Assembly (NCBI GenBank): GCA_032906765.1
Contig: JAJTZB010000002.1
Span: 1-64,000, forward strand
Reading direction: 5' to 3'
DNA length: 64,000 bases
DNA from: Nitrososphaerales archaeon
Lineage (GTDB): Archaea; Thermoproteota; Nitrososphaeria; Nitrososphaerales; Gagatemarchaeaceae
The position numbers were made by a program, and so were the translations under genes. The notes beneath the pieces were generated by a model. The model searched no databases. It saw nothing but the letters and a program-made list of their open reading frames with translations, and had not been told where the DNA came from. This document shows positions 1 through 64,000 of this stretch, piece by piece. How positions within the stretch are numbered: position 1 is the stretch's first letter; every line of letters starts with the position of its first letter.

Positions 1-81
1 TACACTGCCAGCGTCTTCCTGACAACAACATCGGGCATAGTCGTTTCCACGACTTCCACAGTTTCGTCCTTCTCTGTCTAG
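1..81 (+). CDS. C-terminal end of a truncated gene, probably a surface protein
   Basis: The window opens inside an open frame of 26 codons ending in TAG at 79-81. The visible tail is rich in Ser, Thr and Val (ending TTSTVSSFSV), typical of Ser/Thr-rich archaeal surface proteins, and carries no membrane anchor. The next gene starts only 13 bases later in the same direction, so the two may be co-transcribed. The rest of the gene lies outside the window and no function can be assigned. Confidence 0.5.
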   Translation, partial: YTASVFLTTTSGIVVSTTSTVSSFSV

Positions 82-94
82 GGCGGCTACCAAG

Positions 95-826
95 ATGAAA
101 GCACTCACAGCGATTGCATCGGGAATGCTTCTGGCGTTCCTCGTCCTATCGCCACTCGCAGCTGCGGCAGCGGCCGACGCGGTGACTGTCTCTGTCTCCC
201 CGAGCACGGTGACGACAACGTTCACCGTCTCTGGTAGCGTGACAGCAGCGTCCGGCAGCGTGACCGGCTCTGCGGTGTTCATCAAAGTCGCCAACCCGAG
301 CGGCAGCACCGTAGCCGTGGGCAACGCCCCGGTAAGCGGTTCTGGCGCCACGGGCACCTATTCACAGACGCTGACGTCTGGAGGCAGCACCTCGTGGACC
401 CCCGGCACATACACTGTGACCGCGACCTACGGGACGACCTCCGGAACGCCGGCATCAGCGACAGCGACATTCACCTACAGCACGGGCGGCGTAACTACCG
501 GTGGAATCTCCACTGCGCAGTTCAACCAGATCATGGGCAACCTCAGCGCGTTGACCGCAAAGATCAACGCCCTATCAGCGGCGCTCTCCGGTCTGTCGAC
601 CTCGGCGACCAACATCCAAGGCTCCTTAACGAGCCTTAGTAACCAGCTCAGCAGTGTCAACACTGCTGTCCAGTCGGCCGCCGGCCAGGCAGCCACCGCG
701 GCGTCAGAAGCCAGCTCAGCAGCAGGCAGCGTCTCGAGCACTCAAACGTACGTGCTCGTAGTCGCAGTCATCGCAGCCATCACCTTAGTCCTAGAACTAG
801 CAATATTGGTAAGAAAGCTGTCGTAA
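95..826 (+). CDS. C-terminally anchored surface protein with Ig-like domain and helical stalk
   Basis: A 243-residue protein with a cleavable-looking signal peptide (residues 1-25, ending in an Ala-rich stretch), a Ser/Thr/Gly-rich beta-type domain (about 28-130) resembling secreted Ig-like repeats, a helical Ala/Ser/Gln-rich region (about 138-215) that could form a coiled coil, and a C-terminal membrane helix (about 219-240) followed by RKLS. This order predicts an extracellular domain on a stalk held in the cytoplasmic membrane. ATG at 95 follows the upstream stop by 13 bases. A hairpin with a T-rich tail overlaps its stop codon. The exact role is unknown; a surface or cell-envelope structural protein is inferred. 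Confidence 0.7.
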   Translation: MKALTAIASGMLLAFLVLSPLAAAAAADAVTVSVSPSTVTTTFTVSGSVTAASGSVTGSAVFIKVANPSGSTVAVGNAPVSGSGATGTYSQTLTSGGSTSWTPGTYTVTATYGTTSGTPASATATFTYSTGGVTTGGISTAQFNQIMGNLSALTAKINALSAALSGLSTSATNIQGSLTSLSNQLSSVNTAVQSAAGQAATAASEASSAAGSVSSTQTYVLVVAVIAAITLVLELAILVRKLS

Positions 827-858
827 AAGGCAGCTTTCTCCCTTTTTCTTTTTTCTTT
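812..858 (+). terminator. Hairpin plus T-tract terminator overlapping a stop codon
   Basis: A perfect 9-base inverted repeat, AGAAAGCTG at 812-820 and CAGCTTTCT at 831-839, is separated by a 10-base loop containing the TAA stop of the surface-protein gene. It is followed by a T-rich run at 843-858 interrupted by single C residues. Archaeal termination mainly needs the T-tract; the hairpin resembles a bacterial intrinsic terminator. Confidence 0.6.
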
Positions 859-888
859 GCGATAACGAGACGATACTCCGCACGTACG

Positions 889-923
889 TTCATTCATTCA
901 TTCTGCGCTAGCAAAGCGCTAGC
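889..923. repeat. Short direct and inverted repeats at the 3' edge of the TnpB gene
   Basis: A tetranucleotide tract (TTCA repeated, 889-903) is followed by two copies of GCGCTAGC (905-912 and 916-923) separated by AAA. Part of this can also fold, with GCGCT (905-909) pairing to AGCGC (915-919). It sits directly after the stop codon of the minus-strand tnpB, where IS200/IS605 elements carry their right-end hairpin and guide-RNA region. Assignment as the element end is inference. Confidence 0.4.
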
Positions 924-2092
924 TATACTCTGATCCTTCCGTCCTGATTGGACGGATGGTCCGCATCGACTTTGGACGCGGTCTCTTCTTCTCGAGATAC
1001 GCGCCCTACCATCACTTCATCTGCGGACCCTACGTGCCCGGACCTCAGGCCTCGTGACAGGATGTTTTTGGCTGCGTTGAGGTCCCTGTCGATGACCAAT
1101 CCGCAGGCCGCGCAGGTCAGGATCGGATGCTCCGCGGGAGGCTCCCTCATTGCACCGCCGCACTTGGAACATGTCGAGGAAGTGCCCTGCGGTTCGACGT
1201 AGACTACCGGAAGCCCTTCCCATCTGGCCTTGTATTCTATCTGTCGCTGGAGCTCTGCGAACGGCCACGAGTTCATCTTAGATAGGTAGAAGGCGGATGA
1301 CTTGCTCTCTCTGCGGTACATCTGGCGTATCCCCTTCAGGTTCTCCATCACGACCGCCTGCTTCAGGGATGCGGCTCGGTAGACAATCGTGGAAGACACG
1401 TTGTGTAGCACCCATCCCTTCTTCCCATGCCCGATCGCCGAGTACTTTCTGAATAGGTCCCGCTTGATCCTGATGTCGTTTCTCCTGAACCGGCTCTTGA
1501 TGCGCCTGTATCGCTCATGTATCTGTGTGATGACAGCCAGGTCGTATACTTCCGTCCTACCCTCGGTGTCGAAGGATGTTACGTTCTCTGGGTTAATGTC
1601 GAACGCGACCACTCCTTCCAACTTCACTTCTGTGACCTCTTTGCGGTAGATGACACCGAGAGCCTGCGGCGTTGCCGTGACAGAGTTCACCTCCACACCT
1701 TGCTTCGAAAGCACGGCCATTGTGTGCTGGTTCAGTTTCACCCTGAGGCCCCCGGGCAGTTCGAGCCAGTCGCCGGAGACACGAACCCCTACGGATGCAG
1801 AGATGAAGAGGTTCCTGCAGTATGGTCTGACCGTGTTGTGACGTTCGGATTCCGTCCTGTACTTCTTTATCAGATTCGATGCTTCAAACATTGCAGAGAA
1901 GCGGTAGCTGTCTTCAATCGGATAGGCGAGCGTCCTTTCGTAGCAGAGAGGCTTGATCGCACTGTAGGACGGCTCTTCGCAATCGAAACCTAACCTGACG
2001 CAGTCGTTGACCATAAGCTGGAAGGTTCGCATCTTCTCGACAAGTGCTGGGCCAGGTTCGAAACGCTGCTTGACCGACCTGTAAAGAAACAA
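923..2092 (-). CDS. tnpB: TnpB, RNA-guided nuclease of an IS200/IS605-type element (orphan)
   Basis: A full-length 389-residue TnpB (OrfB family). The RuvC-like catalytic triad is present: Asp165 in VAFDINPENV, Glu250 in VVMENLKGI and Asp337 in IDRDLNAAKN. A C4 zinc finger is formed by Cys308/Cys311 and Cys327/Cys330. TnpB proteins are guide-RNA-directed DNA nucleases encoded in IS200/IS605 transposons. No TnpA transposase is adjacent, so the copy is either mobilised in trans or a stranded remnant. The start is TTG at 2092. The first motif reads DIN rather than the common DLG; a variant of this kind is also seen in the second TnpB of this window. Confidence 0.9.
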   Translation of the reverse strand: MFLYRSVKQRFEPGPALVEKMRTFQLMVNDCVRLGFDCEEPSYSAIKPLCYERTLAYPIEDSYRFSAMFEASNLIKKYRTESERHNTVRPYCRNLFISASVGVRVSGDWLELPGGLRVKLNQHTMAVLSKQGVEVNSVTATPQALGVIYRKEVTEVKLEGVVAFDINPENVTSFDTEGRTEVYDLAVITQIHERYRRIKSRFRRNDIRIKRDLFRKYSAIGHGKKGWVLHNVSSTIVYRAASLKQAVVMENLKGIRQMYRRESKSSAFYLSKMNSWPFAELQRQIEYKARWEGLPVVYVEPQGTSSTCSKCGGAMREPPAEHPILTCAACGLVIDRDLNAAKNILSRGLRSGHVGSADEVMVGRVSREEETASKVDADHPSNQDGRIRV

Positions 2093-2121
2093 GACAGCGT
2101 CAATTCAGGAACATGATTTAG

Positions 2122-2145
2122 GCTCCCACCTTTCCGAGGTGGAGC
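2122..2145. other. Hairpin between divergent genes, possible left end of the TnpB element
   Basis: GCTCCCACC (2122-2130) can pair with GGTGGAGC (2138-2145) across a 7-base loop, leaving one bulged C. It lies between the start of tnpB (minus strand) and the promoter of the coiled-coil gene (plus strand). A left-end hairpin of an IS605-type element is one reading; a regulatory structure is another. Neither is proven. Confidence 0.3.
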
Positions 2146-2152
2146 TTAATAG
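2145..2152 (+). promoter_or_regulatory. TATA-like box for the coiled-coil gene
   Basis: CTTAATAG lies about 30 bases upstream of the ATG at 2182. This spacing fits a leaderless archaeal transcript and argues against the in-frame GTG at 2155, which would sit upstream of the transcription start. Confidence 0.45.
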
Positions 2153-2181
2153 TCGTGGATGCTTCTCCTTCGACTGTGAAG

Positions 2182-2481
2182 ATGGCTGCTGCGGCACCCA
2201 GCTGGTTCGAGAGGCTACTACTGCCAGAGCTGAACGCTCTGAAGGGAGAGATCAAGGCGATAGACGGCAGGATCGACGGTCTCGAAGGGAAGATGGTTGG
2301 GGAGTTCGGAGGCGTCCGCTCCGAAATCAAGCGGCTCGACGAGAAGATTGACGGGTGGGGCATGCGCCTAATTGAGAAGATAGATGGATTCGACAAACGA
2401 CTCGACGTCGTGCAGCGGCTGGCTGTCCTGGAAGCTAAGCTAAGGGAATACGAGAACAAAGGCAGCGGCAGCAATCGGTAG
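2182..2481 (+). CDS. Small coiled-coil protein of unknown function
   Basis: A 99-residue protein beginning MAAAAPSWFERLLLPELN. From about residue 15 it is almost wholly amphipathic helix with repeated units of the form I-D-x-x-I/L-D-G, a pattern typical of trimeric or dimeric coiled coils. It has no membrane helix or signal peptide. A GTG at 2155 would add nine residues, but the TATA-like box at 2145-2152 points to the ATG at 2182. The gene diverges from the neighbouring tnpB and may be host DNA flanking the insertion. No function can be assigned. Confidence 0.55.
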   Translation: MAAAAPSWFERLLLPELNALKGEIKAIDGRIDGLEGKMVGEFGGVRSEIKRLDEKIDGWGMRLIEKIDGFDKRLDVVQRLAVLEAKLREYENKGSGSNR

Positions 2482-2624
2482 CCATCGGTTTCTCCGTGAA
2501 TGCCTGTTTCAGGCGGGCGCTATTGATGCCTTGAGCCTTCAGTCCGGTCCCTTGAGAGCCGGCAGCGAGAGATTCACCGCCCAAACCGCGCCGCGGTGCT
2601 ATCAGCTTAGTGTCGCTGGTGGGC

Positions 2625-2631
2625 TTTAATA
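2625..2631 (+). promoter_or_regulatory. TATA box of the retropepsin-like gene
   Basis: TTTAATA lies 25-31 bases before the GTG start at 2656, the spacing of a leaderless archaeal promoter. Confidence 0.5.
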
Positions 2632-2655
2632 GCGTCTGCAGAATTCTGGTCGATT

Positions 2656-3039
2656 GTGGAGATGGGCACCTTCACAGTGAGGACGATGGTCTCGAAGGCC
2701 GGCCCCTCTTCGCCGTCCAAGAGCGTGGACCTCGTTGCCGACACGGGCGCCACCTTCACCACCCTCCCCTCGTCCCTACTCAGGGAGTTGATGGTGGACG
2801 TAGAGAGGACTCTCAGGTTCGCCCTCCCCGGCGGCTCGACAGTCGAGCGGGGTGCGGGCCACATCAGGATCATTCTGGGGGGAGGGTACGCACTCCCGTC
2901 GACCACAGTAGTCTTCGGCGACGAAGGCGTCTTCTTGTTGGGGGCGGTAACCTTGGAAGACCTCTCCTTGGCCGTTGACCCGACCAACAGGCGGCTGGTC
3001 CCGGTCGAGGGCCGCCTCCTGGCCTTGTGCGCGCGCTGA
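2656..3039 (+). CDS. Retropepsin-like aspartic protease
   Basis: A 127-residue single-domain protein of the clan AA aspartic protease fold. The catalytic signature is VADTGATFTTLP with Asp29-Thr-Gly-Ala, preceded by a strand (SVDLVA), and the C-terminal half has the expected hydrophobic-Gly pattern (VFLLGAVTLEDLSLAVDP). Retropepsins have one such motif per chain and act as homodimers, so this protein should dimerise. No signal peptide is visible, which suggests cytoplasmic activity; the substrate is unknown. The start is GTG at 2656, placed by the TATA box at 2625-2631. It lies 37 bases upstream of a large pilin-signal protein gene that has its own promoter-like sequence. Confidence 0.75.
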   Translation: MEMGTFTVRTMVSKAGPSSPSKSVDLVADTGATFTTLPSSLLRELMVDVERTLRFALPGGSTVERGAGHIRIILGGGYALPSTTVVFGDEGVFLLGAVTLEDLSLAVDPTNRRLVPVEGRLLALCAR

Positions 3040-3049
3040 AACTTGGGGG

Positions 3050-3056
3050 TTAAATC
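3050..3056 (+). promoter_or_regulatory. TATA box of the large pilin-signal protein gene
   Basis: TTAAATC lies 21-27 bases before the TTG at 3077. It supports that start over upstream in-frame codons, which would place a highly charged stretch before the signal sequence. Confidence 0.5.
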
Positions 3057-3076
3057 ACCCGACCGCATCTCGTGCG

Positions 3077-4954
3077 TTGAAAACGGGAAGGAGGGGCCTC
3101 AGCGCCGTCTTCGGTTTCCTTGTCATTTTCATGCTCCTCATGGCGGGCTTGGCAGCAATCTCCACTGAGCTCAACGCCCAGAACTCGGTTTGGAGCTCGC
3201 AGGAGCGTGCTAGGCAGGTCGAGAACACGAGGCAGCTCGAGCACCTGACGCTCTCGCTGAACGGCTCTTTCCTGGTCGTTAGGAACGACGGCCTAGTGCA
3301 GTCCCAGCTTCAGTACCTCGTACGGGAGGCAAACCAGAGCATGACCGATACTAAGGTCCAAAGCCTACTTCAGACGGGGTCCACGTCTGCCATACCGATT
3401 GCCTCGCAGGCGTCGGGTTACGCTGTCATCACCCAGCTTGGCAACGTCTTCTGGCTCCAAGATCCTTCCCAGATGTTGAGTACCTCCGTTCCAGTCACTT
3501 TCGACGCGTCAGGTCTTCCGCCATCCTTCAACACCAGCGCCGTCCTCACCGTAGACGGGCAACCTGTCACCTATTCCCAGTTGCCGAAGACATTCGAGTG
3601 GCAGGGAGGAAGCACTCACAGCTTCTCCTACGCTGCAGGCTTCAGTGTCGGACCCTCGGAGAGGCTAGGCTGGGCCTACTCGAGAGGGGCGAGCACCCTT
3701 AGGCAAGGGACGCTGGTGGCCAGCCAGCCCGAGAGCGTAGTCTCCCAGTACGCCGACCAGTACCTGCTGGCCGTGGTTGGCGGCGGAGCGATAGGGTACT
3801 TGGGGTCGCCTGGCAACGACGGTTGGTACCCTGCTGGAAGCACCGCCCAAGTCTCGACCTCCTATTCGTGGAACCTGACCTCTGGCCAGTCCAGGCAGAA
3901 CCTCGTCTCCTGGGACGTCGACGGGAGCTCCGTCGTGGCTGTGGCCCGCTCGGGCGAGGGCACCTTCGTCACCTCTGGAATCGTCATGGATGCACCACAC
4001 ACTCAATACCTCAACTCTGTGACGCAGTATCGTGTTTACACCAACACGAGCGTCCCCGCGGCAGGGGCCCTCCCTTCCCTCTCCCTCGGCTACGCGTATC
4101 AGGGTCTAGCATCCTCCTCATGGTCCTGCTCGGCCTTCTCCCTCTCCGGCTACCCAGGCGGAACTGCTACCCAAGGCCTGTGCCCTGAGCCGTCATCGTC
4201 GCAGGACGTCACCTCTGTTGCATGGAGCGTCGCCGTGTCGTCGTCAGGCACACTTGGAGACACGTTGAGCTTTTACGTGGCTGTGAACGGCTGCTACTCT
4301 CAGTCCTACGACGCGACCGCTGGGTCCAGCGGGTCGTTCTCCGGCTGCATGCCTGTCACAGGCGCCTCGATAGTCCTCCAGTGGAGGGTGTCGCCTGGGT
4401 GCTGGAGCAAGAGGATCCAGGACTACATCTACTGCGGCACCACGTTCTCCGTCGCGAGTTCTGGAACCTACACCTACGTGTCCAGCGTCAGCGGAAGTAC
4501 GCAGACGGCGGCGGCTTCGTTCTCCTCATCGGGCGCGTCTGTCGAATACAACTATGCCTTCGAGTACTCCTTCCCGCCTGGGTCAGTATCCACCTCGCTG
4601 GCGCTCACATTTCCTGCCTCGGAGGTGCTCGGCTCTGTGACTTCGCCGTGCGGCACGTGGACGGCATCAGCGAACACGATTACCATCGCAAACGCCTGCT
4701 CCAGCCAGTCCCTCCTCTCCACGTCAGCCACCGGCTCCTACTCGGTCAGTCTGGGCGCCTCGCCCACGTCGGACGGCTGGTACGACGCGGGTACCAGTCA
4801 TACCATCTCCGCTACATCCTCCGGGCCGTTCGTCTTCTTCGGATGGGGCGTGTCAACCCCCGGCCTGCAGGTCGCATCAGGCACTGCGCAGTCCACGGCC
4901 GTCGTTGTTGGCTCCGCAGGCACCATCACAGCTGTCTTCAACGTCGTGGAGTGA
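3077..4954 (+). CDS. Large extracellular protein with class III (pilin-type) signal and repeat domains
   Basis: A 625-residue protein starting at TTG 3077. Its N-terminus, MKTGRRGLSAVFGFLVIFML, is a basic stretch ending in Gly followed by a hydrophobic helix, the pattern recognised by archaeal prepilin peptidase for pilins and archaellins. The remaining 590 residues are Ser/Thr/Gly-rich beta-type sequence. Two copies of a short unit (GNDGWYPAGST near residue 240 and SDGWYDAGTSH near residue 575, the latter followed by FFGWGV) resemble the InlB/Listeria-type bacterial repeat found in surface proteins. Four to six Cys residues in the middle could form disulfides. It is far longer than ordinary pilins of 120-200 residues, so it is probably a surface adhesin anchored or assembled through the pilin pathway. 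Confidence 0.7.
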   Translation: MKTGRRGLSAVFGFLVIFMLLMAGLAAISTELNAQNSVWSSQERARQVENTRQLEHLTLSLNGSFLVVRNDGLVQSQLQYLVREANQSMTDTKVQSLLQTGSTSAIPIASQASGYAVITQLGNVFWLQDPSQMLSTSVPVTFDASGLPPSFNTSAVLTVDGQPVTYSQLPKTFEWQGGSTHSFSYAAGFSVGPSERLGWAYSRGASTLRQGTLVASQPESVVSQYADQYLLAVVGGGAIGYLGSPGNDGWYPAGSTAQVSTSYSWNLTSGQSRQNLVSWDVDGSSVVAVARSGEGTFVTSGIVMDAPHTQYLNSVTQYRVYTNTSVPAAGALPSLSLGYAYQGLASSSWSCSAFSLSGYPGGTATQGLCPEPSSSQDVTSVAWSVAVSSSGTLGDTLSFYVAVNGCYSQSYDATAGSSGSFSGCMPVTGASIVLQWRVSPGCWSKRIQDYIYCGTTFSVASSGTYTYVSSVSGSTQTAAASFSSSGASVEYNYAFEYSFPPGSVSTSLALTFPASEVLGSVTSPCGTWTASANTITIANACSSQSLLSTSATGSYSVSLGASPTSDGWYDAGTSHTISATSSGPFVFFGWGVSTPGLQVASGTAQSTAVVVGSAGTITAVFNVVE

Positions 4955-5039
4955 ATGTCGACTTCACCCGTCTCTCCCGCCTAACGCTAATAGAGTGTCC
5001 CGACATAGGCCAAGTCCGCATCGCAGCGGTCGTCTCAAC

Positions 5040-6071
5040 TTGAAAACCATAGCTCTACTTTGGGGTCCGTTCGGGCATCGTCTAGACGAACTCTCGGCCG
5101 CCGTGGGCGGCAAGCGTATCAGCATCACCCTCCTGTACGGCCCCAGGTACTTCGCGCCCATACGCTATTTAGCACTCTTCATCATGACCCTCATCCTTCT
5201 GCTAGCGGAGAGCCCTGACGTCGTCTACGCCCAGAACCCTCCTGTCTTCTGCCCCCTGACCTCGCTTCTGTATTGCAGGGTGGCAGGAAAGCGCTTGGTC
5301 GTCGACCACCACTCCGTCTGGAGGGTCAAGACGATAGGCGGACCAGTCGGAAGGGCAATCGGCTACCTCGAATCGGTCGTCGCGAGGTCTGCAGATGCGA
5401 ACACTGCGCCACACGGCGTGTGGGCCAGAGAGCTATCAGCGATGGGGGCAAGGAGTGTTCTCGTCGTCCACGACCACGTCGAGCGGAACCCGTACGGGCG
5501 CGACGAGAGACTCAGACGAGGATACGCCCAGACGCCGCTGATTGCGGTAGCCTCGCACGGCGGGCATCCGCTCGAACGGATGGAGGCAGAGATCTCGGCC
5601 GCCTCCCGGTTCGAGACGCTGACCCTGCTCGTGACGGGCCCTGCCAACAAGCTCGCCGGAAGGCTCGAGAAGCTTCCGCCCAACATCAGGTACCTCGGGA
5701 TGCTCCCGATGGACGACTACCTGCGCCTGAAGGCCTCTTGCGACTTCGCTCTCAACATCACAGACGAGCCCTTCACCCTCTCACACGTGCTCTTCGAGTA
5801 CGCGGCGAGCGCCCTCCCCGTTGTCTCTAACAGGCAGGCGGTAGTCGAGGAGGTATTCGGAGATTCGCTCGCCTACGTAAATTCCTCCGACGTGACTTCA
5901 GTTTCGGCGGGAATCAGGCTGCTCGCAGGCGACCCGGCCAAGCTGGTCACGTACAGGTCGGGCATGGCGCGCATGTTCGACAAGCTCGCAGCCACACGGT
6001 CGAGGGAGGTGGCGGCCCTGAAAGACCTTATATCGACTGGGCGTTCCGCCCAGGCGAAGGCGCCGGCTTGA
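5040..6071 (+). CDS. Glycosyltransferase, GT4-like
   Basis: About 343 residues from the TTG at 5040 (MKTIALLWGPFGHRLDE). The protein has two Rossmann-like halves. The C-terminal half contains NIRYLGMLPMDDYLRLKASC and SHVLFEYAASALPVVSNR, matching the donor-binding region of retaining GT-B (GT4) enzymes in which a conserved Glu (here in LFEYAA) contacts the nucleotide sugar. A hydrophobic segment after residue 40 may tether it to the membrane. It overlaps the next gene by four bases (TTGA), so it probably works with that sugar nucleotidyltransferase in making a surface glycan or glycolipid. The donor and acceptor cannot be told from sequence. Confidence 0.75.
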   Translation: MKTIALLWGPFGHRLDELSAAVGGKRISITLLYGPRYFAPIRYLALFIMTLILLLAESPDVVYAQNPPVFCPLTSLLYCRVAGKRLVVDHHSVWRVKTIGGPVGRAIGYLESVVARSADANTAPHGVWARELSAMGARSVLVVHDHVERNPYGRDERLRRGYAQTPLIAVASHGGHPLERMEAEISAASRFETLTLLVTGPANKLAGRLEKLPPNIRYLGMLPMDDYLRLKASCDFALNITDEPFTLSHVLFEYAASALPVVSNRQAVVEEVFGDSLAYVNSSDVTSVSAGIRLLAGDPAKLVTYRSGMARMFDKLAATRSREVAALKDLISTGRSAQAKAPA

Positions 6072-6793
6072 AAGCCATCATCCTGAGCGGCGGGCAGGGG
6101 CTTCGGATGCGCCCCCTGACTGACGACCGCCCGAAGCCGCTTGTCCAGATAAACGGCAGGCCAATCGCCGAACATCAGATCGACTGGCTGACGAAGGACG
6201 GAATCGTCGACGGTGTCATTTTCGCGTGCGGTTACAAGTGGGAGAGGCTCAAGGAGCACTTCGGCTCGAGCTACAGTGGGATTAAGGTCGAATACAGCGT
6301 GGAGGAAGAAACGCTAGGCACTGGTGGCGCGATCAAGAGAGCCCTCTCTTTGTGCGTCGGTGAAGAGGAGTGCGTAGTCCTCAACGGAGACATAGTTACA
6401 GATCTTCCCTTGAGGAGGATAGTCGACGCACACCACAGTGCATCGGAGGTGCCCGCGACGATGCTTGTGGTCCCTTACCGTTCCCGCTTCGGGGTAGTCA
6501 AGATAGACAAGTTGAGAATGGTTCGGGGTTTCGATGAGAAACCTGCTTTTCCCGATGTCTGGATCAATGGGGGTGTCTATGTGCTGAACCCGAGGAAGAT
6601 GCTCAAGTACCTCCCTGACAAGGGGGACATAGAAAGGGAAACATTTCCAAAGCTGGTCGAGCATGGTGAGCTCCTCTCCTATCCGTACTACGGAGATTGG
6701 TTGTTCCTCGACTCTGCGAAGGACCTAAAGGCGCTTGAGGAAACGATGAGGCAGCCGGTTTCGAGCTCTCTCGCGGGCGAGGGGAACGGCTGA
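6068..6793 (+). CDS. Sugar-1-phosphate nucleotidyltransferase
   Basis: A 241-residue single-domain enzyme of the glucose-1-phosphate/mannose-1-phosphate nucleotidyltransferase family, which makes NDP-sugars for glycosyltransferases. The signature loop is LSGGQGLRMRPLTDDRPKPL near the N-terminus, with the conserved Lys in RPKPL. LGTGGAIKRAL and VVLNGDIVTDL follow in the family order, the latter holding the metal-binding Asp. No left-handed beta-helix domain is attached. The LGTGGAI element resembles heptose- and mannose-1-phosphate guanylyltransferases, but the sugar is uncertain. The TTG start overlaps the upstream glycosyltransferase stop. A decayed piece of a homologous gene follows at once. 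Confidence 0.85.
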   Translation: MKAIILSGGQGLRMRPLTDDRPKPLVQINGRPIAEHQIDWLTKDGIVDGVIFACGYKWERLKEHFGSSYSGIKVEYSVEEETLGTGGAIKRALSLCVGEEECVVLNGDIVTDLPLRRIVDAHHSASEVPATMLVVPYRSRFGVVKIDKLRMVRGFDEKPAFPDVWINGGVYVLNPRKMLKYLPDKGDIERETFPKLVEHGELLSYPYYGDWLFLDSAKDLKALEETMRQPVSSSLAGEGNG

Positions 6794-6808
6794 AGAATCC
6801 ATTCTTCA

Positions 6809-6949
6809 ATGACCGAGAAGCGCGATTACCAAAACTATGCGGGAAAGCCCACGGCTTCAGTCGCGGGAGGATGTCACTACGGCGACTGGTGGTACGTCGA
6901 CTCTTTGAAGGACCTAAAGGAACTCGAGAACGAGCTGAAAGTCCGCTAG
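6809..6949 (+). pseudogene. Remnant of a second sugar nucleotidyltransferase (C-terminus only)
   Basis: A 46-codon frame from ATG 6809 to TAG 6949. Its last half, HYGDWWYVDSLKDLKELENE, aligns with the C-terminus of the intact gene just upstream (YYGDWLFLDSAKDLKALEET). The first half has no family resemblance, and the catalytic domain is absent. This is best read as the tail of a duplicated or replaced nucleotidyltransferase gene. An 8-base inverted repeat, TGAAGAAT/ATTCTTCA at 6791-6808, marks the junction. A short functional peptide is possible but less likely. Confidence 0.65.
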
Positions 6950-7005
6950 AGCAACTCAAAATCTTTTAACGATGCACCCTTCGGCCCCCCTCGCGAACCC
7001 CTCCA

Positions 7006-9870
7006 TTGATTTTTGACGGCGTCGCCCGTTTCATAGTGAAGCACCACAAGGTTGTAGTGGTCGCGTGGCTTGTCGCCCTGGTCGTCTGCGTCCCGCTCTT
7101 CTCAAGGGCGTCCGGGGTCGTGTCGAGCAAGTCCAGCCTCGGTAGCGCGACTGGAGAGTCGGCCGCAGCCCAGAACATCATCAACTCCAAGTTCGGGTCT
7201 GCTTCGGGAGCATCTCTCTTCCTTGTCATCAGCGCCGCGAACGTCACTACGCCAGCGGTTCACAGCTTCGTAGACGCATTCTCCAATGCCTCCCTCGGCG
7301 ACCCCGCGCTCTCCAACCTGACCAGCGTCAGCACGGTCTACCATTCGGTGTCCAACGTCGTAAGCGGGGCGGTCGGCGCCGAGAGGTCCTTCGGGAGCGG
7401 AGCGTCATCGCTCACCCAGCTGTTCTACGGCGTCCCAGTCGCATTCGTGAATGTCTGGAACCAGAGCTTCGCCTTGGACCCTACTAGGATCAGCCAGGCC
7501 GAGGCAGCCACCTCCGCTTTGCTCGCATCTTCAGTGAAGAACCAGACGGAGCTCTTCGCCGCCCAGCAGTACCTTCAGGAGTTCGCGCTGACTCTCACAA
7601 CGAGCTACAAGATAGCCCCGCAGCTCCCGATGGAGCTGAGGATTAGGGCTTCGGCCAACGCCACCGCGACCCTGTTCATCAGCAGCGCCCTACCTGCCTC
7701 CCAGCGGACGTTCGCGTCCGACGTGCTGCGGGGTTTCAGCCTATCGAACTACACGGCTCCCTCGGCCATGGAGGCCTTCGTCGTCCATGAGACAGCGAAG
7801 CTGACTCTCTACACCCCGACCTTCGCGGGAAGCGTCTACCCCATCGCGTTCAACAACGCAAACGAGTCAGCCATCATTTCATCGATAATCGCAAACCCGT
7901 CCAGCTATCACATCCCTCCGGTCTACCGGAATTCCGTCTCCGGCTATGTCAGCCCGGACCACAAGCTACAGCTGGTCGTTCTGAACTTCAAGGAAGCCAC
8001 TAACGGCGATGTCACTGCCCTGCGGAGCCTGGTAAAGTCCGAGGTGCCCAAGTTCGGCTTGGACGGAGCCGTCGCAGTCACTGGCGGGCAGGCTCTCAGC
8101 AACGACTTCACCCAGTCCAGCCTTGGGGACGTCAGCGTCATACTACCGATTGCAATTATCATCCTGATTGCAGCCACGGGTATCTTCTTCAGGTCGGCGG
8201 TAACGCCCGGCGTCTCACTCCTCGCGATAGGCGTCGCCCTGGGGATAGCCGACTCTTCGATCATCTACCTCATCGGAACCTACGTGGTAAGCATCGACGC
8301 CAACGTGCCCAGCATACTCCTGACCGTCATCATCGGCGTGGGGACGGACTACTCCGTCTTCCTCCTCGCGAGGTACAGAGAGGAGAGGGTCAAGGGGCGC
8401 GACAAGCTGGAAGCCGTGGCTAGCTCTGTGACGTGGGCGGGCGAGAGCATAGCCACCAGCGGCCTTACTGTGATAATCTCATTCCTCTTCCTCGGAGTGG
8501 TCGTATCGGTTGACCTCCTGCGCGGCATCGGGCTTGTCGTCGGCGCCGGTGTGCTCGTAGCACTCGTCGGCTCGTTGACTCTCGTCCCCTCCCTCATGAT
8601 GTCGATCCCTGACGCCGTCTTCTGGCCGAACGCGGGGAAGAGGTTCGCCAGGTACGCCGAGTCTGTGGAGAGGTCGATTGAAAGGAAGACGGGGTACTTC
8701 TCGAGGTCGGCAGGGTTCTCCATCAAGCACGCCAAGGTAGTCGTCATCCTTGCGCTCGTCGCGACGGGCCCGGCCCTCTATGTCTGGTACCACTCGCCCG
8801 TCGGCTACGACCTGCTATCTGCAGCCCCGAAGGACCTGGAGAGCGTCTCGTCGTTCAACAGCATAAGCGACAGCTTCGGCGCGGGAAAGCTCTTCCCGAC
8901 CTACGTTGTGATGGTGTTCAAGTCGCCTCTGTGGAACGGCTCGGGGTACAACACCAACGAGATGAGGACAGTAGACTCGTTGACTAATCTCACTCTGACC
9001 GTCAGCAACGTGAAGTCGGTGACCGGGCCCACGAGGCCGGCCGCGGAGCGGGTTGACTTTTACCACCTGGGCTCAGACCCGAGGTCGAAGCTCCTTGAGG
9101 GCTCAATCAACGGCATGATCAGCAAGGACGGCCTCGACGCACTCCTCAACATCAACCTCGTCGCCTCGCCGCAGAACTCGACATCCCTGGACACGGTCCA
9201 GCAGCTCCGGACAATGTATCAGTCGGCAGTCACGAATTCGTCCGGGTCCCTCTCTGCGGTTTACGTGGGCGGGTCGGCAGGCAGCACCTTGGATTCGAGG
9301 AACAGCGTGAACTCCCAGTTCGACCAGGTGATAGTCTATGTCATGCTCGGAGTTGCAGCCGTCCTCCTCTTGGTCCTCGGCTCCCTCTTCCTCCCGCTCT
9401 TCGCGATAGCAAGCATAGTGATGAGCATCGCCTGGACTCTTGCGGCGACAGCCATCGTCTTCCAGCACTTCTACAACTTCCCGCTGCTCTTTATCACGCC
9501 CCTGACCCTGTTCGTACTCCTGCTTGGCTTGGGGATGGACTACAACGTCTTCATACTCACCAGGATCAGGGAGGAGGCGAGCAAGGGCGCCCCCCTCAAG
9601 GAGGCGATAACGACTGCAATCGAGCGGACGGGCGGGATAATAACGGCCGCAGCGCTCATCCTGGCAGGGTCGCTTGGAGCGCTGATGCTCTCGAGCAACC
9701 TCCTCCTCAAGGAGTTCGGGTTCGCCTTCTTCTACTCAATCCTCATCGACGCGCTTATCACAAGGACGTACATCGTGCCGTCTGTGATGTCGCTGATGGG
9801 CCGCTGGAACTGGTACGCGCCGGGCAAGCTGCAAAGGGTCAGGATGGCGAATGCCGAAAAACGAAGTTGA
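7006..9870 (+). CDS. MMPL/RND-family transporter
   Basis: A 954-residue membrane protein with the two-fold RND architecture. Each half has one N-terminal helix, a large outward domain (roughly residues 35-350 and 590-755) and a block of five to six helices. The diagnostic motifs are GVGTDYSVFLLARYREE in the first half and GLGMDYNVFILTRIREE in the second, whose Asp residues relay protons. The family exports lipids, glycolipids or hydrophobic compounds using the proton gradient. Archaea have no outer membrane, so the outward domains must act at the cell surface. The start is TTG at 7006, following the A/T-rich TTTTAAC near 6963-6969. It overlaps the next gene by 20 bases. Confidence 0.9.
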   Translation: MIFDGVARFIVKHHKVVVVAWLVALVVCVPLFSRASGVVSSKSSLGSATGESAAAQNIINSKFGSASGASLFLVISAANVTTPAVHSFVDAFSNASLGDPALSNLTSVSTVYHSVSNVVSGAVGAERSFGSGASSLTQLFYGVPVAFVNVWNQSFALDPTRISQAEAATSALLASSVKNQTELFAAQQYLQEFALTLTTSYKIAPQLPMELRIRASANATATLFISSALPASQRTFASDVLRGFSLSNYTAPSAMEAFVVHETAKLTLYTPTFAGSVYPIAFNNANESAIISSIIANPSSYHIPPVYRNSVSGYVSPDHKLQLVVLNFKEATNGDVTALRSLVKSEVPKFGLDGAVAVTGGQALSNDFTQSSLGDVSVILPIAIIILIAATGIFFRSAVTPGVSLLAIGVALGIADSSIIYLIGTYVVSIDANVPSILLTVIIGVGTDYSVFLLARYREERVKGRDKLEAVASSVTWAGESIATSGLTVIISFLFLGVVVSVDLLRGIGLVVGAGVLVALVGSLTLVPSLMMSIPDAVFWPNAGKRFARYAESVERSIERKTGYFSRSAGFSIKHAKVVVILALVATGPALYVWYHSPVGYDLLSAAPKDLESVSSFNSISDSFGAGKLFPTYVVMVFKSPLWNGSGYNTNEMRTVDSLTNLTLTVSNVKSVTGPTRPAAERVDFYHLGSDPRSKLLEGSINGMISKDGLDALLNINLVASPQNSTSLDTVQQLRTMYQSAVTNSSGSLSAVYVGGSAGSTLDSRNSVNSQFDQVIVYVMLGVAAVLLLVLGSLFLPLFAIASIVMSIAWTLAATAIVFQHFYNFPLLFITPLTLFVLLLGLGMDYNVFILTRIREEASKGAPLKEAITTAIERTGGIITAAALILAGSLGALMLSSNLLLKEFGFAFFYSILIDALITRTYIVPSVMSLMGRWNWYAPGKLQRVRMANAEKRS

Positions 9871-10354
9871 CGAGGAGGTACTGGAGGAGGGGTGCTACCA
9901 CCTCTCGCAGCTGGGGCTGTCTCACGACCAGATTGCGGGACACTTCGAGTTGACCAAGGCGGAGGTGGACCGGCTCGTCTCGTCATACGCTTCGAAGATC
10001 GGTTCGGGAAAGGTCGTCTCAGAGACCTTCGACAAGGTCTTCTGGGAAGATGTGAAGAAGGAGGCCGAGGGCGACTTCAAGGTGACCTTCGTGTCCGAAA
10101 AGGGCTTCCACCACGCATGGAAGTCGGAGCTTGCCAAGCTCGACGGAAGAGCGCTGATGTCGATATTCGAATCGAGCAAGGACTTCCTAAGCGCGGACCC
10201 TAACCAGAGGTTCCTGGACGTTCCCGCTCCGAAAGGGTACGACCCGCTGGCCCTCGACAGGGAAGTCAGGAAAGCTGTCGAGGCGGTGGGCGCACTGCTC
10301 GGGGAGAAGTGGAAAGAAAGCAGAGGAAAGGAAGGGGACGCCAGCCCGTCGTGA
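9851..10354 (+). CDS. Putative helix-turn-helix protein, function unknown
   Basis: A 167-residue soluble, charged protein. Residues 8-50 (LSQLGLSHDQIAGHFELTKA and onwards) read as a helix-turn-helix like those of sigma-region-4 or resolvase DNA-binding domains. The remainder is mixed helix with a conserved-looking aromatic patch (FDKVFWEDV, GFHHAWKSEL) and a Lys/Glu-rich tail. It overlaps the 3' end of the MMPL transporter gene by 20 bases in another frame, which implies co-expression and suggests a regulator of that transporter. I do not recognise the C-terminal part. Confidence 0.6.
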   Translation: MPKNEVDEEVLEEGCYHLSQLGLSHDQIAGHFELTKAEVDRLVSSYASKIGSGKVVSETFDKVFWEDVKKEAEGDFKVTFVSEKGFHHAWKSELAKLDGRALMSIFESSKDFLSADPNQRFLDVPAPKGYDPLALDREVRKAVEAVGALLGEKWKESRGKEGDASPS

Positions 10355-10438
10355 AACCGGAGATATGCAAAGCGCAGAAAAGGCACTGTTAATTTGTCGG
10401 GACATGGGTGCTTAAATGTAGAAAGCGATATCTCAATC

Positions 10439-11602
10439 GTGAAGTCGGTCAAAGCTGTCAAGTTCGGATACATACCCACCCCAGAGACCAGAGAGCTCCT
10501 CGAAATCTTCCGCATGATGGTAAACGACGCAATTCGAATCGCCCTCGAAGAGAGCGTCAAGGGACGGCTGAGGCTACGAGACAGAATCTACAAGGAGTTC
10601 CGAGAAAGATACGGCGTGGTGTCGTGCTACCCCTACTCCGTGGCGGAGGTCGCTTGGTCGATAGTCAAGAAGCACCGCCGCTGGCAGCGAAAGCCTTTCG
10701 CTTCGAAGCCGATGCTGAAAATGGACTGCGCCAGCTATTCCCTCAACTACGGGATACTCAGCCTCCCAAACATGAAAGGCCAACGTGCCCTGATTCCTCT
10801 TGAATACGGCGACTGGCAACGTTCCTTCCTGATGGACACGACCCTCAAGAGGGGCTCGGTGACTATGACCGACTTCACAATCGTCATCGCCTTCTCGAAA
10901 GAGACGGCGGTCGCCGAGCCCCTGAGAAAGGTCGGATACGACCTGAACCACAAGTCCATGGTGGGGAGCGACGGCACCCGGATTGACCTCTCCAAAGTCG
11001 CTCGACTCCACACGGAATACGGCGTCAGGCGCAGCGAGTTCTACGCCAAGCATCCCAACGACAGGCGATTGAAGCAGAAGTTCGCCAGTTCAAGGAGGGA
11101 GAAGGAACGCGTCAAGCAGACCCTCAACGTCATCTCCAAGCAGGTCGTTGAGAAGGCTGTCAAGAACAGGGAGGCAATCGTCCTCGAGAGACTTAAGGGG
11201 GTTCGGAAGGCCCACAAGAAGGGAAACGGAAAGGGACATGATTCACGCCGAAGGGCCAACCTCTGGCCGTTCCGGCAGCTCCAACAGCAGATCGCTCACA
11301 AGGCGGCGTGGGTTGGGGTTCAAGTCGAGTTCGTCAATCCTAGGAACACGTCTAAGGAGTGTTCCAATTGCCACTACGTCAACAAAAAGTTGACGGTCAC
11401 TGAAAGGAGCTGGCTATGCCCACAATGCGGGTGCCAGCTCGACCGCGACCTCAATGCTGCGGTGAACATCGAGAGGCGCGGGAAGATACCATGTCTGCCA
11501 ATGGTTCAGGCAGGAGCGCGGGGCACAGATGAAGCTGTGAAGGGGAACGAGGCGACGACGGCTCCAATCCTCCGAGCAGAAGTCCCGAAGTTAGGTGGTT
11601 GA
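10439..11602 (+). CDS. tnpB: Second TnpB, RNA-guided nuclease (orphan)
   Basis: A 387-residue TnpB counted from the GTG at 10439 (MKSVKAVKFGYIPTPETREL); an upstream in-frame TTG at 10394 would add an atypical N-terminus. The RuvC residues are Asp168 (VGYDLNHKSM), Glu250 (IVLERLKGV) and Asp337 (LDRDLNAAVN). The C4 zinc finger uses Cys308, Cys311, Cys327 and Cys330. It is intact but diverged from the first TnpB of the window, so the two represent separate insertions. There is no TnpA nearby. A weak hairpin, GGTTG (11597-11601) with CAACC (11615-11619), overlaps its stop, as often seen at the guide-RNA end of these elements. Confidence 0.9.
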   Translation: MKSVKAVKFGYIPTPETRELLEIFRMMVNDAIRIALEESVKGRLRLRDRIYKEFRERYGVVSCYPYSVAEVAWSIVKKHRRWQRKPFASKPMLKMDCASYSLNYGILSLPNMKGQRALIPLEYGDWQRSFLMDTTLKRGSVTMTDFTIVIAFSKETAVAEPLRKVGYDLNHKSMVGSDGTRIDLSKVARLHTEYGVRRSEFYAKHPNDRRLKQKFASSRREKERVKQTLNVISKQVVEKAVKNREAIVLERLKGVRKAHKKGNGKGHDSRRRANLWPFRQLQQQIAHKAAWVGVQVEFVNPRNTSKECSNCHYVNKKLTVTERSWLCPQCGCQLDRDLNAAVNIERRGKIPCLPMVQAGARGTDEAVKGNEATTAPILRAEVPKLGG

Positions 11603-11628
11603 GGCGTGACCCGACAACCTAGCAGAGC

Positions 11629-11638
11629 CTTAAAAAGG
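11629..11638 (+). promoter_or_regulatory. TATA box of the pentose phosphate operon
   Basis: CTTAAAAAGG lies 26-35 bases before the paired ATGs at 11664 and 11667. The same bases form a small GCCTT/AAGGC inverted repeat (11627-11639). It probably drives the kinase, tktA, rpe and tktB genes that follow without gaps. Confidence 0.5.
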
Positions 11639-11663
11639 CCAGCACCGTCCATCACATCGAAAA

Positions 11664-12707
11664 ATGATGCCTCTGGAGAACGTCGACCCTGAGAAACTGA
11701 CGTCTCTCCTGAAACAATTCCAAGGCAGGAGGGTCCTCGTAGTTGGGGACATCATAGTCATCCGGTTCGTCGAAGTCGCTGCGAGGAAGCTAGCAAGGGA
11801 GGCGCCAGTCCCGGCAGGAGACCTCATTGGGGAGACCTTCCTTCCAGGAGGCGCTGCGAACCTCTCCAGGGAGCTCGTTTCGCTCGGTGCTTCGGTTAAC
11901 GTCGTGGGCCTTGTTGGCCCGGACGAGCCTGGGACCTGGCTCGGCTCTGCCTTCGACAAGGCGGGGGTCGGGCACGGCGGAGTGGTTGTCGACGGCAGCA
12001 GGCCGACCTCTCTCAGGACTTGGATCATGGTCAACAACTTCCACATGCTCAGGATAGACAGGGAAGACAGGAGGGACGCCCCTCTTGAGCTCTCGAAGAG
12101 GCTCCTCGCAAACGCCCGGCCGAAGATAAAGGATGTCGACTGCGTCGTGATATCGGACTACGACAAGGGCGCAGTCACGAGCAGCCTCATCAGCGGAATC
12201 GTTGACGAAGCGCATGCGGCTGGAAAGATAATCGTCGGCCAGCCTAAGATGCACCACTACTCGGACTTCGCGGGCGTCACGTACGTGAAGTCGAACCTAG
12301 AAGAGGCGGCGCACGCTATAGGCATGAGCATGGTCAACGAGACGAGCTTGAGGAACATGGCTGTGAACCTGATAAGCAGGCTCGAATGCAAGGCCATACT
12401 CGTGACAAGGGGCGACCTCGGAATCACCCTCTTCGACAGCGAGAACATGACGCACTTCCCGCCCATGGGGGGCAAGAAGAACCTGTTCAGCAAAGTGGGC
12501 GTGAGGGACGCCATGACTGGGGTCTTTGCGATGTCTGTCGCCTCCGGAGGAACGCCCTACCAGGCGTCCATCCTCAGCAACTTGGCGGGAGGGGTGAGGA
12601 GCGAACTGCCGAGGACTGCTTCCCTCTCCGTCCATGACCTTGAGGCTCGGACAGCCGATGTGGGCGACTTCGCGCGCAGGATAGTCCAGGCGCCGGTGAG
12701 GAGGTAA
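11664..12707 (+). CDS. HldE/RfaE-like PfkB-family protein with degenerate active site
   Basis: A 347-residue protein that aligns along its length with the kinase domain of HldE (D-glycero-beta-D-manno-heptose-7-phosphate kinase): VLVVGD near 24-29, REAPVP, FLPGGAANLSRELVSLGA (59-76), VVISDYDKGAV and LVTRGDLGITL. Several active-site positions differ. The family GDVMLDRY is GDIIVIRF here, losing the substrate-contacting Asp at residue 33. The DPKG segment reads GQPKM. The GAGD anion-hole motif is GVRD (279-282), keeping only the catalytic Asp. It is therefore a diverged kinase or a pseudokinase. It overlaps transketolase by one base (TAATG), placing it in the sugar-phosphate operon. Alternative starts are ATG 11664 and 11667. 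Confidence 0.75.
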   Translation: MMPLENVDPEKLTSLLKQFQGRRVLVVGDIIVIRFVEVAARKLAREAPVPAGDLIGETFLPGGAANLSRELVSLGASVNVVGLVGPDEPGTWLGSAFDKAGVGHGGVVVDGSRPTSLRTWIMVNNFHMLRIDREDRRDAPLELSKRLLANARPKIKDVDCVVISDYDKGAVTSSLISGIVDEAHAAGKIIVGQPKMHHYSDFAGVTYVKSNLEEAAHAIGMSMVNETSLRNMAVNLISRLECKAILVTRGDLGITLFDSENMTHFPPMGGKKNLFSKVGVRDAMTGVFAMSVASGGTPYQASILSNLAGGVRSELPRTASLSVHDLEARTADVGDFARRIVQAPVRR

Positions 12708-13525
12708 TGGAGCCAGCCCAAGAGATACTGAGGCTGAAGGAGGTCTCGAGGAACACAAGGAAGCTCATCCTTGAGAGTCTCGCTGAGGCTGGCTCGGGCC
12801 ACCCAGGCGGCTCTCTTTCCGCAGTCGAGTTGCTCGTCACACTCTACTTCCATGTGATGCACTACGACCCGAAGAACCCGAAGTTGGAGGACAGGGACAG
12901 GTTCTTCCTGAGCAAGGGCCACGCAGCTCCGCTCCTCTACGCGATTCTCGCGCAGGCGGGCTACTTCCCGTCCGAGGAGTTGATGACGCTTAGGAAGCTC
13001 GGCTCAAGGCTACAGGGCCACCCAACGCTGGGGATCCCTGGCGTGGAGGCACCGGCCGGCTCGGAAGGCATCGGCCTCTCCCTCGGCATCGGCACGGCTC
13101 TCGCAGCCAAGCTGGACAGGAAGGCCTACAGGACCTACGTCCTGATGGGCGACGGGGAGCAGCAGGAGGGCGAGGTCTGGGAGGCTGCGATGTCGGCGTC
13201 CAAGTACAGGCTGGACAGCCTCACTGCGATAATCGATAGGAACGGGATTCAGCAGGATGGCCTGACTGAGCAAATCATGCCGATAGAGCCACTCGCCTCG
13301 AAGTGGCGCGCCTTCAACTGGAACGTCATCGAGGTTGACGGGTACGACTACCTTCAGCTGATCGACGCGTTCGACCTGGCAGCCAGCGTAAAGAACAGGC
13401 CGACCGTCATCATTGCGCATACAGTGAAGGGCAAGGGAATCTCGTTCATGGAGTGGTCGCCTCATTACCACGGCACAGCCCCTTCCAAGGAGACGATGCC
13501 TGACGTGCTCAACGAATTGAAGTGA
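12707..13525 (+). CDS. tktA: Transketolase, N-terminal subunit
   Basis: A 272-residue protein equal to the thiamine-diphosphate-binding domain of transketolase. The motifs SGHPGGSLSAVELLVTL and FFLSKGHAAPLLYA and the TPP/Mg motif MGDGEQQEGEVWEAAM through IDRNG are intact. It pairs with the C-terminal subunit encoded two genes downstream to move two-carbon units between ketose and aldose phosphates. Splitting the enzyme in two chains is usual in archaea. ATG at 12707 overlaps the upstream TAA, with a strong GAGGAGG Shine-Dalgarno immediately before it, so translation is coupled to the kinase-like gene. Confidence 0.95.
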   Translation: MEPAQEILRLKEVSRNTRKLILESLAEAGSGHPGGSLSAVELLVTLYFHVMHYDPKNPKLEDRDRFFLSKGHAAPLLYAILAQAGYFPSEELMTLRKLGSRLQGHPTLGIPGVEAPAGSEGIGLSLGIGTALAAKLDRKAYRTYVLMGDGEQQEGEVWEAAMSASKYRLDSLTAIIDRNGIQQDGLTEQIMPIEPLASKWRAFNWNVIEVDGYDYLQLIDAFDLAASVKNRPTVIIAHTVKGKGISFMEWSPHYHGTAPSKETMPDVLNELK

Positions 13526-13529
13526 TCAC

Positions 13530-14216
13530 TTGAGGCAAGTCCGGATAGCACCATCGATACTCGCGTGGGACCTCGGAGACCTCCGGGAGGCGGCCGAGTT
13601 GGCGAAAAAGGGTGGCGCTGACCAGCTCCACCTGGACGTCATAGACGGCCACTTCGCTCCGAACATAACCTTCGGTCCCGGGACCGTGAAGGCGCTCAGG
13701 AAGCACTGCGACCTGAAGTTCGACACGCACCTGATGATAGACCAGCCGCTTCTCTACGCTGAGAAGTTCCTGGACGCCGGGTCGGACCTCCTGACGTTCC
13801 ACGTCGAGGTCCTGAACGCCGACCGCTTCGACCAGCTCCACTCCATTGTGCGAGCAAAAGGGAAGGAGATAGGGCTCGCGATAAAGCCGACCAGCAGCCT
13901 GCCCAGGTGGGCCGAGGAGAGGCTGGGCGACCTCAGCGCAGTCATCGTGATGACAGTCAATCCTGGATTCAGTGGCCAGGCCATGGACATGAGCGTGATG
14001 CCGAAACTCAGCAGGATTAGTGCGATGGTCGAGAAGGCGGGCGTAAAGACAGACGTGGAAATCGACGGAGGCGTCGAGCCAGAGAACGTCCACGAAGTGG
14101 TTAAGAGGGGAGGGAACGTCTTGGTGGCTGGAGCGGGAGTGTACGCCAAGAAGGACCCTGTCGCCGCAATCGGGGTCCTCAGGGAAAGGGCGTTGGCCGC
14201 TTTGAGGGAATCCTGA
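13530..14216 (+). CDS. rpe: Ribulose-phosphate 3-epimerase
   Basis: A 228-residue TIM-barrel enzyme interconverting ribulose 5-phosphate and xylulose 5-phosphate. Family motifs are IAPSILAWDLGDL at the N-terminus, LHLDVIDGHFAPNITFGP with the metal-binding Asp and His residues, FDTHLMIDQP, MTVNPGFSGQ and EIDGGVEPEN carrying the second catalytic Asp. The start is TTG at 13530, four bases after the tktA stop. It lies between the two transketolase subunit genes, supplying their xylulose 5-phosphate substrate. Confidence 0.95.
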   Translation: MRQVRIAPSILAWDLGDLREAAELAKKGGADQLHLDVIDGHFAPNITFGPGTVKALRKHCDLKFDTHLMIDQPLLYAEKFLDAGSDLLTFHVEVLNADRFDQLHSIVRAKGKEIGLAIKPTSSLPRWAEERLGDLSAVIVMTVNPGFSGQAMDMSVMPKLSRISAMVEKAGVKTDVEIDGGVEPENVHEVVKRGGNVLVAGAGVYAKKDPVAAIGVLRERALAALRES

Positions 14217-15148
14217 TGTCCGTCAGGCAGGCCGCAATGAGGGACGCCTACGGGGAGGCCCTCCTCGAGCTGGGGAGCACGAACCCGCGCGTCGTCGTCC
14301 TGGGCGCAGACACCACCGGCTCACTAAAGTCAGGCGTCTTCTCGTCGAAGTTCCCAGAGCGCTTCTTCAACCTCGGTATCGCGGAGCAGAACCTCGTCGG
14401 GGTTGCCGCGGGATTTGCCTTGGCTGGCAAGATAGCGTACGCTGGCACGTACGCCATCTTCGTCCCCGGCAAGTGCGTCGACCAGATCAGGAACAACGTC
14501 GCCTATCCGAACCTAGACGTGAAGATTGTCTGCTCCCACGGCGGCATCTCCGTAGGCCCGGACGGCGCTTCCCACCAGCAGGTCGAGGACATTGCGATAA
14601 TGCGCTCGATCCCCAAGATGAAGGTGGTCGTCCCATGCGATGCGGTCTCCACGAAGGCGATAGTGAAGGCTGTGGCTGACATCCCGGGGCCCTTCTACAT
14701 CAGGCTCACCCGGCCGACGACGCCGGTCGTCTACGAGAACGGCTTCGAGTACCGCTTCGGCAAGGCGAACATCATCAGAGAGGGGGGCGACGTGGCGATC
14801 TTTGCGTGCGGCATTCTCGTCCCAGAGGCGCTGAAGGCCGCCGACTCGCTAAAGTCGAAGGGCGTCTCAGCCTCGGTGATCGACCTGCACACGATAAAGC
14901 CTATCGACGCGGACACGATACTGAGGTTCGCAAAGAAGTGCGGCCGCGTGGTCACCGCCGAGGAGCACAACATCATGGGAGGAATGGGCTCCGCTGTTGC
15001 GGAGGTCTTGGTGGAGGGCCACCCTGTCCCGATGAAGAGGGTCGGGGTGATGGACACCTTCGGCGAGAGCGGAGACGCGGGGGAGCTCATGAAGAAGTAC
15101 GGCCTCACCGCCGCTGACATAGAGAGAGCGTCTCTCTCCCTGAGATAG
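14216..15148 (+). CDS. tktB: Transketolase, C-terminal subunit
   Basis: A 310-residue protein containing the pyrimidine-binding and C-terminal domains of transketolase. GADTTGSLKSG opens the family-conserved N-terminus. RFFNLGIAEQNLVGVAAGFA contains the invariant Glu that activates thiamine diphosphate. SHGGISVGPDGASHQQVEDI and FYIRLTRP follow. The C-terminal Rossmann-like domain runs from about residue 190. The ATG overlaps the rpe stop (TGATG), so it is translationally coupled. Together with tktA it should form the active heterotetramer. Ribose-5-phosphate isomerase is absent from the window. Confidence 0.95.
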   Translation: MSVRQAAMRDAYGEALLELGSTNPRVVVLGADTTGSLKSGVFSSKFPERFFNLGIAEQNLVGVAAGFALAGKIAYAGTYAIFVPGKCVDQIRNNVAYPNLDVKIVCSHGGISVGPDGASHQQVEDIAIMRSIPKMKVVVPCDAVSTKAIVKAVADIPGPFYIRLTRPTTPVVYENGFEYRFGKANIIREGGDVAIFACGILVPEALKAADSLKSKGVSASVIDLHTIKPIDADTILRFAKKCGRVVTAEEHNIMGGMGSAVAEVLVEGHPVPMKRVGVMDTFGESGDAGELMKKYGLTAADIERASLSLR

Positions 15149-15169
15149 TCGCGTTCGACTTCGCCGTCC

Positions 15170-15178
15170 TTAAATAAC
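15170..15178 (+). promoter_or_regulatory. TATA box of the transaldolase gene
   Basis: TTAAATAAC lies 23-31 bases before the TTG at 15201, so transaldolase has its own leaderless-type promoter although it follows the transketolase genes. Confidence 0.55.
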
Positions 15179-15200
15179 GTCGCAACCTCCGAGTTCCAAA

Positions 15201-15866
15201 TTGGACCTCTACCTCGACACTGCCAACTTGGCATCGATAAAGAAGTTCAACCAGATGGGCATCGTCGACGGCATTACGACCAACCCGACCCTCGTCTCGA
15301 AGGAAGAAGGTGAGTTCGAGCAGATCATAGTCGACATCTGCAGGGAGGTGAAGGGGCCTGTCAGCGCTGAGGTTGTCAGCACGGACCACGACGGCATGGT
15401 GAGGGAAGCGAAACACCTCTCTACGCTCGCGAGCAACGTCGTGGTGAAGATACCGATAATACCCGAGGGGCTAAGGGCCACCAAGACCGTGACCGCGATG
15501 GGCATCAAGGTCAACATGACCCTCGTCTTCTCGGCCAACCAAGGGCTGCTCGCCGCGAAGGCCGGCGCGTCGTACATCAGCCCCTTCATCGGCAGGCTGG
15601 ACGACGTGGGCCAGAGAGGAATGCAGGTCATCGAGGACTTGGTCGCGATAAGGCGGAACTACAGCATGAAGGCAAAGGTTCTCGTCGGCAGCATAAGACA
15701 CCCGCAGCACGTGCTCGAAGCTGCGAAGATAGGGGCGGACATAGCGACCATGCCGCCCGAGGTGATGGAGAAGATGATACAACACCCCCTGACGGAGGCA
15801 GGGCTGAAGCGCTTCCTGGACGACTGGCAGAAGGCGAAGAAGTCGAAGCCCTCCATAACAGCGTAG
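15201..15866 (+). CDS. tal: Transaldolase (short, TalC/FSA-type)
   Basis: A 221-residue TIM-barrel enzyme of the small transaldolase/fructose-6-phosphate aldolase group. Motifs are LYLDTANLASIKK, VDGITTNPTLV, NVVVKIPIIPEG with the Schiff-base Lys83, and NMTLVFSANQ. It transfers a three-carbon dihydroxyacetone unit between sugar phosphates and completes the non-oxidative pentose phosphate route encoded upstream. The start is TTG at 15201, set by the TATA box at 15170-15178. The short subfamily includes both transaldolases and fructose-6-phosphate aldolases; the operon context favours transaldolase. Confidence 0.9.
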   Translation: MDLYLDTANLASIKKFNQMGIVDGITTNPTLVSKEEGEFEQIIVDICREVKGPVSAEVVSTDHDGMVREAKHLSTLASNVVVKIPIIPEGLRATKTVTAMGIKVNMTLVFSANQGLLAAKAGASYISPFIGRLDDVGQRGMQVIEDLVAIRRNYSMKAKVLVGSIRHPQHVLEAAKIGADIATMPPEVMEKMIQHPLTEAGLKRFLDDWQKAKKSKPSITA

Positions 15867-15878
15867 GTCAAGGGTCCG

Positions 15879-16175
15879 ATGAAGTACGTCGTCGACCAGA
15901 TGCTGAGCGGGCTCGCGAAGGAGCTCTCCTCTGCCGGCATTGACTGCGTGACCGTCCAGATGGCCCTCAGGGGCAACGAAGACTCGAGCAAGAGCATCGA
16001 CGATGACGAGATCTTCGAGTACCTCGTGAAAAGCAAGGGTGGGGTGACGCTGATAACCGTGGACAAGGACCTGGCCAAGTACTGCAGCCGCTTCGGTATC
16101 CCGTGCATCCGGGTTCAGGACGCCGTGCTGAGCGTCATCAGGTCGGGCTCTGGGGTTCAGCAAGATTTTTATTGA
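15879..16175 (+). CDS. Small PIN-like (DUF5615/Mut7-C-type) protein
   Basis: A 98-residue protein with the outline of the DUF5615 or Mut7-C PIN-like nuclease domain: VVDQMLSGLAKELSSAGIDC at the N-terminus gives the first acidic residue (Asp6) and hydrophobic helix, DDDEIFEYL a second acidic cluster, and LITVDKDLAKYC the third acidic site. Such proteins are often toxins or RNA-processing nucleases, but no antitoxin partner is visible here. It follows transaldolase by 12 bases. Its 3' end contains the TATA-like sequence of the superoxide dismutase gene, so the two genes are packed against each other. Confidence 0.65.
   Translation: MKYVVDQMLSGLAKELSSAGIDCVTVQMALRGNEDSSKSIDDDEIFEYLVKSKGGVTLITVDKDLAKYCSRFGIPCIRVQDAVLSVIRSGSGVQQDFY
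16166..16174 (+). promoter_or_regulatory. TATA box of superoxide dismutase, inside the upstream gene
   Basis: TTTTTATTG lies 22-30 bases before the ATG at 16196 and is embedded in the last codons of the PIN-like gene. It gives sod an independent, leaderless-type start. Confidence 0.5.
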
Positions 16176-16195
16176 ATGAAGGTCGGCGGCGACCC

Positions 16196-16804
16196 ATGGC
16201 TAAGACATACACACTTCCACCGCTACCATATGCATACAACGCATTAGAACCACACATCTCCGAGAAGACCATGACACTCCATCACACGAAGAACCACCAA
16301 GCCTATGTGAACGGCGCGAACGCAGCCCTAGAGAAGCTTGAGAAGGCTAGAAGGGGCGAACTTCAGATAGACATGAGAGCAGTCCTAAGGGACTACAGCT
16401 TCGCAGTCGACGGCCACAAACTCCACTCCATCTTCTGGCCGAACATGGCTCCCTCCGGAAAAGGCGGAGGTACCCCTGGAGGCAAGCTTGCGGACAAGAT
16501 CAACAAGGACTTCGGCGGTTTCGACAAATTCAGGTCCCAGTTCACCGACGCAGCCAAGACGGTCGAGGGCAGCGGGTGGGCCCTTCTCCTTTACGACAAG
16601 GAAATCGACCAACTTGTCATGACCCAAGTCGAAAAGCAGAACTTCATGCACCTGGCTCAGATGCCCATACTCCTCGGGCTCGATCTTTGGGAGCACGCAT
16701 GGGTCTTTGACTACGGCACAGATCGTCCGAAATACATTGAAGCGTGGTGGAACGTCGTCAACTGGTCCGATGTGGACTCTAGACTGGGGAAGGCCTCGGG
16801 TTAG
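16196..16804 (+). CDS. sod: Fe/Mn superoxide dismutase
   Basis: A 202-residue enzyme converting superoxide to oxygen and hydrogen peroxide. The four metal ligands are His29 (MTLHHTKNHQAYV), His77 (HSIFWPNM), Asp163 and His167 (LDLWEHAWVFDY). GGTPGG and the C-terminal WWNVVNW block are standard for the family. The ATG at 16196 fits both homology and the upstream TATA box. The metal (Fe, Mn or either) cannot be decided by eye. It implies oxygen exposure, in line with the haem O and haem A synthases in the window. Its last 26 bases overlap the convergent LAGLIDADG gene. Confidence 0.95.
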   Translation: MAKTYTLPPLPYAYNALEPHISEKTMTLHHTKNHQAYVNGANAALEKLEKARRGELQIDMRAVLRDYSFAVDGHKLHSIFWPNMAPSGKGGGTPGGKLADKINKDFGGFDKFRSQFTDAAKTVEGSGWALLLYDKEIDQLVMTQVEKQNFMHLAQMPILLGLDLWEHAWVFDYGTDRPKYIEAWWNVVNWSDVDSRLGKASG

Positions 16805-17861
16805 TCTTCCCCAATTCCCGTTTTTCGTACTCTTCGCGAGCCACCCGTGAATAATCGGCCACTGCGTCCTTGATGTCTCTCCGGAAGGCTTCTACCAGCT
16901 GTTCGACCTCCACCCACCGTTCACTTGCACTGAAACTGAGGACTAGTTCTCTACGCCGCATCTTTTCCTCATGCATTAGCGGAAGACTTGGCAGAATCGC
17001 CCCGACCTCACTGGCACGTTGGAGCTGCAGCGACATCATGTCCTCGCGATGGCGAATCTTCCGGGTGGGAGTTACGTAGCCCTTCTTTGCTGAAACGTAT
17101 GGCCCGGTCGGGTGAAACCCTGCTTCAGAGAGCTCTCTTTTGAGGTGCTGAAGTAGTTCCATGTCTTGGTTTGCAATGACAAGGTTCACCCGTAGATATT
17201 TCCCAGACCGAACTATCCCTATCGTACCGTCTGAATCCACCAGCCCGGCCAGCCAGGCGAGGAACGCTTCTGGGTCCTCCAGATATCTCGGTCGATCCCT
17301 CCTGATTTCGGGCAGCATGAATGAAAAGCTGTCATCGAGTCTTGCGGCGACCTTCCATCTGTATCCGCCGGTCCTGTCGAAAACAGGGTAGTGATACACT
17401 GGACCATACCCTTGGAACAGGGATCTGAAGCAAGAGGAAAATGCGGGATGGGTGGTAGTCGACGAGGCCATTACGGCCTCGCTACTCACTTTTCTTACGT
17501 CCAGGTCACCTTCCGCAAACCCTTCAAGGTACCTCCGGCAGCGAAGACATCCATCGAACGGGGTCTTCGTCCGCATTGTCCTCTTTGGTGCTGAGAGCCT
17601 GTTCGCTTCGGCTGGCGTTCGAGTCTTAACCGCTAGCCTTCTAGAGAGCCCCCACACAAAAGTAAACGACCTGTCCAACATTTTCGAGATCTCAAGGAGT
17701 GACAACCCCATGGTGTTGTGCAATTCGTCCACTGCGTCTCGGATGGCGTCGACTTCCTCGCGTTGTAACGACCCGAGGTCTAGGCGTTTAGTCTTCGGTA
17801 TTCGCTCCAGCAGCTTTTCGGTTTCGCTCTGGCGTGTGTCTCTGCCTGATTCAGGCAACAA
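16779..17861 (-). CDS. Free-standing LAGLIDADG-family protein
   Basis: A 360-residue protein with two LAGLIDADG helices, YLEGFAEGDLD (111-121) and LAWLAGLVDSDGTIGI (201-216), each ending in an acidic residue able to bind the catalytic metal. The N-terminal 100 residues include a helix-turn-helix-like stretch (LSLLEISKMLDRSFTFVWGL). The family comprises homing endonucleases, RNA maturases and some transcription regulators. There is no intron or intein around it, so it is free-standing. TTG 17861 is the likely start, with TTAATAG about 20-25 bases upstream on the minus strand. The 3' end overlaps sod, which a recently inserted gene could cause. Confidence 0.75.
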   Translation of the reverse strand: MLPESGRDTRQSETEKLLERIPKTKRLDLGSLQREEVDAIRDAVDELHNTMGLSLLEISKMLDRSFTFVWGLSRRLAVKTRTPAEANRLSAPKRTMRTKTPFDGCLRCRRYLEGFAEGDLDVRKVSSEAVMASSTTTHPAFSSCFRSLFQGYGPVYHYPVFDRTGGYRWKVAARLDDSFSFMLPEIRRDRPRYLEDPEAFLAWLAGLVDSDGTIGIVRSGKYLRVNLVIANQDMELLQHLKRELSEAGFHPTGPYVSAKKGYVTPTRKIRHREDMMSLQLQRASEVGAILPSLPLMHEEKMRRRELVLSFSASERWVEVEQLVEAFRRDIKDAVADYSRVAREEYEKRELGKTNPRPSPV

Positions 17862-17981
17862 TGTGTTGGTCTCGGTTCACTATTAAGCACACATCGAGCC
17901 GGACCGGTGAGTTTGCTTCTTTTCGCGAGGCGTTCTCGAACATGAAGAGGTTGTCGACCTCTTCCCTCCCATTTTGTGATC

Positions 17982-19286
17982 CTAACTTCTGCTTTTTCTC
18001 AAGTGAACGGCTGCCCTTCTACTTGCTGATATCAGCGACTCGATGTCTTTCTCAGTGTGGGCGGTCGAGATGGCTCCCGCGTGAGCCGGGAGGATGAAGA
18101 TTCCCTCCGACATCAGGTCGAGACAGTACCTGTGGGCTGCGAGCCTGTTGCCCTTCGAGGCCTCCTGTGCGTTTCTCGGGGCGCCGTTGAAGTGTGTGAG
18201 GAAAAGAGAGCCGAGGCCTGTAGTGCTGGCCTCCACGCCCGCTTCTCTCAGCGCCCTGTCAACCCCGCTTCGAAGCCTCCTTCCCTTTTCCTCAAGCCCG
18301 TCATAGACACTCCTCGCGTTTCTGCGAAGGTATCTCACTGTGGCCAGCCCGGCCACCATCGTCAGCGGGTTCTCTGAGAACGTCCCGCCCCCAATCGAGA
18401 CGAACCTCTCCTTCCGTGCGGGGTCCGCAAGCGCGACCGCCTCCTTGATCCCGCAGACAAGCCCTATCGGGAGCCCTCCGCCGACGATCTTTCCGAACGC
18501 CGAAAGCTCAGGCTTCACGCCGTACCTCTCCTGGGCGCCGCCGAGCGCAACCCGGAAGCCGGTAATGATTTCGTCGAATGCGAGCAGGGCCCCCGACGAG
18601 TCCGCGAGCTCTCTCAGGCCCTTCAGGTAATCCTTGTCTGCCGGAATGCACCCGCCTGCTCCCAGCACAGGCTCCAGGAAGATGGCCGCCACGTCGCCCC
18701 TCTCCTTCCTGACGGCGGCCCTCACTGCTTCAATGTCGTTGAACCTCACCGTCTTCACGTGCGACTGCTCCTCTGCCAGGATGCCCTTGCCCTCAGTCCT
18801 GTCGAACGGACCGTGGACTCCTTTGTTCAGTTCGGTGTTGTACCCGTGCCAGCCCCCGGCCATCTTGATTACCGTCCTCTTTCCCGTGTAAGCGCGCGCG
18901 AGCCTGACGAGATACATCGTCGCCTCCGCCCCTGAGTTGCAGAACCTGAGCATCTCCGCGCACGGCACAGACCTCTGCACCTCCTCTCCGAGCTCCACTG
19001 AGAACCTATTGCTCATCCCGAAGTGCGTCCCGTTGCCCACCTGCTCTCTCAGAGCCTTGGCGACCACTGCCGGCGAGTGTCCGAGGATGAGCGCCGTGTG
19101 CCCCATCCAGTAGTCGACGTACCGATTGCCGTCCTCGTCCCAGACGTGCTGCCCTTTGGCCCTGCTGGCGAAGAGCGGATACGGCTCGTAGTATCTCGCG
19201 TTGTGGTTGACCCCTCCCGCGAAGACCTTCCTCGCCCTCTCGAAGAGCCTCCTGGAATCTGGCGTCTTGTCCTCGTAGCTTCGCAT
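17982..19286 (-). CDS. Class III aminotransferase, glutamate-1-semialdehyde aminomutase-like
   Basis: A 434-residue PLP enzyme. FNSGAE-type binding appears as LRFCNSGAEATMYLVRLARA, LAFDEIITGFR carries the PLP-binding Asp, and LSAFGKIVGGGLPIG the Schiff-base Lys. These match glutamate-1-semialdehyde 2,1-aminomutase (HemL) and its paralogues. The N-terminus, KVFAGGVNHNARYYEPYPLF, resembles the GGV substrate loop but differs from typical HemL, and no haem-synthesis genes flank it. It may be HemL or a related transaminase acting on another amino acid. It sits alone between a LAGLIDADG gene and a divergent DNA glycosylase. Confidence 0.75.
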   Translation of the reverse strand: MRSYEDKTPDSRRLFERARKVFAGGVNHNARYYEPYPLFASRAKGQHVWDEDGNRYVDYWMGHTALILGHSPAVVAKALREQVGNGTHFGMSNRFSVELGEEVQRSVPCAEMLRFCNSGAEATMYLVRLARAYTGKRTVIKMAGGWHGYNTELNKGVHGPFDRTEGKGILAEEQSHVKTVRFNDIEAVRAAVRKERGDVAAIFLEPVLGAGGCIPADKDYLKGLRELADSSGALLAFDEIITGFRVALGGAQERYGVKPELSAFGKIVGGGLPIGLVCGIKEAVALADPARKERFVSIGGGTFSENPLTMVAGLATVRYLRRNARSVYDGLEEKGRRLRSGVDRALREAGVEASTTGLGSLFLTHFNGAPRNAQEASKGNRLAAHRYCLDLMSEGIFILPAHAGAISTAHTEKDIESLISASRRAAVHLRKSRS

Positions 19287-19367
19287 CTGCGTCCCGAAGC
19301 CGCCCTAGCCTATATGAAAACCTGCGTAAGACCCAATTATGACGCAAGCCTAACAGAACACTCAGAA

Positions 19368-20273
19368 ATGGAGTTCACGGTGGGGCCACGGACGCCCTTC
19401 AGCCTCGACTACACGTTGGACAGCGGGCAGGTCTTCAGGTGGGAGCACAGGGACGAGTGGTGGTACGGCATCCTAAACGGGGGCGTGCTGAAAGTCAAGC
19501 AGGAAGGGGATTCGCTCAGGTGTGGGTCGAGCACAGACGAGCTGGACGGTGCGTTCGTCAGGAACTACTTCAGGCTTGACGAAGACCTCCAGCCAATCCT
19601 AGTGTCGATAATGAAAGACGAGACGATCACGAGCGCGGTGCAGGAGTTCTTCGGCATGCGCCTGATCAGGCAGGACGGGTGGGAGTGCCTTGCCTCTTTC
19701 GTGCTTGCAACCAACTCGAACATCCCGAGGATCAAGACGATGGTGTCGAACGTCTGCGCCGCGTACGGGGAAACGATCGAGTTCGAGGGCGCCACCTACC
19801 ACCTCTTTCCAAAGGCGGAGACGCTCGCCGAGGCATCGCTCGGGAAGCTGGAGGAGTGCGGCCTGGGGTACAGAGCGCCGTACCTGAAGAAGGTCGCGGA
19901 CGCTGTCGATAAGGGAAGGATAGACCTCGGAGAGCTGTCGCTGCTCGACTACGAAGGCGCGCGCGACCTTCTCCTCCGCAGGCTATCCGGAGAGAAGCTC
20001 CTGCTCGGCGTCGGTCCAAAGGTCGCGGACTGCGTCCTGCTCTTCTCATGCGGCAAGGACGAAGCATTCCCGATTGATGTATGGATTGCCAGGTCCCTGG
20101 CGAGATTCTATCCCCACCTCCTCGACCCCAGGCTCAGGAAGAAGCTGGGCGGGGCCAAGCCGAGCCTGACGTCGAGAGACTACGAACGCATCTCCGCCTC
20201 GGCGAGAAGACACTTCGGCAGGTACGCGGGCCACGCGCAGCAGTACCTCTTCATGATGGCGCGCTCTGAGTGA
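19368..20273 (+). CDS. ogg: 8-oxoguanine DNA glycosylase/AP lyase, OGG1-type
   Basis: A 301-residue protein of the HhH-GPD superfamily. An N-terminal OGG domain (FSLDYTLDSGQVFRWEH) precedes the helix-hairpin-helix GVGPKVADCVLLFS, which holds the catalytic Lys218, and AFPIDVWIA, which holds Asp237, as in OGG1. It excises 8-oxoguanine and nicks the strand in base excision repair. The ATG at 19368 gives a family-like N-terminus; an upstream ATG at 19314 would add 18 residues with no resemblance. The domain order is that of OGG1 rather than the shorter OGG2 or AGOG groups. It diverges from the transaminase gene and meets eL13 tail to tail. Confidence 0.9.
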   Translation: MEFTVGPRTPFSLDYTLDSGQVFRWEHRDEWWYGILNGGVLKVKQEGDSLRCGSSTDELDGAFVRNYFRLDEDLQPILVSIMKDETITSAVQEFFGMRLIRQDGWECLASFVLATNSNIPRIKTMVSNVCAAYGETIEFEGATYHLFPKAETLAEASLGKLEECGLGYRAPYLKKVADAVDKGRIDLGELSLLDYEGARDLLLRRLSGEKLLLGVGPKVADCVLLFSCGKDEAFPIDVWIARSLARFYPHLLDPRLRKKLGGAKPSLTSRDYERISASARRHFGRYAGHAQQYLFMMARSE

Positions 20274-20274
20274 G

Positions 20275-20733
20275 CTAACGCTTCGGCTTCTTCTTTCCTG
20301 CAGCGGCACGTTTCTTGGCGACTGGCTTCTTCGCCTTCTCCTTCTTCGGGGCCACCTTCGGTTCCTTGTGTTCCCGCGGCTCCTTTGGCTCCATCGGTGC
20401 CGCGACTTTCGGTGCAGCGGCCTTCGGCGCGTGCTCGTGCCACCTCCTCAGGGCCTGGACGTTCGCTGCGAGTGTGCTCCTCCTCCTCAGGTCCAACGGA
20501 ACCTTCCACCTTCTTGCAGTCAGGAGAGGGAGGGCAGTATCGCCAAGCTCTCCGAAGGAGAATCCCCTGCCTGCCCTCATGACAATCTCTCCCTCATGCC
20601 TGACGCTTACCATGGCAATCGGTGCCGACCCCTTCGGTCTGACCATGCCGACCCTCTCTGGAGCCGCGGGCTTCTCCTCCACCAGTGCCTTCTTCGCCGG
20701 AGGAACCTTTGGCTTCTTTGATCGTGTACTCAA
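20275..20733 (-). CDS. rpl13e: Ribosomal protein eL13 (L13e) family
   Basis: A 152-residue basic protein. The core, RAGRGFSFGELGDTALPLLT and RRWKVPLDLRRRSTLAANVQ (about residues 53-98), carries the L13e signature of GRGFS followed by the RRRS-type basic motif and an NV-x-x-L helix. The C-terminal third is an Ala/Lys/Pro/Glu-rich tail (repeats such as EPKEPREHKEP and KKEKAKKP). eL13 occurs in Thermoproteota and Nitrososphaeria but not in most euryarchaea, which supports the taxonomic reading. The start is TTG at 20733, 25-33 bases downstream of an A/T-rich TTTTATTCG box at 20758-20766. Confidence 0.75.
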   Translation of the reverse strand: MSTRSKKPKVPPAKKALVEEKPAAPERVGMVRPKGSAPIAMVSVRHEGEIVMRAGRGFSFGELGDTALPLLTARRWKVPLDLRRRSTLAANVQALRRWHEHAPKAAAPKVAAPMEPKEPREHKEPKVAPKKEKAKKPVAKKRAAAGKKKPKR

Positions 20734-20757
20734 TTGTGGCGCAACCCCCTTCGTAAT

Positions 20758-20766
20758 CGAATAAAA
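20758..20766 (-). promoter_or_regulatory. TATA box of eL13
   Basis: On the minus strand TTTTATTCG lies 25-33 bases upstream of the TTG start at 20733, a leaderless-type arrangement. Confidence 0.45.
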
Positions 20767-20807
20767 ACGGTTGCTTCGTCGGGCTCGGACTGTTACTGCC
20801 GCAGCTC

Positions 20808-21275
20808 CTACTGCTGGCTGCTCTTGGGTCTCTTCGACCCGAAGTACATGGCGAGGGCGCCAAGCACGGCGAGAACTCCGCCGGCAGCGGTCACCGCTGT
20901 GCTCCCCAGCACGAGGTATCCAGGTACAAGGACAAGATCGACGCCGACGACCACGAGAATGATGCCGAGTGAAAGAAGCCCGCCGCTTGCCAGCTGGACT
21001 GGTGTGTAGGCCTGTCCGCCTGGAGCCGGCTTTGGAGCTGCGCCCGGGCCCCTCATCAGCGAGGGCAAACCTCCCTTCATCAGCCCCATCGGGAAGAAGA
21101 GCACGCCCAGCGCAAGGAGGATGCTAGACGTTCCCTGGGCTGCTCCGGGCTCTGGGCTCGGTATAAGGCAGTAGCAGGAGTCGCCCGCGGGCGTCATCGG
21201 CCCGTAGAAGAGCACAATCCCGGCAACGCCCAACAGAATGAAGACGGCGGAGAGGGCAAGGAACTCGGAATCCAA
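20808..21275 (-). CDS. Membrane protein of unknown function, four helices
   Basis: A 155-residue protein with hydrophobic segments at about 5-25, 50-67, 93-113 and 119-140 and a short basic tail (SKRPKSSQQ). The loop after helix 1 carries a Cys-Tyr-Cys pair (GDSCYCLIPS) that could bind a metal or form a disulfide outside the cell; the middle loop is Pro/Gly-rich. It starts with TTG 21275, with CTTAAG about 30 bases upstream. It lies 45 bases upstream of the next small membrane gene, but each has its own promoter-like sequence. I do not recognise the family. Confidence 0.6.
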   Translation of the reverse strand: MDSEFLALSAVFILLGVAGIVLFYGPMTPAGDSCYCLIPSPEPGAAQGTSSILLALGVLFFPMGLMKGGLPSLMRGPGAAPKPAPGGQAYTPVQLASGGLLSLGIILVVVGVDLVLVPGYLVLGSTAVTAAGGVLAVLGALAMYFGSKRPKSSQQ

Positions 21276-21319
21276 GCTCGTCGGGGCAAGACCGACGGAG
21301 CGTTCTTAAGCGTTTCCGG

Positions 21320-21526
21320 TCAATTCGGAGTGGCCCTCCGCAGAATCATTCCGGCAGCTATGACTCCGATGACGACCGCGAGGAGTCCAACCGTGTTCGC
21401 CAAACCGAATGAGGTCGCGCCTTGCTGCTCGAGCGAGCCAAGGACGTAGAAGAAAGCGTATGCGACCACGATGACGGCGACCATGGCCAGAGGAATCCAC
21501 AGCCGCATGCCAATCGCCGCGCCCAT
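21320..21526 (-). CDS. Small membrane protein with two helices
   Basis: A 68-residue protein: helix 1 (about 9-29), a short loop (GSLEQQGATSF) and helix 2 (about 42-61), ending RRATPN. ATG 21526 is the longest start; an internal ATG at 21508 gives MRLWIPLAM and sits at a better distance from the CTTAAG box near 21537-21542. It is followed by the four-helix membrane protein gene on the same strand and preceded by tRNA-Tyr. No function is assignable. Confidence 0.5.
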   Translation of the reverse strand: MGAAIGMRLWIPLAMVAVIVVAYAFFYVLGSLEQQGATSFGLANTVGLLAVVIGVIAAGMILRRATPN

Positions 21527-21579
21527 TTCAGTCTGCGCTTAAGAAGGTTGGCCAAATCCTGTACGAATCGGAGTTGGGG

Positions 21580-21735
21580 TCCCGCGGGTCGGAAACACGC
21601 GCGCGAAGCGCGTTTCGAGCCGACGACACTCCGGTTACTGTTGCCTGTGTAGGCTGGACGGGTCAGCCGAGAGCCGACCACTACAGCCGGAAGCTATTGG
21701 CTCCTTTCGGATCTACCAGGCTGAGCTACCGCGGG
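21580..21735 (-). tRNA. trnY: tRNA-Tyr (GTA anticodon) with three apparent introns
   Basis: Read on the minus strand, CCCGCGG (21735-21729) pairs with CCGCGGG (21587-21581), followed by discriminator A at 21580. The C1-G72 pair is the archaeal tRNA-Tyr identity element. A 17-base intron (21712-21696) splits the D-stem; its AGA and ATA bulges flank a TGGT/GCCA helix and it is capped by TCC-GAAA-GGA. A 45-base intron (21680-21636) lies after position 37; CTGT/ACAG with bulges AGT and TAA forms a canonical bulge-helix-bulge. A roughly 20-base GC-rich insert (about 21613-21594) lies in the T-loop. Removing all three gives 74 bases with four regular arms, anticodon GTA at 21684-21682 and D-arm GCTC-AGCCTGGTA-GAGC. 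Position 54 is C instead of T, an oddity. CCA is not encoded. Confidence 0.85.
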
Positions 21736-21760
21736 ACAACGAACCGACCAATTCAGATTT

Positions 21761-21767
21761 CTTAAAA
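21761..21767 (-). promoter_or_regulatory. TATA box of tRNA-Tyr
   Basis: On the minus strand TTTTAAG lies 26-32 bases upstream of the first tRNA base, the usual position for an archaeal stable-RNA promoter. Confidence 0.55.
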
Positions 21768-21781
21768 GTGTTTATGAGACC

Positions 21782-22147
21782 TTAACTGAGCAAGATTTCT
21801 CTCGCCTTCTTCCTCGTCTTCCTGACGGTCTTAGCCGGCTCAAGTATCAACCTCTCAAGCTCTAAGTCTCTCACCGCCTTCTCGGTTTTCACCCTGCTCT
21901 TGAAATGCTTAGCGAATATTGCGCTCTCCTCTATCGGTAGCCAGAGGTCATACCCGGTGTTCTTCCGTGCTATGCGACACTTTTCGATTCCCAACTCCCT
22001 CCGTAGTGCGCCGCGAATCTTCTCCAACGGCCTCGGGTCTCTCTGGGTGATAACGATCCTTCTATGCAGACGACCGACCGAGCCCTCGGTCTCAAACCAG
22101 TTCTCCACATCCCGCAGGTCCCACTCTCGAGAATTGGGCTCGCTCAA
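21782..22147 (-). CDS. Half-size LAGLIDADG-family protein
   Basis: A 121-residue basic protein with a single LAGLIDADG-type helix, VENWFETEGSVG (14-25), followed by the beta-strand pattern of the fold (RIVITQRDPRPLEKIRGAL, then YDLWLPIEESAIFAKHF). Single-motif members act as homodimers that cut or bind palindromic sites, or serve as RNA-binding cofactors. The start is TTG at 22147, with GGAGGAGAGG just upstream. It ends 46 bases upstream of the intron-bearing tRNA-Tyr on the same strand. It is not inside an intron, so a link to the tRNA introns is only suggested by position. Confidence 0.65.
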   Translation of the reverse strand: MSEPNSREWDLRDVENWFETEGSVGRLHRRIVITQRDPRPLEKIRGALRRELGIEKCRIARKNTGYDLWLPIEESAIFAKHFKSRVKTEKAVRDLELERLILEPAKTVRKTRKKAREILLS

Positions 22148-22315
22148 TTTCCTCTCCTCCTAACGGTCAGCGAAACCGCAATTGGAAATCATACTTAATC
22201 TCCCACAGCCTGGCTGTCGAAGTTCGATGACACCTCCAACATTCCTCACGCCCGCGAAGGCAAAGGCAATATACGAGACTCATCGGGTCGAAAATAACAA
22301 TCAGGTCTCATTCAC

Positions 22316-23179
22316 GTGAGTTTTTCAGACTATCTTGCATTGACAAAGCCCAGGATTACCCCACTGCTGGTCTTCGTCGCAGTCGGCTCCTCGGTCATAG
22401 CCTCGCGGGGTCTTCCTCCAATCCCCGTCCTAGTAGGCATCCTCGTGGGGGGGACCTTGGCCGCGGCGGGTTCCCTGACCCTGAACAGCTACTTGGAGAT
22501 GGACATCGACGCCAAGATGAAGAGGACCCAGAACCGGCCCCTGCCTGCCCAGCGGATTGTCCCCCCGAGCCACGCCGTCATTCTCGGCTCCGCCTTGCTC
22601 ACCGTCGGTATCATCGTGGCTTTCCTGACCGTGAACTTGGTGGCCACCTTCTTCATAGGGCTAGGCGCCTTCGTCTACATCCCAGTCTACACTATCTTCC
22701 TGAAACCAAGGACGAGTTGGAACATAGTCCTCGGTGGCTTCGCCGGCAGCTGCGCCGCCCTCGCCGGGTGGTACGCTGTGACCTTCGCCAACCCGATTGT
22801 TGGCTGGATCCTGGGTGCGCTCGTATTCGTCTGGACCCCCAGCCACTTCTGGAGCTTGGCGGTCCTGATGGAGGAGGACTACTCCGCGGTCGGCATTCCC
22901 ATGCTGCCGTCCGTGGTCGGCTCCGCGAGGGCATCGAAGTACATAGTCGCGAACACCCTGCTTCTGATTCCGGTCAGCCTTCTCGTCTCGCCCTTTCTGA
23001 ATGGGATTGGGCTCCTCATCTACTTGGTGGCGGCGATCGTATTCGACGCTCTGCTTCTGGCGACGAACATCAAGCTCCTGAGGTCTCCCACCAAGGCGAA
23101 TGCGTGGCTAGCGTTCAAGTTCTCTGCCCCCTACCTCGCTGTCATCTTCCTCATCGCGATGGTCGGGGCCGTCGTCTAG
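22316..23179 (+). CDS. ctaB: Protoheme IX farnesyltransferase (haem O synthase)
   Basis: A 287-residue polytopic membrane enzyme of the UbiA family. The prenyl-diphosphate site NSYLEMDIDAKMKRTQNRPL (57-76) and the second polar loop (WTPSHFWSLAVLMEEDYSAV) identify the CyoE/CtaB group. It attaches a farnesyl or geranylgeranyl chain to haem B, giving haem O for terminal oxidases. Eight to nine helices are expected. GTG at 22316 is the start. A haem A synthase-like gene follows 1.7 kb downstream, so both steps of haem A formation are here. Confidence 0.95.
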   Translation: MSFSDYLALTKPRITPLLVFVAVGSSVIASRGLPPIPVLVGILVGGTLAAAGSLTLNSYLEMDIDAKMKRTQNRPLPAQRIVPPSHAVILGSALLTVGIIVAFLTVNLVATFFIGLGAFVYIPVYTIFLKPRTSWNIVLGGFAGSCAALAGWYAVTFANPIVGWILGALVFVWTPSHFWSLAVLMEEDYSAVGIPMLPSVVGSARASKYIVANTLLLIPVSLLVSPFLNGIGLLIYLVAAIVFDALLLATNIKLLRSPTKANAWLAFKFSAPYLAVIFLIAMVGAVV

Positions 23180-23186
23180 CCGGAAC

Positions 23187-23195
23187 CCTTTATGA
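23187..23195 (+). promoter_or_regulatory. TATA box of thiI
   Basis: CCTTTATGA lies 26-34 bases before the ATG at 23221 and directly after the ctaB stop, giving thiI its own start. Confidence 0.5.
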
Positions 23196-23220
23196 GGCGG
23201 GACCTGTCGCTGGGAGACGG

Positions 23221-24441
23221 ATGCCGAGCACGTACGTCGTCCACTACTCCGAAATCGCGCTGAAGGGAAAGAACCGGCCAGAATTTGCGAGAGTCCTGAG
23301 GCGGAACATCCGGAGGGCGATGGCTACTGCGAGTGAAGTCGAAGTGGAGTCGAGTGACGGGAGGTACCTCGTCGAAACCGCTGCGGGTGAAAGCGAGGTC
23401 GAGAGAAGGCTCTCCAGGGTATTCGGCGTGGCCTGGTTCGCGAAGGCATCCGTTACGCCTGCGAACTACTCCTCGATCAGCTCCACGGTCGTCGAGGCTG
23501 CTAGGGGCGATGCTGGCACGTTCATGGTGGCAGCGAGGAGGTCCGACAAGTCGTTCCCCATTGGCTCTGTCGAACTTGCAAGGAGGCTCGGGGGGGATGT
23601 GGTCGTGGCCACCAACAGGAAGGTGGACCTCACCGACCCGTCAACGACGATACACGTGGACGTGTTGAAGGGGCGCGCGCTCGTCTACTCGGCGAAGGTG
23701 AGGGGTCCGGGAGGCCTCCCCGTCGGCACCGCAGGGAAGGTGATGCATCTCTTCTCCGGCGGAATCGACTCGCCCGTGGCGGCGTGGCTGCTGATGAAGA
23801 GGGGCTGCCAGCCAGTCTACCTCCACTTCTACTCCGCACCCGACGCCGAGTATGCCCTGAAGAGCAAGGTGGCCAGGATCGTCAGGTTGCTGACCGAGTA
23901 CAGCGGAAGGAGCAACCTGCTCCTCATGCCTTTCGCCGACTACCAAGTGGCCACATCCGACGCGCCCGCTGACGCAGAGCCCTCTCTCTTCAGGAGGTTC
24001 ATGCGGATGACCGCAGAGAGTCTGGCGCCGCGGTTCTCCGCGTCAGCTGTCTCAACTGGCGACAGCCTCTCCCAGGCAGCCTCTCAGACCCTCTGGAACA
24101 TCGCCGTCTTCGACTCGGGCTCCTCCCTCCCAATCCTGAGGCCTGTCTTGGGTTACGACAAGGAAGAGATTGTCCAACTAGGGAAGAAGATCGGGACCTA
24201 CGAGCCGTCTGTAGAGGAGTACAGGGACTGTTGCTCCATCGTCACCAGGCACCCCAAGACTAGGGTGAAGGCAGAACTCATCGAGGACTGCTCCAAGCAC
24301 TTCGACTTCCAAAGGCTGGTGGCCCGATGCGTCTCGATGGGGACCCTGGCGACCTTCGATAACAGGAGGGAGGCGCCGAGCGTCACGCCGTTGCGCGAGT
24401 TGACGGACACGCCCCAGCTAAGGCTGGGAGGGAAGCAGTAG
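23221..24441 (+). CDS. thiI: tRNA 4-thiouridine synthase ThiI
   Basis: A 406-residue protein with the ThiI domain order: N-terminal ferredoxin-like region (VVHYSEIALKGKNRPEFARV), THUMP RNA-binding domain (about 60-165) and PP-loop ATPase with SGGIDSP at 179-185. A Cys pair (EYRDCCSIVTRHPKTR) lies where the catalytic Cys of ThiI is found. There is no rhodanese domain, as usual in archaea. It thiolates U8 of tRNA and can contribute to thiamine thiazole synthesis. ATG 23221 is supported by the TATA box; the open frame continues upstream but there overlaps ctaB. A diverged paralogue lies at 28741-29793. Confidence 0.92.
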   Translation: MPSTYVVHYSEIALKGKNRPEFARVLRRNIRRAMATASEVEVESSDGRYLVETAAGESEVERRLSRVFGVAWFAKASVTPANYSSISSTVVEAARGDAGTFMVAARRSDKSFPIGSVELARRLGGDVVVATNRKVDLTDPSTTIHVDVLKGRALVYSAKVRGPGGLPVGTAGKVMHLFSGGIDSPVAAWLLMKRGCQPVYLHFYSAPDAEYALKSKVARIVRLLTEYSGRSNLLLMPFADYQVATSDAPADAEPSLFRRFMRMTAESLAPRFSASAVSTGDSLSQAASQTLWNIAVFDSGSSLPILRPVLGYDKEEIVQLGKKIGTYEPSVEEYRDCCSIVTRHPKTRVKAELIEDCSKHFDFQRLVARCVSMGTLATFDNRREAPSVTPLRELTDTPQLRLGGKQ

Positions 24442-24501
24442 TTGGCTGGGCCCTGGCCGCGGACAGGAAAGGATGGCTCGCCCGACCTTATTAACAGGCA
24501 A

Positions 24502-24510
24502 AATTATTAA
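24502..24510 (+). promoter_or_regulatory. TATA box of the thioredoxin gene
   Basis: An A/T-rich AATTATTAA lies 32-40 bases before the ATG at 24542. It argues that translation starts there rather than at the in-frame ATG at 24473. Confidence 0.5.
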
Positions 24511-24541
24511 CCAGTCAGGAATCCGAACCAACAGACAAAAA

Positions 24542-24874
24542 ATGAGCAACACGATTCTGAAGATCGAAGGCGGCAAGTTCCAGAGCGAGGTGGTTGGTTC
24601 GGAGCTTCCCGTTGTCGTTGACTTCTACGCCGACTGGTGCGGACCATGCAAGATGGTGGCACCGATCATGGAACAACTGTCGAAGGAGTACGCGGGCAGG
24701 GCGAAGTTCGTGAAGATTGACACAGACGCGAACCAGGAGCTCGCCATGCAGTTCGGGATAATGAGCATCCCTACTGTGATGTTCTTCTCGAAGGGCAAGG
24801 TCGAGGACATTGTCGTCGGCGCAGCATCGCCGAACGTCTTCAAGAGCAAGCTGGACTCGATTGTGGCGTCCTAG
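24542..24874 (+). CDS. trx: Thioredoxin
   Basis: A 110-residue thioredoxin with the redox motif WCGPC at 32-36, the buried Asp in VVVDFYADW, and the cis-Pro loop IMSIPTVMFF. It reduces disulfides in cytoplasmic proteins, recharged by a thioredoxin reductase encoded elsewhere. ATG 24542 (MSNTILKIEG) is preferred because the TATA-like box lies inside the 23-codon upstream extension. It lies between thiI and the haem A synthase gene; that context does not by itself show a partner. Confidence 0.93.
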   Translation: MSNTILKIEGGKFQSEVVGSELPVVVDFYADWCGPCKMVAPIMEQLSKEYAGRAKFVKIDTDANQELAMQFGIMSIPTVMFFSKGKVEDIVVGAASPNVFKSKLDSIVAS

Positions 24875-24918
24875 ACTCAAACCATTTAAGGCCTGAACCG
24901 CGGGGAGTCGCGACCGAC

Positions 24919-25362
24919 TTGAAGGGCATCAACTTCCTGCTCGGCATCACAGTCTTCATCCTCTTCGCGCTAATCGTAGTCGGAGCCTACGTGGCTGCTG
25001 GCGGTTTCGGCGAGGCGTGCGGTTCACAGGTGCCTTCTGACTGGCCTCTATGCAACGGCAATCTCCTGCCGGCTCCGCAGCTGGGTCCGGTCGTTGAGTA
25101 CACGCACAGGCTTCTTGCAGCCCTGTCGGCGCTCTTCCTCTTCGCCACCACCTTTGTCGGATTGAGGGGCCAGGCAGTGAAGAGTTCTGTCAAGAGGTCC
25201 CTCATTGTTGCGTCCATACTCCTCGTCTTCCAAATCGTCCTCGGCGGGGTGGTTGTCGCGAACGAGCTGAACGCGCTTCTTGTGGCCGTCCACCAGGCTA
25301 TTGCTCTACTGATATTCGGGCTGGTCGTGGCTGCCATCTCCTTCTCGCTCCAGCAGTCGTGA
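24919..25362 (+). CDS. ctaA: Haem A synthase, half-size archaeal form (CtaA/COX15 family)
   Basis: A 147-residue protein with four membrane helices, equal to one half of the eight-helix bacterial CtaA. The loop after helix 1 contains Cys34 and Cys45 (EACGSQVPSDWPLCNG), and helix 2 has His63 in EYTHRLLAAL; a further His lies in helix 4 (VAVHQAIALL). These match the haem-binding His and disulfide Cys of the family. Archaeal half-size CtaA proteins are thought to dimerise. It oxidises the methyl group of haem O to haem A, following ctaB. The start is TTG at 24919. Confidence 0.85.
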   Translation: MKGINFLLGITVFILFALIVVGAYVAAGGFGEACGSQVPSDWPLCNGNLLPAPQLGPVVEYTHRLLAALSALFLFATTFVGLRGQAVKSSVKRSLIVASILLVFQIVLGGVVVANELNALLVAVHQAIALLIFGLVVAAISFSLQQS

Positions 25363-25399
25363 ACGGTTTTATCGGCGACAGGAAGAGGTAGGCGCAGCT

Positions 25400-26488
25400 T
25401 TGGACACTGAGACGAGGCTCGAGTGCGTAAGGCGGGTTGGCGAAGAGATCATCACGGAGAAAGAACTCCGAGAGCTGTTCGAGACGAACAACCATCCCTC
25501 AGCCTACGACGGCTTTGAGCCGAGCGGCCTCGCCCACATTGCCTTCGGCGTCCTGCGAGCGATTAACATAGCCGACCTCCAAAAGGCCGGAGTCCACGTA
25601 AAGCTCTGGATCGCTGACTGGTTCGCCTGGCTGAACAACAAGATGGGAGGCGACCTTGAAAAGATACAGGATGTCGGCCGCTACTTCATCGAGGTCTGGA
25701 AGGCTGCAGGGGTAGATATGACGGACGTCGAGATTCTTTGGACGAGCGACGCGGTGAAGGGAGACGACTACTGGAAGAAGGTAATCAGGGTGGCGCAGAA
25801 CGTGACTCTTGCGAGGAGCAGCAGGGCGATTACCATAGCGGGAAGGACGTCAAAGGACCTCATTCAGACATCCACTGTGATGTACCCGATCATGCAGGTG
25901 GCTGACATCTTCTGGCTGGACGTAGACATCTGCCAGCTCGGGGTGGACCAACGCAGGGCCAACATCCTGGCGAGGGAGGTGGCTGAGAAGCTCCGATGGA
26001 AGAAGCCCGTCGCCGTGCACCACCACATGCTGATGGGCCTGCAGGGTGTGAAGGAACCCGAGGGTTTCGACGAGAACACAGCGATAGACAGGGAGATAGC
26101 GAGCAAGATGAGCAAGAGCAAACCGGAGACCTCGATTTCTGTGCACGACACGACCGAGGAGATATCCAAGAAGCTTGGACTCGCATACTGCCCTGCCAAG
26201 GTCATTCAAGGAAACCCGGTACTAGAGTACTCGAAGTACATCGTATTCAGGAAGGCCACCTCGCTGAAGGTCGAGCGGACTCAGAAGTACGGCGGGAACG
26301 TCGAGTTCGGGTCCTACGAAGAACTGGAGACGGCATACAGGAGTGGGTCGCTCCATCCGGCAGACCTCAAGAGGAGCGTGGCCGCCGCGTTAGATACTTG
26401 TGTCTCCCCCATAAGGAGCCACTTCGAGAAAGACCCTTCAGCGAAGAGGCTCTACGCGGCGGTCCGTTCAGCAGAGGTCACACGATAG
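25400..26488 (+). CDS. tyrS: Tyrosyl-tRNA synthetase
   Basis: A 362-residue class I synthetase of the archaeal/eukaryotic TyrRS type. The HIGH-like motif is PSGLAHIAFG (41-50), and SKMSKSKP (235-242) carries the KMSKS loop. YPIMQVADIFWLDVDICQLG contains the tyrosine-pocket residues that separate TyrRS from TrpRS. It lacks the bacterial S4-like tail and reads the C1-G72 pair found in tRNA-Tyr. The start is TTG at 25400. The cognate tRNA-Tyr gene lies 3.7 kb upstream. Confidence 0.93.
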   Translation: MDTETRLECVRRVGEEIITEKELRELFETNNHPSAYDGFEPSGLAHIAFGVLRAINIADLQKAGVHVKLWIADWFAWLNNKMGGDLEKIQDVGRYFIEVWKAAGVDMTDVEILWTSDAVKGDDYWKKVIRVAQNVTLARSSRAITIAGRTSKDLIQTSTVMYPIMQVADIFWLDVDICQLGVDQRRANILAREVAEKLRWKKPVAVHHHMLMGLQGVKEPEGFDENTAIDREIASKMSKSKPETSISVHDTTEEISKKLGLAYCPAKVIQGNPVLEYSKYIVFRKATSLKVERTQKYGGNVEFGSYEELETAYRSGSLHPADLKRSVAAALDTCVSPIRSHFEKDPSAKRLYAAVRSAEVTR

Positions 26489-26503
26489 GCGGGTTGCACC
26501 CGA

Positions 26504-26989
26504 ATGCCGCCGACGAGGCTTGTCGCCGACGCGATGCTCGGTTCGCTAGCCAGGAAGCTCAGGGCTTTCGGCTTCGACACGGTCTATTACAAAGGAGGGG
26601 ACGACGCTGGGCTGCTGCGGACCGCAAAGTCTCAGCGTAGGTTTATCGTCACAGCCGACCGGGGGCTCGCCTCGGTTGCTGAGAGAAGCGGTTTGGGCGT
26701 CCTGTTAGTCGTCGGCAGTACGGACGGAAGAAGGATATCATCCATGCTCGCGGGGACGAGGAAGAAGGGGCTGAGACTCAGCCCAGGGGACCCGCTCTGC
26801 TCTCTCTGCAACGGCAGCTTGGTCCAGGTGAGCAGAGCCGACGTTCTCACTGGGCTCCCAAAGTCGGTTGCAGAGAGGCACCGCTCCTTCCATGAATGCA
26901 CCAACTGTGGCAAGTTGTACTGGAAGGGAAGCCACTGGAAAAAGTTAAGGAGGCTCGAGCGGCTCTTCGCAGCCAGCCGTCCGCACTGA
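26504..26989 (+). CDS. Mut7-C RNase-domain protein with zinc ribbon
   Basis: A 161-residue protein of the Mut7-C family (PIN-like fold). RLVADAMLGSLARKLRAFGF supplies Asp9 and the typical helix, and FIVTADRGL supplies Asp51. The C-terminal half has a zinc ribbon from CSLC and CTNC with the family ending KLYWKGSHWKKL. Members are predicted RNA nucleases; the archaeal substrate is unknown. It starts 15 bases after tyrS and is followed 14 bases later by AMMECR1, so it probably belongs to one transcript. Confidence 0.85.
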   Translation: MPPTRLVADAMLGSLARKLRAFGFDTVYYKGGDDAGLLRTAKSQRRFIVTADRGLASVAERSGLGVLLVVGSTDGRRISSMLAGTRKKGLRLSPGDPLCSLCNGSLVQVSRADVLTGLPKSVAERHRSFHECTNCGKLYWKGSHWKKLRRLERLFAASRPH

Positions 26990-27003
26990 TTCGTGATCAG
27001 CCC

Positions 27004-27612
27004 TTGTCATTGACAACAGAAGAAGGAAAGACAGTCGTCGGGGTCGCGCGAGCCTCTATCGAGGAGTTCGTCCGCACGGGGAAGACGAAGCGGACCGCTT
27101 GGAGAACTGGCACGCTCTCCGAGAAACGCGGGGTCTTCGTCACCCTGAACCTTGCTGCCCAGCTGGGGGAGACGCTCAGGGGTTGCATAGGCTACCCGCT
27201 CCCAGTCAAGCCCCTCGGGGAGGCAGTGGAGGAGGTGGCTGTCCTGGCCGCCTCGCAGGACCCGAGGTTCCCACCAGTCCGTAAGGAGGAGCTGGACGGC
27301 ATCATCGTCGAAGTCAGCGTCCTAACGCAACCTGAGACTTTGAAGGTGAGGAAGAGGACGGATCTGCCCTCCAGGGTCAGGGTGGGAACGGACGGCCTGA
27401 TAGTCTCGAAGGCCTACACCAGCGGCCTTCTCCTCCCCCAAGTCCCTGTCGAGTACTCTTGGGGGCCGGAAGAGTTCCTGTCCCAAACCTGCATGAAGGC
27501 GGGACTCACCCCTGACGCCTGGCTAGACGAAGACACAGAGGTGCAGCGATTCCAGGCAGAGATCTTCGCCGAGGAGTCTCCCGGAGGAAGGGTCGTCAGG
27601 CGCCCCCTGTGA
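27004..27612 (+). CDS. AMMECR1 family protein
   Basis: About 202 residues from the TTG at 27004 (another TTG lies at 27010). The conserved core LRGCIGYPLPVKPLGEAVEE contains the invariant LRGCIG hexapeptide with its Cys. SQDPRFPPVRKEELDGIIVE and VEYSWGPEEFLSQTCMKAGL complete the fold. AMMECR1 proteins are universal in archaea and eukaryotes; a catalytic role using the Cys has been proposed but the reaction is unsettled. It overlaps the following glycosyltransferase gene by four bases (GTGA), and it follows Mut7-C closely. Confidence 0.9.
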   Translation: MSLTTEEGKTVVGVARASIEEFVRTGKTKRTAWRTGTLSEKRGVFVTLNLAAQLGETLRGCIGYPLPVKPLGEAVEEVAVLAASQDPRFPPVRKEELDGIIVEVSVLTQPETLKVRKRTDLPSRVRVGTDGLIVSKAYTSGLLLPQVPVEYSWGPEEFLSQTCMKAGLTPDAWLDEDTEVQRFQAEIFAEESPGGRVVRRPL

Positions 27613-28790
27613 GTGTCTTCCCATTGAGAGTCTACATCGGCTGCTTCGGTTCGGGGCTGGGTCACGCGACTAGGATGCTCTCAATCGCAGACCTACTCAG
27701 TCAGAGAGGCTCGCATGTCAGGTTCTCCAGCTCGGGCGAGGTGGCCTCCTACATCGAGGAGAGGGGGTACGCCTGCAACAGGCTTCCTCTCGCGGACGTG
27801 ACCTACTCGGAGGAAGGCGAGCTCTCGATGAGGCGGACGATGGCGAACTCGCCCCTAATCCTGGCAAGGACGTACAGGCAGCTCTGGATGGAGCTTGCCA
27901 ACATGAAGCGGTTCGGACCGGACGTGGTGCTGAGCGACTCGGTCGTTTCGACTGTCGTTGCGGCCAGAATGCTGAACGTAAGGACGTACACTGTCCTCAA
28001 CCAACTGAACCTGGCGGCGCCTGCCACCAGGATGGGGACACCCTCCCTACTGCTCTCGGAGGGCACAACAGCCGGGATGGCCAAGCTGTGGGGTCTGAGC
28101 GACAGAATTCTCTTGCCCGACCTACCTCCTCCTTACACAATTAGCGAGTCCAACCTTCGCGGCGGCAATGTGAAGAACGCCGAGTTCGTAGGCTTCATCA
28201 CCGACTCCCCGATCAACGCACCTGACGGGACCGCAGCAGAGTTCGCCAGCGACCGACGCCCCAAGGTCCTTTGGCAGATCTCGGGTCCGCCCAGGACACG
28301 CGGCCCTCTGATCAAGAAGGCGCGCGAAATCACCTCGGCCTTCGCAAGTGAGTACGCCTTCGTATTGGCGGAAGGGGACCCGAAAGGCAGCCGCGCCGCG
28401 AGGAGGGTGGGGGGAGGGTGGGAATACGGATGGTGCGACATATCCCAGTTCTACTACGGCGCTTGCGACTTCGTCGTCTCGAGGGCTGGCCACGGGGCCG
28501 TTGCTCAGGCAATCACGAACTCGAAGCCTTCCCTCCTCATTCCGATCCCGAGGCAGACGGAGCAGGAGGGGAACGCAGCGAAGGCTGCCAGACTCGGCGT
28601 CTCAATCTCCATCCGTCAGGACGAGCTTAGCCAAGAATCGTTCAGGTCAGCGGCCAAGGCTCTAATGTCGGAGCCCTACCTCTCCCAGGCAGCCGAAGTC
28701 GGGAGGATAGCGAGGAGCTACGACGCGAGAATGGCAATTGTCAGGATGGTCGAGGCCGCCGTCCCCTCAGGCCGTCCAAGACTGCACTGA
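27609..28790 (+). CDS. GT-B glycosyltransferase, UGT/MurG-like
   Basis: A 393-residue protein. The N-terminus, VYIGCFGSGLGHATRMLSIA, has the Gly-rich loop and His of GT1/GT28 enzymes. The C-terminal domain has VLWQISGPPRTRGPLIKKA, then FVVSRAGHGAVAQAITNSKP and PIPRQTEQEGNA, matching the nucleotide-sugar site of the MurG/UGT fold. Archaeal members glycosylate lipids or unknown acceptors. GTG at 27609 overlaps the AMMECR1 stop. Its 3' end overlaps by 50 bases the convergent ThiI-like gene. Confidence 0.8.
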   Translation: MSVFPLRVYIGCFGSGLGHATRMLSIADLLSQRGSHVRFSSSGEVASYIEERGYACNRLPLADVTYSEEGELSMRRTMANSPLILARTYRQLWMELANMKRFGPDVVLSDSVVSTVVAARMLNVRTYTVLNQLNLAAPATRMGTPSLLLSEGTTAGMAKLWGLSDRILLPDLPPPYTISESNLRGGNVKNAEFVGFITDSPINAPDGTAAEFASDRRPKVLWQISGPPRTRGPLIKKAREITSAFASEYAFVLAEGDPKGSRAARRVGGGWEYGWCDISQFYYGACDFVVSRAGHGAVAQAITNSKPSLLIPIPRQTEQEGNAAKAARLGVSISIRQDELSQESFRSAAKALMSEPYLSQAAEVGRIARSYDARMAIVRMVEAAVPSGRPRLH

Positions 28791-29793
28791 CATCAGCTCT
28801 GACGCCCCCGTAGGTCAGCACTCTCGTAGCCTTCCCTCCCCCACCTGCCCAGGTCTCCCTCGAATCTACGGACTTGACACGCATCCCTGAGAAGATTCTG
28901 TCGAACTCCTCTTCGGGGAGGAAGTAAAGCGGGAAGTAGACGTTCCTCGCAATGCTCTTCGGCTCGCTGTGGCACTCCGCGTGAAACCCTGCGAAGGCTG
29001 CCCCTGGAATACCGCGGGCCCACCGGGATATCATCTGCCTTGCCCCTCCCCCACGCAGCACCAGCAGGCTCAGCCTGTTCGGGTCGACCCGATGAGAGAG
29101 CTCGGCGTAGAGGCGGGCTGCAGCCATCAAAGAGTCATCGCCCGCCTCGGCGTGAACAAGCTGGACTGAGTAGCCTGACAGCATCGCGTCCCAAGCTAAC
29201 ACCGAGCTGTGCTTCCCTCCGGAGACAAGACACCGCGCCACCTTCCTCCCCATCGCTGTCCCTCCTGGGCCGCGACCTATCTCGACTGATGCGACTCCGC
29301 GCTTCCCGTCGAACGCGACCCTGAAGATAGTGGAAGGCGCATCCTCGCTCACCCGCGAACCCTTCACTGCATCGAGCACAGCTGAGTTCCCCGCACCCGC
29401 GAGGTCGGAGGGCTTCATCCTTGGATCCTCCGATTCCACCCTGATGGCGAACCTCCCGCCTGGTCTCACGTAGATGCGGGCGAGCCTTGCCAGCTCGGCC
29501 GCAAGACCTCTGACAGAGTCGGACGACCGACCCACCGCCAGCCAGTCAACACCAGGGAGATATGCCAGGAGTGCCGCGACACCAACCGGCTCTGGTCCTT
29601 CCAGAAGCAAGGAACGACCGGCAGTCGAGATTGTAGCCTTCTTCCCTTCGATTACCAATATCCGTGCTATCGCACCTTCGAGGTCCTCCAGCCTGCCCCT
29701 CCCCGTCCATCTCACGATTGTAGCGCCGCGCAATCCGACGGAGATTGGCGGAAGACAGCGCTCCTTTAACCGTTGGCTGACTGGCCGCATCAT
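28741..29793 (-). CDS. ThiI-like THUMP/PP-loop protein with altered ATP motif
   Basis: A 350-residue paralogue of ThiI. Residues about 25-175 resemble the N-terminal and THUMP domains (RFAIRVESEDPRMKPSDLAG, VSIE-type strands), and CLVSGGKHSSVLAWDAMLSG (188-207) is in the position of the PP-loop. There the family SGGxDS becomes SGGKHSS (191-197), with His in place of the Asp. A C-terminal region has no clear counterpart of the ThiI catalytic Cys loop. It may be an RNA-binding protein, or an ATPase with changed chemistry. It diverges from asnS. Confidence 0.7.
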   Translation of the reverse strand: MMRPVSQRLKERCLPPISVGLRGATIVRWTGRGRLEDLEGAIARILVIEGKKATISTAGRSLLLEGPEPVGVAALLAYLPGVDWLAVGRSSDSVRGLAAELARLARIYVRPGGRFAIRVESEDPRMKPSDLAGAGNSAVLDAVKGSRVSEDAPSTIFRVAFDGKRGVASVEIGRGPGGTAMGRKVARCLVSGGKHSSVLAWDAMLSGYSVQLVHAEAGDDSLMAAARLYAELSHRVDPNRLSLLVLRGGGARQMISRWARGIPGAAFAGFHAECHSEPKSIARNVYFPLYFLPEEEFDRIFSGMRVKSVDSRETWAGGGGKATRVLTYGGVRADVSAVLDGLRGRRPRPS

Positions 29794-29826
29794 GCTTTTT
29801 AGCCCGACCGAGCGCAGCCCGCCATC

Positions 29827-31122
29827 GTGAGTGGCGAAGGGTTCGCTCCTGTCACTGCCTCCCAGTTAATCCGGGGAAGCGGCGGCCGAGTCGAGCTGAA
29901 GGGTTGGGTCGCACGGAAGCACACATTGGGAGGTCTAGTCTTCGTCCTCCTCAGGGACGGAACTGGTTACGTCCAGGTCTCAGCCAGGAAGGGGGCCTCG
30001 CGGGCATACGACGCGGCGAGGGCAGCGACAAAGGAATCGGCAGTGGTCGTGAGGGGCAGCGTGAAGGAAGACGCGCGTGCGCCGGGCGGAAAGGAGGTGG
30101 CTGCAGAGCAGTTCGAGGTTGTCTCCCTTGCAGAAAGCTGGCCGATAACTAGGACCGCAGTCAGGTCTGCGTCCTTCCTCTTCGACAAGAGGCACCTCAG
30201 CATCAGGGGGCCGAAGGCAATCGCGACCATGAGGATCAGAACGGAGGTCATAGGCGCGGCCTTCGACTACTTCAGGGAGAACGGCTTCTTCCTGATCAGC
30301 GCACCCACGTTCGTCCAGGCCGCAGTCGAGGGGGGTTCGACCTTATTCGAGGTGAACTACTTCGGCAAGAAGGTGTACATGAGTCAGAGTGCCCAGTTCT
30401 ACGAGGAAGCGTCGCTCGCTGCCCTTCAGAAGGTCTGGATCTTCCAGCCTGCATTCAGGGCGGAGAAGTCGAAGACGGCCAAGCACCTGACCGAGTTCTG
30501 GATGATTGAGGCGGAGCAGGCCTTCGCCGACCAGGAGGCCAACATGAAGCTGCAGGAAGGGCTGCTCGCAGCCATGGTCCGGCGGGTTCTGGAGAGGGGG
30601 CAAGATGACCTCAAGACGCTTAGCAGAAAGATCAGGGAGCCAGTCCTCCCGTTGCCCCGAATCACCTACGACGAGGCGAGGGAGATAGCGGCGCGGAAAG
30701 GATTCCCCTTCGAATGGGGCGAGGACATCGCAACCGAGGCCGAGAGGGCGGTCAGCATGAGCCAGGAGTCGCCTTTCTTCATCACTGACTATCCGCTCTC
30801 CGCGAGGGCCTTCTACCACATGACCTATCCGGACAGGCCGAAGGTGACGAAGTCTGCGGATCTGATTGCGCCCGAAGGCATCGGCGAGCTTGCCACAGGC
30901 GGGCAGAGGATCCACGACTACAAAGAACTGATGCAGCGAATCGCCAGCCAGGACATGCCTACCGAGTCCTTCTCTTGGTACCTCGAACTCAGGAAGTTCG
31001 GAATGCCGCCCCACTCGGGGTTCGGGATCGGGGTGGAGAGGTGTACGCGGTGGATTGCCGGGCTGAAGCACATCCGGTCTGCAAGCCTCTTCCCGAGAAC
31101 AGTTTCACGAATCTCTCCCTAG
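29827..31122 (+). CDS. asnS: Asparaginyl-tRNA synthetase
   Basis: A 431-residue class IIb synthetase. An OB-fold anticodon-binding domain (VELKGWVARKHTLGGLVFVL) is followed by the catalytic domain with motif 2 (FQPAFRAEKSKTAKHLTEFW) and motif 3 (GFGIGVERCTRWI). SQSAQFYEEASL and TEFWMIEAE favour AsnRS over AspRS, whose matching sites usually differ. A related archaeal AsnRS-like asparagine synthetase exists but lacks the anticodon domain seen here. GTG at 29827 is the start, with a GCTTTTTA box 26-33 bases upstream. Confidence 0.88.
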   Translation: MSGEGFAPVTASQLIRGSGGRVELKGWVARKHTLGGLVFVLLRDGTGYVQVSARKGASRAYDAARAATKESAVVVRGSVKEDARAPGGKEVAAEQFEVVSLAESWPITRTAVRSASFLFDKRHLSIRGPKAIATMRIRTEVIGAAFDYFRENGFFLISAPTFVQAAVEGGSTLFEVNYFGKKVYMSQSAQFYEEASLAALQKVWIFQPAFRAEKSKTAKHLTEFWMIEAEQAFADQEANMKLQEGLLAAMVRRVLERGQDDLKTLSRKIREPVLPLPRITYDEAREIAARKGFPFEWGEDIATEAERAVSMSQESPFFITDYPLSARAFYHMTYPDRPKVTKSADLIAPEGIGELATGGQRIHDYKELMQRIASQDMPTESFSWYLELRKFGMPPHSGFGIGVERCTRWIAGLKHIRSASLFPRTVSRISP

Positions 31123-31159
31123 CTCACACTTAATTAGGTCAGAGCGGGTCGGTGAACTG

Positions 31160-32158
31160 TTGACCGAAACTAAAGAGGAAGAGGAACTGGAGCTAACATC
31201 CCTGCCTGGCGTCGGTCCGGCGACCAAGCAGAAGCTGAACGACGCGGGTATCACGAGCGTGCTCGACTTGGCCACCGCGGGCCCGATGGACATCGCGGAC
31301 GCGGTCGACATAGACCTCACGAAGGCGGTCGAGCTGAACACCAAGGCGAGGAAGAAGCTGGTGGAGCTCGGCAGGTTGGAGCCCGACTTCGTCAACGCTG
31401 CAGATCTGCTAAAGAAGAGGCTGGCGATAGACAGGATCAGCACAGGCTCGAAGAACCTCGACGACCTGCTGGGAGGTGGCGTCGAGTCCTGGGCGATGAC
31501 AGAGTTCTTCGGGGAATTCGGATCCGGCAAATCACAAATCTGCCACACGCTCTGCGTGATGGCCCAGCTGCCCAAGGAGAAGGGGGGCGTGGATGGCGCT
31601 TCGGTCTACGTGGACACGGAGGGTACCTTCAGGCCAGAGAGGATACAGGAGATAGCTGAGTCGAGGGGGCTCAAAGCAGACGAGGTCCTAGCTAGGATCA
31701 CTGTCGCGCGCGCCTACAATAGTGCTCACCAGGAATTGATAGTGAAGGAGATGGGGAAGGTGATTGAGGCTAACAAGGTGAAGCTGGTCATCCTAGACAG
31801 CGCAGTGGCGCACTACAGGGCCGAGTTCGTCGGTAGGGCGACGCTCGCCGAGAGGCAGCAACGCCTGAACAGGTTCATGCACCAGCTGCTAAGGACGGCG
31901 GAGGTTTACAACGTCGCCGTGGTCGTGACCAACCAGGTCCAGGCCGCCCCGGACTCTTTCTTCGGCGACCCAACACGGCCGACTGGTGGCCACGTCGTCG
32001 CGCACACGAGCACCTACAGGATCTACCTCAGGAAGGCTGCAAAGAACAGGATCGCGAGGATGGTCGACAGCCCCTACCACCCGGAGAGGGACGCCGTCTT
32101 CATGCTGGACGAGAAGGGAGTCGACGACCCGCCAGAAGAGTCGGTCAGAAAGCGATAG
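31160..32158 (+). CDS. radA: DNA recombinase RadA
   Basis: A 332-residue RecA/Rad51-family recombinase. The N-terminal helix-hairpin-helix domain (LPGVGPATKQKLNDAGI, 15-31) precedes the ATPase core with Walker A GEFGSGKS (118-125), the Walker B strand VKLVILDSAV, and the L2-region TNQVQAAPD. It coats single-stranded DNA and carries out strand exchange in homologous recombination. The start is TTG at 31160, about 25 bases after CTTAATTAGG. It is of normal length with no intein. Confidence 0.97.
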   Translation: MTETKEEEELELTSLPGVGPATKQKLNDAGITSVLDLATAGPMDIADAVDIDLTKAVELNTKARKKLVELGRLEPDFVNAADLLKKRLAIDRISTGSKNLDDLLGGGVESWAMTEFFGEFGSGKSQICHTLCVMAQLPKEKGGVDGASVYVDTEGTFRPERIQEIAESRGLKADEVLARITVARAYNSAHQELIVKEMGKVIEANKVKLVILDSAVAHYRAEFVGRATLAERQQRLNRFMHQLLRTAEVYNVAVVVTNQVQAAPDSFFGDPTRPTGGHVVAHTSTYRIYLRKAAKNRIARMVDSPYHPERDAVFMLDEKGVDDPPEESVRKR

Positions 32159-32170
32159 GATTCATCAACA

Positions 32171-32179
32171 GTTAAAAGC
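32171..32179 (+). promoter_or_regulatory. TATA box of the large surface protein gene
   Basis: GTTAAAAGC lies 29-37 bases before the TTG at 32208 and just after the radA stop. It sets the start of the signal peptide. Confidence 0.45.
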
Positions 32180-32207
32180 CCAAACTGGTCGGCCATCGGA
32201 GTCTCAG

Positions 32208-34922
32208 TTGAAGCTTAGGCAGCTACTCGCAGTCCTCATTATCATCTCGATGGTGTTCGTCCCCGCATTCCCGCCGAATGCGCACGCGGCAGCCGTCGGC
32301 GGTTACACGGAGAGGCTGACGACCTACGTGGCGGGCTCGGACGCTTATTGGTTCCTTAGCTTCGGCAACATCAACGTGTCGAACCCGACTCTCGCATCGG
32401 TCGAGGCAATACCCGGCCTGACCTGGTACAACGTCACCGCGTTAGACACTACCTCGTGGGTATCTGACTTCCAAGTGTTCGGCCCTCAGGGATACAACGT
32501 TCTGCCCGTTCCATTCGTGCCGCTCCACGGCGTCTTCCTGACGGTCGGAGCTGTTACCTTTTCTGACGCAAGCGCCGCCGCCAGCAGGTTCGGCTCGTAT
32601 CTGCTGACCTCCTTCCAGTCGACCTCGAACTCCACTGGCGTTTACACCTTCTTCGCGCCCTTCTCCTTCAGCTCTATCGCACCTTCCACCCTGCTCAGAT
32701 TCATCCCCACAAATGAGGGTGGTTTCGTCCAGCCGATTACTGCCTCGGCTTTCATGAAGCTTCAATCGCCAATCGTCACCCTTGAAGGGCAGCGCGGGAT
32801 ATCGGGTTTCTCCCACGGGCTTGTGCTCGGCTCAATCACATCCAGCGGGCTTGACTCCTCATCTCTGCCGAACATGCTGCAGTACTTCGGCTCGACCATC
32901 CACTTCATCCAGGCCGCGAACGCAAGCTCTTCATCATCGATCGTCTTACGCTTCCTCGACGGAGTGGTAGTCTCCTCGGACAACGCAACCGTGACGTCCG
33001 ACCGCACCTCGTTCAAGAGCACGTATTCTCTTCAACTGAAGCCCCTCGAGAAGGTCTACAGGCTCAACGCCACGGTCATACAGCAGCCGGCGGAGCTGCT
33101 GGCGACGAGGATCATCGACGTCGGGGTGCTCAAGACTGGCTCGAACATGTCCGTGACGCTAGCGCTGACCAACCTGTCAAACTCCACGACGTTGACCGGC
33201 ATCACTCTGTCGGACAACTGGTGGAAGGGGTCGGGGCTCTTCAAGCTGGTGTCAGGTTCCTCCAACGTGACAGCCACGAGCATAAGCGCTGGTCAGACCT
33301 CGACACCCACGTACGTGCTCCAGTACACGGGGAACACCTTCAGGCCATTCCGAATACCTGCCACTCCCGTCTCCTACTCCTACTTGGTTGGCGGCTCCTT
33401 CTTCCACGAGCATACTAGCCTTAACCCGATGACAATCTCTCTGGGCGTCGACGGACCCGTCGTCTACGCATATCTCGCACCTTCCGGCTCACTGGGCAAA
33501 CCGGTGGGCTCGCCCCAGCCGCTCAAGGTCTTCGTGAAGAACGTGGGGACTAGGACTGCATCATCAGTGGACGTCGCAGGGCAGCAGCTGGGCGGCCTCG
33601 CGCCCGGGGACTCGAGCTCGGCGACGCTCTCGGCGACAGCGCCCGGCCTCTCGCTGGTGAACGATACAAGTGGCTACCAAGTCTCATACATGACGCCCGA
33701 AGGGGCCTCGGTCAACTTCACCACCAACGTCCTCCCAGTCATCTTCTCTCACAGCGGGATGAAGATTGCATTTGGCACACTCAAGCTGAACTCGACCGTC
33801 TCTGCCTTGCCCGGCGGAGGGTCGAGCCTCAACCTCACAATGGACTTCGCCAACTTGGGCTCCGCGACTGTCACCTCGTTCGACGCCCGCTCTCCCCTGC
33901 CCACTGGATTGGCCTGCGGCAAGGCGGGCGGCACCAACCTGACGTGCAGCGGCGGGGTACTCTCTTTGCACTTTTCCGGAGTCCTTTCTCACGGTCAGGA
34001 ACACGCTTTCATGATTTTCAACGTCACACAGGGAAGGAACTTCATCTTCTGGCCGTTCACCTCGAGCGTGCTTACGTCGGGTTACAACCTGGCCGCGTAC
34101 TCGAACCCTCAGCCCGCTCCGACAGGGCTACTCCTCTCGAAGCAATTCAACCCGTCTCCGCTCTTCTTGGGCATGGCCTCGACCGTCTCTGTCCTCGCAT
34201 CAAACGCGGGCCCGTACACAGTATACAACGCTTCGGTCACGACAGTAGCAGACAGCTTCGACCAGGCGACGGCCACCTCCCACACCACAGGCTTCAGGAG
34301 CAACATCACCACGGGTTCGGACTTCAACTTCACCTACGGCGTGAAGACCACCTCCTCTGCCAAGAACGCCCTCACAGCTGCCGTGACAGCCCTCTTCTAC
34401 TTCGGAGGCACCCGATTCGTCTTAACCGGGCAGGGCCCGAGAACTTCAGTCTACAACCTGGTCAGCGCCACAGTGACGTCCGTACCCTCGAACCCAGTCG
34501 AGGGCAAGCAATTCGAGATAGTGGTGACCCTGACCAACCCTGCTGGGGTAAATGTCACGGACGTCCAGTTCCTCCTCCCTGTGCCTTCGGGCATCGCGCT
34601 GTCGAAGCCGTTGAATGCGACGCTCTCAGGAGGAGGCGTGTCCATCAACCTTGGCCAGCTCGCGGCCGGAGCGTCTTACAAGGCGACCGTGAACGCAACG
34701 GCGAATTCGGGGCAGACGATACCGTTCTCGGGCGCCAAGCTGACGTTCGGCTACTCTGGGGTGACCTTGAGCGGCAAAGTGCCGTCGGCTGGCATAGCGA
34801 TAGGCGAGGATGTGCTGACCCGGTACGAACTCCCTGTGGGGTTGGTCGTGCTTGCGCTTCTGGCCACTGCCTTCTACGTGAGAAGGTTGGCGGGGGCTAC
34901 CTCTCCCTCTTTCCAGAAGTGA
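32208..34922 (+). CDS. Large secreted S-layer-like protein with C-terminal membrane anchor
   Basis: A 904-residue protein starting at TTG 32208 (MKLRQLLAVLIIISMVFVPA), a clear signal peptide ending near AHAAAVGG. The long extracellular part is Ser/Thr/Asn-rich with many NxS/T sequons. It contains repeated beta-sandwich units resembling CARDB/DUF11 modules of archaeal COG1361 surface proteins, for example ATVTSVPSNPVEGKQFEIVV near residue 760. It ends with a membrane helix (ELPVGLVVLALLATAFYVRR) and a short basic tail. A role as an S-layer or envelope protein is inferred. The last 26 bases overlap the convergent myo-inositol-phosphate synthase gene. Confidence 0.7.
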   Translation: MKLRQLLAVLIIISMVFVPAFPPNAHAAAVGGYTERLTTYVAGSDAYWFLSFGNINVSNPTLASVEAIPGLTWYNVTALDTTSWVSDFQVFGPQGYNVLPVPFVPLHGVFLTVGAVTFSDASAAASRFGSYLLTSFQSTSNSTGVYTFFAPFSFSSIAPSTLLRFIPTNEGGFVQPITASAFMKLQSPIVTLEGQRGISGFSHGLVLGSITSSGLDSSSLPNMLQYFGSTIHFIQAANASSSSSIVLRFLDGVVVSSDNATVTSDRTSFKSTYSLQLKPLEKVYRLNATVIQQPAELLATRIIDVGVLKTGSNMSVTLALTNLSNSTTLTGITLSDNWWKGSGLFKLVSGSSNVTATSISAGQTSTPTYVLQYTGNTFRPFRIPATPVSYSYLVGGSFFHEHTSLNPMTISLGVDGPVVYAYLAPSGSLGKPVGSPQPLKVFVKNVGTRTASSVDVAGQQLGGLAPGDSSSATLSATAPGLSLVNDTSGYQVSYMTPEGASVNFTTNVLPVIFSHSGMKIAFGTLKLNSTVSALPGGGSSLNLTMDFANLGSATVTSFDARSPLPTGLACGKAGGTNLTCSGGVLSLHFSGVLSHGQEHAFMIFNVTQGRNFIFWPFTSSVLTSGYNLAAYSNPQPAPTGLLLSKQFNPSPLFLGMASTVSVLASNAGPYTVYNASVTTVADSFDQATATSHTTGFRSNITTGSDFNFTYGVKTTSSAKNALTAAVTALFYFGGTRFVLTGQGPRTSVYNLVSATVTSVPSNPVEGKQFEIVVTLTNPAGVNVTDVQFLLPVPSGIALSKPLNATLSGGGVSINLGQLAAGASYKATVNATANSGQTIPFSGAKLTFGYSGVTLSGKVPSAGIAIGEDVLTRYELPVGLVVLALLATAFYVRRLAGATSPSFQK

Positions 34923-35958
34923 ATTCTTCGAAGGCCGTCTTCGCCTCCGAGTATGGCATCTGCACGGGCGGATGCTTGAAGCAGAACGCGGAGAGGCTGG
35001 TCAGCTGGCCACCGACGCCCCTGTCGAGAGCCACCTTCGCCCCCCTTATCGCGTCCACCATCACACCCCCGCTGTCGTAGGCATCGACGACGTGCAGCTT
35101 GACGTCCACCTTCACCGTCGTCCCGCCGAAATACTTCCCCCTCAGCCAAATGTAGCAAATCTTGTCGTTGTTCAGGAAGGGCACGTAGTCGCTGGGCCCT
35201 ATCCTCGTCGGGACCTCGTAGGGGGACATTGCCCTGACTGCGCTCGTCTTGCTCTCCCTCTTGTCCCTCAACCTGCTCTCCTCGAGCATGTTCAGGAAGT
35301 CGGTGTCCCCGCCTATGTTCAGCTGGTACGTCTCGTCGACCTTCACCCCTCTGTCGACGGCGAGCTTCACCATCGTCTTGTGGAGGACCGTGGCCCCGAA
35401 CTGGCTCATCACATCGTCTCCCGCTATGGGCAGATTCGCGCTCTCGAACCTCCCCGCCCACTGCGGGTCCGAGGCTATGAAGACAGGTATCGCGTTGACG
35501 AAGGCCAGGCCGGATTTCAGAGCGGCCTCTGCGTAGAGGTGGGACGCGTTGGTGCTTCCCACCGGAAGGTAGTTGACGAGGATCTCTGCCCCCGAGTCCT
35601 CGAGCACCTTCGCGACGTCCTCCTCCTTCTCCTTCGAGACTGGGATGACGTCCTTGAGGTACTTCCCGAGGCCATCGAGCACGGGCCCCTTCCTCACGAC
35701 TACGCCGAGCTTCGGAACGTCGGCTATCTTCTGCGTGTTGTTAGGAGCCTCAAAGATGGCCTGCGATAGGTCCTTCCCGACCTTCTTCGCAGAGACGTCG
35801 AAAGCGGCCACGAACTCTATGTCCGCGGGCGTGTAGCCTCCCACATCCCAGTAGGTCAGGCCGTCGCCCTTCCCCCGTTTGGAGTAGTAGCTGACGCCCT
35901 GGACTATCGCAGAGGCGCAGTTGCCGACGCCAGCGATAGCGACCTTGATCTTGGACAT
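34897..35958 (-). CDS. ino1: myo-Inositol-1-phosphate synthase
   Basis: A 353-residue NAD-dependent enzyme that converts glucose 6-phosphate to L-myo-inositol 1-phosphate. KVAIAGVGNCASAIVQGVSY is the Rossmann NAD loop. LVNYLPVGSTNASHLYAEAA, FVNAIPVFIASDPQW and GDDVMSQFGATVLHKTMVKL contain the substrate and NAD contacts of the archaeal/actinobacterial short form. The product is used for phosphatidylinositol-type archaeal lipids and possibly for compatible solutes. ATG 35958 has a strong TATA box upstream. Its 3' end overlaps the surface-protein gene. Confidence 0.93.
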   Translation of the reverse strand: MSKIKVAIAGVGNCASAIVQGVSYYSKRGKGDGLTYWDVGGYTPADIEFVAAFDVSAKKVGKDLSQAIFEAPNNTQKIADVPKLGVVVRKGPVLDGLGKYLKDVIPVSKEKEEDVAKVLEDSGAEILVNYLPVGSTNASHLYAEAALKSGLAFVNAIPVFIASDPQWAGRFESANLPIAGDDVMSQFGATVLHKTMVKLAVDRGVKVDETYQLNIGGDTDFLNMLEESRLRDKRESKTSAVRAMSPYEVPTRIGPSDYVPFLNNDKICYIWLRGKYFGGTTVKVDVKLHVVDAYDSGGVMVDAIRGAKVALDRGVGGQLTSLSAFCFKHPPVQMPYSEAKTAFEEFTSGKRER

Positions 35959-35986
35959 TCGGGAATTTATATCATCATAAAATTCA

Positions 35987-35994
35987 GTATAAAA
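35987..35994 (-). promoter_or_regulatory. TATA box of the inositol-phosphate synthase gene
   Basis: On the minus strand TTTTATAC lies 29-36 bases upstream of the ATG at 35958, in the most A/T-rich intergenic stretch nearby. Confidence 0.55.
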
Positions 35995-36056
35995 CGATTT
36001 CCAGGCCCAGACGGCCTGCGGAACCCTAATAATTCCACGATGGAAGTCTGCAACGC

Positions 36057-36479
36057 ATGGAGGAGAGGTCCGCTGGTGCGGTTGTCTTCAACGACAAGAG
36101 GGGGAGGCGCTACCTGCTCCTCCTGAACAAGGAGAGGTGGGACTTCCCAAAGGGAAACATGGAGGCGGGCGAGAACGAGCTCGACACTGTCCTTCGCGAG
36201 GTGAGGGAGGAGACGGGGCTCCGGCACATCGACATCGTCCCAGGCTTTAGGCGCAAGATCGAGTACTTCTACAGGAGGGACGGCCAGAACGTCCACAAGC
36301 AGGTCGTCTACCTCCTCGCGCGCACCAAGGAGGAGAAGATCACAATCTCAAGCGAGCACCAGAGCTCGGGGTGGTTCCCATACAGTGGGGCTCTCGCGAA
36401 GGTGAGCTACAACAACTCGAAGGCAACGCTGAAGGAGGCAGAACTCTTCCTCAAAGGCGCTGCCGTACCGGCCGGATGA
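36057..36479 (+). CDS. NUDIX hydrolase, Ap4A-type
   Basis: A 140-residue NUDIX enzyme. The Nudix box runs from Gly33 to Leu55 with Glu39, Arg47, Glu48, Glu51 and Glu52 in the required spacing. WDFPKGNMEAGE and the N-terminal SAGAVVF resemble diadenosine tetraphosphate hydrolases. It should cleave a nucleoside diphosphate linked to another group; the exact substrate is not fixed by sequence. ATG 36057 lies 25-30 bases after a CCTAATAAT box. It converges on the duplicated unknown gene. Confidence 0.88.
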   Translation: MEERSAGAVVFNDKRGRRYLLLLNKERWDFPKGNMEAGENELDTVLREVREETGLRHIDIVPGFRRKIEYFYRRDGQNVHKQVVYLLARTKEEKITISSEHQSSGWFPYSGALAKVSYNNSKATLKEAELFLKGAAVPAG

Positions 36480-36484
36480 GCCTG

Positions 36485-37165
36485 TCAGAGCTCTACGAGC
36501 GGATGCTTCTCGGCGAGCTTGATTACCTTGACGGGGACGAACCCTGGCTCGTCCGCCTTCACAACGAAGGTCGTCTCGGCTATCTTGTCCGGCGCGTACT
36601 TAACGAACCCTGAAGGGGGCTCGTCCTTCGTCCTCGCGTAGAAGAATATCGAGGCTTCCTCGTAGTCGTCGATCCTCGCGAACGTCCCAATCACCCACCC
36701 GTTTCCGTTCTTGAAGGCGAAGAGTGGCAGAGGCGGCTCCTCGAAGAGCATCTTGTATGTCCCGACCTTGGCCAGGCTCGGGAGGTCCTGAACCTCCATC
36801 GAGATGAAGGTGTCCTCGAAGGAGCTTCTCGGCTTTAGCTGCTCGGGCATCTTGTTCACCTTGATTATCGGGGCATAGCGGTAGACGGGGTTGCTCGCAG
36901 TCCCTACGAGCTGCACCTCCTCGCCGTCCCCTGAGCTTCTGTACGCGAGGAACTCACCCGTCTTGTCCGTGTCGATGTAGTAGAAGACAGGCGTCCCCAT
37001 GAAAAGGTCCGCCTGGGCCGCGAGCCTGATCCCGTTTGTCTGCTTGAAAGCGAAGAGTGGAAAAGGCGCCCTCTCCAGCGCGCACGAGAGCCGGCCCAGC
37101 TCGACGAGGGAAGCTAGCTTTACGAAGCAGGCTCCGCCGAGCCTGTACTCCTCCTTCTTAGGCAA
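36485..37165 (-). CDS. Unknown protein with two tandem copies of one domain
   Basis: A 226-residue soluble protein made of two similar halves. Copy 1 (about 12-108) has ERAPFPLFAFKQTNG (31-45) and APIIKVNK near its end. Copy 2 (about 123-221) has EEPPLPLFAFKNGNG (142-156) and PVKVIKLAE. Each copy also has a strand near its centre (TPVFYYI and ASIFFYA). The pattern suggests a duplicated beta-rich fold. There is no signal or membrane helix. It converges on a NUDIX gene with a five-base gap. I do not recognise the family. Confidence 0.65.
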   Translation of the reverse strand: MPKKEEYRLGGACFVKLASLVELGRLSCALERAPFPLFAFKQTNGIRLAAQADLFMGTPVFYYIDTDKTGEFLAYRSSGDGEEVQLVGTASNPVYRYAPIIKVNKMPEQLKPRSSFEDTFISMEVQDLPSLAKVGTYKMLFEEPPLPLFAFKNGNGWVIGTFARIDDYEEASIFFYARTKDEPPSGFVKYAPDKIAETTFVVKADEPGFVPVKVIKLAEKHPLVEL

Positions 37166-37189
37166 CTGAACCCGCCCGCTGCGTGCCTG

Positions 37190-37198
37190 TTATAAATC
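37190..37198 (+). promoter_or_regulatory. TATA box of the small helical protein gene
   Basis: TTATAAATC, close to the archaeal consensus, lies 27-35 bases before the TTG at 37225. It lies inside an open reading extension that begins at ATG 37183, arguing against that earlier start. Confidence 0.6.
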
Positions 37199-37224
37199 TG
37201 GTTCTTTCCTCGGGTCTCCTATCA

Positions 37225-37650
37225 TTGGATTCTCACGAAACCGTGAATGGTCCACGCGATTGGCGCAGTGAAACGAGCGACGACATGAAGAAAGCCGAAG
37301 CGACACTGAGCTCGTTGCAATCCTCCCTGACAGGCGAGCCGGGCGAGCAGGAGCTGCGGTCAATCTGGCGGTCATACGTGATGGTCGAGAAGAGCGTCGC
37401 CTTCATCAGGGTGGAGCTCAACGAGGAGAACCCGGGCCGATTCATCAAGCCCAAGGTCTACGCAGTGCCTGATGAGAGGCAGGCCATCGGCTTTGCGCTG
37501 AGGTTCCTCAAGACCGCAATCGAGTCGTTCGACGCGGGGAGACTGGCAGAGTCATTGAGGGACCTTCGTGAGTCGAGGAACTATCTGAGGGTGATGTTGA
37601 GGCAGAAGAGGCTTCTCAGGGCAAGGAAAGCAAGGGCAGCTAAGGGTTAG
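37225..37650 (+). CDS. Small helical protein of unknown function
   Basis: A 141-residue, charged, helix-rich protein from the TTG at 37225 (MDSHETVNGPRDW). The central part has paired helices with a DERQAIGFALRFLKTAIESF segment and the tail is strongly basic (RQKRLLRARKARAAKG), which would suit RNA or DNA binding. No catalytic motif is visible. It overlaps the stop of the convergent eL22-like gene by four bases. Function unknown. Confidence 0.6.
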   Translation: MDSHETVNGPRDWRSETSDDMKKAEATLSSLQSSLTGEPGEQELRSIWRSYVMVEKSVAFIRVELNEENPGRFIKPKVYAVPDERQAIGFALRFLKTAIESFDAGRLAESLRDLRESRNYLRVMLRQKRLLRARKARAAKG

Positions 37651-38126
37651 TCCTTCGACCCCTTCTTCTCCGGCTTCTTGGTCTCCTTCTTGGCTGGCGC
37701 TTTCGCCTTCTTCTCCTCCTTCGCCGCCTTCGGCTTCTCCTTCTTCTCTTCGGCCTTCTCCGGCTTCTTCTCCTCCGTTGCCTTCGGTTCCTCGCCTTCT
37801 CTGACCTCCAACTCTTTCTCCTCCGCCTTCTCCACCTTCTCTGCGACCTTCTCCTTCTTCTCTTCCTCTTCCTCGCCGAGCTCGAGCTCCTGGACCGTCA
37901 GCTCCTTCCCCGCGACGAAGACCCTGTAGTTCTTTCGCAGTCCGTTCATGTAAAGGAACCTCTTGATGTACGTCTTGACCTGCCTCGGCTTCAGCCCCTT
38001 CCTCGCGCTCGCTTCGTCTATCTCCAGCGACTCGCCCGAGAGCTCGGGTTTGGTGCCCACCCTCGGCTCCAGGAATGCGAGGAGGTCAGCCCCCTTGTCT
38101 TTCAATGTGCCAAGCGCGACCTTCAA
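37647..38126 (-). CDS. Eukaryote-type ribosomal protein eL22-like, with long Lys/Glu tail
   Basis: A 159-residue protein. The first 75 residues resemble eukaryotic L22e: an LLAFLEPRVG helix where eL22 has its FEQFLxxRIK helix, then VKTYIKRFLYMNGLRKNYRV (about 50-69), which matches the eL22 pattern KYLxKKYLKKNxLRDWLRV, then a final strand (TVQELEL). The rest is a low-complexity Glu/Lys/Ala/Pro tail of about 80 residues. eL22 is generally regarded as eukaryotic, so the match needs testing. It follows uppS and DUF373 on the same strand. An unrelated RNA-binding protein is the alternative. Confidence 0.55.
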   Translation of the reverse strand: MKVALGTLKDKGADLLAFLEPRVGTKPELSGESLEIDEASARKGLKPRQVKTYIKRFLYMNGLRKNYRVFVAGKELTVQELELGEEEEEKKEKVAEKVEKAEEKELEVREGEEPKATEEKKPEKAEEKKEKPKAAKEEKKAKAPAKKETKKPEKKGSKD

Positions 38127-38167
38127 GTTGAGAAACCCCCAGTCGGTTCCGTTATAACGGTTGTTCC

Positions 38168-38950
38168 TTAGCGGCCGTATCTCCTCGTCCTCCTCTGGTA
38201 GGTGCGTATCGCCCTCATCAGGTCTATCATCCTGAACGAGGGCCAGAAGACATCCACGAAGACGAGCTCTGAGTATGCCCCCTGCCAGAGCATGAAACCG
38301 CTCATCCTCTCTTCTCCGGAGGTCCTGATGATTAGGTCAGGCTCTTGGTTCGGCAAGTATGAGGTGTAGAGTCTCCTTTCTATCGTATCGTCCGTTATCT
38401 CGTCTGGCGAAAGGATGCCGCTCTTGACGTCCTGCGCGACCGACCTGACCATGTCCTTGATCTCCGCCCGGCCGCCGTACGCTATCGCTATGTTCAGGTA
38501 GTGGTCCCCGAAGCCTGCGGTCTTCGCCTCGATCTCCTCGAGGAGGGCCCTTATCGACTGCGGGAGCATGTCGAGCTGCCCTATCGCCTTGACCTTCACC
38601 CTGTATCTATAGATCCTCTCGTCCTTGAGCAGCTTGCGGAGCCTCTCCTCGATCAGAGCGAAGAGACCGGCGACCTCCTCGGGCTTCCTGTCCAGGTTCT
38701 CTGTGGAGAGGACGTAGAGCGTGACCGTCTTTATCTTCAACTCGTGGCACCAGTCCAGCAGCCTCTCAGCCACGTTCGCCCCTTCCTCGTGCCCGAACCC
38801 GGCCGAGACGCCCTGCTCCATCGCCCACCGCCTGTTCCCATCGAGTATGATCCCGATGTGGCCCGGTGCGCCTTCCTTCTCGACCTGCGACTTCAGCCTC
38901 CCCTCGTACACCCTGTAGACGCCGAAGAGGCGGAGCACTGACTCCATCAT
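38168..38950 (-). CDS. uppS: cis-Prenyltransferase (UppS family)
   Basis: A 260-residue enzyme of the undecaprenyl/dehydrodolichyl diphosphate synthase family. HIGIILDGNRRWAMEQG contains the catalytic Asp37 and the Gly-Asn-Arg phosphate-binding loop. LYVLSTENLDRKPEEV and DLIIRTSGEERMSGFMLWQ are the other conserved blocks. It elongates isoprenyl diphosphates in cis, giving the polyprenol carrier used for N-glycan assembly in archaea. It sits three bases downstream of the DUF373 gene, so the two are co-transcribed. Confidence 0.93.
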   Translation of the reverse strand: MMESVLRLFGVYRVYEGRLKSQVEKEGAPGHIGIILDGNRRWAMEQGVSAGFGHEEGANVAERLLDWCHELKIKTVTLYVLSTENLDRKPEEVAGLFALIEERLRKLLKDERIYRYRVKVKAIGQLDMLPQSIRALLEEIEAKTAGFGDHYLNIAIAYGGRAEIKDMVRSVAQDVKSGILSPDEITDDTIERRLYTSYLPNQEPDLIIRTSGEERMSGFMLWQGAYSELVFVDVFWPSFRMIDLMRAIRTYQRRTRRYGR

Positions 38951-38953
38951 GGG

Positions 38954-40087
38954 TTAGTCCCTTTCCGGCGGCGTCCTCACCCTAACGCGCGGGTACAGGA
39001 AGACTGTCACGCCGAAGATCACCGCAAGGCCCAGCAATATGTAGGAGACGAGCAGTATTGTCGACTGGCCCTGTCCGCCTATGAGGAATGCGGAGAACGT
39101 CTCCACGGGGAAGTAGAGAAGAGCGAGCATGACGATGACGAACGCCTCCCTCCTCCACCTGGGGCTGTCCCTCGCTATGTTGGAGAGGAGTGTGCCGACG
39201 GCTCCTATTGCTATCCCGGCCCAAACCAGGAGCAGAGACCCGCTGATGAAGTAGCCCGCGAGCCCTGTCCCATACGTGAAGAAGAGGACCGGGTTCGCTA
39301 ACACGGACGCTATGATCCCCTTCGCCTGGGTCTCCATGAAGTCGTACCCTGTCGTGAACCCAACCAGAATCACCAGCATCCCGGTGACGTCAGAGAAGAC
39401 TCGGATGTAGCCATATGGCCCTCTGCTTAGTAGCCCGGCCACAGTCCTGTCGAGGTTGAATCCCCTGATGAAGAAGGCACCGCCTATTATCAGGAGAGTC
39501 GCGAGCTGTGCCTCGAAAATCCTGTTCGAGATGATGAGTATCCCGGCGAGGAGCAGAATCATTCCTGGGACGCCCAGCGCCCACCTCGAATAGCGAGTGT
39601 CGAAGATCAGCATCCTGAGGTACCTACCGAGCACGAGGTACGTCTCCTCCACAGTCTCGCTGTGCTTGACAGTCACCCTCTCGACAGAGACGATTGGCCT
39701 TATGTTCTGAAGTATCGGGATCACGTGCTCGTCGTCGCCTCCGTCGGAGACGAAGACGATCCCGACGAAGTTGACCTGCTTAAGGAGTTCGTCGACCTCC
39801 CTCCTCACCTGCTTGTCCGCCTTGAACCCGCTTTCCGGGTCTCCGCAGACCACGCCGACCTCGCAGTCCATCCCCTCCTTCCTGAGCTCGTCGAACTTCT
39901 TCACGGCCGCGAATATCGCGTTCGCATCGGCTTCCTCGGGGTCGGCAAGGGCGAGCTTCGTCGCTGCAGCCACAACCGCATCCCTCCCGAAGACAGGGGT
40001 GCTGACCTTCGTCTTGACGCCAAGGTCGTCGTCCCTGTCAACACAGAGAACGAGATATCTCTCTGTCTGGACCGTCAACCCAACCAA
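38954..40087 (-). CDS. DUF373 membrane protein
   Basis: A 377-residue archaeal protein of the DUF373 family. The N-terminal cytoplasmic domain begins RYLVLCVDRDDDLGVKTKV, the family signature, and includes VGIVFVSDGGDDEHVIPIL. The C-terminal half has about seven membrane helices from residue 170. The function is unknown. TTG 40087 is the longest start; the TTG at 40078 (giving MTVQTERYL) fits a leaderless transcript better, since CTTAAGTATA lies near 40102-40111. It is in one operon with uppS, which suggests a role in polyprenol or envelope biology. Confidence 0.88.
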   Translation of the reverse strand: MVGLTVQTERYLVLCVDRDDDLGVKTKVSTPVFGRDAVVAAATKLALADPEEADANAIFAAVKKFDELRKEGMDCEVGVVCGDPESGFKADKQVRREVDELLKQVNFVGIVFVSDGGDDEHVIPILQNIRPIVSVERVTVKHSETVEETYLVLGRYLRMLIFDTRYSRWALGVPGMILLLAGILIISNRIFEAQLATLLIIGGAFFIRGFNLDRTVAGLLSRGPYGYIRVFSDVTGMLVILVGFTTGYDFMETQAKGIIASVLANPVLFFTYGTGLAGYFISGSLLLVWAGIAIGAVGTLLSNIARDSPRWRREAFVIVMLALLYFPVETFSAFLIGGQGQSTILLVSYILLGLAVIFGVTVFLYPRVRVRTPPERD

Positions 40088-40191
40088 AAAACAGCACCTG
40101 ACTATACTTAAGGATAGACCCCAATTCTTGGCCTTCCGTCGTTTCTCAGATAGCCTTAAGGGACGAGCAGAGCGAACTGCCGAAGTCAGAG

Positions 40192-41859
40192 TTGCAGCTA
40201 GAGCGCCCTTGGTTGAAGTCCTGGCCCAAGCAGTTCAACCCCGACACCGAAGTTGACAAGAAGCCGCTCTATTCTCTACTGATCGATTCAGCGTCGAAGT
40301 ACCCTTCTAAGGTCTGCCTCCACTATCAGGGGAGGGGACTAACCTACTCCCAGGTTGACGACAGGGCATCGAGGTTCGCTTCCGCCCTCATCTCCCTTGG
40401 CCTCCAGCGGGGCGACCGCGTGGCAATCTTCCTGCCCAACATTCCTCAGTTCGTCATCGCGTACTACGGCATCCTGAAGGCAGGCGGGATAATCGTGACA
40501 TGCAGCCCTCTCTACAAGGAGAGGGAGCTCGAGTACCAGTTGAAGGACTCTGCAGCCAAGATTGTGATAGCAGCTAGGGACGTCGTCAAGGGGAACGACC
40601 TCTACAAGAGCCTCGAGGGTTGCAGGGAGAGACTGGATCTCGAGCACGTCATCAGCACCAGTGTGACGGACTACCTCCCGTCTGCGAAGAGAGCGCTGGC
40701 AGGCCTCGCTGGCGTCAGGAACGTCGCGAGGGCGGGCACGCTGGATTTCGCGGCGCTATCGAGGAGGAGCGGCCCGATCGCAAAGCCCGCCGACGTCAAC
40801 CCTGAACGGGACGTCGCGCTGCTGCAGTACACGGGCGGGACGACGGGGATTGCGAAGGGGGCGATGCTCACCCACTACAACATGTACTCGAACGCAATAT
40901 ACACTGGAATGGCGCTGCCTATCACCGATTCGGACGTCGCACTCGCCGTGTTGCCTCTCTACCACATTTACGGGATGACAGCCACGATGAACGCGCCGTT
41001 GAGCGCCGGCGCAGAGATAGTCCTCCTCCCACAGTTCCATGTCGAAGAAGTCATGAAGACGATACAGAGGAAGAGGGTGACGAGCTTCTGCGCCGTGCCA
41101 GCAATGTACATAGCGCTAATCAACAACCCGAAGGTCAAGGACTTCAACCTCAGGTCGGTCAGGGCCTGCATATCTGGCGGCGCAGCTCTGCCTGTCGCGG
41201 TCAGGAAGAGATTCATCGAGCTGACCGGCGGGAACCTCGTCGAGGGATACGGCCTCTCGGAGGCGAGCCCGGTGACGCACTGCAACCCAGTCCACGACGG
41301 AGTGGTGAAGGACGGCTCCATAGGCCTCCCCTTCCCCGAGACAGACGCTATCATCGTCGACCTCGACGACCCTGACAAGGCCCTCAAGGTAGGTGAGGTC
41401 GGCGAAGTGGCTGTGAGGGGTCCGCAGGTGATGAAAGGCTACTGGAACAGACCCGACGAGACTGTCATGGTCCTCAGGAAAGGTTGGCTTCTCACCGGAG
41501 ACATCGGGAAGATGGACGAAGAAGGCTACTTCTTCATCGTGGACAGGAAGAAGGACATGGTGAACGTCGGCGGCCTCAAGGTCTACCCCAGGGAGGTCGA
41601 GGAGGTCCTCTTCGAGCATCCGGCTGTCAAGGAGGCCGCCGTGGTGGGGATGCCCGACTCGTTCAGCGGAGAGGTTGTGCGGGCGTTCGTCGTGCTCAAG
41701 GACCCTGCAGCGAAGGTGAGCGAGAAGGACATCATCGACTTCTGTGCCCCGAAACTCTCGCGGTACAAGGTTCCGAAGAAGGTCGAGTTCGTCCCGGATT
41801 TGCCGAAGACCTTGATTGGGAAGGTTCTTCGCAGGAAGCTGAGAGAGCCTACCTCCTGA
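40192..41859 (+). CDS. Long- or medium-chain acyl-CoA synthetase
   Basis: A 555-residue AMP-forming ligase. The ATP loop is YTGGTTGIAKGAMLTHYN, followed by LVEGYGLSEASPVTHCNP and the hinge and C-terminal motifs GDIGKMDEEGYFFIVDRKKD with the catalytic Lys in TLIGKVLRRKL. It activates a carboxylic acid to its acyl-AMP and then acyl-CoA. The sequence groups with fatty-acyl-CoA ligases rather than acetyl-CoA synthetases, but chain length is uncertain. The start is TTG at 40192, and CCTTAAGGG lies 30-38 bases upstream. It converges, with an 11-base overlap, on a thiolase gene. Confidence 0.88.
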   Translation: MQLERPWLKSWPKQFNPDTEVDKKPLYSLLIDSASKYPSKVCLHYQGRGLTYSQVDDRASRFASALISLGLQRGDRVAIFLPNIPQFVIAYYGILKAGGIIVTCSPLYKERELEYQLKDSAAKIVIAARDVVKGNDLYKSLEGCRERLDLEHVISTSVTDYLPSAKRALAGLAGVRNVARAGTLDFAALSRRSGPIAKPADVNPERDVALLQYTGGTTGIAKGAMLTHYNMYSNAIYTGMALPITDSDVALAVLPLYHIYGMTATMNAPLSAGAEIVLLPQFHVEEVMKTIQRKRVTSFCAVPAMYIALINNPKVKDFNLRSVRACISGGAALPVAVRKRFIELTGGNLVEGYGLSEASPVTHCNPVHDGVVKDGSIGLPFPETDAIIVDLDDPDKALKVGEVGEVAVRGPQVMKGYWNRPDETVMVLRKGWLLTGDIGKMDEEGYFFIVDRKKDMVNVGGLKVYPREVEEVLFEHPAVKEAAVVGMPDSFSGEVVRAFVVLKDPAAKVSEKDIIDFCAPKLSRYKVPKKVEFVPDLPKTLIGKVLRRKLREPTS

Positions 41860-43027
41860 CGAGCATCGCCACTGCGTTGCCTCCGCCGAGGCAGAGCGTC
41901 GCAAGACCTGTCTTCTTCCCCCTCCTCTTCAGCTCGTAGACCATTGTTGTGAGCACCCTCGCTCCGCTGCAGCCGATTGGATGGCCAAGGGCGACCGCGC
42001 CCCCGTTCACGTTGAACCTGTCCTCGTCTACGCCCAGAGCCCTCCTCACTGCGATGGAAGCGGTCGAGTACGCCTCGTTGTGTTCGAAAACGTCTACGTC
42101 TTCAATCGATATCCTGTGCTTCTTCAGGAGCGCTTTTGTCGTCGGAATCGGCGCCTCCATCACTCTCGCTGGTTCGAAGCCGCCGGTGCCATACGCCTCT
42201 ATCGTGGCGAGCGGCTTCGCTCCGAGCCTGTCGGCCGCTTCCTCTGATGCAACGACCAGCGCGGACGCCCCGTCGCTGAGCTGCGAGGAGTTGCCCGCAG
42301 TCAGTATGCCGCCTTCCTTGAAGACGGGCTTCAGCTTCGAGAGCTTCTCCATCGTCGTGTCTGCCCTGATGCACTCGTCCGCTGCGAATCTCACTACTTC
42401 TCCGCCCTCCCGTTCGATTTCGATCGTCACGATCTCGGCGTCGAACCTTCCGGCCTTCGCTGCAGCGGCCGCCCGCGCGTGGCTCTGGTAAGCGAACTCG
42501 TCCGCCTCCCTCCTCGAAATCCTGTACTTCTTGGCTATCAGCTCGCCGGTGACCCCCATGTGATAGTCGTTGTACGCGTCCCAGAGCCCGTCATGTATCA
42601 TCGCGTCTTGGAGCCTCGCGTCTCCGTACTTGAGCCCCCATCTGAGGTTCTTCACCAGGTAGGGTGCGTTGCTCATGTTCTCCATCCCTCCCGCGACCAC
42701 AATCTGTTGGTCCCCCGCCCTTATCGACTGCGCCGCGAGCATGACAGCTTTGAGGCCCGAGCCGCACACCTTGTTCACTGTGAAAGCTCCGACTGCTGGC
42801 GGGACTCCCGCGAAGATCGCTGCCTGGCGGGCCGGGTTCTGGCCCAATCCGGCCGAGATGACGTTCCCCATTATCACCTCGTCCACCTGCCTTGGCGCCA
42901 CGCGTGCCCTCTTCAGTGCCTCCTTGATCACGACCTCGCCGAGTCTGGGTGCGCTTACACCCACCAGGCTCTTCCCGAACTTGCCTATGGCAGTCCTGCA
43001 GGCCGAAAGGATAACTGGACGGGGCAA
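41849..43027 (-). CDS. Acetyl-CoA acetyltransferase/3-ketoacyl-CoA thiolase
   Basis: A 392-residue classical thiolase. The nucleophile Cys88 is in NKVCGSGLKAVMLAAQSI, NGGAVALGHPIGCSGAR supplies the His, and LATLCLGGGNAVAML the second Cys. GGMENMSNAPY is also typical. It either cleaves 3-ketoacyl-CoA in beta-oxidation or condenses two acetyl-CoA. It differs from the archaeal-type thiolase-like pair at 49.7-52 kb, which belongs to another branch of the superfamily. The NEAY motif replaces the usual NEAF. Confidence 0.93.
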   Translation of the reverse strand: MPRPVILSACRTAIGKFGKSLVGVSAPRLGEVVIKEALKRARVAPRQVDEVIMGNVISAGLGQNPARQAAIFAGVPPAVGAFTVNKVCGSGLKAVMLAAQSIRAGDQQIVVAGGMENMSNAPYLVKNLRWGLKYGDARLQDAMIHDGLWDAYNDYHMGVTGELIAKKYRISRREADEFAYQSHARAAAAAKAGRFDAEIVTIEIEREGGEVVRFAADECIRADTTMEKLSKLKPVFKEGGILTAGNSSQLSDGASALVVASEEAADRLGAKPLATIEAYGTGGFEPARVMEAPIPTTKALLKKHRISIEDVDVFEHNEAYSTASIAVRRALGVDEDRFNVNGGAVALGHPIGCSGARVLTTMVYELKRRGKKTGLATLCLGGGNAVAMLVRR

Positions 43028-43087
43028 CAGCGTCTGCTAAAGGCACCTCGATAATAAACGACACGTCACGCAGGAAAACTCTACGCC

Positions 43088-43095
43088 TAAATATG
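43088..43095 (+). promoter_or_regulatory. TATA box of the branched-chain aminotransferase gene
   Basis: TAAATATG lies 29-36 bases before the ATG at 43124. A palindrome lies between it and the start codon. Confidence 0.55.
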
Positions 43096-43098
43096 ATG

Positions 43099-43117
43099 TG
43101 ATTCGGGCCTCGAATCA
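43099..43117. promoter_or_regulatory. Inverted repeat at the transcription start, possible operator
   Basis: TGATTCG (43099-43105) and CGAATCA (43111-43117) form a perfect 7-base inverted repeat with a 5-base spacer. It sits just downstream of the TATA box, over the expected transcription start. Lrp/AsnC-type or other dimeric regulators bind such sites and block transcription; the regulator is not known. Confidence 0.4.
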
Positions 43118-43123
43118 GGCGCC

Positions 43124-44041
43124 ATGAAAGCCCTAAGCAAGATTTGGATGGACGGCAGGTTCGTCGACTGGGACGACGCGAAGATTCACGTTCTGACCCA
43201 CGGGCTGCACTACGGCTACGCAGTCTTCGAGGGGATAAGATGCTTCTCGACTTCCAAGGGGCCAGCCCTGTTCAGATTGGACGAGCACCTCGATCGTTTC
43301 ATGAACAGCGCCAAGATCTACAGGATGCAGGTTGGTTTCACGAAGAAGGAACTTTTCGACGCCTGCGTTGAGCTCGTCAGGCAGAACGGAGTGAAAGAGG
43401 TCTACCTCCGCCCGATTGCCTACAGCTCCTACGGGGAGATGGGTCTCAGCCCGCTGAAGAGCAAGATTTCAGTTGCGATAGCCTCGTGGGAGTGGGGACT
43501 CTACCTCGGAGAGGACGCGGCTGAGAAGGGCGTGCGGGCGACGGTTTCCAGCTGGGTGAGGATAGATTCGCGTTCCCTTCCGCCCCAGGCGAAGTGTGCT
43601 GCGAACTACGCAAACTCAGCCCTCGCCAAGATGGAAGCAGTCTCAGCCGGATTCGACGAGGCCATAATCTTGAACGGCATAGGGATGGTCGCCGAAGGGC
43701 CCGGGGAGAACATCTTCAGGGTGAAGGACGGGATACTGAGCACCCCGCCAGCCAGTTCAGGAATCCTCAGAGGGATAACCAGGGACACCGTGATTCAGTT
43801 CGCAAAGGAGTTGGGCGTCACCTTCTACAGGAACGACTTCACGAGGGAAGAGTTGTACACGTCCGACGAGCTGTTCTTCACCGGCACTGCGGCAGGCCTG
43901 GCGATGATAAGGGAGGTTGACGGCCGAGTCATAGGCAACGGCAAGCAGCCAATCTTGCCCAAGCTCCAGAAGATGTACAACGACGCGACGCACGGCACGG
44001 ACAGGAGCCACGAGAAGTGGCTGACCTACGTCAAGCTCTAG
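43124..44041 (+). CDS. ilvE: Branched-chain amino acid aminotransferase
   Basis: A 305-residue fold-type IV PLP enzyme. The N-terminus IWMDGRFVDWDDAKIHVLTH and LHYGYAVFEGIRCF are diagnostic. The Schiff-base Lys lies in PPQAKCAANYANSALAKMEA, and ELFFTGTAAGLAMIREVDGR is the C-terminal signature. It interconverts Leu, Ile and Val with their 2-oxo acids using glutamate/2-oxoglutarate. In this neighbourhood of acyl-CoA genes it could feed branched-chain catabolism or act in synthesis. The ATG has a TATA box and a palindromic element upstream. Confidence 0.93.
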   Translation: MKALSKIWMDGRFVDWDDAKIHVLTHGLHYGYAVFEGIRCFSTSKGPALFRLDEHLDRFMNSAKIYRMQVGFTKKELFDACVELVRQNGVKEVYLRPIAYSSYGEMGLSPLKSKISVAIASWEWGLYLGEDAAEKGVRATVSSWVRIDSRSLPPQAKCAANYANSALAKMEAVSAGFDEAIILNGIGMVAEGPGENIFRVKDGILSTPPASSGILRGITRDTVIQFAKELGVTFYRNDFTREELYTSDELFFTGTAAGLAMIREVDGRVIGNGKQPILPKLQKMYNDATHGTDRSHEKWLTYVKL

Positions 44042-44493
44042 ACTGCCACGAACCACTCGATGTCTGTCAGCGAGCCGGTCCTCTTGGGCTCGGGCGCGAA
44101 CTGGGCGAGGACCTTCGACCCCACCTTCAGGCCTTTGCCATTGACTCTGTGGACCAGTCCCCCGATGACTCCTTTGAAAGTCACAAACGCGAACATGCTC
44201 GGCTCCTTCGTCCGTCTCCCGTCGAAGTCGACCCAGCTTTCGGTGAGGGCACCAATCCTACCCTCCGACCCGACATCCTCGAACTTCGATATTGGAGAGA
44301 AGCAGTCGACGCAGTACATCTTGGGAGGAAGATAGCTCTTGCCGCACTTCTCGCAGGTCGCAGCCAGTATCTTCCCATGCTGTAACCCCCGGAGGAACTT
44401 CTCGCCTGCCACGCCAGCGGTGTATTCGTATCGGAGCGGTATCTTGTCTGTCCAGGACCTCATCTGGTCGACGCCGGTTATTCTTTCATCCAT
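44038..44493 (-). CDS. DUF35 zinc-ribbon/OB-fold acyl-CoA-associated protein
   Basis: A 151-residue protein with an N-terminal helix, a rubredoxin-like zinc ribbon (CEKCGKSYLPPKMYCVDC) and an OB-fold. This is the DUF35 architecture. In archaea such proteins bridge acetoacetyl-CoA thiolase and HMG-CoA synthase, and others accompany SCP2-type thiolases in lipid or steroid breakdown. A second family member is encoded at 46088-46597. It converges on ilvE with a four-base overlap. The partner is probably one of the thiolase-like proteins in this window, but that is inference. Confidence 0.85.
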   Translation of the reverse strand: MDERITGVDQMRSWTDKIPLRYEYTAGVAGEKFLRGLQHGKILAATCEKCGKSYLPPKMYCVDCFSPISKFEDVGSEGRIGALTESWVDFDGRRTKEPSMFAFVTFKGVIGGLVHRVNGKGLKVGSKVLAQFAPEPKRTGSLTDIEWFVAV

Positions 44494-44572
44494 GCGCGAG
44501 CTCCTCTGACCACCGACGATTCCGATCTGGTGGTTAAAGCCTTGCGGGTGCGCAGGTCTCCTGCGCCTACGA

Positions 44573-44722
44573 CTATCTCCGTCTGCCTCTTCGAAGCCGG
44601 CTCTGATTGTCTAGCTGCTCACAGACAGGACAGTATTTCCTGCCCGACCTCTCGTCGACTATGAGTCGTACCTGGTGGGTGGGGCAGACCTCTTTCTGAG
44701 CTTGGGCAGTGGCCTCGCTCAT
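44573..44722 (-). CDS. 49-residue zinc-site protein coupled to a DEAD-box helicase gene
   Basis: A short frame starting at ATG 44722 and ending at TAG 44573. The ATG overlaps the helicase stop in an ATGA tetranucleotide, so translation is coupled. The protein has a CPTH pair (Cys13, His16) and a CPVC pair (Cys31, Cys34) spaced like a treble-clef or ribbon zinc site, and a very basic end (SRLRRGRRR). These features suit an RNA-binding zinc peptide that assists the helicase. I know of no name for it. Confidence 0.6.
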   Translation of the reverse strand: MSEATAQAQKEVCPTHQVRLIVDERSGRKYCPVCEQLDNQSRLRRGRRR

Positions 44723-45942
44723 CTGTACCTTCTCCATTTGTGGCGGTTCGGTCGCCTCGACCCACCAGATTTGAACCGCCTTCGTCTCCAGTCGCCGTCT
44801 CTGGCACCAAGGGCTTGGAACGAGTGCAGCTTGTCCTCAGGCCGCATCGGTGTTATCGGGGCCTTCGTCATCTGCAAGATCCTGGCGAAGTCTCCCATCT
44901 CCTCCTGGGACACGAGCGAGAACGCCTTCCCGGCCCTTCCGGCCCTCGCGGTCCTGCCGACCCTGTGGAAGTACAGGAGCGGGTCCATCGGTATCTCGAA
45001 GTTCACAACGCAGGCGACCTGGGGGATGTCGATGCCTCTGCTCGCCACGTCCGTGGCTACCAGAATGTCCGCGTGGCCGTTCCTGAAGATGTTCATGTGA
45101 TGGTCCCTCTGGTGCTGGCTGAGGTTGCCGTGGAGCGGGACCGTGTCGAAACCCTTCTTCTGGAGCTCTATCGCCAGTCTGTGCGCGCCGTACTTTGTCC
45201 TACAGAAGATGATTGCGCTCGCAGGGTGCTCCTTCTGCAGCAGGTCGGCCAGGAACCCAAATTTCTCCTGCTGCCCCACCACGGCGAAGTACTGGTCCAG
45301 TGTTTCGACCGAAGGCTCGTCCGAGTCGATCAGTATCTTCTCGGGTTCGTTCATGTACTTCTTGGCGAGTTCTGTGATCCTGTACGGCATCGTCGCCGAG
45401 AAGAGACACATCTGCTTCTTTTCCGGAGTGCAGCCGAGGATGAACTCTACGTCTTCGATGAACCCCATGTCCAGCATTGTGTCCGCTTCATCGAGGACGA
45501 CGAACTTGGCGGAGCGAAGGTCGAGCCATCCGCGCCTGATGTGGTCGATAACCCTGCCAGGCGTCCCAACGACAACGTGGACTCCGTGCCGTAGCGCCTC
45601 GCGCTGGACGTTGATCGACTGGCCTCCGTATATCGTCACCATCTTGATGCCTGTATACGCCCCGAGCTTCTTCATCTCCTCGGTTATCTGGACTGCGAGT
45701 TCGCGCGTAGGTGCAAGCACGAGCGCCTGTACGTGCCGGGCATTCGCGTCGATCGACTGCAACATCGGGAGGGAGAACGCGGCCGTCTTGCCCGAGCCAG
45801 TCTTGGCCTGTCCTATTACATCTCGACCCTTCAGGAGAGGTCCTATCGCCCTCTCTTGTATCGGGAAGGGCTTGTCGAAACCCATCTTCACGACCCCCCT
45901 CAGTATGGAGGAGTCCAGTTCCATTTCCTCGAATCTACTCAA
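44719..45942 (-). CDS. DEAD-box RNA helicase
   Basis: A 407-residue ATP-dependent RNA helicase with the motifs in order: Q motif (FPIQERAIGPLL), Walker A AKTGSGKT (46-53), APTREL, TPGRV, DEAD (151-154), SAT (CLFSATMP), then HRVGRTARAGRAGKA in the second RecA domain. A basic C-terminal tail (GDWRRRRFKSGGSRRPNRHK) should contact RNA. Roles in ribosome assembly, RNA decay or cold adaptation are typical. The start is TTG at 45942. Its stop overlaps the start of a small zinc-site protein. Confidence 0.95.
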   Translation of the reverse strand: MSRFEEMELDSSILRGVVKMGFDKPFPIQERAIGPLLKGRDVIGQAKTGSGKTAAFSLPMLQSIDANARHVQALVLAPTRELAVQITEEMKKLGAYTGIKMVTIYGGQSINVQREALRHGVHVVVGTPGRVIDHIRRGWLDLRSAKFVVLDEADTMLDMGFIEDVEFILGCTPEKKQMCLFSATMPYRITELAKKYMNEPEKILIDSDEPSVETLDQYFAVVGQQEKFGFLADLLQKEHPASAIIFCRTKYGAHRLAIELQKKGFDTVPLHGNLSQHQRDHHMNIFRNGHADILVATDVASRGIDIPQVACVVNFEIPMDPLLYFHRVGRTARAGRAGKAFSLVSQEEMGDFARILQMTKAPITPMRPEDKLHSFQALGARDGDWRRRRFKSGGSRRPNRHKWRRYR

Positions 45943-46087
45943 TCTTGTTTTGCTTCCAGAGCAATATCCTTGTCAGAGAGTCAGAAACCGAACTCGGTCC
46001 GAATCGTCAAACACAGACTTGCTTGTAATGAAACAGCCTCTCGACCTTGTATTTAATCATGGTGCTTCAGCAGGCCCCAGTCGTCTT

Positions 46088-46597
46088 TCACTTCAGGGGC
46101 TCGAAGTAGAGTATGTCAGTGATTGCCCCAGTCCTCTCTGCTTCAGTTTTCCAAACGGCCCTCACCCTCATCCCCACCCTGATGTCTTCCTGCTTCACTC
46201 CACCGAGCAGGTGGAGTATGCCCATATTCGGCGAGGCGCCGTCGATGTCGACCACAGAGACGAAGATGGGCTCTTCCCTCCGGCTCGCATCGACGTTGAC
46301 GTAGCTTATCGAGAATGTGTTCACGGTCCCCGTGTCTTCTAGCTTCACCCATTCGTCCGTCGGCCTGAAACACTCCTCGCAGTACATCCTCGGCGGGATC
46401 ATGGTCCTTCCGCATTTGTTGCACTTCCTGCCCCAGAGCTCGCCCTCCTTCAGACCCCGCAGAAACCTACTGATGGCCACCCCCGACGTCCATGAATACT
46501 TCAGGACTGCCTCGTAACTGGTCGTGAGGTACTTGCGAGCCGCGAGCTCAGCTGGTTCCACCTCTGTGCCTGGGTAATCAGAGATCTTGGAACTCAA
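46088..46597 (-). CDS. Second DUF35 zinc-ribbon/OB-fold protein
   Basis: A 169-residue member of the same family as the protein at 44038-44493, with a zinc ribbon (CNKCGRTMIPPRMYCEEC) and OB-fold (DTGTVNTFSISYVNVDA). The N-terminal 40 residues include a helix (SYEAVLKYSWTSG) typical of partners of thiolases. It starts with TTG 46597, 31 bases after the stop of the acetoacetyl-CoA synthetase-type gene on the same strand, so the two probably form an operon handling acyl-CoA. Confidence 0.85.
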   Translation of the reverse strand: MSSKISDYPGTEVEPAELAARKYLTTSYEAVLKYSWTSGVAISRFLRGLKEGELWGRKCNKCGRTMIPPRMYCEECFRPTDEWVKLEDTGTVNTFSISYVNVDASRREEPIFVSVVDIDGASPNMGILHLLGGVKQEDIRVGMRVRAVWKTEAERTGAITDILYFEPLK

Positions 46598-46628
46598 GCT
46601 CGCTTCACTCCTTCATCGGCGGCGCATT

Positions 46629-48599
46629 TCAAAGTTTCTCGCCCTTCCTGATCCTAGCGCCGAGCTCTACGTAGAAGGAGATGGATTCCGGGTTGGCCAG
46701 GGAGTCTAGGTTCAGTGCCTTTGCTGCATCCTCCCCTTCCAATATCCTCTTGACAGGGACCTCCAGTTTCTTCCCGTTGAGCGTCTTTGGCACAGACGGC
46801 GCCTGGAGCACCCTGTCTGGGACGTGCCTGCGTGAGAGGTCCCTGCTGATCTTCTCCCTTATCGCACTCACAAGCGAATCGTCGAGCTTCCTCCCGCCAG
46901 CTGTCGCCACGAAGAGCAGCATCGTCGTCTCGCCCCCTGCTGCAGGAATGTCGACGGCTAGGCTCTCCGCCACCTCGGGCAGAGACTCAACTACCCTGTA
47001 GATCTCGCTCGTCCCGATTCTCACACCCAACCTCTTGATGGTGGCGTCCGACCTGCCGTAGATTACGCACGTCCCCCGCTCCGTGACCTTGATCCAGTCT
47101 CCGTGCCTCCAAATCCCCGGGTACTTTTCGAAGTAGCTCTCCCTGTACCTCCTCCCATCCTTGTCGCCCCAGAGGTAGAGGGGCATGCTCGGCATCGGCT
47201 GTGTGACCACCAGTTCGCCGACCTCTCCAATCACCGACCTCCCGCTTTCATCGAAGGACTCGACCTTGGCCCCCAGGCACCTGCACTGGATCTCTCCTGA
47301 ATGGACGGGGAGGACGGGACATCCGGCGACGAAAGGTGTGCAGACGTCGGTCCCGCCACTGATGGAGGCCAACCACACGTCGCCTTTCACGTTGCCGTAG
47401 ACCCATTCGAACGCCTCGGGTGTTAGGGTAGAGCCAGTCGACCCCATCCCCGTCAACCTCTTCAGGTCATGCGTCTTGCCCGGCTCCAGGGACGCCTTCA
47501 TGCACGCCGAGATGTACGCCGCGCTTACACCCATGAAGTTCACGTCCGCGTCCTCGACTAGATCCCAGAGAGCGTTCATGTCAGGATGGCTCGCGCTCCC
47601 ATCATACAGGACGGCGGTAGCGCCGTGGAGGAGGCTTCCCATGACGTAGTTCCACATCATCCAACCTGTCGTTGTGTACCAGAAGAAGCGGTCTCTGGGC
47701 TTCACGTCGTTGTGTAAGGAGAGCTGCTTCAGGTGCTCGAGCAGGATTCCAGCATGGCCGTGCACAATCGGCTTGGGCAGGCCTGTGGTTCCGGAGGAGT
47801 AGAGGATCCAAAGCGGATGAGACGACCCGACGGGCTCTGGACGGAGCTTCTCGCGCCCGGAGGTCGTGTCCTCCCAGTCCAGCTCGCCCCTCAGCCTCTC
47901 CCCCTGTCCCTTGCGGGCGACGATGACCTTCTTCACGGTCCGCAGAGACGAAAGTATCGACGTGAGCGTCTCTGACCTGTCTTGGTACTTTCCGCCGTAA
48001 TTATAGCCGTCGACTGCTATCAACGCCTTTGGCCCTATCTGACCGAACCTGTCCACGACGCTGGGCGCCCCGAATTCGGGTGAGCAGCTCGACCAGATTG
48101 ATCCAATGCTTGCGCTGGCGAGGAATCCGACAGCCGCCTCCACCCCGTTGGGCAGGTAGGCTGCCACCCTGTCGCCCTTCTTCACGCCTAGCTCTTTCAG
48201 CGTCGTTGCCAGAGCGCCGACCATCCTCTCAAACTCGCTCCAGCTGAACGACTTCATCTCCCCTGCCTCAGTCCTCGCTATCAGGGCGGGGCCGGTCCGA
48301 CTCTCCCTGAAGACGTGGCTTGTGTAGTTGACCTTCGCGCCAGGGAACCACTGGGCCCCGGGCATCTCCCTTAAGGAGAGTGTTTTCTTACGACCACTCG
48401 GTGACCTAACTCCGAAGTAGTCCCAAATGGAGCCCCAGAATCCTTCTATGTCGTCGACGGACCAGCGCCAGAGGTCGGCGTAGCTCCCGAACTTCCTGCC
48501 CCTCTCGGTCAGCCAATCTGCGTATGCCGTGATGTTGGCCTGCTCGACCCGCTTCTGGTCGGGCTCCCAGAGGAGCTTTCCTTCGCTCACGCGGCGCAC
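46629..48599 (-). CDS. Acetoacetyl-CoA synthetase-type acyl-CoA ligase
   Basis: A 656-residue AMP-forming enzyme. The N-terminal region (LLWEPDQKRVEQANITAYAD) and GAQWFPGAKVNYTSHVFRES are specific to the acetoacetyl-CoA synthetase branch. The ATP loop is ILYSSGTTGLPKPIVHGHAG, then SISGGTDVCTPFVAG and the catalytic Lys near the C-terminus in KTLNGKKLEVPVK. It would activate acetoacetate or a short 3-oxo acid to the CoA ester for cleavage by thiolase. Substrate choice within this branch is uncertain. Confidence 0.85.
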   Translation of the reverse strand: MRRVSEGKLLWEPDQKRVEQANITAYADWLTERGRKFGSYADLWRWSVDDIEGFWGSIWDYFGVRSPSGRKKTLSLREMPGAQWFPGAKVNYTSHVFRESRTGPALIARTEAGEMKSFSWSEFERMVGALATTLKELGVKKGDRVAAYLPNGVEAAVGFLASASIGSIWSSCSPEFGAPSVVDRFGQIGPKALIAVDGYNYGGKYQDRSETLTSILSSLRTVKKVIVARKGQGERLRGELDWEDTTSGREKLRPEPVGSSHPLWILYSSGTTGLPKPIVHGHAGILLEHLKQLSLHNDVKPRDRFFWYTTTGWMMWNYVMGSLLHGATAVLYDGSASHPDMNALWDLVEDADVNFMGVSAAYISACMKASLEPGKTHDLKRLTGMGSTGSTLTPEAFEWVYGNVKGDVWLASISGGTDVCTPFVAGCPVLPVHSGEIQCRCLGAKVESFDESGRSVIGEVGELVVTQPMPSMPLYLWGDKDGRRYRESYFEKYPGIWRHGDWIKVTERGTCVIYGRSDATIKRLGVRIGTSEIYRVVESLPEVAESLAVDIPAAGGETTMLLFVATAGGRKLDDSLVSAIREKISRDLSRRHVPDRVLQAPSVPKTLNGKKLEVPVKRILEGEDAAKALNLDSLANPESISFYVELGARIRKGEKL

Positions 48600-48716
48600 C
48601 CCTGCTCCCGAACTGAAATGTGTTGCATGAACAAGTAGAGGCGACCGTACTCGCGTGTGGCCGTCGTGGCGCAGAGCACCGGTTTCTCCTAGGGGTGCTG
48701 CGTTCAGCTAGGGGGT

Positions 48717-48724
48717 TATAAGGG
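48717..48724 (+). promoter_or_regulatory. TATA box of the third LAGLIDADG gene
   Basis: TTATAAGG lies 19-26 bases before the ATG at 48743, fitting a leaderless transcript. Confidence 0.5.
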
Positions 48725-48742
48725 CCGAAGTCGTCAGCTTCC

Positions 48743-49543
48743 ATGAGTAGGAGATTCGCACCGGCCCCCTTACGGATGAAGGTCTACATGCTCGTGCGCG
48801 AGCAGGTTGCAAAGAACGAGTTCGAGGGCGCGACCCGATTTCTTGAAGGGCTGAAGGAGGACGGCTTAACCATGCCGTCGAGGGAAACGATTCGACGTTG
48901 GGCGCGGGCAGAGACGTCTCCATATACAGGCAAACGGATTTTCGACGCCGAACCTTCGGAGGAGTTGAGCTTCTTCCTCGGCGCTTGGATTGGGGATGGT
49001 TGGGGGGACGAGAACGACGGTGGGAAGAGGATGCGCCTGAAGGTCAGGTCGGAGGGCTTCGCCGCAGAGTTCGCTCGCTCCGCAAGTGTGATTCTCTCGA
49101 AGAGTGTTCCGTACCGTGTCTGGACAACCGCGGACGAACGAGGCCCATGGTACAACGTCAAGGTCACAAGCTTCATGCTATTCGAGTTTGTCAATCGGCC
49201 GATGGAAGAATTGCGGGCTTTCATCGAACCCTTCCCCATAGGTTTCTTGCGAGGGCTCTTCACTGCCGAGGGGAATCCGTCAGTGAGTATTGAAAGGAGA
49301 AACGGACCCCATCTGAGCGCAGGACTGGCTGTCGCGAACAGCGACCGCAAACTTCTCGAATTCTCACGGGAATTGCTTTCGAAGCTGGGATACCATCCTG
49401 GTCAGATTAGGCTCAACTTCTTGGTAGGAAAACGAACCAACCTCGGAGTCGCTCGCAGTTCAGGGTGGCTGCTTAGCCTGTCGAGGTTGGAAGATGCCCG
49501 CAAGTTCGCGAATGAAGTAAGCTTTGCCGATTCCACAAAATAG
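48743..49543 (+). CDS. Free-standing LAGLIDADG-family protein
   Basis: A 266-residue protein with two LAGLIDADG helices, LGAWIGDGWGD (79-89) and FLRGLFTAEGNPSV (168-181). The second keeps Glu at the metal position. The first 60 residues include a helix-turn-helix-like stretch (MPSRETIRRWARAETS). This is the size of a monomeric homing endonuclease or of the related WhiA-like/regulatory proteins. No intron or intein encloses it. It has its own TATA box and stands alone among acyl-CoA genes on the opposite strand. Confidence 0.75.
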   Translation: MSRRFAPAPLRMKVYMLVREQVAKNEFEGATRFLEGLKEDGLTMPSRETIRRWARAETSPYTGKRIFDAEPSEELSFFLGAWIGDGWGDENDGGKRMRLKVRSEGFAAEFARSASVILSKSVPYRVWTTADERGPWYNVKVTSFMLFEFVNRPMEELRAFIEPFPIGFLRGLFTAEGNPSVSIERRNGPHLSAGLAVANSDRKLLEFSRELLSKLGYHPGQIRLNFLVGKRTNLGVARSSGWLLSLSRLEDARKFANEVSFADSTK

Positions 49544-49657
49544 CAGAAATTGGTTGACGCTGTTTCGTTAATCGATGAGCTCGGAGCGAGGAGCGCGGCT
49601 CAACAATGGACGAAGCTTTACGAAAAGCAGCACGGCGATTGGGTTAAGAGGCCACTT

Positions 49658-50815
49658 TCATCTTCTCATGGTAATTACAGTCCCAATTTGGAGTAAATCG
49701 CCCCACGCCTGCGCAAGCCCCCGGTTGACCTCCTTCTTCACCTGCCTCTTCCCTGCCTCTCCCCTCAGCTGCCAGAAGAGCTCGCACGCTTTCATCGTGC
49801 CTGCGGCAGCTATCGGGTTCCCGACGCCGAGCAGCCCTCCGGACGGGTTGACAGGCAGGTCGCCGTCTCTCTGCGTGACACCTTCCCTGGTTAACTTCGG
49901 CGCCTCCCCCTTGCCCGCCAGCAGAACGCCCTCAAGGTGGTGAAGTTCCTTGTAGTCGAAGGGGTCATACACCTCGGCGAAGTCAATCTGCTTCCTCGGG
50001 TTTTCTATCCTTGCCATCTTGTATGCCATCCTCGCCGCCTGCTCGACATATCGCGGATAGTACAGGTCCCTGTTCGTCCAGTACTGTGTGTCCACGTTCC
50101 ACCCGACTCCGTCGATCCAGACGGGGTCGTCTGTGTACTTCCTTGCCACATCCTCGGAGGCGAGGATCAAGGAGGCGGCGCCGTCGGACGTGGGCGAGAC
50201 GTCCAACCTCTTCACAGGAAGGCAGATGGGCTCGCTCTTCATGACGTCGTCGACGGTTATTCTTGCGGGCAGCTGGGCGCACGGGTGGTCCATCGCGTTC
50301 CCCTTGTTCTTCACAGACACCAGCGCGATGTCCTCCTCCGTGACGTTGTGGGCGGCCATATAACGCCTCATCTCCAGCGAGAATATCCAAAGCAGGTTCA
50401 CGCCGAGGGGTCGCTCCAGCGTGTGGTCGAAGATGCTCCAAAACGCGAACTGAGGGTGAGGTTGCAGAGGCGACATCTTCTCCTCCCCGACGACCATGCA
50501 CGTGTCGAAGAGGCCGGAGGCGACGTGCCACCATCCTGCGACCGGAGCAAAAACCCCCGACCCCCCGCCTACGTAGACCCTGCTGTACGCCTTGTTCGTC
50601 CCTCCCGCCCCATCCATGAGGTACTCACCCTTCATGTGCAGGCCGTCGAACGCATCCGGCCCCGTGCCCATGACGACCGATTCGATGTCATTGACCTCCA
50701 TCCCAGCCGAGTCGAGAGCCATACGGTTCGACTCGAAGGAGAGCTCCCTGCCCGTCTCCAGCATCCTTCGCCTGAACTTCGTCATCCCCGCGCCGATTAC
50801 TGCTACCTTCCTCAT
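49658..50815 (-). CDS. Thiolase-like subunit lacking catalytic residues
   Basis: A 385-residue member of the SCP2-type/archaeal thiolase branch, from ATG 50815 (MRKVAVIGAGMTKF). The stretch where the nucleophile Cys should stand reads RVYVGGGSGVFAP (79-91), without Cys, and the GHP motif is GVGNPIAAAG, with Asn in place of His. It should therefore be inactive alone. It starts seven bases after the gene for a related protein that keeps both residues, so they probably form a heteromeric enzyme, as in known two-subunit archaeal beta-ketothiolases. Confidence 0.8.
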   Translation of the reverse strand: MRKVAVIGAGMTKFRRRMLETGRELSFESNRMALDSAGMEVNDIESVVMGTGPDAFDGLHMKGEYLMDGAGGTNKAYSRVYVGGGSGVFAPVAGWWHVASGLFDTCMVVGEEKMSPLQPHPQFAFWSIFDHTLERPLGVNLLWIFSLEMRRYMAAHNVTEEDIALVSVKNKGNAMDHPCAQLPARITVDDVMKSEPICLPVKRLDVSPTSDGAASLILASEDVARKYTDDPVWIDGVGWNVDTQYWTNRDLYYPRYVEQAARMAYKMARIENPRKQIDFAEVYDPFDYKELHHLEGVLLAGKGEAPKLTREGVTQRDGDLPVNPSGGLLGVGNPIAAAGTMKACELFWQLRGEAGKRQVKKEVNRGLAQAWGDLLQIGTVITMRR

Positions 50816-50822
50816 CGCCCCG

Positions 50823-51950
50823 TCACCTCGACAACACCGCCACCGCACCTGTTGCGGTCGGATTCCCTCTCCAGGACAGGGCGAGGGCCTTCTCAGCCTT
50901 CTTCACCTGTGTCCCGCCTGCCTGACCCCTAAGTTGAAGGACGCACTCGAGTACCCGATGCAGGCCCGTAGCCTCGATGAAGTGCCCCACGCCGAGGGAG
51001 CCTCCGCTCCTGTTCAGCGCGGGCCTGCGCCCTCCGAGCATGGCGATTGCCTTCTCCCTGCTGGCGCCGATCGACAGCAGGTGCTGCAGGAGCTTGTAGG
51101 AGTACGTGTCGTCGACCTCTAGGACGTCGAACGCCGCGAGGTTCTTCAGCTTGGCTTGCCGCATTGCTGAGGCGAACGCGTCTTCTGCGTACCTCGCCCT
51201 CTCGACACCGCCCCCTTCGTACCAGGGGGTTGAGGAGCGCCAAGCCAATCCATCGATGAAAACTGCGTCCTTCCTGTTCTTCTTAATCCACTTCTCTGAC
51301 GCGAGGACAATCACGATGCCCGCCTCAGCATACTGCGACTTGTCGTACCGCCCCAGGGGCGCAGATATGGGATCTGCTCCCGCTATCTCTGACAGGGACA
51401 GCTTCGTCCCGTAGCTCGCCCTTTCGTTGTGAAGCGCCGCCTCTTTCTCAGCTGCGACAACCCTGCTGACATCCCTCCTTCCGAAACGCGTCGCGTGCAT
51501 GAATGCGCTCATCTCGAGCCCAGCGAGTACGTCGTTGTTGGCTCCCACCACCCTGAGGAAAGCGGGGTCGAGCGCCATGTTCTCCACGGCGACTTTGTCC
51601 AGAACGTCTGCGACCTTGCTGTGAGCCTCTACCGCGACCACGTCCGCCACGCCGGACCTGATGTGCATGATTGCGTGCCCCATGCCCACTATGCCGTCCG
51701 AGGGCACTGTGCAGACGGGACGCCTTGCGCCACCGACCTGGTCCGGAACCATCTCGTCCGCGATGCTCCAACCCTCCCAGAGGTCCTCCGTGCAGCAGAT
51801 GAACGAACCCACTTCCTTCCTGGGGTCGACGCCGGCATCGGCGTATGCTTTAGACGCGGCAAGGTACATCATCTCTCGGGTTGAGATGTCTGTTATGGCC
51901 GGCCTGAAGCCCTCATAGCCAACCCCGATGATCCCGACTCTGTCGGTCAC
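50823..51950 (-). CDS. SCP2/archaeal-type thiolase, catalytic subunit
   Basis: A 375-residue thiolase-superfamily protein. A candidate nucleophile, Cys80, lies in RRPVCTVPSDG and the His in GGSLGVGHFIEATG. The C-terminal second Cys of classical thiolases is missing, as usual in this branch. With the following subunit and a DUF35 protein it may cleave or form 3-ketoacyl-CoA. It could act in fatty-acid breakdown or, like archaeal acetoacetyl-CoA thiolase, in mevalonate synthesis. No HMG-CoA synthase is next to it, which weakens the latter reading. Confidence 0.82.
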   Translation of the reverse strand: MTDRVGIIGVGYEGFRPAITDISTREMMYLAASKAYADAGVDPRKEVGSFICCTEDLWEGWSIADEMVPDQVGGARRPVCTVPSDGIVGMGHAIMHIRSGVADVVAVEAHSKVADVLDKVAVENMALDPAFLRVVGANNDVLAGLEMSAFMHATRFGRRDVSRVVAAEKEAALHNERASYGTKLSLSEIAGADPISAPLGRYDKSQYAEAGIVIVLASEKWIKKNRKDAVFIDGLAWRSSTPWYEGGGVERARYAEDAFASAMRQAKLKNLAAFDVLEVDDTYSYKLLQHLLSIGASREKAIAMLGGRRPALNRSGGSLGVGHFIEATGLHRVLECVLQLRGQAGGTQVKKAEKALALSWRGNPTATGAVAVLSR

Positions 51951-51995
51951 GGCACCCGCCCCACCCGACTCATGATAATTATCTGTTTACGCGGG

Positions 51996-52613
51996 TCAGC
52001 GTATTGGAAACAGGATGAAGATTGCGATGTCCCAAACGAAATGGCTTGTCATGCTCGAAGAGAGGTCCCTCGCGTATGAGTATGTGAGCCCCCAGACGGA
52101 GTCCGCGATGAACGTTGTAACGACCCATAGTGGGTTCAGGGTGAGGAGGTGGACCCCTGAGTCGATGGCTGCAACAGCGAACGGCGAGAGTACGCCCACC
52201 CTTGTCTGGAGTCTTCTCTGTAGCGTACCCCTGAAGAATGACTCGTAGCCGAGAGTGTCGAAGAGAAGGACTCCGACTTGCAGGGGGAGCGGGTTCCCCG
52301 GGGATGCAATTAGTGCGTAGATTGAACCTTCGCTTGACGATCCGATGCCCAATGGGTGCAGCTGCTGGATTCCCAGGTTGCCGGCGAAAAAGATGGCGTA
52401 GAGGAGAGCGGCTGTCCCTAGTCCCAAGGCGATTGTCTTGACCCTGGGCGCGAAAAGGCTCGAGAAACCTCCAGACGCAAACGCGCCGAGGATCATGCAA
52501 GTCGTGGACACGAAAGCAGCTGGCAGGAAGTAGCTCGAGGGCAGAATGAACATCGCCGCCATCGACGCAAACACGAAGACCGAGGCCGTGGCGAACCGCC
52601 GCGCGCTCTGCAT
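51996..52613 (-). CDS. CPBP-type intramembrane protease-like protein
   Basis: A 205-residue membrane protein with six or so helices. GYESFFRGTLQRRL (Glu124, Arg128) matches motif 1 of the CPBP/Abi family, which usually has two Glu; here the first is Tyr. His155 (DSGVHLLTLNP) and SHFVWDIAIF (His191, Asp195) fit motifs 2 and 3. Members include CAAX prenyl proteases and bacteriocin-immunity proteins. With one Glu missing, protease activity is uncertain. It lies between the thiolase pair and an F420-type oxidoreductase on the same strand. Confidence 0.7.
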   Translation of the reverse strand: MQSARRFATASVFVFASMAAMFILPSSYFLPAAFVSTTCMILGAFASGGFSSLFAPRVKTIALGLGTAALLYAIFFAGNLGIQQLHPLGIGSSSEGSIYALIASPGNPLPLQVGVLLFDTLGYESFFRGTLQRRLQTRVGVLSPFAVAAIDSGVHLLTLNPLWVVTTFIADSVWGLTYSYARDLSSSMTSHFVWDIAIFILFPIR

Positions 52614-52736
52614 CGAGCCGCCAGTCCGGCCTATGAGTTAAATTCCCTTCGCCGCAGGTCAGCCCAAGAAGGGGCCGACGAACGGCCCAACGCATCCGCA
52701 TACTGGATTCGAAGCCCTTTTCTCGGCCGTCTTGTC

Positions 52737-53729
52737 TCAATTCCGGCTTGGGGCCAGCTCTTTCATTGCGTACTCGATGTTCCCTATCGGCATCAGTATC
52801 GGCAGCGTGACTCCGGCCTTGACGTACTCGTGCACGCGCTCGGCCGCGTGGTCCGCGTCTCCCGATATCGCGAGAGCCTCTATTGCCTCGGCTGGGATTA
52901 GACGCTTCGCTTCGGCGACGTCTCCCTTCTTCCACGCCTCCTTCATAGGCCGCAGCTTTTCCTCGCTGACTCCATAAGGAGCGAGCACCTCTGGCTTGAC
53001 CACCTCGGCAAGCTGGTAGGCGAAGAAGTAGTAGTCCCTCAGCACCTGCCTCGACTTCTCCTGGTCTGGGTCGACTGAGGTCATCATGTATGAGGCCCTC
53101 TCTACCGACAACCCCTTGGACGCCTCCCCGATTTTCACGTGCTCTATCATCTTCTCAGTTCCCCAGACAGTGTTGAATGCTGGAGAGAGTATCACTCCGT
53201 CAGCAACCGTGGCGGCATAGGCGAGCGTCCTCTTCGATAACGAGGCAATGAACAGAGGGATCCTCTGCTTGAGCTGGAAGCCCAGGGTGAGGTTGCGAAC
53301 CTTGAAGAACTCGCCTTCGAACTCAACCTTGCCCCCGCTCCAGACTGCCTTCACGACCTCCACATACTCCTTTACCCTCTTCAGGGGCCTCGTCTTCTCC
53401 ACTGGGAAGATCTGGTAGCCGAGCAGGGGGATTGTCGGGAAACTACCCAGGCCGAGCCCCAGAATCACGCGGCCTCCCGAGAGTTCAGAAAGCGTCGCAA
53501 ACGTCGCAGCCGCCGTGACCGGATGTCGGGTGAATGTGTTTATCACGCCCGACCCCATCCTGATTGACTTCGTCGCCATCGCCATCGACGAGATGTAGGT
53601 GACTATGTCTCTCTGGAAGAGGCTCTCGTGGACCCAGACCGAATCGTAGCCAAGCAGGTCTGCCTTGGAAGCAAGGCTCGACGCCTCCGATGCGGTCAGT
53701 ACTGGGTTGAACCCGAGCGCCAGCCTCAC
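52737..53729 (-). CDS. F420-dependent (LLM class) oxidoreductase
   Basis: A 330-residue TIM-barrel protein of the bacterial luciferase-like family. The start MRLALGFNPVLTASEASSLA, the region YDSVWVHESLFQRD, TRHPVTAAATFATLSELSGG and GRVILGLGLGSFP match the methylene-tetrahydromethanopterin reductase-like (Mer) branch that uses coenzyme F420. It probably reduces an F420-linked substrate, but which one is not fixed; the gene is not next to C1-pathway genes. True Mer is one option. Others in the family act on alcohols or sugars. Confidence 0.85.
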   Translation of the reverse strand: MRLALGFNPVLTASEASSLASKADLLGYDSVWVHESLFQRDIVTYISSMAMATKSIRMGSGVINTFTRHPVTAAATFATLSELSGGRVILGLGLGSFPTIPLLGYQIFPVEKTRPLKRVKEYVEVVKAVWSGGKVEFEGEFFKVRNLTLGFQLKQRIPLFIASLSKRTLAYAATVADGVILSPAFNTVWGTEKMIEHVKIGEASKGLSVERASYMMTSVDPDQEKSRQVLRDYYFFAYQLAEVVKPEVLAPYGVSEEKLRPMKEAWKKGDVAEAKRLIPAEAIEALAISGDADHAAERVHEYVKAGVTLPILMPIGNIEYAMKELAPSRN

Positions 53730-53872
53730 ACCGTTTCACCACTGGTCAGTGGTAATAAGCTTCTGCCCATCCGCTTCTTCAAAGCTGTGTTTGCTTGGCT
53801 CTCATCATCTTGATTCAGGCTCTGTTAACTTGTTGGGGGGATAAATACGGGTGTTAAGCATCGGGTGATGGA

Positions 53873-54313
53873 ATGAGGTCTTTGCTCATCGTGTCGTCGC
53901 TGTTCGTTCTTTGGAGCACCTTAGCTCCCATGACAGTTCTTGCAAGTGTAAACCTTCTGTTGGTTGACGCTGTTGTTCCAATAGGCAATCCTACTGTGTC
54001 TTATGTCAATGGCTCGGTCGTTAGTGGGCAGTTAATCTTGTCTCAGAGTTATCTCGTCAACACTACCCAAGGTCTTTCCACGGGTCTCTTTTTGTGGGTG
54101 TCCGTGCAGAACTCTGCAGGCCAGACTGTCGCCGTCTACTTAGGCTCTGTGACCCCACCGGGCGATGGTCAGAACTTCAGTGTGAGTGCTATCTTGCTGG
54201 ACTTGCCAGGTGGTTGCTGCAACTATGTCGCCGAAGTCTTCGTGACCACGATAACTGGCATTCCCATATCCAAGACCACAAGCGCTCCCGTTCCTCCCGT
54301 GATACCAGTCTAA
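53873..54313 (+). CDS. Small secreted protein, first gene of a lower-GC island
   Basis: A 146-residue protein with a signal peptide (MRSLLIVSSLFVLWSTLAPM, cleavage near VLAS) and a beta-rich extracellular domain with N-x-S/T sites and a Cys-Cys pair (DLPGGCCNYVAEVF). It lacks a membrane anchor. Codon choice (many T- and A-ending codons) differs from the GC-rich neighbours. GATAAATACGG lies about 25-35 bases upstream, and GGTGATGG precedes the ATG. It opens a set of five small same-strand genes. Not recognised. Confidence 0.6.
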   Translation: MRSLLIVSSLFVLWSTLAPMTVLASVNLLLVDAVVPIGNPTVSYVNGSVVSGQLILSQSYLVNTTQGLSTGLFLWVSVQNSAGQTVAVYLGSVTPPGDGQNFSVSAILLDLPGGCCNYVAEVFVTTITGIPISKTTSAPVPPVIPV

Positions 54314-54334
54314 GCGAAGTGAAATGGCAGACCT

Positions 54335-54649
54335 TTGCTCGTCTTGGGAGTGGTATTCGTCTTGGTAGGAGCCTTCATGGCACTCTTTGGGACGGTCTAT
54401 TTCATAACTCCCTACGCCCCAGTGCTCTCTCTCCATCCAATAACAGCTTACTATCTGTGTCCGATATGGAAGTCCAACATACCTACCTTCGTTGCAGACG
54501 ATTGCATACGTCTGACTGGGCCAATCTTCTCTTCTCAATTTGTTAACCTTTCCTCGTTCGCAGAAGTAAATTACTTATCCAACTTCATAGGCATCGGCTT
54601 GATATTGCTAGGCGTCGCGGTAGTGGTGATGGGCCATGGGAGAAACTAA
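54335..54649 (+). CDS. Small membrane protein, two helices with Cys-containing outer loop
   Basis: A 104-residue protein with helix 1 (about 3-24), an extracytoplasmic loop of about 55 residues containing two Cys (YYLCPIW and ADDCIRL), and helix 2 (about 80-98), then a short tail GHGRN. The start is TTG at 54335. The next gene begins at the base after its stop, so the set is one operon. The layout of one helix, a Cys-pair loop and one helix recurs two genes downstream. Function unknown. Confidence 0.55.
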   Translation: MLVLGVVFVLVGAFMALFGTVYFITPYAPVLSLHPITAYYLCPIWKSNIPTFVADDCIRLTGPIFSSQFVNLSSFAEVNYLSNFIGIGLILLGVAVVVMGHGRN

Positions 54650-54964
54650 TTGAAGACCCGCTGGCTTGCACTTCCTGTGGCCTTGGCCATCGTAGTCATA
54701 GTTGCAATCACCGTGCCTCTTGACCCTGTTTCAGTATCGCCGCCTAACGCTTGGATGCAGCCTTCCTATTGTGGTCAAGCTACGACCTGCAGTATAATAG
54801 CGACCATCTCTAGCGGGCTAGCCTCGCTGACCTATTGCTTCATGGGAAACGGTGCTCTCTATCTGAACGGAGTTTACTATCCGCTCACTCAACCAGGGGC
54901 AAGTAACAGGTTCAGAGCGGGAGGCATCCTTTGCCCTTCCCTATCTCCTGTGATTCGCCCATGA
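54650..54964 (+). CDS. Small membrane-anchored or secreted protein with four cysteines
   Basis: A 104-residue protein. An N-terminal helix (about 5-22) acts as a signal or anchor. The outer part has four Cys (SYCGQATTCSI, LTYCFM, GILCPS) that could make two disulfides or a metal site. The start is TTG at 54650, directly after the upstream stop. Its stop overlaps the following ATG (ATGA at 54961-54964), showing translational coupling. Not recognised. Confidence 0.5.
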   Translation: MKTRWLALPVALAIVVIVAITVPLDPVSVSPPNAWMQPSYCGQATTCSIIATISSGLASLTYCFMGNGALYLNGVYYPLTQPGASNRFRAGGILCPSLSPVIRP

Positions 54965-55308
54965 GCATGCGAAGCATCAGATTAGGGGCAGCAACACTCC
55001 TATTGGGAGTCCTGTTCGTCTTCTTCATTCCGTTGATTCCAGCAACCATCTTTCGGTGTTCCGACCAACTTGGGTTTCTGTGTCTCAGCAACAATGCTGG
55101 AATAGAGTCTCTCGGGTATTGGCTATCCCACTGGGGTGCCTTCTACTCATTTGAAGTTGGGTATAACGCACCATCCATCGGAAACCTCACGACCTTTGGA
55201 GTCTTACTCTTCGTTGCCCTGCCGCTCGTGGTCGCTTCGGTGGTGTTGGGGACTGGGCCGTGGTTAAAGAACCGATTATACAACGCTAGGAAAGTTGATT
55301 CCCATTGA
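54961..55308 (+). CDS. Small membrane protein, two helices with Cys-containing outer loop
   Basis: A 115-residue protein from ATG 54961 (MSMRSIRLGAATLLLGVLFV), which overlaps the previous stop. Helix 1 (about 8-27), an outer loop with two Cys (TIFRCSDQLGFLCLSNN), helix 2 (about 77-98) and a basic tail (KNRLYNARKVDSH). Topology matches the second gene of the island, so the two may share ancestry. An ATG 30 bases earlier is less likely. The next ATG overlaps its stop (TGATG). Confidence 0.55.
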   Translation: MSMRSIRLGAATLLLGVLFVFFIPLIPATIFRCSDQLGFLCLSNNAGIESLGYWLSHWGAFYSFEVGYNAPSIGNLTTFGVLLFVALPLVVASVVLGTGPWLKNRLYNARKVDSH

Positions 55309-55496
55309 TGCCGTGGCTCCCAAGGATGGCAAAAGACCCTGTCTGCGGTGTAGTAGTGGATGAGAAATCGTCGACATTCACAATAGGGTATGCGGGAGGT
55401 ATCTATCACTTCTGTTCCGCCAAATGCATGGAGAATTTCATGCCAGAACCAGCAAGATACGTGAAGACTTCCTTGAAGCCTTCGGGGTCTACTTGA
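55308..55496 (+). CDS. YHS-domain protein, last gene of the small-protein island
   Basis: A 62-residue protein consisting almost only of a YHS domain: AKDPVCGVVVDEK with the first Cys, then GYAGGIYHFCSAKCMENF with the His and two Cys. YHS domains bind or sense metals and are found in copper ATPases, MerR partners and toluene mono-oxygenases. It is coupled to the preceding membrane-protein gene by TGATG. A metal-handling role for the island is suggested. A TTG at 55305 or ATG at 55329 are alternative starts. Confidence 0.75.
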   Translation: MPWLPRMAKDPVCGVVVDEKSSTFTIGYAGGIYHFCSAKCMENFMPEPARYVKTSLKPSGST

Positions 55497-55642
55497 AATT
55501 CGGAACCATTCTCAAATTCATCGGTCCTGTCAACTACTTCGCCAGTGGCATTTATCACGACCAAGCCCGCCTCTGCATCACCCGACAGTTAACAGGGAGA
55601 ACGACCACCTGAAGACTTGACAGAACCTTGATTCATCAGAAC

Positions 55643-55651
55643 CATTAAATC
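55643..55651 (+). promoter_or_regulatory. TATA box of the acyl-CoA dehydrogenase-ETF operon
   Basis: CATTAAATC lies 29-37 bases before the TTG at 55680. The 146 bases between it and the YHS gene show no open frame or clear RNA structure. Confidence 0.5.
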
Positions 55652-55679
55652 CCGCAGTAGGGGGAGACAATCGAACGCG

Positions 55680-56846
55680 TTGGCGCTATTTCGGCTAGAA
55701 CACAAACAACTCCTTGAATTCAACTATCCTGGTCGCGCGGACTACCGTGACATTCTCTCATCCCTCGGCACGTTCCTGGAGCGGAAGATACTCCCGAACT
55801 CGCCCAAGTTCGACGCAAAGACAGAGGAGGCTCAGCCTGCCAGGAAGGCGCTCTTCGAGAACGGCATATGCCAGATCCCCTATCCGAGAGAGTATGGTGG
55901 TCTCGGCCTTCCATTCGGAATCTACTGTCTTGCAGTCGAGCTTGTTGGCGCCGCCGACGCTGGTATCGCGATGAGCGTTGCGATTCACAACACGGCAGCA
56001 GAGGGCGTCTTTCGATTCGCGAGCGACTCCATGAAGAGGAAGTACCTCCCGGACATCATCTCGGGGAGGAAGCTCGCGTCCTTCAGCCTGACGGAACCGA
56101 CATCCGGTTCTGACGCCAAGGCGATTAATACCAAGGCCAGGAAGAAGGGAGGCGAGTATGTGCTCAACGGCTCGAAGATGTTCATCACCAACGCAGGTGA
56201 AGCGGACGTCTACTTCGTATTCGCTACAACTGACAAGGGTCCGTCCACCTTCTTGGTGGAGAAGACCAGCGAGGGATTGCAATTCGGCGGCGACCTCCCG
56301 AAGCTCGGAATGCGCAGCTCGAGAACCTCAGAGGTCAGGTTCGTGGACTGCAGGATCCCTGAGGACAGCCTTGTGGGGAAGGAGGGGCAAGGATTCGAGT
56401 ATGCAAAGGCTTTGCTTAACGGCAGCAGGATAGTCATGGGCTCACTGTGCGTCGGGGTGGCTCAGATTGCGTTTGACAAGGCGGTCGCCTACAGCAGGCA
56501 GCGCAGGGCCTTCGGTTCGGCCATCTCTGAGTTCCAACTCATCCGCGAGAAGATTGCGGACATGAAAACAGGCATCAGCGCAGGGAGGCTGCTCTGCGTG
56601 TACGCCGCCCGCGTCCGAGAAGCGGGGGGAGATTACTCCTCGGAGGCATCCCAGGCGAAGGTCTTCTCGACCGAGATGGCGGCGCGAGTGTGCGATTCTG
56701 CCATCCAGATCTTCGGTGGCTACGGCTACACGACCGACGATGTGCACAGGCACTGGCGCGACGCAAGGCTGCTGACGATCGGGGAGGGCACGTCGGAGGT
56801 TCTGAGGCTGCTGATAGCTGCAGGGGAGTTGGCCCGTACGCCTTGA
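55680..56846 (+). CDS. Acyl-CoA dehydrogenase
   Basis: A 388-residue flavoprotein catalysing the first oxidation of an acyl-CoA. FSLTEPTSGSDAKAI is the FAD/substrate loop, and YSRQRRAFGSAISEFQLIRE and IQIFGGYGYTTD are family signatures. The catalytic base Glu369 is in TIGEGTSEVLRL, the position used by short- and medium-chain enzymes. The chain length or branching of the substrate is unknown. The start is TTG at 55680. The stop overlaps the etfB start (TTGA), so enzyme and electron acceptor are made together. Confidence 0.95.
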   Translation: MALFRLEHKQLLEFNYPGRADYRDILSSLGTFLERKILPNSPKFDAKTEEAQPARKALFENGICQIPYPREYGGLGLPFGIYCLAVELVGAADAGIAMSVAIHNTAAEGVFRFASDSMKRKYLPDIISGRKLASFSLTEPTSGSDAKAINTKARKKGGEYVLNGSKMFITNAGEADVYFVFATTDKGPSTFLVEKTSEGLQFGGDLPKLGMRSSRTSEVRFVDCRIPEDSLVGKEGQGFEYAKALLNGSRIVMGSLCVGVAQIAFDKAVAYSRQRRAFGSAISEFQLIREKIADMKTGISAGRLLCVYAARVREAGGDYSSEASQAKVFSTEMAARVCDSAIQIFGGYGYTTDDVHRHWRDARLLTIGEGTSEVLRLLIAAGELARTP

Positions 56847-57613
56847 AGGTCGCTGTCTGCGTGAAGAACGCCATCGACGAGACGGAACTGAGGACAGACG
56901 CGTCGGGAAGGCCTCTCTTGGACGGAGCGGCCACCAAGATGAGCACGTTCGACAAGAACGCGGTGGAGGAGGGAATCAGGATCAAGTCGAGCCACGGGGG
57001 TGAGGTCGTTGTCTTCACAGTGGGGGGCGTCGACGCAAAGAAGACAATCAAGGAAGCCCTCGCGATGGGTGCGGACCGCGCCGTCCACGTTCTCGCAGAG
57101 CTCGGGACACTCGATTCGTTGGGAACATCGCGGGCCCTGGCAGGTGCAATCAGGAATGAGGGTACTTTCGACGTCATCCTGTGCTCAGAGGGGTCGTCAG
57201 ACACCTACACGGGTCAGGTTCCCCCGATGCTCGGCGAGGTTCTCTCTCTGCCCTATGTGGGCTACGCGAGAAAGATAGAGATAGGCGCAGGTCTCGCCAA
57301 GATTGAAAGGTCTCTAGAGGACAGCGTGGAAACTGTCGAGTGCGGCCTTCCCTTCGTCGCCTCCGTCGTGAGCGAAATCAACGAGCCGAGGTACCCGACT
57401 CTGATTCAGATAATGCAGGCTTCCAAGAAGCCAATTGCCGAAGTGGGGGCCCACATGCTCGGACCCGCTGGGCTGTCAGGGGGCAATGTCGCTGTCGTCT
57501 CGATGACCGCCCAGGCGATGGAGAGGAAGAGGGTCATGATCGAAGGGACGGCAGAGGAGGCGGCCGAAAAACTCCTGCAAGCTCTCATTGCCGAGGGAGT
57601 GCTTCCGAGATGA
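56843..57613 (+). CDS. etfB: Electron transfer flavoprotein, beta subunit
   Basis: A 256-residue protein from the TTG at 56843 (MKVAVCVKNAIDETELR). AVEEGIRIK, VVVFTVGG and LAMGADRAVHVL, followed by SSDTYTGQVPPMLGEVLSLP, are typical EtfB blocks, and it ends with the EtfB C-terminal arm. With EtfA it accepts electrons from the acyl-CoA dehydrogenase encoded just upstream. It overlaps genes on both sides by four bases. Confidence 0.94.
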   Translation: MKVAVCVKNAIDETELRTDASGRPLLDGAATKMSTFDKNAVEEGIRIKSSHGGEVVVFTVGGVDAKKTIKEALAMGADRAVHVLAELGTLDSLGTSRALAGAIRNEGTFDVILCSEGSSDTYTGQVPPMLGEVLSLPYVGYARKIEIGAGLAKIERSLEDSVETVECGLPFVASVVSEINEPRYPTLIQIMQASKKPIAEVGAHMLGPAGLSGGNVAVVSMTAQAMERKRVMIEGTAEEAAEKLLQALIAEGVLPR

Positions 57614-58545
57614 CCGCCTCAGTCTGGGCATATTCCGAGTCGGACTCGGCTGCAAACGAATTGGCGTATGTGGCAAACGAGATCGCAAACGCAGTCGGGG
57701 GCCAGGCGGTTACCTTGGAGATGGATCGCACGAGGGCAGGCGTCTCCTCGGCTGGGGAGAAACTTGTTCTCAAGAGCATGTCGGCCCCTGTCGACTCTCC
57801 CGAGCTTGCAGCAGAGGCGATGTCCAGGGCTGCAAAGGCATCGAACCCGTCGGTGATACTCGTCGCAGCCACCAGGCAAGGGCGAGAGGTCGCCGCAAGA
57901 TTGGCGGCGAAACTCGGCGCAGGTTGCATAAGCGAGGCCTTCAAGCTGTCAGCCTCGGACCGAACCCTCGTCGGTGAGCGCAGCGTGTACTCGGGCAAGC
58001 TCGTGGCTCGGATGTCCACCCCGATGCCTTGCGTTGCAACTGTGAAGGTCGGTTCCTACCCGCAGCTCAAGGGGTCAGAAGCCAAGGTGGAAGAGATGGA
58101 CGTGGGGGAGCTCGTGCCGAAAGTCAAGCGGCTGCATACGACGAGGAAACAGGTCGGAACCGTCGACCTGAAGAGCGCCAAGGTCATAGTGTCAGCAGGC
58201 AGAGGTGTGAAGAAGAAGGAAGACCTTGGAATGGTTGAGGAGCTAGCCAAGCTGCTTGGCGGTGCCCTAGGCTGTTCAAGGCCGCTGTCGTCAGACCTTG
58301 GTTGGCTGCCGGAGGAACACCACATCGGCTTGACTGGTGTCTCCGTCCGTCCGGACCTCTACCTCGCGGTCGGGATTTCTGGGCAGCTCCAGCACATCGC
58401 AGGCATCAAGGACTCCAGGATCATCGCCGCGGTCAACACCGACAAGGACGCTCCGATCTTCCAGGCTTCAGACTACGGTGTTGTCGCTGACCTCTACCAG
58501 TTGATTCCTGCTCTCCAGAAGCTGTTGAGGGCGCGCCGCTCTTAG
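57610..58545 (+). CDS. etfA: Electron transfer flavoprotein, alpha subunit
   Basis: A 311-residue protein. The C-terminal FAD-binding region is complete: SAGRGVKKKEDL, then VGISGQLQHIAGIKDSRIIA and VNTDKDAPIFQASDYGVVAD. The N-terminal half (LAYVANEIANAVGG) is the domain that packs with EtfB. It passes electrons from acyl-CoA dehydrogenase towards the quinone pool, most likely through the Fe-S membrane protein encoded at 59334-61349. ATG 57610 overlaps the etfB stop. Confidence 0.95.
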   Translation: MTASVWAYSESDSAANELAYVANEIANAVGGQAVTLEMDRTRAGVSSAGEKLVLKSMSAPVDSPELAAEAMSRAAKASNPSVILVAATRQGREVAARLAAKLGAGCISEAFKLSASDRTLVGERSVYSGKLVARMSTPMPCVATVKVGSYPQLKGSEAKVEEMDVGELVPKVKRLHTTRKQVGTVDLKSAKVIVSAGRGVKKKEDLGMVEELAKLLGGALGCSRPLSSDLGWLPEEHHIGLTGVSVRPDLYLAVGISGQLQHIAGIKDSRIIAAVNTDKDAPIFQASDYGVVADLYQLIPALQKLLRARRS

Positions 58546-58584
58546 CAGAATCATGAACGGTGTCGCAACGCAGCCTGTTCCCGC

Positions 58585-59337
58585 CTAGCGCGCAGAGTCC
58601 AGGAACGGCCTAGCGCCGCCCATCATGAACCGAGTGTCAGAGCCGAGGCCTATGAAGCGGAAGCCGAGGGAGACCGCTCGCTTGGCCTCCTCGGGCGTTG
58701 CCGCCAGAACTCCCGGGACCTTCCCTCGCGACTCGCAGCCCCATACCACTTGCTTCATGGCGTCGATCACCTTGGGGTTTGACCTGTCGTCGACTAGACC
58801 CAGCGACATAGTGAGGTCGGAAGGTCCGACGAAAGCAACGTCAACCTCCTTGACAGATAGTATCCTGTCCAGCTGGTCAAGAGCCTTCTTCGTCTCTATC
58901 TGGGCCACGAGGATTGTGATGTCGTTGGCGTTTCTGACGTACTCAGCGAACGAGAGGCCGTAGTCCGCTGCCTTGCGGGGTGCCACTCCCCTTATGCCGA
59001 GGGGAGGGTACTTTACGAAACTCGCCGCCTCCTTTGCTTCTTTCTCTGAGTTGACGAGGGGACAGACGACCCCGTGCGCTCCCATATCGAGCGCTGACTT
59101 CACCAAGTACTGGTCGATCGCGCCGACCCTGACAATGGGACAGACCCTCTCGCCGTCGATCGCTTGGATCATTCTCCCGAGCGTCTCCCGTCCTAGGGGC
59201 GCGTGCTCCGTGTCGAAGACGAGCCAGTCGAACCCGAGCGCCTCCATCATGTCGGGGACGTCTGGGTGGCCGATCGTCACCCATGTTCCGAGCGTGACCT
59301 TCCCGTCCGCGAACTTCTTCTTCAGGTCGCACTTCAT
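58585..59337 (-). CDS. HpcH/HpaI-family aldolase
   Basis: A 250-residue TIM-barrel class II aldolase. LVFDTEHAPLGRETL, ALDMGAHGVVCPLVNSEKEA and VAFVGPSDLTMSLGL hold the metal-binding Glu/Asp and the Arg/His of the family. Members cleave 4-hydroxy-2-oxo acids to pyruvate (or a 2-oxo acid) and an aldehyde. The substrate is not certain. Its ATG overlaps the stop of the Fe-S oxidoreductase gene by four bases (ATGA), so the two are co-expressed though not obviously related in function. Confidence 0.88.
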   Translation of the reverse strand: MKCDLKKKFADGKVTLGTWVTIGHPDVPDMMEALGFDWLVFDTEHAPLGRETLGRMIQAIDGERVCPIVRVGAIDQYLVKSALDMGAHGVVCPLVNSEKEAKEAASFVKYPPLGIRGVAPRKAADYGLSFAEYVRNANDITILVAQIETKKALDQLDRILSVKEVDVAFVGPSDLTMSLGLVDDRSNPKVIDAMKQVVWGCESRGKVPGVLAATPEEAKRAVSLGFRFIGLGSDTRFMMGGARPFLDSAR

Positions 59338-61349
59338 TCTCTCTTCTCCAACGACTCCGCGACGAGTTCAGCTATGTCCTTTACTTTTAGCGCTTCGTCT
59401 CCAATCGCCTTCGTTGCATCCTCGAACATCGTTATACAGAACGGGCACGCTACTGCCAGCGTTCCTGCGCCAGTCGCCCTGGCCTCTTCCGCCCTGATCA
59501 CCCCAACCTTCTTCTTTTCGGGAACTTCGTACCACACGTTCGCACCCCCTCCTCCGCAGCAAAAGCTGTTCATCTTCGACCTTTCCATCTCGGTCAGCTC
59601 CAGCCCCTCCATCGACGCGAGTGCGCCCCTCGGCTCATCGAAGACGCCGTTGATCCTTCCCACGTTACACGGATCGTGAAACGTGACCTTCCCGCCGAAG
59701 GCTCCCGGCCTTAGCTTCCCGGCCTTCACCAGGCGATCGATCAGCTGCGAATGGTGAATGACCTCGATCTTGGTGCCGAACTCGGGGTACTCGTTTTTGA
59801 ACGTGTTGAAACAGTGGGCGCAGTGCACTACGACTTTCTTCACTCCGTATCTCTTGAACGTGTCACTGTTTGCCATCACCAGCTCCTGGAACCTCCCTTC
59901 CTCGCCCATCCTCCTTACAGGCTCCCCAGTGCAAGTCTCCTCGTTCCCGAGTATCGCGAAGCTAACGCCCGCCGCCTTCAGTATCTTGACCATCGACTTC
60001 GTCACGTTTCTCGCTCTTGGGTCGTAGCTTGATTGACACCCCACCCAGTACAGGTACTCCGCGCCCGGGTTCTCCTTCAAGGTCGGGACTCCCATCTCCG
60101 TGAGCCACCTCAGTCTCTCCCCCTGAGGGAGCCCGAACGGGTTCCCGCTCCTGGCGATGTTCTCGAGGAATATCCTCTTCTTGCCGTCTAGCTTGTTCTC
60201 GCTCACGAGCGTCCTCCTGAATTCCGCGATGTAGTCAACCTGGTCGATGAAGACCGGGCAGACAGAGACGCATGCGTTGCACATCGTGCATGCCCAGAGC
60301 TCGGACTCTCTGATGACGCCCCTCGCGAAGACGTCGCCGTCTCCCCCGACCATCATGTCACGGCCCAAGTCCTGGACAACGATTCTTGGCGAGAGGTCGC
60401 GTCCGCTTGCGTAGGCAGGGCAGACCTCCTGGCACCTCCCGCAGTTCGTGCATGCGTCGAGCGCTAGGAGCTGTAGCGGGCCGAAGTCCCGGGTCCTCTC
60501 CACGTTCGGCGGTGCCTCGACCTGTCCGCTCGCTAGCATCTGCTGGAGGTTGAACGGAGTGCTCAGCCTGCCCATCGATTTCACCGGGGCAAGAGCCACG
60601 TTGGCGCCCGACGTGAACACGTGTACGAGCTTTGTGTAGGGCGTAACCGCGATCAGTGTCATCACAGACAGCATGTGCGCCCACCAGAAGAACTGGTAGA
60701 AGGTAGGCGCGTCGAATCGGAGCGTCGTCGCTGCAAGCAGATTCGACAACGCGTCTCCCACTGGTGAGAAACCGGCCCATCCTACTGGTGAGATAATGAA
60801 CCTGAATGACTCTATGACGAAGCCAGACACTCCGATCCAGACGAGCATCCCGACGATGAGGTAATCGTCCCTCCTCGTCTCGAGCTTGTCCAGCTTCTCG
60901 ACGAACCGCCTGTAGATCGCTATCATCAGCCCGACAATGAAAGCTAACCCGAGTGTGTCCCCGAGGAACTCCAGCGTCAGGTAGGTGTCCCCTTGCATGA
61001 AGACATAGGGGGTGAAGAGTGGCAGGATGTCGGTCTGCAGGAAGACCAGCGAGGTGTACGCGAAGAGCATCAGAAACCCGAAGAAGAGCGCTCCGTGCAT
61101 CGAGCCTCCACCCCTATCCTCCAGGACTTTCCTCTGGCCGACTCCGAACTCGAGAAACCGGCCGAGCTTGGAGCGGAAGTCCTTGGTCGCGAGCGACAGG
61201 AACTGTCCCAGCCCGATGCCGTAGCTCCGCAGGTGCCTGTGGAGGCCGTAGAGCATGACGATGCCGCTCACGAAGAAGGCCAGATACATCACGTCGTAGG
61301 CGTAGGGGGAGTGGCTCAGGATCAGAACTTCCCTTGTCGGTACGGCCAA
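59334..61349 (-). CDS. Membrane Fe-S oxidoreductase, probable ETF:quinone reductase
   Basis: A 671-residue fusion. The N-terminal part (about residues 15-255) has five to six helices of the NarI/HdrE cytochrome-like type. Two 4Fe-4S motifs follow (CTNCGRCQEVCP and CTMCNACVSVCP). Then come two CCG (HdrD-like) domains with YWVGCQSSYDP, NEETCTGEPVRRMGEEG, HCAHCFNTFKNEYP, FHDPCNVGRI and SFCCGGGGANVW. In bacteria such fusions encoded near etfBA transfer electrons from ETF to menaquinone. The nearby etfBA and acyl-CoA dehydrogenase support that role. The start is TTG at 61349. Confidence 0.85.
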   Translation of the reverse strand: MAVPTREVLILSHSPYAYDVMYLAFFVSGIVMLYGLHRHLRSYGIGLGQFLSLATKDFRSKLGRFLEFGVGQRKVLEDRGGGSMHGALFFGFLMLFAYTSLVFLQTDILPLFTPYVFMQGDTYLTLEFLGDTLGLAFIVGLMIAIYRRFVEKLDKLETRRDDYLIVGMLVWIGVSGFVIESFRFIISPVGWAGFSPVGDALSNLLAATTLRFDAPTFYQFFWWAHMLSVMTLIAVTPYTKLVHVFTSGANVALAPVKSMGRLSTPFNLQQMLASGQVEAPPNVERTRDFGPLQLLALDACTNCGRCQEVCPAYASGRDLSPRIVVQDLGRDMMVGGDGDVFARGVIRESELWACTMCNACVSVCPVFIDQVDYIAEFRRTLVSENKLDGKKRIFLENIARSGNPFGLPQGERLRWLTEMGVPTLKENPGAEYLYWVGCQSSYDPRARNVTKSMVKILKAAGVSFAILGNEETCTGEPVRRMGEEGRFQELVMANSDTFKRYGVKKVVVHCAHCFNTFKNEYPEFGTKIEVIHHSQLIDRLVKAGKLRPGAFGGKVTFHDPCNVGRINGVFDEPRGALASMEGLELTEMERSKMNSFCCGGGGANVWYEVPEKKKVGVIRAEEARATGAGTLAVACPFCITMFEDATKAIGDEALKVKDIAELVAESLEKRE

Positions 61350-61372
61350 CCTGCTCTAGTCCCGTCCCATCC

Positions 61373-63247
61373 CTATATTACAGATTGCCGCCTGACGTCT
61401 CCTCCTATCGCTTCTGCCTTGCTCCTCAGAATCTTCCCCCCACCGGCAGGTAGAACTCTGAGGGCTTCGTCAACCGAAAGCTCCAGCTTGGAAACAGAGA
61501 GGCGGCCCAGCTCCTTTACAACCTTCTTCGCTGTCTCAGAAGACTTCTCCCTGTGTGGCGTGAGGATGACATAGCAGCGTGCGACCTTAGCCACTGCGCT
61601 TTCCGGCCCACAGACGACCCTACCCTGTCCATCGAGGCCAGCCGCGACCTGGACCAGGTTGTGTTCCACGAAGTTCTTCTTGCCTTTGATCAGGAAGCTG
61701 CCCTTGGGAAGGTACTCACCGCTGGGTGCCGAGGTACTCACCTGTTCCTTGAAGACCCAGTATGCATCTGCTGCGCCGAGCCCAGTCTTCCACGCACTGC
61801 TGAAGCTCACTGTGGCCTGCGCCAACTCAAGGATCTCTTCGTCTGTCTGCCCCCTCCCCGCCTTCAGCACGAAGAACGGCGATCCGAACAGGTCGGCATG
61901 GTAGACTGTGTCGCTGTCCTCGAGGTGGCGCCTCACCAGCATCGCGTTCGACTGCGCGTCCCTTCCGCCCACCGCAAGCTTCCCCTCGCTCGTGTAGAAC
62001 CATCTGAACCTCTCGTACCATTCCTTGCTTCTCCTCGCGAGCACCTTTGTCTGTCTCTTCGTAGCCTGCTTGTGCGACGCCAGCCGGGCCGAGAGCTTCT
62101 CTGCCGCCGCGCCTGCGTCCATGGCCTTCTTTTCGAACGCTTTTGCCCTCTCGAAGACTGCGGAAGCTGCTGCTTCTCTCGAGGTGGGAGCTTCCCGTTG
62201 CCGGCGCCCGTCCCTTGGAATCGTCTCGACTAGGTCGAGCGCCTCCTCCAGGGACGAGGCCGTCTTGACTCTCGCAGCCAGGTCCCGAAACTGCTTCGCC
62301 ATCTGTTTCAGCTCCTGCTCCTGTGCCCTAAGCTTCTGCACTGTTGCCTCGACCTCTCTGCGCTTCGCGTCCTCAGGGCTCTCCTGCTCCCCGCCTTCAC
62401 CCATCACCAGCGGCAGCAACAGGTCGTCGCAGATGTCGCAGAGAGATGACACCTCCTTGCTGGTCGTGTCGACTGAGGATGACACAACGAAGATCTCGTC
62501 GCCCTCGGGCGTACCCAAGACAGACAGCCTCGGCCTCTCTCTCGCCTCCTCGACTAGGCCGCGCAGTTTCGAGGCCGCTTCGCTCTCTCTGCCCTTCAGG
62601 TCCGCCGAAGGCGTCGACTCATCCAGCCCGAGTCTCGCGAGGACCTCCTGCACGTACTTCCTCGGCAGGGCCACGTTTCTGCCTATCGCTTTGCCGACAG
62701 TCTTCTCCTTGCCGAGCATCACCTCCACGTCTTCCGCTGTGACCTCGGCCGGGCTCTTCCTCGTCTGGGGCGGTGGTGCGTAGGAACCTCCTTTCACCAG
62801 CCTCCTCCTCTCAGACTTGACTTCGTGCATGAGCAACCGTATCCTCCCGTCCCTTTCCGTCACCGCGATGTTCCCTGGCGGCATCATCTCGACAATCAGG
62901 TGTCTCAGAAACTCCCCTTCGCCAAGTTCCAGGTCGAACACCCTGTCAATGTCGGCCTGACCGGCGACAACGAAACGAGCCCTCTCAACCTCCCCCCTGA
63001 GCTTGGAAGTGAAATCGGTCGTGACTGCCCTTTCTGCAACCTTCTGGGAGACCCAGACTCCATGGCGAGGTGAGACGACAAGCCACTCATCTGCGCCCCC
63101 AGGATGCCTGAACCGCAGGACTTGGTTGCCGCCGACAGAGTAGACGCCTGCGACATAGGTTCCGCTGAGCTTTGACCCTATTTCGCGGGCAAGTATCATG
63201 ACCTCAAGCCCAGAGAGCTCCGTCATCGCGACCCCTGCGCGCGTCAT
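61373..63247 (-). CDS. NEMF/Rqc2 family ribosome-rescue factor
   Basis: A 624-residue protein of the NEMF/Tae2/FbpA family. The NFACT-N domain starts TELSGLEVMILAREIGSKLSG. Helix-hairpin-helix and long coiled-coil regions (about 290-420) follow, and the NFACT-R domain has VYHADLFGSPFFVLKAGRGQ and PKGSFLIKGKKNFVEHN. It binds 60S-type/50S subunits carrying stalled nascent chains and recruits tRNA for tailing or quality control. ATG 63247 and ATG 63226 are both possible; the latter gives the family-like start. It lacks the C-terminal NFACT-C part found in eukaryotes. Confidence 0.93.
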   Translation of the reverse strand: MTRAGVAMTELSGLEVMILAREIGSKLSGTYVAGVYSVGGNQVLRFRHPGGADEWLVVSPRHGVWVSQKVAERAVTTDFTSKLRGEVERARFVVAGQADIDRVFDLELGEGEFLRHLIVEMMPPGNIAVTERDGRIRLLMHEVKSERRRLVKGGSYAPPPQTRKSPAEVTAEDVEVMLGKEKTVGKAIGRNVALPRKYVQEVLARLGLDESTPSADLKGRESEAASKLRGLVEEARERPRLSVLGTPEGDEIFVVSSSVDTTSKEVSSLCDICDDLLLPLVMGEGGEQESPEDAKRREVEATVQKLRAQEQELKQMAKQFRDLAARVKTASSLEEALDLVETIPRDGRRQREAPTSREAAASAVFERAKAFEKKAMDAGAAAEKLSARLASHKQATKRQTKVLARRSKEWYERFRWFYTSEGKLAVGGRDAQSNAMLVRRHLEDSDTVYHADLFGSPFFVLKAGRGQTDEEILELAQATVSFSSAWKTGLGAADAYWVFKEQVSTSAPSGEYLPKGSFLIKGKKNFVEHNLVQVAAGLDGQGRVVCGPESAVAKVARCYVILTPHREKSSETAKKVVKELGRLSVSKLELSVDEALRVLPAGGGKILRSKAEAIGGDVRRQSVI

Positions 63248-63277
63248 CGTCCTCCAAGTAAGTATACGTTTTCCAGA

Positions 63278-63320
63278 CTAGCCCAACCAATCGGGCTAGA
63301 GTCGCATCGCTTGAGCGACT
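63278..63320. other. Two adjacent hairpins in a 204-base gene-free stretch
   Basis: CTAGCCC (63278-63284) pairs with GGGCTAG (63293-63299) across an 8-base loop, and directly after it AGTCGC (63300-63305) pairs with GCGACT (63315-63320) across 9 bases. They lie between divergent genes, NEMF on the minus and the EMC6-like gene on the plus strand. The rest of the stretch shows no frame. It may be a small structured RNA or a regulatory region. Confidence 0.35.
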
Positions 63321-63415
63321 TTCGGCCGGCATGCGGTCACACCCTCGAAGTGCCGTTCCAGCCCCCTGTTCTCCCGACCTGCCGTCCGTGGATTGACAGA
63401 TTTTTCAAATCAGGC

Positions 63416-63423
63416 TTATAAAC
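63416..63423 (+). promoter_or_regulatory. TATA box of the EMC6-like gene
   Basis: TTATAAAC lies 29-36 bases before the ATG at 63452, and is among the closest matches to the archaeal consensus in the window. Confidence 0.55.
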
Positions 63424-63451
63424 TGAGGCAAGAGGCAGACCAGAGAAGCGA

Positions 63452-63799
63452 ATGGCTTCGGGTAAGCCGACAGGCAAAACACAGGCGAAACAACCGGCAC
63501 AGGCTCAGCCGTCATTCGGGAAGCTGTATTGGCTGAGGAATGGGACTGGCGTCCTTGCTGGGCTCGTCGCGTACGTCTTCTTCTCCCAGACGCCTGTGCG
63601 TTTCGACAGCACCTCGAACGGAGTACTCGTGGGCATCGTCGTCTACCTTCTCACTTACTACTTGGCGCGATACGTCTGGTACAGGAAGATAGACAGCCAG
63701 TTCTTCTCGAAGCTCTACACCACGGGCATCGGAGGGTACATAATGCTCTTCCTCTTCACTTGGATACTGCTCTTCACTTTCCTTTCTGGTTCAATTTAG
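63452..63799 (+). CDS. EMC6-like small membrane protein
   Basis: A 115-residue protein. A Gly/Lys/Gln-rich cytoplasmic N-terminus (1-25) is followed by three helices (about 31-45, 54-74 and 91-112) with RNGTGVLAGLVAYVF, then SKLYTTGIGGYIMLF and FTWILLFTFLSGSI at the end. The topology and the final FxWxLLFTFL pattern resemble EMC6, a subunit of the membrane-protein insertase, homologues of which occur in archaea. A role in membrane-protein insertion is inferred. ATG 63452 has a clear TATA box. It overlaps the next convergent gene by 26 bases. Confidence 0.55.
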   Translation: MASGKPTGKTQAKQPAQAQPSFGKLYWLRNGTGVLAGLVAYVFFSQTPVRFDSTSNGVLVGIVVYLLTYYLARYVWYRKIDSQFFSKLYTTGIGGYIMLFLFTWILLFTFLSGSI

Positions 63800-64000
63800 C
63801 GTAGTTCGAAAGTACGTCAGCGTAGCCGATATCCCACTCGTCCGCCATCTGGCTCTTCCTTATCGTCGTCGCTGCTCTGGCGATCTTCTCGCGCTCCCAG
63901 GTCTGCATCGTCCCCTCCTTCCCTTTCGAGATGCTCGCAAGGATCCCGGTAAGTGCCATGAGGCTCCCCTTGTCTCTGTCAGACTTGACCGTCTGAGCCA
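63774..64000 (-). CDS. C-terminal part of a gene cut by the window edge
   Basis: An open frame on the minus strand entering from the right edge and ending in TGA at 63774. About 75 residues are visible, with the helical, charged sequence TMQTWEREKIARAATTIRKS and WDIGYADVLSNYAKLNQKGK. The internal ATG at 63959 may or may not be the true start, because the frame stays open to base 64000. No family is recognised. It converges on the EMC6-like gene. Confidence 0.5.
   Translation of the reverse strand, partial: AQTVKSDRDKGSLMALTGILASISKGKEGTMQTWEREKIARAATTIRKSQMADEWDIGYADVLSNYAKLNQKGK

Follow-up and report, generated by a model that had tools for sequence, protein, structure and literature searches.

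A tRNA-Tyr(GUA) gene with three predicted introns in a Nitrososphaerales archaeon, and the possibility that its widely conserved anticodon-loop intron acts as a cis guide

The window analysed here, a stretch of 64,000 nucleotides on contig JAJTZB010000002.1 of an uncultured Nitrososphaerales archaeon, carries on its minus strand, from position 21735 to 21580, a tRNA-Tyr(GUA) gene that reads directly as four exons and three introns, with a precursor of 156 nt and a mature form of 74 nt without the introns. Exon 1 (nt 1-22; 21713 to 21735) comprises the acceptor strand CCCGCGG, TA, the D-stem strand GCTC, the D-loop AGCCTGGTA and G22, and is conserved across 33 same-family orthologues. It is followed at 22/23 by intron 1 (17 nt, ATCCGAAAGGAGCCAAT; 21696 to 21712), at which TGGT and GCCA form a central helix of 4/4 pairs with the bulges AG^A and AT^A. 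Exon 2 (nt 23-37; 21681 to 21695) reads AGC T TCCGG CTGTAG and contains the anticodon GTA (21684-21682), U35 being position 21683. Intron 2 (45 nt; 21636 to 21680) occupies the canonical site 37/38, forms two hairpins and has a bulge-helix-bulge (BHB) helix of CTGT (nt 32-35) with ACAG. Exon 3 (nt 38-59; 21614 to 21635) reads A CCGGA GTGTC GTCGG CTCGAA; intron 3, at 59/60 (20 nt, ACGCGCTTCGCGCGCGTGTT; 21594 to 21613), has a relaxed BHB with the central helix CTCG/CGTG (3/4) and the inner helix CGCG/CGCG (4/4), and exon 4 (nt 60-73; 21580 to 21593) completes the gene with T CCGAC CCGCGGG A. A TTTTAA at 21762 to 21767 on the same strand, approximately 27 nt upstream of nt 1, is by its position a possible TATA box. 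Immediately upstream of the tRNA gene lies a stand-alone LAGLIDADG-like open reading frame (21782-22147, minus strand; 121 aa; PF14528 just below cut-off), for which no homologue was found in the other loci fetched, most of these extending no more than approximately 1.5 kb past the tRNA. A second, unrelated-looking LAGLIDADG-like protein (360 aa; PF14528 likewise just below cut-off) is encoded at 16782-17861 on the minus strand. The TyrRS gene (25400-26485) is located on the other strand, 3.7 kb from the tRNA-Tyr gene.

Joining the exons yields CCCGCGGTAGCTCAGCCTGGTAGAGCTTCCGGCTGTAGACCGGAGTGTCGTCGGCTCGAATCCGACCCGCGGGA, a 74-nt tRNA-Tyr(GUA) with C1-G72, A73 and all stems fully paired. The central BHB helices of introns 1, 2 and 3 have 4/4, 4/4 and 3/4 pairs, and the inner helices 3/4, 3/4 and 4/4, respectively. 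Junction 3 reads GTCGG-CTCG-AAA-CGCG...CGCG-CGTG-TTT-CCGAC, a helix-bulge-helix-bulge-helix arrangement with one U.U mismatch, and is a relaxed BHB rather than a mere hairpin with a weak junction. Sequence, orthologues and BHB motifs agree in bearing out the original prediction of a tRNA-Tyr gene that has one intron each in D-arm, anticodon loop and T-loop; removal of 17, 45 and 20 nt at the proposed positions does leave a regular 74-nt tRNA-Tyr, direct reading of the minus strand gives the fully paired acceptor halves with C1-G72, and the first two junctions are BHBs as proposed. For the third insert, the place in the T-loop and the length hold, and the supposed weak junction is to be replaced by a relaxed BHB (3/4 central pairs). 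The nucleotide C54, which had been pointed out as unusual, is indeed so within this genome, the 36 other tRNAs with readable T-loops all having T54; in tRNA-Tyr, C54 is common to most relatives in the family.

The suspicion that standard finders may miss such a gene proved justified. ARAGORN reported zero tRNAs across the whole 64-kb window; the Rfam tRNA model (RF00005), applied genome-wide at E<=10, found 45 other loci and missed tRNA-Tyr, and Rfam searches at E<=1 over 15-28 kb returned chance-level matches only. R1, a covariance model built on the anticodon arm together with its intron, gave one match in the 1.77-Mb genome, at 21630-21687. No credible second GTA anticodon was present among the 45 tRNA-like hits, the lone match (in L037) not being tRNA-like. 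An intact tRNA-Tyr elsewhere, which had been named as evidence that would speak against the locus, was thus not found in the assembly, and the minus-strand gene at 21735-21580 is the only tRNA-Tyr(GUA) gene detected in these 1.77 Mb (13 contigs, 95.6% complete; a second copy could sit in a gap). Multi-intron tRNA genes are easily overlooked in annotation, so that genomes can seem to be without tRNA-Tyr. Many tRNAs of this genome exceed 85 nt and have introns at canonical and non-canonical sites, and several are only fragments to Rfam.

A whole-genome search of 60 relatives showed that almost every member of the family has the orthologue. Mean pairwise identity among 33 parsed same-family orthologues was 0.957 for the exons, 0.840 for the anticodon-loop intron (intron 2), 0.519 for the D-arm intron (intron 1) and 0.463 for the T-loop intron (intron 3), compared with 0.448 for the 5' flank and 0.222 for the 3' flank; the D-arm and T-loop introns diverge like flanking sequence. 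The T-loop intron is absent from L055, L058, L061, L065, L066, L072, L073 and L156, which have an ordinary 7-nt T-loop, and the D-arm intron is absent from L156, L157 and L158, both introns thus being absent from L156. The exons of these intron-minus relatives meet precisely at the predicted junctions of introns 1 and 3, which establishes these two sites, and the T-loop of L066, CTCGAAT, is the one predicted for the window gene after splicing. Intron 2 was present in every parsed gene, most of these genes having been found through intron 2. These comparisons suggest that intron 2 is ancestral and conserved, and that introns 1 and 3 are fast-changing and have been gained or lost within the family.

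The third insert could instead be a permanently enlarged T-loop and not an intron, a reading favoured by the single mismatch in its central BHB helix. The eight close relatives with a 7-nt T-loop at the same junction, one of them identical to the predicted spliced form, argue against it, as do the many other genes that share the 59/60 site and have perfect BHBs there, and we regard it as highly improbable. The failure of standard finders at the locus might also point to a pseudogene or a chance arrangement of tRNA-like pieces; given that this is the only Tyr locus found in the genome and that its exons are strongly constrained, we attach practically no weight to that explanation. A LAGLIDADG homing intron was rejected as well, the introns of 17-45 nt encoding no endonuclease and the nearby LAGLIDADG-like reading frame lying outside the gene. 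Together, the sequence comparisons make it almost certain that the locus is a single functional tRNA-Tyr(GUA) gene with three BHB introns at 22/23, 37/38 and 59/60, which would be spliced by EndA to 74 nt.

Two EndA-type paralogues are encoded in the genome. Read by eye, L196 retains the Tyr, His and Lys expected of a catalytic subunit and L197 is without the His, and the two would fit an alpha-beta heteromer, as expected for relaxed introns. The endonuclease of Thaumarchaeota has been described as alpha2beta2, a type linked to non-canonical introns (PMC4090602), and the heteromeric type has been associated with such introns (PMC4033280). A two-subunit EndA-type endonuclease would cut the precursor at each BHB, and the exons would then be ligated into a normal 74-nt tRNA; transcription, cleavage, ligation and the order of removal of the three introns are here deduced from sequence.

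R1 matched 272 of 300 genomes of the class and 144 of 300 genomes sampled from the phylum, approximately 50 of the latter being from the same order. The predicted anticodon-loop intron is of ancient date, with its sequence conserved in a large part of the phylum. The tRNA-Tyr genes of relatives were read and then parsed with one template in 154 genomes (genes), revealing eight intron sites: 9/10, 15/16, 22/23, 30/31, 37/38, 44/45, 53/54 and 59/60. Three introns were present in 47 of the 154 parsed genes, four in 24 and five in seven, these counts referring to genomes and not to independent events. The parsed genes mark tRNA-Tyr as a hotspot for introns throughout the phylum. The genes with five introns (L305, L322, L324, L327, L332, L333 and L334) come from five genera of one family (f62); their introns occupy 9/10, 30/31, 37/38, 53/54 and 59/60, with a central helix of 4/4 pairs at all junctions but one. 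The BHB parser scores fixed positions, and most four- and five-intron genes were checked by eye. A five-intron parse of L226 (G253), with BHBs of 1-2 of 4 at four junctions, was spurious and was excluded. In L307 the parser misplaced the 53/54 junction, four introns being evident nonetheless, and the splits that it set in the variable loop of L342, L343 and L344 were wrong. In the reviews consulted, the maximum stated for archaeal tRNA genes is three introns (PMC4033280, PMC8450103, PMC4390854), and full-text searches of freely accessible journal articles found nothing relevant on archaeal tRNA genes with four or five introns. The four- and five-intron genes exceed that maximum and show how far EndA can be pushed. 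Both the conservation of the anticodon-loop intron over much of the phylum and the extension of the gene family to five introns go beyond the original prediction.

Other loci of the survey have peculiarities of their own. In L244-L247, which have an intron at 9/10, the upstream leader repeats CCCGC, and a finder may misplace the 5' end. The 5' part of tRNA-Tyr is missing from L162 (G001:C229), with the break at nt 29-30, near the 30/31 site of other families; a split tRNA in G001 was considered, but with the 5' half nowhere else in the assembly, misassembly or loss is likelier. L245 and L265, in G063 (contig C13) and G084 (contig C4), have identical tRNA-Tyr regions, likely reflecting a mis-binned contig. 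The tRNA-Tyr introns of L382-L385 (family f27), about 63-70 nt long, are without the CAGC-N10-ACA element described below; they have a long, different hairpin whose internal loop is asymmetric and possibly kink-turn-like, and no ACA at the right distance.

Intron 2 of the window gene contains a first hairpin, GGTCGGCT...GGCTGACC (21661 to 21679, minus strand), which covaries in relatives: in alignment A1, 5/8 pairs are changed on both sides, with 22 doubly changed cells versus 7.1 in shuffles. On the same strand, CAGCC (21652 to 21656) is complementary to exon G30-G34 (GGCUG), directly 5' of U35. An ACA box (21639 to 21641) follows 15 nt downstream of the first C in CAGCC and belongs to the BHB strand ACAG as well. 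The consensus fold pairs GCUG with CAGC. An A-N-A box was found 14-16 nt after the first C of CAGC in 150 of 154 genes (in 127 it is ACA at a spacing of exactly 15 nt), a figure that describes genes with a recognisable element, many of them having been found by a model including CAGC and ACA, and that was obtained with some added freedom, the search allowing a [CT][AT]G[CT] start and a spacing of 14, 15 or 16 nt. The start was CAGC or CAGT in 140 of the 154 genes. The ACA also supplies the first three bases of the BHB strand ACAG in most genes; in 46, the BHB strand is elsewhere and the A-N-A box is kept, the next base (G when pairing C32 in the BHB) being G in 21 of these genes and another base in 25. 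This dissociation is less affected by the way the genes were selected, because the model tolerates shifts. As the A-N-A is kept though the BHB strand has moved, the box appears to be constrained for a reason other than splicing.

In archaeal H/ACA RNAs, the distance from the target uridine to the ACA is typically 14-16 nt, and AAA is an accepted variant (PMC7991803, PMC6313347); the same sources report Psi35 of pre-tRNA-Tyr to be H/ACA-guided in Sulfolobus. The spacing in intron 2 agrees with this rule, and on these grounds we propose tentatively, rating the idea somewhat below an even chance, that intron 2 acts in cis, and without a kink-turn, as an H/ACA-like guide for Psi35 in Nitrososphaeria and much of Thermoproteota. 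CAGCC would pair with exon G30-G34 beside U35, and the A-N-A box 15 nt away would dock Cbf5; U35 of the precursor would become Psi35, and the RNA would then switch to the BHB fold and splice. The ACA box would double as a strand of the splicing motif, with modification preceding splicing. Intron 2 may, on the other hand, be conserved only as a splicing scaffold, its two hairpins keeping the BHB helix open, with CAGCC...RRGC as the second of them, an explanation to which we give close to an even chance. The isolated anticodon arm folds in silico into the BHB form, its minimum-energy structure comprising the BHB helix and the hairpins GGUCGGCU/GGCUGACC and GCCU/AGGC; this fold and the covariation of the first hairpin argue for the scaffold and, in the case of the fold, against a guide. 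However, the second hairpin is mismatched without compensation in many relatives (CAGCA...AGGC, CAGCC...AAGC), and a scaffold leaves unexplained the A-N-A at 14-16 nt where the BHB strand has moved. The position of that box relative to the target, with its independence of the BHB strand in 46 genes, speaks for a guide, as do the complementarity of CAGC(C) to the target bases located 5' of the uridine and the family identity of 0.84 for intron 2 against approximately 0.5 for the other introns.

Several features of intron 2 depart from a guide RNA. No kink-turn or kink-loop was found in alignment A1, where the upper hairpin has 7-8 bp and a loop of 2-5 nt in most genes, and no 5' guide arm, the target being directly continuous with the upper hairpin; because of these two absences we term intron 2 H/ACA-like by hypothesis, and not an H/ACA RNA. 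Covariation is absent from the guide pairing, as its exon side does not vary. The lower stem is unproven: RRGC can pair with GCUU of the exon (24-27) in many genes but loses this pairing in those with a variant exon; a GCUU:RRGC stem was dropped, exons with GCUC, GCGC or GCAU not being compensated. TruD/Pus7 is the usual Psi35 enzyme. Its absence from 10 of 35 element-bearing genomes versus 0 of 22 element-less ones (approximately p=0.004, our own arithmetic) favours a guide, but the contrast is weak when counted by family (0/8 versus 7/24; approximately p=0.10, our own arithmetic) and not significant, and the genomes that lack TruD are MAGs, uneven in quality. Among the relatives, 8/61 are without TruD, and TruD, able to make Psi35, is present in the window's own genome. 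Should the element in the intron act as a guide in cis, the retention of one archaeal tRNA intron over deep time would be explained, and the box C/D guide of the tRNA-Trp intron would have, as far as we know, its first counterpart of the H/ACA type. The proposal makes the purpose of conserved tRNA introns directly testable.

The closest known arrangements are found in Thermoproteales, where Pyrobaculum tRNA-Glu(UUC) and tRNA-Pro(UGG) have three introns (PMC4390854). Those genes share with ours the presence of several short BHB introns, at the canonical position and at non-canonical ones, a lineage with heteromeric endonuclease and the failure of ordinary finders. They differ in class and isotype; in our survey one and the same tRNA has introns at recurring sites throughout the phylum, with four and five introns in some relatives. 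The tRNA-Ile(UAU) of Cyanidioschyzon merolae (PMC9602550) has the same layout, with introns in the D-, anticodon and T-arms, but this red alga is a eukaryote and the isotype is another, and a common origin is without evidence. The pre-tRNA-Trp intron of Haloferax (PMC11408192) is, like intron 2, a canonical archaeal tRNA intron, and it is conserved as the carrier of a modification guide for its own tRNA; it is a box C/D guide for 2'-O-methylation (Cm34, Um39), whereas the candidate described here is H/ACA-like and aimed at Psi35. The H/ACA sRNA for Psi35 of pre-tRNA-Tyr in Sulfolobus solfataricus, cited in PMC7991803 and PMC6313347, has the same target, U35, and the same class of machinery; the guide there is a separate, trans-acting RNA, whereas our candidate is the intron itself, which would act in cis and without a kink-turn.
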